Below, piece after piece: positions 1 through 21,094 of a DNA stretch of 21,094 bases; positions within the stretch are counted from its first letter, which is position 1, and each line of letters opens with the position of its first letter. Position numbers and translations under genes: made by a program. The notes under the pieces were generated by a model. That model was not told the DNA's origin, did no database searches, and saw nothing but the letters and a program-made list of their open reading frames with translations. Source of the DNA: a virus. The stretch lies in IMG/VR virus record IMGVR_UViG_3300044624_001944, positions 1-21,094 of that record, one strand, 5' to 3'.

Positions 1-132
1 CCTCTAACACTTGGAGAAATCTGTTGGGTTCTCATCGCTATAGGAATCGCATACCTAGATACCGTAGTCAACTACTTTGGTATAAAGGTAAAAGGGACGG
101 CACATAAACGTGCCGTCCCTTTTTATACCTAA
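1..132 (+). CDS. Possible 3' end of a converging gene, one membrane segment (partial)
   Basis: Frame 1 of the plus strand is open from the window edge to a TAA at 130-132, giving about 43 residues. It contains a hydrophobic run (ICWVLIAIGIAYLDTVV) that would suit one transmembrane helix, followed by a short basic tail. A small membrane protein such as a holin would fit next to phage tail genes, but the fragment has no diagnostic motif. The last 14 codons run through the hairpin at 90-123, which is unusual for a real gene end and weakens the call. It converges on the minus-strand tail operon. A neighbouring frame is also open for part of this stretch, so the reading frame rests mainly on the protein-like hydrophobic segment. 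Confidence 0.35.
   Translation, partial: PLTLGEICWVLIAIGIAYLDTVVNYFGIKVKGTAHKRAVPFYT
90..123. terminator. Bidirectional rho-independent terminator of the tail operon
   Basis: A perfect 14-bp stem pairs 90-103 with 110-123, enclosing a 6-nt loop (ATAAAC). The core is GGGACGGCAC/GTGCCGTCCC. The arms are A-rich on the left and T-rich on the right, so both strands give a U-tract after the stem (five Ts on plus, four on minus). It lies about 20 nt downstream of the stop of the last minus-strand gene (144), as expected for the end of the late operon, and it also faces the possible plus-strand gene that converges here. Confidence 0.85.
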
Positions 133-143
133 ATTACTTACTT

Positions 144-1121
144 TTAATCGATCCAGTTGTAATGCTTACCGATCAATTCGACCTTCAAGAAGCAAACAAC
201 GTCATAGAGGTCTACGGTCCTAGTAGGGCTGCTGTCCGTACTAGTAAACACAAACTTCAACGCAGTAGACTGCTTAAACACAGCGTTTTCAGTAGCCAGT
301 CCTCCAGGAACCACATTCAGAGTGAAAAGACCGCAGTTATCGGCGTTTGTTCCGTACCGAGTAGTTGATTTAAGCACTCCGACATTAGCCAAGGTGTTAT
401 AGTTACCTACGTCAGACAGATCAACACAGGCCAAGAACTCTGCCTCGACCAAGCAATCAGAATCATAATTAGCCGACACGCCAACTTTGCGAGGACACAT
501 CGCAAGCGTGACCTTGAACTGGGAGATATCCCCGAGCTTAAGCCCGAAAATAGGCTGCATATCTACCGGAAGTTCTTGAGTGCCGTCCTTAGCTAGAAGA
601 AAGCTATGGTTATAGCTGGGGCTAAGACTCAGGGCTGAAATAGTAGGAGGTACCGAAGTAGCTGGAGCAATAACTTCGTTGTAAACGCGAGCTTGGATGG
701 GCTCGTAAGTAGAGCACCAATTTGTACCGTCTTCGCTCCAAGACAGCTCAAACATCAGGTCAACATAAGCGGGCTCGGTAGCCGCCGTAAAAAGTGCGTT
801 TAGTGTGGCACCGGAGATAGGTGCTGTCAGCACGTAAGGGGCAGAATCTGTCGCTGGCGTAGCTGCTGTGCTAGCAAATACAGCGTAGGCCGTAGAGGTG
901 GCATACGAGTTAAGCTGCTTCATTGCAATTTGAACTAGCGAACCGTTAGGAAGCCTGAAAGGGGTGTTTGTGCCCCTAGTCAAGAACTTCACTTCAAACG
1001 CCGCAGTGTCGCCCCTCTTCAAAGAGATCCTGCTGGATGAACCATAATAAGCTGAGCCTGTTAGAGTAGTCTTTACTCGCCCAGTAGAGTCTACGAAAAG
1101 CTGAATCGGAAAGGTATACAT
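144..1121 (-). CDS. Putative distal tail / receptor-binding or baseplate protein
   Basis: This 325-aa protein is the last gene of the minus-strand tail operon, a position usually taken by fibre, tip or receptor-binding proteins. It looks beta-rich with no membrane segment or signal peptide. Residues 1-150 form one putative domain (RGDTAAFEVKF near 36-46, ELSWSEDGTNW near 125-135). A Pro/Ser/Thr hinge follows near 150-160, then a second domain to the end holding five of the six cysteines (209, 223, 231, 263, 310; the other is at 136). I recognise the general style of phage tail adaptor or fibre proteins but no named family. The ATG at 1121 has no Shine-Dalgarno sequence; a 65-nt gap upstream carries a candidate promoter, so it may be expressed separately from the genes before it. 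A strong terminator follows. Confidence 0.5.
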   Translation of the reverse strand: MYTFPIQLFVDSTGRVKTTLTGSAYYGSSSRISLKRGDTAAFEVKFLTRGTNTPFRLPNGSLVQIAMKQLNSYATSTAYAVFASTAATPATDSAPYVLTAPISGATLNALFTAATEPAYVDLMFELSWSEDGTNWCSTYEPIQARVYNEVIAPATSVPPTISALSLSPSYNHSFLLAKDGTQELPVDMQPIFGLKLGDISQFKVTLAMCPRKVGVSANYDSDCLVEAEFLACVDLSDVGNYNTLANVGVLKSTTRYGTNADNCGLFTLNVVPGGLATENAVFKQSTALKFVFTSTDSSPTRTVDLYDVVCFLKVELIGKHYNWID

Positions 1122-1153
1122 AGTGTTAATTAATAGGTTCCTCGCTATGCAAT

Positions 1154-1182
1154 TTAATCGTGTATAGGCTTGAGCTTGTCAA
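1154..1182 (-). promoter_or_regulatory. Candidate sigma70-like promoter for the 144-1121 gene
   Basis: On the minus strand a perfect TTGACA (-35 box, 1177-1182) is followed after 17 bp by GATTAA (1154-1159), a weak -10 box, in one of the few true intergenic gaps of the operon. Transcription would begin near 1147, about 25 nt before the ATG at 1121. The -35 box overlaps the 3' end of the upstream gene's coding sequence region only marginally. A single good hexamer is weak evidence and the host's promoter consensus is unknown. Confidence 0.35.
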
Positions 1183-1186
1183 CTTA

Positions 1187-1408
1187 TTATTCCCCGTAAT
1201 TGATTGCCGAGTCACAACAGCCAGACACTCTTTGTGCAGATTCTGGCCATGCTCTACGCCTAATCTCCTCTGCCGCATTTGCCCATTTATTCAAAGGGCA
1301 ATCGGATACATCTTCGATAACGTAGTACTTTTTATCACAGTTTTGGTTAACTTCGCACGTCGTGCAAATCTTAACTCTCTTTTCTATTACCCATTTTGGT
1401 GCGTTCAT
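1187..1408 (-). CDS. Small cysteine-rich putative zinc-binding phage protein
   Basis: This 73-aa protein has cysteines at 15, 18, 24 and 37 in a C-x2-C-x5-C-x12-C arrangement, ending in CPLNKWA, plus an adjacent pair at 64-65. The layout and the closing CPLxKW motif resemble small phage proteins with a zinc-ribbon-like knuckle that are often found among tail and lysis genes; their function is unknown. Its ATG overlaps the TGA of the preceding gene (ATGA, 1405-1408), so translation is probably coupled by termination-reinitiation. Zinc binding is inferred from cysteine spacing only. A role in tail assembly is suggested by location alone. Confidence 0.55.
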   Translation of the reverse strand: MNAPKWVIEKRVKICTTCEVNQNCDKKYYVIEDVSDCPLNKWANAAEEIRRRAWPESAQRVSGCCDSAINYGE

Positions 1409-2121
1409 AAGTCTCCGTAGTTTTGGTCTATCTCTATAGTCCTAGTAGATGTTAACTCAAGACTAAATAGGCTATAGTTGCTGTACTCATCGCCTCCTGT
1501 GCCATAAACAAAAAGCCCTTTGTCGCTTGTAAACTGTTTCCCATTTTCTATCGCGTACTTAAACTCAACCTCGGAGGTAAATCCACCAGGAACAATTATA
1601 TTTTGCGTCAAGTCATCTTCTGGCCTAGTCCCCTCTGGGCAGCCTATAAGCAGTACACTTACGAATGTGTCGCAAGTCTCTGGCTCTGCTTCTGGGTCTG
1701 GAGGAGGAGCCTCCTCTTTAGCCTTCTTAGCCTTTCTGCCGTAGGCATTTAACCTTCCATCATACTTCTCGATAGGACAACCAATTAACTCATACGAAAA
1801 AAACATGTAAACGTCATATGGCATTATACTAGTAAAACTTGGGTTATACTTGCCTACCATTCCTACATCTGAAGTCCTAAAAAATGAGCCTTTATAAATG
1901 TGGTACTCCTCACAGGTAGGCCCTCTAATAGCCCAATCGCCCGAAGGGAGAATCCCGCTATTAATTTTGCAGATATCTTTATAGGTAAGATCTGTTTTTA
2001 AATTCGCAGACTCATTAGCTACGACTGAGGTAACCTCACCACTACCAAATGCTGTAAGTTGAATATCGAATTTTGAAGTGATCTTGCCTTTTTTTATTGT
2101 CGCGTATTTCCAGCAATTCAT
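1405..2121 (-). CDS. Hypothetical distal tail protein, two domains with a Pro/Glu linker
   Basis: This 238-aa protein has no recognised family. Two putative globular parts (about 1-125 and 150-238) are joined by a charged linker near 128-149, first Lys/Arg/Ala then Pro/Glu/Asp. The segment LIGCP occurs twice, near 112-116 and 158-162, which could mark a degenerate internal repeat. It starts 4 nt after the stop of the giant repeat protein and overlaps the next gene by 4 nt, so it belongs to the same transcriptional unit. No Shine-Dalgarno sequence precedes the ATG. Position between a fibre-like giant protein and a distal gene suggests a virion or fibre-assembly role, but this is inference only. 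Confidence 0.45.
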   Translation of the reverse strand: MNCWKYATIKKGKITSKFDIQLTAFGSGEVTSVVANESANLKTDLTYKDICKINSGILPSGDWAIRGPTCEEYHIYKGSFFRTSDVGMVGKYNPSFTSIMPYDVYMFFSYELIGCPIEKYDGRLNAYGRKAKKAKEEAPPPDPEAEPETCDTFVSVLLIGCPEGTRPEDDLTQNIIVPGGFTSEVEFKYAIENGKQFTSDKGLFVYGTGGDEYSNYSLFSLELTSTRTIEIDQNYGDL

Positions 2122-2125
2122 AAAA

Positions 2126-5100
2126 CTAAGTCCATGCTAGGCTACAGGGTTTAGCGTATATACCTCCGCACACGCTAGTTAATTTTGATATATAAGAGCC
2201 TCCTGATGGGCCTCCTGTTGATATTACAACAGTACCTATCAACTCATACTGCACGTCCACCGTATTTTTCTTTGGAGTAGTGGACACCTCTATAGTGATA
2301 CCCTCTTCTTCTTCTAGTAGCTCTACGTCATCTTCTTTGTAAGCCAGCTTCATGTAGATATAGCAGTTCTCAGTTACGGCTATGACATAGTCTGGAAAGC
2401 CTAAACCCATACCAGACGGATACCTGCCTTCAACTAATCCAGATGCAATTCCGACTTGTAAAGTGAGTGCTCCGTTGTCTGACTCTGTAGAGGCGTCACT
2501 TAAGCTAAAAGGACACGTAGCGCCGCCTCCACCGCTACCTGAGCCATAGCCTAAAAACTGAGGCGTATCACAAGAATTTACAATATATGAAACCTTGCTT
2601 CCGCCTTCTCCACTTGAAGAGATCGATACTTCACCAATTAAAAAGTACTTAGTTGTAGCTGTAGACTTTTTGTATGTGTTGTACTTCTCAAATTTTAAAG
2701 ACCCTTCTTCGGTCTTAGGCTCGCCTTCTTCATCGACCTTTATTACTAGGTAAATCGCATACCACGATGCCCCACTTACGTCCATCTGGTATTTATCACC
2801 GGCAGCCATCCCTTCGGGGTAGTTACCTTTTACTGTACCATTTCTAATTTGGATTAGCGGGCTATCGTTAGAGGCGCTAAATATTTCAAAAGGACATGTT
2901 GGGTATAGCCTGGTACTTGGGTAGTTACAGTAGTTTCGTATAAACGATATATACCTACCGTTTTCTGAGTCAGTACTTACGTTTACCTCTGCCACCAACG
3001 TATATAGCTTTTCACAAGTCGATTCAATGTAGCTATCACTAGTCTCAAAGTACATTGAGCCGTTTTCCTGCGATAAACTAAAGTCTTCGTTCAGCATAGC
3101 GACGAAGTATACGGCCATATACTCTGAGTCGTTTGGTACATTAAGGATGTAATCGGTTGAAGCAGACATCCCTGAGGGATAAGCGCCTTCAACCATAGCG
3201 TTTGATACCTTAACTTTAAGCCCGCTTTCGTCGCTCCAATCTAGCACTTTAAAAAGACAATCATTTGCAGCGGAGGTAACCGCAGGGGGTTCTGGCACTA
3301 CGCAGTAGTTCTGTATATACGTTATGACATTATTGCTCGCCTCATCGGACCCTACATTTACTTCCGCAAGTAGGACGTAATAAGTATCAGACGTATTCTC
3401 TTTATACCCCTCGTCTGTGGACTCTATCCATAGGTTTGCGTCTCCTTCTAGTATTTTACCAGAGCTGTCGACCTTCATGCCGCAGTAAATAGCGTACCAC
3501 TCACTGGTGCCTAGAGGCAGTTCGTAAAGGGTATTTGCGGACATCCCTGACGGGTATCTATCGCTAACCTTACCGTTTCTAACAATAACTGCTACGTTTC
3601 CATCTACTGTAGCGTCCACAACCGCAAAAGCACACGTCTCTAGCCCAGGAGGTTCTGGGTATGGGCAGTAGTTTTGTATGTAGCTTACATAGCTATTACC
3701 CTGCTCATTTTGTGAAATCGTGACTTCACCAATCGCGGTATAGAGGTACTTACCATTCGAGTTTTTATACGTATCGAATGCTTCGATGTAGCAGTCTCCT
3801 TGACCAGAGATGTCGAACTCGCCTTTATAGTCGAGCTTGATGACAAGGTACAGAATAGCCCAGTCACCTTGGATTTGAGACAAATTGTACTCGTAGGCCG
3901 CTTCAGTTGACATTCCATCTGGGTACTGTCCGTCAACTTGACCGTTTCTAATAATTACAGCAACCGTGTTATCCTCACTGGCATCCAGTATTGAAAACGC
4001 ACAGTTATCGGGCTTAAGAGGTTCAGGATATGGGCAATAGTTCTGTACGTAGCTTACGTACTTTTTATTTTCCTCATCAGTCGAAATCGTGACTTCACCA
4101 ATCGCGGTATAGAGGTACTTACCATTCGAGTTTTTATACGTATCGAATGCTTGAATATAAAAGTCGCCGTCTCCTTGAATATCGAACTCGCCCTTATAGT
4201 CGAGCTTGATGACAAGGTACAGAATAGCCCAATCACCTTGGATTTGAGACAAATTGTACTCGTACAAGGTATCTCCAGACATACCGTCAGGATATTTGTC
4301 GTCAACTTTACCGTTCCTTACTACTACGGCTACGGTATTACCCTCACTTGCGTCTACGATTGAGAACGCACAGTTATCTATGCCAGGAGCCTTTGGCTCT
4401 GGGCAATAGTTTTGAATATAACTTACGTACTTTTTATTGTCCTCATTTGTAGAGATAGTTACCTCAGCTATTGCTGTATAAAGATACTTAGCATTTGACC
4501 TTTTATACGTATCGAATGCTTCGATGTAACAGTCTCCTTCACCTTGAATATCGAACTCGCCCTTATAGTCGAGCTTGATGACAAGGTACAGAATAGCCCA
4601 GTCACCTTGGATTTGAGACAAATTGTACTCATATAGTGTATCCGCTGACATTCCGTCAGGGTAGTTGCCGTCGACTTGGCCGTTCCTTACTATCACCGAT
4701 ACGTTGGTATCTTCGCTTGAGTCGATTACTGAAAACGCGCAGCCGTCTATCCCAGGCGCTTCAGGATACGGACAGTAGTTCTGTATGTAGCTTACATACT
4801 TTTTATTGTCTTCACCTGTAGAGATGGTGACTTCACCAATCGCGGTATAGAGGTACTTACCATTCGAGTTTTTATACGTATCGAATGCTTCGATGTAGCA
4901 GTCGCCTTCACCTTGAATGTCAAACTCGCCTTTATAGTCGAGCTTGATGACAAGGTACAGGATGGCCCAATCACCTTGAATCTCGGATAGGTTGTACTCA
5001 TAGACCGCCTCGGTTGACATCCCGTCTGGATACTTACCATCAACCTCACCATTGTTTACCGTAACCACCACTGTTCCGTCTTCACTAGCGTCACCTATTG

Positions 5101-8100
5101 AAAACGCACACTCGTCAACCCCAGGAGGTTTTGGCTCTGGGCAATAGTTCTGTATGTAACTGGCATACTTATTGCCGTCATCATCTTCTGAAATGGTTAT
5201 CTCGGCTATGGCAGTGTAAAGAAATTTAGCATTTGATTTTTTGTATGTATCAAACGCTTCAATATAAAAGTCGCCATCTGATTGAATATCGAACTCACCT
5301 TTATAGTTGAGCTTGATGACAAGGTAGATAATCGCCCAGTCGCCTTGGATCTCGGATAGATCATACTCATAAACAGTATCTGCTGACATACCAGATGGAT
5401 ACTGTTTATCGACTTGGCCGTTCCTTACTATTACAGACGTGGCTCCGTCCTCGCTGGAGTCTATCGTAGCAAAAGCACACTCCTCTAATCCAGGTGCTTC
5501 AGGGTACGGACAGTAGTTTTGTATGTAGCTTATGTACTTATTGCTACTTTCGTCTTGTGAGATAGTTATCTCCCCGATTGGTATCCTATGGTACTTACCA
5601 GTAGACCTAAGGTACTTATCCGAGGCGATTATGTAACAGTCGCCGTCTCCTGCGATGTCAAACTCGCCTTTATAGTCGAGCTTGATGACAAGGTACAGAA
5701 TAGCCCAGTCACCTTCAATCTGAGATATGTCCGCGAGGTACATGGTATCCGCAGCCATGCCGTCGGGATACGCATCTCCTACTTTTGCATTTCTAACTAG
5801 CAGCGATAAAGAATCTTCTTCTGACGCATCTACTAACGCAAAGGCGCAATCCTCTGCCCCTGGGGCCTCGACTAGGGGACAGTAGTTTTGTACGTAACTT
5901 ACGTACTTTTTATTTTCGTCATCTGTCGAAATAGTGACTTCGGCAATAAGTACTCTATGGTACTTAGCTGTCGATTTAAGGTACTTATCCGAGGCGATTA
6001 TGTAACAGTCGCCGTCTCCTGCGATGTCAAACTCGCCTTTATAGTCGAGCTTGATGACAAGGTACATGGCGGCCCAGTCTCCTTGTATGTCATTCAAAGT
6101 GTACAGGTACATCTGATCGGTAGACATCCCGTCTGGATACTTCTCGTCAACAGTACCTACCTTAACGGCTACCTTAACATTACTAGCGTCCTCTGGATCA
6201 GTAGCGTCTTCTACACTAAAGTTACACCCATCCAGTGCATTTACTCCAACGATAGGGCAGCGGTTAATTATCTTATTTGGTACTACTATAAGGTTAAAAT
6301 TTTCGTTTATTACCTCGGCGGTGCCAATCAGTGTTCGCTGTATAGCAGAACCGGATTTTAGGTACTTAGAACTCGGCCTTATAGTAATTGCCTCTTCGCC
6401 ATCATATATCAGCCCTAACTCGTTAACTAGTATCTCAACGTAGATGTATACTAGTACCGAGTCTGACTCATACGGAGAAAGGTCCAGGATATACTCTGTA
6501 CCCTCAGTCATCCCTTGAGGGTACCGGCCTTCGACTTTGCCATTAGCAATTTTAACCTTTGGCTCTATGTAATTACCGTCTTCGTCTCTTTCTCCGGCAG
6601 GTGATAATTTAAAAGGACAATTAAATACGTCTCCTACCTCGGGAACATAACAGAAGTTCTCGATAAAAGAGATATAGCGGGTCGTGTCTTCCCTAGAAGA
6701 GACGTTAAGGGTGCCTATTAGTCTGTATACCACCTCCTCGGTGTCTTCCATATACTCCTCAGCAAGCATAAAAGAAGATGAGTTTTCACCTTCAGTTAAG
6801 ACGTAGTCTTGTATGGAAAGGACAGCGTAAACTGCGTACCAGTCTTTATCAGGGTCAATATCGAGCTGATAGTTACCCCTCTCCTGCATTCCTATTGGGT
6901 AGTATCCTCCTATTTTGCCATTTTTGATTTGTATCTTTAGGGCCTGAGGAGAATCGCTAGCATCCTCAATTTCAAAACTACAACTATTCGGCTTCTTTAT
7001 GTCTATAAGTGGGCAGTAGTTCTCGACCTCAATAAAGTATTTTGGTACACCGCCGTCTCCCGAGTTAAATAAGAGCGGCCTAACCCTGGCTACTGGTATA
7101 CGTTGGATACACGATCCAGACGATAGCCAGTATGGAGTGACTTCTACTGTTACTGCCTTATCGTACTCCTGGACGACTCCGTACTCGTCCAGCATTATCT
7201 TTATGTATATATAGATGTCTTCCTTCTCCAGTAACTCTTCTGGTACATCTATCTTGAATTCTTGGTTTTCAACCATCCCATCTGGATACCTATCCGATAC
7301 CTTAGCGTTCCTTATCCGCAGCTTAAACTCGGAGTTATCAGGCCAGCCTTCTTCTGGGTATTCAGTGGCGTCAGATACTTCAAAGTTGCAGTATGGCTTT
7401 AACTTATGGTAGTCAGCCACTACTTGCTTACATGAGTTGATTATACTAGAGATGTAAATATGACTACTCTCGTCGTAAGATCTAGTTATCTCGCCTATTA
7501 GTTCGTATTGAGTGTCGTAGGTGTTCTCAGCGTACTCCTTTAAAAATACGACCTCTACAGCTTCAGCGTCTTCTAGGACTTGATTGTTATCTGGGTTAAA
7601 CTTTATCTTTATGTATACAGCAAGCCAATCAGTACTGACTGTTAGATCCTTAATTATCGGATCATCTTTAGTCATTAAATTTGGATAACGCTCTTCTGCG
7701 TAAGGTATCTGTACTTTTGATTGAGCGACCCTTACCTTGAGCTTTAACTGGTCACCCTCACTCTCGCCTGGCTCTGATACATCCGTAATACGGAAATAAC
7801 ATTCAGTTAATGCTGGCAGTGTTATATCACTACTCCATTTTTGATTGATATAGGTGATTTCATTAGTATTGAAAATCTCACCTATCTCAAAAAACAAGTC
7901 GGCCTGTATAGTATCGGATGGGTGCCCGCTCTCGGTGTAGTTATGGAGTATTAGTGAAACCCTATCTTTCTCATCCTCCGCAGACAGTAAAACCTTAAGA
8001 TAGACTCTCCATACAGGGCTATTAGCCTCGGCTAACTGATTTGTAATATTGAAGGCGGCTGGAAAGTCTATACCTAGCTGCTCGTACCCAGGAGACTCCG

Positions 8101-8503
8101 GCAGTAATATTTTTACCTTATCTATGGTTGGAACGACTACTTGATCCACTCCATTAATCTTAAGCGATACCGTTCCCTCATAGACAAAGAGCTTTGAGTT
8201 ATACTTATCGTAAAAAAGCTCGAACCTTCTAGGCTTGTAGCCTTTATTTTGATCAAGTAGCTCAAAAAAGACGGATGTACCATTGTCGACCGCCCTTATG
8301 TCTGAGCTGCTCTCAAAAGACTTAGTCTTTGAGGCGGTCTTCTGAATTGCATCAGATAGAGAGTTAAGCGCCTTCTCTAGTTCCGGTACGTCAGGGACCG
8401 TAAACCTAGGAATGTTTATACCACTATTTGGCTCGTACATAAGTATTACGTCTTTAAATCTAGTCTGAGCCAGTCGTAGATCCCTGGCCGTATATAAAGG
8501 CAT
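2126..8503 (-). CDS. Giant tail tip / fibre protein with 15 tandem ~123-aa domains
   Basis: This 2125-aa protein has a unique N-terminal part (residues 1-234, whose end looks like a degenerate repeat) followed by 15 tandem domains from residue 235 to the end. Each domain opens with a C-x-F segment, then a KYPDGM-like turn, then usually a DW(A/Y)-type strand leading to YLVIKLDYKGEFD in the central copies, and closes with a YIQNYC-like strand. Units 5-11 (residues 760-1623) are very similar; units 1-4 and 12-15 are diverged. All look beta-rich. No enzymatic motif, membrane segment or known fibre chaperone domain was seen. It follows the tape measure and one tip protein, where siphoviruses encode tail-associated proteins and fibres, so a long rod-like adhesin is the best inference. 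The start overlaps the upstream gene by 44 nt; an ATG at 8437 is an alternative. Linkers contain a conserved cysteine pair. Confidence 0.7.
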   Translation of the reverse strand: MPLYTARDLRLAQTRFKDVILMYEPNSGINIPRFTVPDVPELEKALNSLSDAIQKTASKTKSFESSSDIRAVDNGTSVFFELLDQNKGYKPRRFELFYDKYNSKLFVYEGTVSLKINGVDQVVVPTIDKVKILLPESPGYEQLGIDFPAAFNITNQLAEANSPVWRVYLKVLLSAEDEKDRVSLILHNYTESGHPSDTIQADLFFEIGEIFNTNEITYINQKWSSDITLPALTECYFRITDVSEPGESEGDQLKLKVRVAQSKVQIPYAEERYPNLMTKDDPIIKDLTVSTDWLAVYIKIKFNPDNNQVLEDAEAVEVVFLKEYAENTYDTQYELIGEITRSYDESSHIYISSIINSCKQVVADYHKLKPYCNFEVSDATEYPEEGWPDNSEFKLRIRNAKVSDRYPDGMVENQEFKIDVPEELLEKEDIYIYIKIMLDEYGVVQEYDKAVTVEVTPYWLSSGSCIQRIPVARVRPLLFNSGDGGVPKYFIEVENYCPLIDIKKPNSCSFEIEDASDSPQALKIQIKNGKIGGYYPIGMQERGNYQLDIDPDKDWYAVYAVLSIQDYVLTEGENSSSFMLAEEYMEDTEEVVYRLIGTLNVSSREDTTRYISFIENFCYVPEVGDVFNCPFKLSPAGERDEDGNYIEPKVKIANGKVEGRYPQGMTEGTEYILDLSPYESDSVLVYIYVEILVNELGLIYDGEEAITIRPSSKYLKSGSAIQRTLIGTAEVINENFNLIVVPNKIINRCPIVGVNALDGCNFSVEDATDPEDASNVKVAVKVGTVDEKYPDGMSTDQMYLYTLNDIQGDWAAMYLVIKLDYKGEFDIAGDGDCYIIASDKYLKSTAKYHRVLIAEVTISTDDENKKYVSYVQNYCPLVEAPGAEDCAFALVDASEEDSLSLLVRNAKVGDAYPDGMAADTMYLADISQIEGDWAILYLVIKLDYKGEFDIAGDGDCYIIASDKYLRSTGKYHRIPIGEITISQDESSNKYISYIQNYCPYPEAPGLEECAFATIDSSEDGATSVIVRNGQVDKQYPSGMSADTVYEYDLSEIQGDWAIIYLVIKLNYKGEFDIQSDGDFYIEAFDTYKKSNAKFLYTAIAEITISEDDDGNKYASYIQNYCPEPKPPGVDECAFSIGDASEDGTVVVTVNNGEVDGKYPDGMSTEAVYEYNLSEIQGDWAILYLVIKLDYKGEFDIQGEGDCYIEAFDTYKNSNGKYLYTAIGEVTISTGEDNKKYVSYIQNYCPYPEAPGIDGCAFSVIDSSEDTNVSVIVRNGQVDGNYPDGMSADTLYEYNLSQIQGDWAILYLVIKLDYKGEFDIQGEGDCYIEAFDTYKRSNAKYLYTAIAEVTISTNEDNKKYVSYIQNYCPEPKAPGIDNCAFSIVDASEGNTVAVVVRNGKVDDKYPDGMSGDTLYEYNLSQIQGDWAILYLVIKLDYKGEFDIQGDGDFYIQAFDTYKNSNGKYLYTAIGEVTISTDEENKKYVSYVQNYCPYPEPLKPDNCAFSILDASEDNTVAVIIRNGQVDGQYPDGMSTEAAYEYNLSQIQGDWAILYLVIKLDYKGEFDISGQGDCYIEAFDTYKNSNGKYLYTAIGEVTISQNEQGNSYVSYIQNYCPYPEPPGLETCAFAVVDATVDGNVAVIVRNGKVSDRYPSGMSANTLYELPLGTSEWYAIYCGMKVDSSGKILEGDANLWIESTDEGYKENTSDTYYVLLAEVNVGSDEASNNVITYIQNYCVVPEPPAVTSAANDCLFKVLDWSDESGLKVKVSNAMVEGAYPSGMSASTDYILNVPNDSEYMAVYFVAMLNEDFSLSQENGSMYFETSDSYIESTCEKLYTLVAEVNVSTDSENGRYISFIRNYCNYPSTRLYPTCPFEIFSASNDSPLIQIRNGTVKGNYPEGMAAGDKYQMDVSGASWYAIYLVIKVDEEGEPKTEEGSLKFEKYNTYKKSTATTKYFLIGEVSISSSGEGGSKVSYIVNSCDTPQFLGYGSGSGGGGATCPFSLSDASTESDNGALTLQVGIASGLVEGRYPSGMGLGFPDYVIAVTENCYIYMKLAYKEDDVELLEEEEGITIEVSTTPKKNTVDVQYELIGTVVISTGGPSGGSYISKLTSVCGGIYAKPCSLAWT
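3635..6226 (-). repeat. Tandem coding repeat with an exact 369-bp period (units 5-11)
   Basis: Within the giant tail gene the plus-strand decamer tcgagcttga (ttgagcttga in one copy) recurs at 3831, 4200, 4569, 4938, 5307, 5676 and 6045, exactly 369 bp apart. Unit boundaries set at the opening cysteine codon fall at 6226, 5848, 5479, 5110, 4741, 4372, 4003 and 3634; only unit 5 is longer (378 bp). The flanks of the decamer are nearly identical in DNA, including synonymous positions, in several copies. This indicates recent duplication or gene conversion rather than long selection on protein alone. Copy number may be collapsed or variable in short-read assemblies. Confidence 0.95.
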
Positions 8504-9209
8504 TCCACCCGCCAGGGGTAGATAGCTTCCATTGTCTTGTTACTTTAAACCCTAACCCTACAGGTTCAGAATCCGCTCCTATTAGAAGCCAATTACAATC
8601 CGACGGAACTGTTATAAAGCTGCTTACATTAGGCGGAGTATCTACCCTTCCTATTTTACTAAGATCGGCCTTTACTGAACTTGATAGGTTACTAGCCCTT
8701 TCATAAGTGACAGTTTCTTGAAACGTAATGCTCGGAGCTAAGTAGGATTTAGTACCGTAAAATAATCTTTGTATAGGGGTATCCAGCTTAGTAAAGCCTA
8801 AGAAGGTTTCTCGTAGTGTGCCGACCTTTTCAAATTGAGCCCCCGTTTGTTCTGGGACTATGAATTTATCAAAATCTTTATGCTGCTGTATCGGCTCTGA
8901 GCTAACAGCAGATTTCATTGAATACTTGGGCAGCGACACGCCCGTTCCCTGCCCACCACCCTGTGGAGCAATACCTTCAAAATTAGCAGATATTCTGGCT
9001 ATGCCACCCTCTTCAAAAGTAACTTTTATGTTTTTCCTTAATAGGTAAGAGTAGTCTGGGTGTGCTGCCATCCCATTTGCGGCGCTTACCGCGCCTTCAT
9101 GGCTACAAGTGTATTCCACGGTGGCGCTGGTTATGCCCTCCTCTGAAATGGTCACCTGAGACCCGACGGTCTCAATGATACTTAAACTGCCTTTAACATC
9201 TACGGCCAT
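8460..9209 (-). CDS. Putative distal tail / tip protein downstream of tape measure
   Basis: This 249-aa protein begins 1 nt after the tape measure stop codon and ends 44 nt inside the giant repeat gene. In siphoviruses this slot usually holds the distal tail (Dit-like) protein that caps the tube and anchors the tip, and that is the working assignment, by position. The sequence is beta-rich, with a Gly-rich loop (APQGGGQGTG, residues 80-89) and a C-terminal segment WKLSTPGGWNAFIYG. I cannot match it to a named family. It has two cysteines in its visible core and no membrane helix. No Shine-Dalgarno sequence precedes the ATG, so reinitiation after the tape measure stop is likely. Confidence 0.5.
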   Translation of the reverse strand: MAVDVKGSLSIIETVGSQVTISEEGITSATVEYTCSHEGAVSAANGMAAHPDYSYLLRKNIKVTFEEGGIARISANFEGIAPQGGGQGTGVSLPKYSMKSAVSSEPIQQHKDFDKFIVPEQTGAQFEKVGTLRETFLGFTKLDTPIQRLFYGTKSYLAPSITFQETVTYERASNLSSSVKADLSKIGRVDTPPNVSSFITVPSDCNWLLIGADSEPVGLGFKVTRQWKLSTPGGWNAFIYGQGSTTGSD

Positions 9210-9210
9210 A

Positions 9211-12200
9211 CTATGTGATTCTGATTACTAGGGTTTTTGAGCTGTCTCTGTTGGCTTTAATAATGTTAGAATTAATGCTGTTAAGAACTGAATTCGCGCT
9301 CATTAACTCTTGAAGCTGTTGTTCCGCATACCTATCCCCGGAATCTGCGATCTCTGGAGTATTCAATAATCCAGCAGCCGCGCCAAAAGCAGGAGACTTC
9401 AGTGGTGAGCCATACATTAAATCTTGGATTCTTTCTTCATCTCGCGGTACCACCGTTTGTAGCCGCTGCATCATTGGGGTTACTATACTTTCAGGCGTAG
9501 CTTGACGCTGCGATTCTGAGCCGCCCATAAGCCCTCCCCTCCTTGCGACGCCGATGAAGTCGAGCATCTCTGGAGTAGTGATATCGTTTCCTGTAGCCCT
9601 ATAACCTAAAGCTGTGGTGACAGGCTGCCCTAACGACAGGCCCTTCTGCTCGATTGGCTTACCCATATCATCAAACGCAACTGCTACACCTCTTTGTATA
9701 GCGGAGGAAAGAGGAGTAGCTAACTCCAGCTTTGTTCCAAGCGTTGATGTTATGTTTGCTATGTTCTGCCTACCAAGAGACTGATTACTAATTGCGGAGG
9801 CCCTACTTGCCTCAGCACGAACTGCCTCCTCTAACTCACGTTGCTGAGCATTAACCCTCTCTATTTCATTACGCATCCGCTCTGGCATCTTTCCAGTCCT
9901 CGCCCACAGACCTAGGTCGGTTTGCATCTCAGGCTCCGTAACTGAGCCTGCTTTTGGCTTACGTGTAATCCCCTTTGTATCCTCCTTTAGGTCGACGCCA
10001 GCATTTCCGCCTTTCATTGCTGCGGTAAGGGCGTTAGTCGCTAACGTATTTTCTTTTGTAGCCTTTTCTAGTGGGGACGTTACCGCCCCAAATTTACTAG
10101 TCCATACGCCGGAACCTACTTCCTTCATAGAACCCACCACCAAGTTCATTGTATTGGCGGTCTTACCATCTAATTTAATCTCACCCACTCCGGTGCTAAC
10201 TTTTCCTCCAGTAACCTTATCCAATGTCTTCGTAGGCGCACTGGCAGGTGTGGGCGCATTTCTCGACATTAGAGAAGAGAATCTAGCCTTGTCGGCATCG
10301 AGTGTAGCTTTGCTTATAACATCGACAGGCTTAAAGGACGAAAGCGAATCGATAACAGGCCCAGCAAGTCCTTTGCTTAGAGCGTCGGCTACTGCCGACA
10401 GTGCCCCAGGCAGCGACTCTTTGGCCTTAGCGAGATCTTCTTTTGCTGAGCGTTCTAAATCGGAAGGGGCGGTACCTACGATAGTCCTAGCCTGTGCCGC
10501 AAATTGCTCTCTACTGCCTTTATAGTCCCCTACTATACCAACCCTTTCACCTTCTCGCTCAAGTTTTCTTAACGCAGCGTCTTGAGCTTTAATAAAGGGC
10601 TCTATGTAGGCGTTATACGCTTTTGAGGCTCGGTCAAGTTCAGCCCTGCTTTGGTCACTTCCGGTTATTTGAAGATCAATTGCGGCATTACGAACCGCGA
10701 AAGCTGCGCTACCGCTCTGTGCGGCCATAAGTTTGCGGTCTGCGTCCCCAGCTTCTAACCTTGCCTTTTGATAAGCAGGGCTGGTAGCCGATGACATGAC
10801 TCCGGCTGCTTCGCGCATTTTATGTACAAACACATCACCAGCGTACATTACGTTTTGGATCAACGATGTACTGAAGTCCTCGTTCCCCTTTATAAAATTA
10901 GCCATTGCTAATTTTATGGCCGCCGATAAAGCGTTACCTAACGCAGTGGCGACGTCCAACATGCCTCTCCAGAAACTTAGGCTTGCGGCTACCTTAAGTC
11001 CGCCTAGTAGAAACTGAACTGACGACTGCATGACGGCTACTAAAGCCCCCATAAAATAATTTATGGCAGTTCCAAAACCTATCCTTAATCCAGTACTTAC
11101 AATATCCCCTAAGTCTCCAAACTGACTTGCGTTTTTAAGCGTGTCTACGATATCGGCTATCCTGATTGATAAGTCCTTAGCCTGCTGCACAACCCCCCGC
11201 ATCATATCGCCAAAGCCGCTTCTGAATATTCTGTTAACTAGGTAATCCCAAGATGCTGTGAGTCTCTGAAAGTCTTTTCTTAGGTTGTTGGTAACATCCT
11301 GCTGCATTATAGCCGCTGTTCCTTGCGACTTATTTTGCACGGCGTTCAAAACGTCTAGGTACTGATTATATACAGTAATCAAGCTCCCAGCCGCCAAACC
11401 GCCACGAACACCAAAGATCGCCATTGCATCAGCAGCGTCAATGCCTCTCGCCCTTAGCGTGCCAATAATCTCCGAGAGCTTGTTCGCTCTTGGGTCTATC
11501 TTGGACATATCCAGCCCTAGAGCTTGCAGCTTCCTGCTAGAATATGAGGTCGTGTCGGTTAAGTCAGACAGCATGTCACGAAGCGTCGTACCTGCCTGAC
11601 TAGATTCAACCCCTGCTGTCGATAGCGCACCTACCGCAGACACCACCTCATAAAACGGCTGGTTTGCGCTTCGGGCAGCAGTACCAACGTAGGCCATCGC
11701 CACCCTAAGCTGGTCGATGCTTGTTTTAGAAACTGCGGATGTTTTGGCGAGCTTGTCTACGAAATCTGTAAGGTCAGAAGCAGACGCTTGGAACTGCGCC
11801 ATCATACTCGTAACAATACGAGATGCATCACCTACGTTCATCGCCTCTACCTCGGCAAGGGCCAGCGTATCGCCTAGTGACTGCACTGCTTGCTTCGTAG
11901 TGAGTCCGCCTTGCGTAAGTTCTTTAAGCGCCTCTGCGGCCTGGGTGGCGCTATAAGTAGTCGTTCTACCCATTCGGAACGCTTCACGCTCCATAGCCAA
12001 AAACGCATCGGTAGAATAATCAGAGGCGTTTCTTGAGACCGCCTTGACCATACCCATCGCGTTATCAAAGTCAGCCCCTGTCTGTAGTATCTTCTTACCA
12101 AATTCCTTAATCGCCTCAGCGCCAGCATAAGTGCCGACTAGTAAGACCAGCTCTCTTGCTAGAGAACCAACCACTGAACTAACGGTAGAGAACGCTGAGC

Positions 12201-13461
12201 TTGAAGACTTGACAGAAGACCCAGCGGATCTAGCAGCACTGCTTGTCGATCCATATGATGCCGCCAATCTACCCAAGAGGCCAATCTGGCTAGCAATACT
12301 CCCAGCAGCAATGCCTAGTATTCCAGTAAAAAGGCCCATTGAAGACCTTGCAGACCCTATTGCAGTGGAAAGAGAGCCCGAGATCGTGCCGAGCTGAACT
12401 AGTCGAGTGTAGAGACGCTGTGCGGAGCTGGCCGCTGCCCTTAACGCAGCAGCGAAGGGCCCGACGGCTGCGGTCATCGTGACAAACGCGCCCGAAACAC
12501 CAGGTGCCGCTGAGGCCATAGCACTAATCGAGGTAACTAACCTGGATGTGCTTGTGGACGATCTTGCGATGGTTGCTGTGGCAGAAGCAACTGTAGACAT
12601 CGCTGTGGCGTACCTTTGCAGGTTTACGATGTTTAGAGTAATTGCGTTAGATAGCAACTGAATGCCAGCGGCTTGCGCTGCCAAAGCACCTATAGAGGAA
12701 CTGGTGGCGGCTAACCCTCTACTCGCGCTCGCAATCGTCCTAAGCGCAGTTGCATAATTTTGAACGGGTCCAAGGGCAGTAGTTAATACACTACTTAGCC
12801 CGCTCATTCCCGTAATTTGCTGACGGAAGACATTCCCAATGTCAACAGCACCGAGCCGTTGAAAGGAACGAGCCATCGACGCCAGCATTCCTGGATAGGC
12901 GGATATGCTTGTCGAGCCCCTATCCAGAGCAACGGCTATAACCCCAATCTGCCTGGCTAACCTTGTGGCGTCTACAGAGTTTATTGCAGACGCAAACGCC
13001 TGTAACTGCGTTCCAGCAGCCGCGATATTTAGAGTGGCCGAGGAAGCACTAACTGCCGCTAGTGAGGCGGCTAACGTGCTTAACGGAGTAGCTAAGCGTA
13101 AAGCGGCAGTGCCCAGTCCGCTGACCGAGCCGACAAGCCCAGTCATAGCAATGTTAAGCTGACTGGCCTGCGTCACCATTGGCGACACGTTTATGCCAGA
13201 CAAGGCCCTATTAGCCGTGCTAGCCGCTGCGGCTACGGCGGTTAGTGGGACAGATAGACGGCCAGCCGCAGCCCCTAACGCATTTACCGAAGGTATAGCG
13301 CCGGACACCGCAGAATTAAACTGCTGTATCTGCGCTAGTACTCTTCCATTAAAAGTACTGCCTAGAGCGATTAGACTAGTACTAAGCCGCGCTAAAGCGT
13401 CTTCAGCGGATTTAGAATCAACCGATACTCCTAACGCGACTTCATGTGCCGTCTTAGCCAT
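9211..13461 (-). CDS. Tail tape measure protein
   Basis: This 1416-aa protein sets tail length and is probably ejected with the DNA. The first ~440 residues are extremely Ala/Ser/Thr-rich, low in charge and predicted to be helical. From about residue 460 to 760 comes the conserved phage tail tape measure core (TP901/PhageMin_Tail type), recognisable from segments such as FDNAMGMVKAVSRNASDY, ATQAAEALKELTQGGLT, STAGVESSQAGTTLRDML and DFQRLTASWDYLVNRIF. Hydrophobic stretches near 370-445 and 790-850 match the membrane-active segments usual in tape measures. The C-terminal third is hydrophilic and partly disordered. By the usual 0.15 nm per residue the tail would be about 210 nm. It follows the chaperone pair directly (9-nt gap to the frameshift stop), the canonical order. 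Confidence 0.95.
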   Translation of the reverse strand: MAKTAHEVALGVSVDSKSAEDALARLSTSLIALGSTFNGRVLAQIQQFNSAVSGAIPSVNALGAAAGRLSVPLTAVAAAASTANRALSGINVSPMVTQASQLNIAMTGLVGSVSGLGTAALRLATPLSTLAASLAAVSASSATLNIAAAGTQLQAFASAINSVDATRLARQIGVIAVALDRGSTSISAYPGMLASMARSFQRLGAVDIGNVFRQQITGMSGLSSVLTTALGPVQNYATALRTIASASRGLAATSSSIGALAAQAAGIQLLSNAITLNIVNLQRYATAMSTVASATATIARSSTSTSRLVTSISAMASAAPGVSGAFVTMTAAVGPFAAALRAAASSAQRLYTRLVQLGTISGSLSTAIGSARSSMGLFTGILGIAAGSIASQIGLLGRLAASYGSTSSAARSAGSSVKSSSSAFSTVSSVVGSLARELVLLVGTYAGAEAIKEFGKKILQTGADFDNAMGMVKAVSRNASDYSTDAFLAMEREAFRMGRTTTYSATQAAEALKELTQGGLTTKQAVQSLGDTLALAEVEAMNVGDASRIVTSMMAQFQASASDLTDFVDKLAKTSAVSKTSIDQLRVAMAYVGTAARSANQPFYEVVSAVGALSTAGVESSQAGTTLRDMLSDLTDTTSYSSRKLQALGLDMSKIDPRANKLSEIIGTLRARGIDAADAMAIFGVRGGLAAGSLITVYNQYLDVLNAVQNKSQGTAAIMQQDVTNNLRKDFQRLTASWDYLVNRIFRSGFGDMMRGVVQQAKDLSIRIADIVDTLKNASQFGDLGDIVSTGLRIGFGTAINYFMGALVAVMQSSVQFLLGGLKVAASLSFWRGMLDVATALGNALSAAIKLAMANFIKGNEDFSTSLIQNVMYAGDVFVHKMREAAGVMSSATSPAYQKARLEAGDADRKLMAAQSGSAAFAVRNAAIDLQITGSDQSRAELDRASKAYNAYIEPFIKAQDAALRKLEREGERVGIVGDYKGSREQFAAQARTIVGTAPSDLERSAKEDLAKAKESLPGALSAVADALSKGLAGPVIDSLSSFKPVDVISKATLDADKARFSSLMSRNAPTPASAPTKTLDKVTGGKVSTGVGEIKLDGKTANTMNLVVGSMKEVGSGVWTSKFGAVTSPLEKATKENTLATNALTAAMKGGNAGVDLKEDTKGITRKPKAGSVTEPEMQTDLGLWARTGKMPERMRNEIERVNAQQRELEEAVRAEASRASAISNQSLGRQNIANITSTLGTKLELATPLSSAIQRGVAVAFDDMGKPIEQKGLSLGQPVTTALGYRATGNDITTPEMLDFIGVARRGGLMGGSESQRQATPESIVTPMMQRLQTVVPRDEERIQDLMYGSPLKSPAFGAAAGLLNTPEIADSGDRYAEQQLQELMSANSVLNSINSNIIKANRDSSKTLVIRIT

Positions 13462-13470
13462 ATGATTAAC

Positions 13471-14111
13471 CTAAATTGCTTTTAGTAAATCTTCAAGCGA
13501 TTGTTCATATGCCACGACTCTGCATTTATACCCGCTCTTAACGTAGTAAAAATGCTCAAAACAAAATGCCACCTTTAATGGCATTTTATTAAAGATATAA
13601 CTCGCCCTCTCATTGGATACTTCAGAAACGATTCCAAGTATCCTTACGATCCAAGGAGGGCTTATGCGTTTCCCTGATCCGCCTCAGGGTCTTTGCTCAG
13701 CTTCATTACATCGGCTTTGGATTCAGCCTCTACACTAACCCTGGTAGAAGTCGAGTCTCTAAGCAGTTCGATGATCGAGCTAATAACGCCTTCAATCTCA
13801 TTAGGTGGGATTGTAGAGGCCATTTCAAGAGCTGCTTCAAGCAAAGCCTCCTTAGGCCCAAATACGAGTTTTGTGGCCTCCTTAATACTGAGGGTCTGTA
13901 CCTTAATAAAGATACAGCAATCTAGAACGATGTTATCAACTTCATCGATGGGTTTACCCGCGATAAGAGGGCTCTTGAGCTGTTGCAGCAAAGCGATAGA
14001 GGCCAGTGTAATCGGGTTTAGCTCATAACCCATGATTGTCTTCTTTGTATTCAACAGGCCGGAGTTAGCCGTCATGTTGAGGATCTCTTGAATGTCGGTT
14101 TCGTGTGTCAT
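13471..14111 (-). CDS. Tail assembly chaperone, -1 frameshift fusion (gpG-T-like)
   Basis: A -1 shift at GGGAAAC (13668-13674) joins the first 148 residues of the short chaperone to 65 more residues, ending at TAG 13471-13473, for a 213-aa fusion. The -1 frame is open throughout and reads like known T extensions: PPWIVRILGIVSEVSNER, then YIFNKMPLKVAFCFEHFYY, then a basic, less conserved end. The W-x2-R...MPL pattern is characteristic of frameshifted chaperone tails. No start codon with a ribosome site suits independent translation of this segment. The T part is expected to bind tail tube subunits while the G part binds the tape measure, the fusion being made at low ratio. This extension fills the otherwise unexplained gap between the chaperone and the tape measure. 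Confidence 0.93.
13563..13587. other. Hairpin inside the frameshift extension
   Basis: An 8-bp perfect stem (AAAATGCC, 13563-13570, with GGCATTTT, 13580-13587) encloses a 9-nt loop. It lies about 80-105 nt downstream of the slippery site within the T-like coding frame. On the minus strand it is followed by a short T-rich stretch, so it could act as a weak attenuator before the tape measure gene. It is too far for a standard frameshift stimulator. Confidence 0.45.
13662..14111 (-). CDS. Tail assembly chaperone, short form (gpG-like)
   Basis: This 149-aa, mostly helical protein lies just before the tape measure gene. Its segment ELNPITLASIALLQQLKSPL (residues 30-49) is typical of siphovirus tail assembly chaperones, which coat the tape measure and recruit tube subunits. 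The last ~25 residues are polar and probably flexible. The stop TAA (13662-13664) lies 3 nt after a slippery heptamer, so a fraction of ribosomes should shift by -1 into a longer product. The ATG at 14111 has no Shine-Dalgarno sequence and follows an A-rich stretch; Met13 is an alternative start. It lies 10 nt after the preceding gene. Confidence 0.85.
   Translation of the reverse strand: MTHETDIQEILNMTANSGLLNTKKTIMGYELNPITLASIALLQQLKSPLIAGKPIDEVDNIVLDCCIFIKVQTLSIKEATKLVFGPKEALLEAALEMASTIPPNEIEGVISSIIELLRDSTSTRVSVEAESKADVMKLSKDPEADQGNA
13668..13674 (-). promoter_or_regulatory. Programmed -1 ribosomal frameshift slippery site GGGAAAC
   Basis: The minus strand reads CAG GGA AAC GCA TAA in frame 0, which places the X-XXY-YYZ heptamer G-GGA-AAC exactly in register for tandem -1 slippage to GGG-AAA. 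The zero-frame stop follows within two codons. A purine-rich GAGG lies about 10 nt upstream, where an SD-like element can stimulate slippage as in dnaX, and a small hairpin (TCCTT/AAGGA, 7-nt loop) can form just downstream. The lambda G-T site is the closely related GGGAAAG. Confidence 0.93.
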
Positions 14112-14121
14112 GTTTTTTGGG

Positions 14122-14676
14122 TTAAAGGGCGCTAACTGGGTCTACCTGTACCATTCCGTTTGCGATACAGTTTTTATGTCTCTTGGAACCTTCCTGGACA
14201 AATATCGTAGCCGTACTAGAGGTGCTGGGCTTCAAAGCAATATAGGGTACACTTTGTTTTAGCAGGTTAGTGAGTACCGCTTTATTCTTTAAAGCCGCCA
14301 TAGCTACCGACATCGGATGGTCCTGATTGTCTTGGATAAACTTACTGTAATGCTTAAACGCATTCACCATCTCACTGGCCTTATACTTCTGCTCAACATC
14401 AACATCGTTGAATACAAAAGTATACTTATCCGTACCATCTTTAAACCGAAGATGCTTAACCCCGTCTTTGCTTTTTAACTTAAAGCCGATAGTTAGCAGG
14501 CATATCGCAAGATCGAAGTCCGAGACAATACATACGGTATCGCCCTCTTTGACACCATCTACCGTAAAAATGTCTGCGCCGTCAGAGGCAGTTTCGGCTG
14601 CATCTTGACGGCGCATACTTTGTTCCTTGAGCATAGTCTTAGGTTTTGGATGAGCTAAACGTAAAGTCTCGCTCAC
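14122..14676 (-). CDS. Hypothetical protein between tail tube and chaperone
   Basis: This protein has up to 184 aa and no recognised family. Its N-terminal ~40 residues are polar. A compact part near 35-115 contains KEGDTVCIVSDFDLAICLLT and a strand-rich YTFVFNDVDVEQKY; a C-terminal part ends near a Lys/Arg/His cluster (SKRHKNC). There is no membrane segment. It lies in the tail-assembly block, 20 nt after the tube-like gene and 10 nt before the chaperone, and may be a tail or minor head accessory. The start is uncertain: the longest reading uses GTG at 14676 without a Shine-Dalgarno; ATG at 14634 and ATG at 14616 are alternatives. The last is preceded by AAGGA at 7 nt and would give 164 aa. 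Confidence 0.6.
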   Translation of the reverse strand: MSETLRLAHPKPKTMLKEQSMRRQDAAETASDGADIFTVDGVKEGDTVCIVSDFDLAICLLTIGFKLKSKDGVKHLRFKDGTDKYTFVFNDVDVEQKYKASEMVNAFKHYSKFIQDNQDHPMSVAMAALKNKAVLTNLLKQSVPYIALKPSTSSTATIFVQEGSKRHKNCIANGMVQVDPVSAL

Positions 14677-14696
14677 TATTCGAGTTGTGGGTTAGG

Positions 14697-15035
14697 CTAG
14701 TTAATATTGTCGTAAGCCACTGCCTTAATCGTGGTCTTAACAAAGTCTTCGTTACTAGCAGAGTTCGTCACTTCTTCGATATACGCCGTTCCGGTGAACT
14801 GGAACGTGCTAATCGAGAGCTGCGCTCCGAGATCGCCAGCGTCGCCATAGCCTTCAACAGTAAGCTCGGTCATCGGATTAAGGAATACCACAGTGACGAT
14901 TTCACCGTCCTTGTTTCGTGCTTCCTTCTTTTCACGCTTACGGGACATCTGCACACTAGTAGTCGCAGTAAGCCCGCCTTCTTCGCTAGTAATCCCAAAT
15001 TTTATTTGGGTATTTCCGATCTGTACTATGGCCAT
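14697..15035 (-). CDS. Probable tail tube (major tail) protein, small
   Basis: This 112-aa, strand-rich protein lies between the tail terminator and the chaperone genes, the standard slot for the major tail tube subunit. The segments TATTSVQMSRKREKKEARN and DGEIVTVVFLNPMTELTVEG followed by GTAYIEEVT look like the beta-sandwich-plus-loop organisation of phage tube proteins, which pack as hexameric rings. At 112 aa it is short for a siphovirus tube protein, most being 140-250 aa, so it could represent a minimal tube fold. The ATG sits in a CATATG context with an A/T-rich leader and no Shine-Dalgarno sequence. Assignment relies on order and general composition, not on a recognised domain. Confidence 0.55.
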   Translation of the reverse strand: MAIVQIGNTQIKFGITSEEGGLTATTSVQMSRKREKKEARNKDGEIVTVVFLNPMTELTVEGYGDAGDLGAQLSISTFQFTGTAYIEEVTNSASNEDFVKTTIKAVAYDNIN

Positions 15036-15103
15036 ATGCTTTAAAATTATTGGTTAACCTGCTTACTCCTCTACTAACACTTAGGTATACTAGAGTCAAT
15101 AGT

Positions 15104-15664
15104 TTATTGAGGGGTACTCCGCGTTAGCCTTCGTTCAGCTCTATGTGTTGGCCATACGTCCAGCCTTACTTCAAAGAAACATTGAAATGTAAGCTCAGTG
15201 GTTACTGACTCTCCAATAGAGTACAGGAGCGGTTTAACGACTCCTGTGTTTAGCCTTGAGTCTACAACACCATTTTTATCTGTTTCAATTGAGTCCCTTA
15301 TAAGACAAATCCACTCCAACAACCCTTTCTTTGCAGTAGCATTTGTTGGGTCCCTTCTAAACCATCCGCTGCGCCTAGACGCGGCCATCCTGAACGTAAG
15401 GGTTAGCGCATCTGAGGTCGGCTGGTTCGCTTGAGCCGCTCCGTTTATAAATTGAGTAGGGGCTCCAGCAAATAAAGCCTCAGAGAAATCTACAGACCAA
15501 GGCTGCAACAAAGGGAGATCGTCCTCTCCGTCGATCTTATAGGTGCCTTCTTTATCGTACTTTAAGCCAGCCAAGAGCCCTCCAGCTTGGCAATGGTGTA
15601 TGATTCTTTCATTAATCTCCCAGGCGGCGGCTACTGATTGAAAGTTATCGTAGAAAGTACTCAT
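15104..15664 (-). CDS. Probable tail terminator / tail completion protein
   Basis: This 186-aa protein follows the gp10-like gene with an ATGA overlap (15661-15664). Order (connector, gp10-like, this gene, tube) and the strand-helix-strand layout fit tail terminator proteins (lambda gpU class), which stop tube growth and form the tail side of the joining interface. Supporting segments are SDALTLTFRMAASRRSG, a helix GLLEWICLIRDSIETD, and the late strand TTELTFQCFFEVRLDVW. The C-terminal ~15 residues are basic. I do not recognise the family with certainty, and a neck protein of another class is possible. Confidence 0.55.
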   Translation of the reverse strand: MSTFYDNFQSVAAAWEINERIIHHCQAGGLLAGLKYDKEGTYKIDGEDDLPLLQPWSVDFSEALFAGAPTQFINGAAQANQPTSDALTLTFRMAASRRSGWFRRDPTNATAKKGLLEWICLIRDSIETDKNGVVDSRLNTGVVKPLLYSIGESVTTELTFQCFFEVRLDVWPTHRAERRLTRSTPQ

Positions 15665-16149
15665 ATGCTATTTAGCATTTTAGCTAGTTCACTAACCCCA
15701 TAACCGGCTGCAAAGTTTACATTACGGGCTACCATACGGCGCGGCTTAATGCCTTTTACATAAGGCACTAGTATGTAGTCTCCTGGCCTACCTGATCTTG
15801 CTCTAATCAATGGAGGGAATACATTGGCTCTATATACATAGAAACCCCTCTTGTTTAGCGGTATGAAAAGCATGGGCTTTCTAACAGGCCCGTGGTCATT
15901 CGTACCGTGTTCAAGAAACCAAGCAGCATTCTGCTTGTTAAACGTGCGATAGCTTCCCATAGTCCTCCGCTGGACGACCCAAGCCCTCCTGGTTTCCCCA
16001 GTAAATCCCACTGGAGTAGCCGCCTTAATCCTACTCCTAGTGGCACTAAGCGTTTTAGACGCAACTTTGTCGCTCTCGTATTTAACGGCTTTCGACATAC
16101 GAGAAAGCCGCTGGATCGCCCCAGTCGCGTTAAAAAAGCCGGATGCCAT
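15661..16149 (-). CDS. HK97 gp10-like neck / tail completion protein
   Basis: This 162-aa protein matches the HK97 gp10-like family: an N-terminal helix with many Lys/Arg, the signature TPVGFTGETRRAWVVQ (residues ~46-61), an AAWFLEHGTNDHGP segment near 79-92 and a C-terminal helix after RRMVARNVNF. Members connect head completion and tail proteins at the neck. It starts 2 nt after the connector stop and overlaps the terminator gene by 4 nt, so the three are translationally linked. The length is typical. No Shine-Dalgarno sequence precedes the ATG. Confidence 0.8.
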   Translation of the reverse strand: MASGFFNATGAIQRLSRMSKAVKYESDKVASKTLSATRSRIKAATPVGFTGETRRAWVVQRRTMGSYRTFNKQNAAWFLEHGTNDHGPVRKPMLFIPLNKRGFYVYRANVFPPLIRARSGRPGDYILVPYVKGIKPRRMVARNVNFAAGYGVSELAKMLNSI

Positions 16150-16151
16150 TT

Positions 16152-16790
16152 CTAGAAGTTGTTGCCGCTACGGCGCACAAACCGCTCTAAAAGAGCGAAC
16201 ACCTCTTTATTGACGGTGTTGTCCAATATCATGGACTTAGAGCCGTCCAGGGCCACACTCTCAAGCCTACGCTCATTGCTCCAAGCCGCAGCCACAATCG
16301 TGGTAGCCCTACGCACCGCAGCGGGTAGGTCACTAGGCGGCTCCGTTAGCACTGGGTCGTTATTTGAATCCAATGCGAGAGTGTAGCCGAATTCTCCGTA
16401 TACCTCCACCCTACCCTCAAACGGGTAGTTGATCTGCCGCGTAGAGCTTACATTGATAATGTAGCGGCCTTCCTCGAAGTAGTACTCAATCTCCGTCAGT
16501 GCGAAGTCAGGAGAAGACGTTACCGTCGAGTCTTCCATATAGCGGACTTCAGAGATATCCACAATACGAAAGGGAAGAACAATATCATTACCAAGAACGG
16601 AACTACGTGGGACTCGATACGGCGTCGTCGTGTAATCATGGAACCAGAAGTCTCGTCTACAATAAGTGTCTACGTACCTAGAAGCGGCATTAATGCAGGC
16701 TAGGTACAGGTCGTCGTTTTCACTGCCTGAGTTTTTAGTCTCAAGCTGTACATCCGCCAACGTGCAGTAAGGCCGCTCCAGGGTAACCAT
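16152..16790 (-). CDS. Head-tail connector / adaptor protein (HK97 gp6-like)
   Basis: This 212-aa protein begins with RPYCTLADVQLET (residues 6-18), followed by a helix DDLYLACINAASRYVDTYCRR, a mostly strand region (~55-140), and C-terminal helices (PAAVRRATTIVAAAWSNERR, ~154-173). This helical-strand-helical layout and the opening 'Y(C)TLADVQ' are typical of phage head-tail connector proteins that form a 12-fold ring beneath the portal. It lies between the small protein at 16792 (1-nt gap) and the gp10-like gene (2-nt gap). It is longer than HK97 gp6 because of the strand insertion. Confidence 0.75.
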   Translation of the reverse strand: MVTLERPYCTLADVQLETKNSGSENDDLYLACINAASRYVDTYCRRDFWFHDYTTTPYRVPRSSVLGNDIVLPFRIVDISEVRYMEDSTVTSSPDFALTEIEYYFEEGRYIINVSSTRQINYPFEGRVEVYGEFGYTLALDSNNDPVLTEPPSDLPAAVRRATTIVAAAWSNERRLESVALDGSKSMILDNTVNKEVFALLERFVRRSGNNF

Positions 16791-16791
16791 A

Positions 16792-17121
16792 TTAGGGCTT
16801 GTTGACCGCAGCCTTTACTTCCTCAACCCCAATCTTGCCTTCGGCATTCGGCGTAACGGTAGCCAGTGCTACGCCTTCGGCCTTTGCAAGCTCCGCAGCG
16901 GCCTTCGTAGCCTTAACGGTAGTAGCAGTGCCCTTGTTAACGCCTTCGCTATCCTTGGACTGGTTATTAAGCATCTGTGAGCGGTCTGTTAGGGATTTGA
17001 TATAGGCGGAGCGTTCTTCTTCGCCAGAGAGCATTTCGAAAGCGCCTTTGTGCGTTCCACACTCGTATTCGTTACAGCCTAGGACGTTAAGAACGTAATT
17101 AAGATCAGAGATTGTTGTCAT
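16792..17121 (-). CDS. Small head-region protein with E3-binding-like C terminus
   Basis: This 109-aa protein overlaps the previous gene by 17 nt. The N-terminal half (MTTISDLNYVLNVLGCNEYE and following) is not recognised. The C-terminal ~40 residues, ATKAAAELAKAEGVALATV then EGKIGVEEVKAAV, have the helix, small loop, Gly, helix pattern of the peripheral-subunit (E3) binding or related LEM/HeH/Rho_N small helical domains. Such domains recur in little phage proteins encoded between the capsid and connector genes, with unknown roles. Similarity is by eye. A head decoration or DNA-contact role is possible but unsupported. Confidence 0.55.
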   Translation of the reverse strand: MTTISDLNYVLNVLGCNEYECGTHKGAFEMLSGEEERSAYIKSLTDRSQMLNNQSKDSEGVNKGTATTVKATKAAAELAKAEGVALATVTPNAEGKIGVEEVKAAVNKP

Positions 17122-17638
17122 TTACAGTAGCTTCTACACTTTTCTTTACCCTCTGTCGAGTAGCTTTAGCGGCCTCAGACTCTTCAACACTCTGCGGTGC
17201 TTCGTTATACAAAGCCATACGTGTCTCCTTTGTATACTTATCCCACCCCATAAATGAAACGGCGGACACGACCTTATCAATAAGAGCGTTTCTGTGTTCA
17301 CCAGCAGAGCTGTCCTCGATGTGCCCTCCTGCCTCATTAATCGCCTTGATGAGCTTAATGATTGTGTGCTTGGACATCCTGGAAGAGAGGGTCCTATAGA
17401 GTGAAGGCTTCTCCCACGGAATTGAACGGAGATCAAAGTGCTTCGTGACACACGGCTTGACCCTCTCGGCAAGGGCGCGTTCCTCTTTACTCGGCTCCAC
17501 TGAAAGCAGCTTATAGATGCTGTTCCCTTTCATCCCCTCCCATTCCCACTCATAGACATCGATCTTGGCTCCCTTGTTAATAATCCCAAATCGACCCAGA
17601 TTAATCTCTTCTGCACCGACGTACTGAACTTGTTTCAT
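17105..17638 (-). CDS. Hypothetical protein downstream of major capsid gene
   Basis: From the ATG at 17638 this is a 177-aa protein of no recognised family. The first ~50 residues look strand-rich (EINLGRFGIINKGAKIDVYE) and the rest helical and polar, ending in a Lys/Arg/Glu-rich tail that overlaps the next gene by 17 nt. It is the first gene after the terminator that follows the capsid gene. A longer reading starts at GTG 17716, but that codon lies inside the terminator stem, so the ATG with AAAGGA 4 nt upstream is preferred. A head-decoration or head-completion role is suggested only by place. Confidence 0.65.
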   Translation of the reverse strand: MKQVQYVGAEEINLGRFGIINKGAKIDVYEWEWEGMKGNSIYKLLSVEPSKEERALAERVKPCVTKHFDLRSIPWEKPSLYRTLSSRMSKHTIIKLIKAINEAGGHIEDSSAGEHRNALIDKVVSAVSFMGWDKYTKETRMALYNEAPQSVEESEAAKATRQRVKKSVEATVNDNNL

Positions 17639-17642
17639 GTAT

Positions 17643-17648
17643 TCCTTT
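17643..17648 (-). promoter_or_regulatory. Ribosome binding site AAAGGA deciding the start at 17638
   Basis: AAAGGA on the minus strand precedes ATG 17638 by 4 nt. It is one of very few clear Shine-Dalgarno matches in the window. It favours this ATG over the GTG at 17716, which has none and sits in the terminator. Confidence 0.6.
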
Positions 17649-17696
17649 ATCGTGTTTATAGGCCAGGCACTAATTACTCGGCCCTTCACTATAAGC

Positions 17697-17767
17697 AAAA
17701 AGCCCGCCACCCCCACACGACACAGGGATGACGGGCCTCTTGTTATGACTGGTGGGACTCCCAGTCA
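17697..17767 (-). terminator. Double-hairpin terminator/attenuator after the major capsid gene
   Basis: On the minus strand, 15 nt after the capsid stop, a first hairpin pairs TGACTGG with CCAGTCA (17746-17767, 8-nt loop). A second, stronger hairpin pairs GCCCGTCATCCC (17725-17736) with GGGTGGCGGGC (17702-17712), with one bulge and one G-U pair, and is followed directly by TTTTT (17697-17701). Stem plus U-tract is a classic rho-independent terminator. As downstream genes are on the same strand, partial read-through would give more capsid mRNA than connector and tail mRNA. Confidence 0.8.
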
Positions 17768-17782
17768 AATCACCGACAAGGC

Positions 17783-19474
17783 TTACGCGGCGTAGCCAAT
17801 ACCGACCACCACAGTTGGGTTAACTGCGCTCGGCGTTTCCTTCGGCGTGAACGCACGGCGGAAGGAGGCGATAACCGAGTTGATCTGGCGCTTGCGATCA
17901 ATGTCCACTTCAACGGTGAACCCACGGCGGGAACCCACCATGAACTGGGGCTTATTGATGAGCAAGAGCGACCCCTGGGTGGTGGTAGCACCATCAAAGA
18001 TACCAGCAGCGGTGAGATCTTCGCGGACCCTGGACGACACCACAATGCGGATACCAAAGATGCTCGCAGCGTTACCCGTGAGGATACGAGCGGCAGCAGT
18101 GTTACCGACCTTGTCGAAGGTGAGGGTCTCGTCGAGGTTGACGATGTCGTTGTAGCCATTCGGCCCAACGAGCAGCATCAAGTCAGCGGGACGCATACCA
18201 AACTTGCCCATCTGCTTACGCATTGCAGCGATGTTGTCGGCACTAATGCCGCCAGTCATCGTCTTCTTGGTTGCGTTGTTGGCCAGGGCGAGCTTACGGA
18301 AGCCGTTGAACGCACGAAGAACCGAAGTAGCGACGGTGCCAGTGTCCTGAGCGCCAGCGGTGTCGCCGTTGATCAGAGCGTCTTCGTAAGCGTCCGCAGC
18401 GCCAGCAGCGAGCTGTTCCTGGATCATCGGAAGGATGGCGATGATGGAGTCTTCGTCAGCTTCGTAGCTGTACTCGGACATGCCGATCAGCTTCTTACTG
18501 TCGAGAACCACCTTGCCAGTCCCAACGTCAGAGGCCGTCGGGTCAGCGCCAGGGGCTTCAGAACCGATGCGGAAGGTCGGACGGGTTGTGACGAGCGGCA
18601 ACTCGAAGGGCTGCGTGGGCATCGCAATTTCAGCCGCGAGCATTTCAGCAGCGAGCAGAGACTCGATGTACATACGCATCTGGAGATCGGCAGACAGGTC
18701 GGAGGGGATAAGCTCCAAGCCAGTGCCAGCGCCAGTGGTGGTCAGCGCCTTAGCGCCCTTTCCGTAAACGATGCTTTCACGGAGCGACTTGATTGCACGC
18801 TCACCGGAAGCAGCAGCAAACGCCAACTGCGAGTTGGTGATGCCGTCGTTCATGTGCGTGGGCAGGGACTTCCCGCCGTTCAAACGCTGCGTCGTAGCCT
18901 TGGCTTCGTCGCTCGTCCCCATGACCATCACGTTCAGAAGCTGCTTCTGAGCGACGGACATGTTACCAGTACGATGCTCGCAGGGGAACTGAGCCGAGGA
19001 GGCATCAAACTCCACCTTGGAAGGCGTGCGAATGCTCTTGGCGAAGTTGTCCAAAGCAGCCGTAAGTTCCTTGCTCGTAATGCCTTGCTCAGGCATGAGC
19101 TTCTTAACTTCAGCAACCAGGGCGCTGTGGTCAACACCTGCACCAACGTGCTTCTTGATGAGGGACTCAACGTCGTCGGCCTTCAAAGCCTTCGAGGAGC
19201 GGATTTCGGAAAGGAGAGCTTCCGTGTCCACACCAGAGGAGGCGGGCAGAGCCTTCGTGACGGCGCGAGCGATCAACTCGGACAGCTCGTCAGACGACAC
19301 ACTCTTTTCGCCTTCTTCAGCGTCAGGAGCGAACTCGTCAGCGATGAGGTCAGCGTCCAGGCCAGCGGCCTTCGCACCTTCAACGAGGGTGTTGTATTCA
19401 GCGGTTTCCTCGACAGAGCGGTTAGCCGACTTAGCAGCCAGCAAAGCGAGACGGAGTTTATCTTTCAGTTTCAT
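17783..19474 (-). CDS. Major capsid protein, HK97 fold
   Basis: This 563-aa protein has a long N-terminal region (~1-230), acidic and helical, that corresponds to the HK97 delta/scaffold domain normally removed by the prohead protease encoded just upstream. The shell domain runs from about 240 to 545: IPSDLSADLQMRMYIESLL, then the strand/E-loop stretch, then DAYEDALINGD (~361-371, the usual spine helix end), an A-domain PADLMLLVGPNGYNDIV, and the late strands GSRRGFTVEVDIDRKRQ and SVIASFRRAF. The delta region is about twice HK97's. The gene uses codons differently from its neighbours (few CTA/TTA Leu codons, GC-richer), as expected for a highly expressed gene. A terminator follows. No Shine-Dalgarno precedes the ATG. 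Confidence 0.92.
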   Translation of the reverse strand: MKLKDKLRLALLAAKSANRSVEETAEYNTLVEGAKAAGLDADLIADEFAPDAEEGEKSVSSDELSELIARAVTKALPASSGVDTEALLSEIRSSKALKADDVESLIKKHVGAGVDHSALVAEVKKLMPEQGITSKELTAALDNFAKSIRTPSKVEFDASSAQFPCEHRTGNMSVAQKQLLNVMVMGTSDEAKATTQRLNGGKSLPTHMNDGITNSQLAFAAASGERAIKSLRESIVYGKGAKALTTTGAGTGLELIPSDLSADLQMRMYIESLLAAEMLAAEIAMPTQPFELPLVTTRPTFRIGSEAPGADPTASDVGTGKVVLDSKKLIGMSEYSYEADEDSIIAILPMIQEQLAAGAADAYEDALINGDTAGAQDTGTVATSVLRAFNGFRKLALANNATKKTMTGGISADNIAAMRKQMGKFGMRPADLMLLVGPNGYNDIVNLDETLTFDKVGNTAAARILTGNAASIFGIRIVVSSRVREDLTAAGIFDGATTTQGSLLLINKPQFMVGSRRGFTVEVDIDRKRQINSVIASFRRAFTPKETPSAVNPTVVVGIGYAA

Positions 19475-19572
19475 GTGTATTAAATAAAGGAAGGGTTACT
19501 CGCTATCCGCTTACGTGGGTACTTTAATCATTTCGCCCGATTGAGGAGATAACTTTGTATGTCTACTCTCAC

Positions 19573-19589
19573 GACATATATTTTATGTC
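19573..19589. other. Small hairpin in the protease-capsid intergenic gap
   Basis: A 6-bp inverted repeat (GACATA/TATGTC, 5-nt loop) begins at the protease stop codon. The rest of the gap, 19475-19572, holds no ORF, no convincing promoter and no Shine-Dalgarno before the capsid ATG. The hairpin could be a processing or mRNA-stability element at the capsid transcript's 5' end, but it is short. Confidence 0.3.
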
Positions 19590-20584
19590 AAACTCTTTTT
19601 AATACTGCTACGTAGCTCGCCACCGTTCTGACTGAGGTGCATTTTCATTACACTCTCAGCGTGTTTAGCTGTAATTGGCCTCGTAACAATCATAGCGTCT
19701 GGATTTGCGGGAATGACAACCAGGCTAATTTCGTGCAATCGAACTTCTTCAATGCCCCGCATATCATCCATATAGAAGAACGACCCACCAATACTCAACG
19801 TCTTCAAAGCACCCTCAACCAACTGAAAGCGAACGTGCTTTGCATCAGCGTGAGGGCTATTCGTTACCTTGCCCTCCACCGCCAATCCACGTCCAGGAAC
19901 CACACTTACTCTCGGATAATACCCCATCAAGTTTTTCACACTACGTGTATGGTCCGTTAACAACACTGGATTACGCCTAAACTCGTTAATCCATTTCGTA
20001 AACGCCCCATCCATTATATAATCCCCATCCCGATCCTCGGGGGTAACACCCTTAAACGTAGAGGCCATGCCCTCGAACGTGACGTTTCTATAGTCTTCAA
20101 GGTAACCGTCAGAGTCTCTTACCTCCACCGCCTTTTCCCCTAGAACAACCTCAGCGGCACCATTGTATGCTTTGACGTTTGCGTTCTTAACTACCTGAGC
20201 ATCAAACACATTTAGGTCGATAAGGGGGACCAAGGTTCCCTCTCCTTGGGCCATCACAAGCACGCCTTCTGTATTAGGCAAACACAGCTTCACAACCGCA
20301 AAACTACCATCAATACTATCCACTACCCCCACAATAGACGTATCAATATCCTTCATCTTAAAGAACACCGTCTTACCGATAAGGGAGCTGTCTTCTGTAT
20401 GTTCTTTACGACGCGGTTTATCGTCTCTGTCCCTATCAGTATCCGTCCTCGGCTTTCTTGGCTTAGAGGGTTTTGATTTCTCTAACTGTAGAACACCGTT
20501 CTTATAAACCCAGTTCTTGTTATCCGTTACAAGTGGGTGGTTATTTTTGATGGTTACCTTCATTGCGCCACCGTAACACATCAT
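19583..20584 (-). CDS. HK97-type prohead protease with N-terminal extra domain
   Basis: This 333-aa protein has a C-terminal serine protease of the HK97 gp4 / U35 (S78) family from about residue 165: FEGMASTFKGVTPEDRDGD, the catalytic His212 in LLTDHT, Ser264 in LKTLSIGG, and the HEISLVVIPANPDA motif near 284-297. It cleaves the delta domain from the capsid protein during head maturation. The first 165 residues are additional: an Arg/Asp/Lys-rich linker (~36-62) and a compact strand-rich part (~66-123, SSLIGKTVFFKMKD, VVDSIDGSFAVVKL) resembling an SH3-like barrel. The start could be ATG 20584, 20581, or 20563 (preceded by GGTGG). A possible upstream ORF stops 2 nt before 20584. Confidence 0.9.
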   Translation of the reverse strand: MMCYGGAMKVTIKNNHPLVTDNKNWVYKNGVLQLEKSKPSKPRKPRTDTDRDRDDKPRRKEHTEDSSLIGKTVFFKMKDIDTSIVGVVDSIDGSFAVVKLCLPNTEGVLVMAQGEGTLVPLIDLNVFDAQVVKNANVKAYNGAAEVVLGEKAVEVRDSDGYLEDYRNVTFEGMASTFKGVTPEDRDGDYIMDGAFTKWINEFRRNPVLLTDHTRSVKNLMGYYPRVSVVPGRGLAVEGKVTNSPHADAKHVRFQLVEGALKTLSIGGSFFYMDDMRGIEEVRLHEISLVVIPANPDAMIVTRPITAKHAESVMKMHLSQNGGELRSSIKKSLT

Positions 20585-20586
20585 AT

Positions 20587-20745
20587 CTATTCTTCAACCG
20601 TTTTAGCCCACTCATGGTTTGCACGACGTTCAAAAGTGCCCCACAAAAAAAAATAATACACCCGTCTTTGGTATTTCGACACCCGTTTTGAAAATCGTAT
20701 GAAATCGACCACCCCCCCTATGTATATTAAAGAACATTTAAAAAC
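20587..20745 (-). CDS. Possible C-terminal end of an upstream gene (partial, disrupted)
   Basis: The minus strand is open for 52 codons between a TGA at 20746-20748 and a TAG at 20587-20589, just 2 nt before the first ATG of the protease gene. The last ~16 residues (GTFERRANHEWAKTVEE) look like a real protein end and the spacing is typical of adjacent phage genes; a portal or other head gene is normally found here. Upstream the reading becomes atypical (GRVYYFFLW from a run of nine Ts, GG from seven Gs), has no ATG, and soon reaches a stop. The likeliest reading is a true C terminus joined to unrelated sequence. Confidence 0.3.
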   Translation of the reverse strand, partial: VFKCSLIYIGGVVDFIRFSKRVSKYQRRVYYFFLWGTFERRANHEWAKTVEE

Positions 20746-20771
20746 TCATAAAAATATACAATAGGTGGGGG
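20712..20771. repeat. Long imperfect inverted repeat (hairpin/cruciform)
   Basis: TGTATATT (20721-20728) pairs perfectly with AATATACA (20753-20760). The stem continues outward as CCCCCCCTA (20712-20720) against TAGGTGGGGG (20762-20771) with one or two bulges. This gives roughly 17 paired bases, an A/T-rich inner arm and a G/C homopolymer outer arm, closed by a 24-nt A-rich loop. No T-tract directly follows, so a terminator is not the obvious reading. The rest of 20585-20820 holds two direct copies of ACACCCGT (20658, 20679), a nine-A run and a short GGC run, and no gene I can support. Confidence 0.6.
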
Positions 20772-20820
20772 GTAGTTAGTCTAGGCGGCGGCGGCGTCCA
20801 TGCGTGAATTGCAAGAAACA

Positions 20821-21094
20821 CCCTCCGGCCTCCGGCCCGATCCGGCCTCCGGCCTCCGGCCCGCCCTCCGGCCTCCGGCCCGCCCTCCGGCCTCCGGCCC
20901 GCCCTCCGGCCTCCGGCCCGCCCTCCGGCCACCGGCCCGCCCTCCGGCCTCCGGCCCGCCCTCCGGCCTCCGGCCCGATCCGGCCTCCGGCCCGATCCGG
21001 CCTCCGGCCCGCCCTCCGGCCTCCGGCCCGCCCTCCGGCCTCCGGCCCGCCCTCCGGCCTCCGGCCCGCCCTCCGGCCTCCGGCCCGCCCTCCG
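20821..21094. repeat. GC-rich 19-bp tandem array running off the window
   Basis: The plus-strand unit CCCTCCGGCCTCCGGCCCG occurs 11 times (one copy with a T to A change at 20931) interleaved with three shortened or altered units beginning ATCCGG: 24 bp at 20840, 17 bp at 20978, and 17 bp at 20995. A partial unit ends the window. Each unit contains two copies of the 7-mer CTCCGGC. The array is almost entirely G and C, unlike the phage region. The minus strand is G-rich with closely spaced GG/GGG runs that could fold into G-quadruplexes. The open frame through it encodes only a Gly/Arg/Pro repeat and is not a gene. It may be a contig-end chimera, a host or eukaryotic minisatellite, or a genuine terminal structure. 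Confidence 0.95.

Follow-up and report, generated by a model that had tools for sequence, protein, structure and literature searches.

Receptor-binding proteins (RBPs) are fixed to the phage baseplate by shoulder domains, which are sandwiches of two sheets (PMC7291167). In the RBP of the lactococcal phage p2, both sheets of the shoulder have four strands, and an alpha-helix lies between strands 1 and 2 (PMC3499812, PMC7291167). Stacks of N-terminal beta-sandwich domains have also been described in phage RBPs, five in the Bacillus phages Deep-Blue and Vp4 and four in streptococcal phages (PMC11406892). The protein reported here, P0001, is a tail-tip protein of 2125 residues encoded by a virus known from the IMG/VR record IMGVR_UViG_3300044624_001944, of which the 21,094 nucleotides analysed are hereafter called the window. 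It can be likened, by description, to these stacks, in which tandem beta-sandwich domains also belong to a tail receptor-binding protein. The stacks stop at four or five domains and continue into a trimeric prism and a chaperone, whereas P0001 carries 15 units and lacks such a C-terminus; p2 and TssK, for their part, have one such domain each.

The P0001 gene occupies positions 2126..8503 on the minus strand, as do all features given below, and is read without internal stops. Translation may in fact begin at Met22 (window 8440), since the proteins of relatives start near residue 29 of P0001, and the start now annotated overlaps the gene upstream. The protein consists of an N-terminal anchor, a probable degenerate unit 0 and an array of 15 tandem units of 109-126 residues, each plus a linker, extending from residue 235 to residue 2113. 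The preliminary description of a 2125-residue protein with 15 tandem domains is thus borne out by the reading frame and by the unit profile, which, built from these same units, counts exactly 15 copies (self-scores 105-178 bits); the share of the protein given to repeats, put at about 90 percent, was measured as about 89%. According to this profile, unit 1 covers residues 235-371 (7391..7801) and is followed by unit 2 from residue 372 (6983..7390), unit 3 from 508 (6620..6982), unit 4 from 629 (6227..6619), unit 5 from 760 (5849..6226), unit 6 from 886 (5480..5848), unit 7 from 1009 (5111..5479) and unit 8 from 1132 (4742..5110). Units 9 and 10, beginning at residues 1255 (4373..4741) and 1378 (4004..4372), are the first and second units of the structural model discussed below; they precede unit 11 from 1501 (3635..4003), unit 12 from 1624 (3260..3634), unit 13 from 1749 (2897..3259), unit 14 from 1870 (2516..2896), after which comes a Gly/Ser-rich linker, and unit 15 from 1997, with the C-terminal tail after it (...SVCGGIYAKPCSLAWT; 2129..2515 for both). 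The linkers between units measure approximately 10-16 residues.

The centre of the array is the most homogeneous part, units 6-11 being each exactly 123 residues long and 59-82% identical. Unit 5 shares 54-63% identity with this group; for units 1-4 and 12-15, identity to the remaining units is 23-42%. Seven residues (C1, F3, Y27, P28, M31, Y52 and C113) are invariant in 15/15 units, among them the two cysteines, Cys1 and Cys113; residues 1-234 contain no cysteine. The turn formerly described as YPDGM-type has the form YPxGM in 14 of the units, with YPNLM in unit 1. At the DNA level, a pattern drawn from the turn region occurs 11 times, always inside the P0001 gene, against 0.00 expected in shuffles, and TRF reports a 369-bp x 4.9 array. 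Units 6-11 are 63-80% identical in DNA and their synonymous codons agree at 39-70%, which rules out an assembly artefact of identical repeats.

Ahead of the array, the N-terminal ~230 residues are, on sequence comparison, not featureless, as they match a conserved tail-tip protein of related phages. They include a segment (residues 31-76, 8276..8413) with the motif PELEKALNSLSDAI and a predicted helix, homologous to the N-terminus of tail proteins encoded after the tail tape measure protein (TMP), and then unit 0 (residues 77-234, 7802..8275), a degenerate, cysteine-free copy common to the relatives, as indicated by hhalign. A model of residues 1-236, built from 5 sequences, reached a pLDDT of 33, so no fold is assigned to unit 0.

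The virus looks like a siphovirus with P0001 in the tail-tip position. In the window, the gene order is TMP (P0002, 1416 aa, 9211..13461; PF10145, E 2.4e-32, and PHROG tape measure families), P0003 (249 aa, 8460..9209) and P0001, which supports the tail-tip location proposed at the outset: P0001 comes immediately behind the tape measure and its conserved partner. P0003, conserved in related phages directly upstream of the tip gene, is possibly a distal tail or tube protein. Beyond P0001 lie P0004 (238 aa, 1405..2121), which has no family match, and P0005 (325 aa, 144..1121), a virion-type protein with a relative in G008 and L013 (G- and L-numbers designate related IMG/VR records). These related phages were collected with the major capsid protein (563 aa, 17783..19474) as the query; pattern queries with P0002 and P0003 returned no relatives. 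Capsid relatives at about 30% identity come from Anaerolineae/Chloroflexota and a few other MAGs, and are too distant for a host to be inferred from them. The order TMP - P0003 - P0001 is kept in G001, G004, G011, G021 and G023. In G024, G028, G029 and G032, one or more P0003 homologues precede a protein of 199-241 residues with one unit-type domain, and in G008, G013, G016 and G018 a single-domain protein is found two genes after the TMP.

P0001 itself gave no match in Pfam, in PDB sequences or in phage and plasmid records. No Pfam family, including the Ig-like, carbohydrate-binding and fibre families, reached the curated cut-off for the whole protein, in line with the earlier statement that its family was unrecognised. 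Units scanned singly yielded weak matches only (best E 0.014 in Pfam, with no carbohydrate-binding family for any unit, and 0.034 in PHROGs), and the whole protein a low-scoring PHROGs match (24.4 bits, E 4.4e-5), to an unknown family of 70 aa, in which no single stretch was significant. No direct relatives came out of tblastn searches of phages and plasmids, of searches of viral and genome contigs with back-translated patterns, or of a DNA motif scan of viral contigs. A weak match in a faecal record was dropped, as it sits in a beta-galactosidase-like gene.

The link between the units and the proteins of related phages emerged only once positional homologues were grouped. The 15-unit profile alone had matched none of 11 relatives, since unit 0 and the domain of the relatives have diverged too far. 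Another profile, of the single-domain family, was built from 8 outside proteins, none from the window, and among 9,164 ORFs its best non-seed match was P0001 (E 4.8e-17, summed over copies). Against the units only it scored 51.7 bits, compared with 3.8 for the best of 200 column-permuted controls; single units were individually marginal (best E 0.025). An hhalign comparison of the units with the same family gave E 2.3e-6 and a score of 43.6 (maximum of 100 permuted controls, 15.3), and a repeat run gave a probability of 88 and E 3.1e-6. When 21 families were compared, only two tip clusters rose above background (30.0 and 25.5), the 19 other virion families reaching at most 14.4. The domain profile common to units and relatives reads F..v...V..G.V.G..P ... 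lIg.V. The N-terminal family also aligns with the single-domain family, over P0001 residues 31-114 (hhalign E 1.4e-6, score 48.4, controls at most 14.7), and phmmer matched the P0001 N-terminus to a protein of L021 (E 7e-13). In early runs with few sequences, unit 0 matched the relatives' domain with an hhalign probability of 94-95; its direct profile match to units 1-15 is weak.

The single-domain tail proteins (for example L158:2009-2731, L159:2180-2878, L162:5211-5906, L160:3301-3897) share with P0001 the post-TMP position, the N-terminal helix motif and the domain homologous to the units. They differ from it in having 199-241 residues and one domain, compared with 2125 residues and 15 recognisable copies, in mostly lacking the cysteine pair and in ending with a ..FFW/FFP tail. 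The tip proteins of G001 (452 aa) and G004 (392 aa) stand in the same gene order and have an N-terminus homologous to P0001 residues 31-232 (phmmer E 7e-13 and 1e-7), but in place of tandem units their first domain is followed by a Ser/Gly linker and then by another kind of C-terminal domain. The single-domain family has one match per record in 9 records; G011 has two in-register matches, both weak, and no relative has a secure intermediate copy number. An extra viral scan with two single-domain proteins (G024, G029) returned only these proteins. Since outside profiles match both the N-terminus and the units, P0001 is taken to be a tail-tip protein of a kind that normally has one such domain, here expanded to 15 recognisable copies; in terms of sequence, a tail-tip domain that already existed, though unnamed, has been expanded in tandem, and the unit is not a domain of unknown origin. 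The new modular domain put forward in the preliminary description is beta-rich and modular, but it is not isolated. The unit domain is unnamed in current databases, while the kind of tail-tip protein that bears it is already present in relatives.

The AlphaFold2 model of units 9-10 (pLDDT 90.3, pTM 0.81) is an all-beta sandwich, in which DSSP assigned strands only and no helix, unlike the p2 shoulder with its helix (PMC3499812). Foldseek found no PDB match below E 0.001 for this model. The beta-rich character expected of the unit is borne out by the model, and its predicted fold resembles those of baseplate beta-sandwiches. The best solved match is a baseplate protein of Staphylococcus phage phi812 (PDB 9euj_G / 9eui_Q; Z 8.6, 2.9 A over 90 residues, 13% identity), the matched chain being the tripod protein or the arm scaffold TmpF; it differs from the unit in being one domain with a large insert, within a bigger protein of a contractile phage, and the P0001 units have no detectable sequence relation to any phi812 baseplate protein. 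The TssK N-terminal domain follows with Z 5.4-5.6, below Z 8 (rmsd 4.0-4.4 over 100-102 residues). The p2 RBP, SPP1 gp22, CBM and fibre chains are absent among the structural matches listed, which excludes nothing, and the single-domain family profile found no solved structure by sequence.

We propose, with a probability of about 0.6, that P0001 is a conserved tip protein whose array forms a long beaded rod at the tail tip. The N-terminal ~230 residues, a helix and one degenerate domain, would be the ancestral part common to the relatives and would dock the protein on the tail tip as it does in them. Behind this part, the same type of beta-sandwich domain would have been duplicated to 15 recognisable copies, and the resulting rod would project from the tail tip, extending its reach and/or making contacts with the host more numerous. 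In oxidising surroundings outside the cell, a disulfide of the invariant cysteine pair probably staples each unit of the virion protein. It can be tentatively suggested that tandem duplication produced a disulfide-stapled rod of ~16 domains that sets the contact distance, with copy number as a tunable length; if extended, and at an assumed 4 nm per domain, the rod would measure roughly 60 nm.

The units could instead bind host surface glycans, the array being a multivalent receptor-binding protein acting by avidity and not mainly a spacer. We consider this unlikely, if still worthy of attention: the C-terminus of P0001 has no recognisable receptor-binding head, separate from the array, divergence is concentrated in the outer units, units 5-11 being alike, and two BFVD matches annotated 'Receptor Binding Protein sandwich domain' (E 0.38-0.42) give a weak hint, but Pfam assigns no carbohydrate-binding family to any unit, the YPxGM/NYC motif looks structural, being invariant even in units that are 25% identical, and the single-domain relatives occupy the tail-tip position, in which the domain may serve as an anchor. 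The resemblance of the unit to baseplate packing domains also makes it conceivable that the units lie side by side as a pseudo-oligomeric collar or skirt at the tail tip, in place of small connector copies. Pseudo-trimers could be imagined, as the p2 and TssK shoulder domains that the unit resembles form trimers, 15 equals 5 x 3, and each tail of the relatives presumably contains several copies of the single-domain protein. Such a compact scaffold nevertheless appears improbable, because the linkers of ~10-16 residues and the gradual divergence along the chain suit a string better than a closed ring, and the similarity between units has no period of three.

There is, finally, only a very slight chance that the virion lacks the array, or that the repeat is inert and was expanded neutrally. 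The sequence is a metagenomic contig with no isolate, and the expansion is seen in one contig only; against this, the frame stays open over 6.4 kb, units 6-11 keep 59-82% protein identity even though their synonymous codons agree at only 39-70%, seven residues are the same in every unit, and the gene has a conserved location in the tail operon.

The analysis of P0001 ties its repeat to a recurring, unnamed domain of post-tape-measure tail proteins in environmental phages, one that has no Pfam or PHROGs family and a predicted fold similar to that of components of phage and type VI secretion baseplates. A profile of the unit and of the single-domain proteins allows this missing family to be annotated, and P0001 offers a testable case in which a tail-tip module would have become a long array through duplication.

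P0001 is an expanded member of an unnamed family of tail-tip proteins with a baseplate-like predicted fold. Its gene lies on the minus strand of the 21,094-base IMG/VR record, which is the entire window, and its frame (2126-8503) is uninterrupted across 2125 aa. A unit profile search places 15 copies of the repeat at aa 235-2122, at 105-178 bits each; these bit scores set boundaries and are no test of the units, as the profile was made from the P0001 units themselves. The central units 6-11 have 123 aa each and are 59-82% identical among themselves, unit 5 shares 54-63% identity with them, and the outer units share 23-42% with the remaining units. Seven positions (C1, F3, Y27, P28, M31, Y52 and C113) are invariant in 15/15 units, and the DNA pattern of the turn has 11 matches within the gene against none expected. 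The array is real, and the motif, unit length, copy number of 15 and share of the protein (about 90 percent) put forward in the preliminary description are correct. It is neither a recent duplication nor an assembly collapse, since, where central units have identical residues, their synonymous codons match in only 39-70% of cases. The 15-unit expansion was seen in one metagenomic contig. Two candidate starts are present: ATG at 8503, which gives a 44-base overlap with P0003, the gene between tape measure and P0001, and ATG at 8440 (Met22), which better matches the start in relatives.

Upstream of P0001 in the direction of transcription lie genes for a head maturation protease, a capsid protein (563 aa), a head-tail adaptor, a neck protein and a tape measure protein (1416 aa; PF10145, E 2.4e-32), with P0003 (249 aa) in between and P0004 and P0005, both without families, after P0001. 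No sheath gene was recognised within the window, and the phage is therefore likely a siphovirus. P0005 (144-1121) is related, at E 5e-12, to a section of a 954-aa protein that lies upstream of the capsid gene in the capsid relative G008, and to one protein of locus L013, a position different from that in the window. A GC-rich array of a 19-bp unit (CCCTCCGGCCTCCGGCCCG; 14.4 copies, 94% matches) at 20821-21094 reaches the contig end and may be a noncoding repeat or an assembly edge.

Direct searches with P0001 gave zero matches among 50,697 phage records, plasmids and PDB sequences, and pattern scans of viral contigs and genome contigs found nothing. The capsid protein retrieved 11 relatives at 46-65% identity, and 65 in a deeper query, with head and tail genes syntenic with those of the window. 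More distant capsid relatives (L077-L139, about 28-37% identity) occur in many Anaerolineae/Chloroflexota MAG contigs, which are probably prophages. In G001, G004, G011, G021 and G023, a P0003 homologue directly follows the tape measure, and the counterpart of P0001 comes next, with 452, 392, 542, 286 and 555 aa, respectively. The tip proteins of G001 and G004 match P0001 directly (aa 31-232, E 7e-13, and aa 33-137, E 1e-7); in both, a Ser/Gly linker and a different C-terminal domain come after this first domain, at the place where the window phage carries 15 units. The next gene in G001 (L021:11636-14296) encodes 887 aa, which apart from a Cys-rich end are nearly all Ser and Gly.

A single F..v...V..G.V.G..P domain is carried by the 199-241 aa product of the gene that follows the P0003 homologue(s) in G024, G028, G029 and G032, and the same domain is found in a 213-238 aa protein two genes past the tape measure in G008, G013, G016 and G018. 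Iterated profiles unite the single-domain proteins of all these records in one family, one per record across nine records. The 542-aa protein of G011 gives two weak in-register matches and may hold two copies. P0003-type genes occur as consecutive double copies at L158:408-2004, L159:515-2170, L160:921-3301 and L161:8085-10459, the second copy carrying additional fused domains in G028 and G032. The gene following the single-domain tip protein (L162:4153-5208 and L019:12348-13580) has an HPF/HPW...GFVNG or GFVRG pattern as well, which may represent another copy of the domain, carried by a separate protein.

The link between these small proteins and P0001 is provided by profiles. A family profile of eight single-domain proteins, zero from the window, found P0001 as its best non-seed match among 9,164 ORFs, its Gly-Val-Pro region aligning in one common register with almost all the units. 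Because repeat scores add up, a control was run in which columns were permuted identically in every unit: the 15 units score 51.7 bits, and 200 such controls at most 3.8. Profile-profile comparison of units and family gave E 2.3e-6 and a score of 43.6 over almost the entire unit (100 permuted controls at most 15.3, mean 10.9; reversed 11.1), and a repetition of this comparison with another tool gave a probability of 88 and E 3.1e-6. In an unselected test of the units against all families with at least 3 members from the tail regions of 13 loci, two tip-protein clusters scored 30.0 and 25.5, and the other 19 averaged 11.2, at most 14.4. The N-terminal family of P0001 also matches the single-domain proteins (E 1.4e-6, score 48.4; controls at most 14.7), over a stretch from the helix motif to residue 114 and independently of the unit match. 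By these two independent profile matches, the N-terminus and the units both resemble the same small tail-tip proteins. The unit had been described as unrecognised, which holds in that Pfam gives no family at its cut-off for P0001, and single units obtain weak matches alone in Pfam (best E 0.014) and PHROG (best E 0.034), but the profiles place it in the tail-tip family.

The predicted fold is consistent with this placement. AlphaFold2, given units 9-10 together with 14 two-unit rows slid along P0001 itself, produced a model of strands only (mean pLDDT 90.3, pTM 0.81). Foldseek of the unit model against the PDB returned nothing below E 0.001, and the best BFVD matches, at E 1e-4 and 4e-3, were uncharacterised proteins (186-230 aa) from uncultured Caudovirales phages. 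Re-alignment with VIA ranked two Staphylococcus phage phi812 baseplate chains at the top (Z 8.6 and 8.3; 2.9-3.0 Å across 90-91 residues), followed by TssK, from the baseplate of the type VI secretion system, with Z 5.4-5.6 over about 100 residues, the other structures among the matches listed having Z of 2.9 or less. A Z near 8 is by itself insufficient; the match of the model to a baseplate fold is credible because of the gap to the other structures and because phi812 and TssK both supply baseplate proteins. Both phi812 entries contain two large proteins, the tripod protein (DUF4815) and the arm scaffold TmpF, and either is a candidate for the matched chain G/Q. Tripod residues 205-245 and 400-470 show a unit-like pattern by eye, for which profile comparison gave no support. 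The TssK N-terminal domain resembles the shoulder domain that attaches the receptor-binding protein of lactococcal phage p2 to the baseplate, as does SPP1 gp22 (PMC7291167). In the p2 shoulder, the first and second strands are separated by a helix (PMC3499812); the unit model has no helix, and the unit was for this reason not assigned to that type.

The simplest reading is that the ancestral N-terminal part of P0001 would still dock the tail-tip protein, as in relatives, and that the protein's domain was duplicated into a long array. The final residues of P0001 (SVCGGIYAKPCSLAWT) are, on direct inspection, faintly like the C-terminal ends of two of the single-domain proteins (KSCGVRHFFWGV), which would fit an insertion of the copies between the original protein termini. 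The linkers of about 10-16 residues suggest that the string forms a beaded rod. The Cys1/Cys113 pair, found in 15/15 units and absent from residues 1-234, may form a staple within one unit, linking its ends, or connect neighbouring units. Read from position and architecture, the rod may be a spacer that carries another adhesin, or may itself bind glycans along its length; the lack of a distinct C-terminal head and the lack of a known carbohydrate-binding family argue in opposite ways. A stalk of beta-sandwiches is already a known architecture, since published phage receptor-binding proteins carry four or five at the N-terminus (PMC11406892), and P0001, in which a tail-tip domain is present in 15 to 16 copies, would be an extreme form of it.
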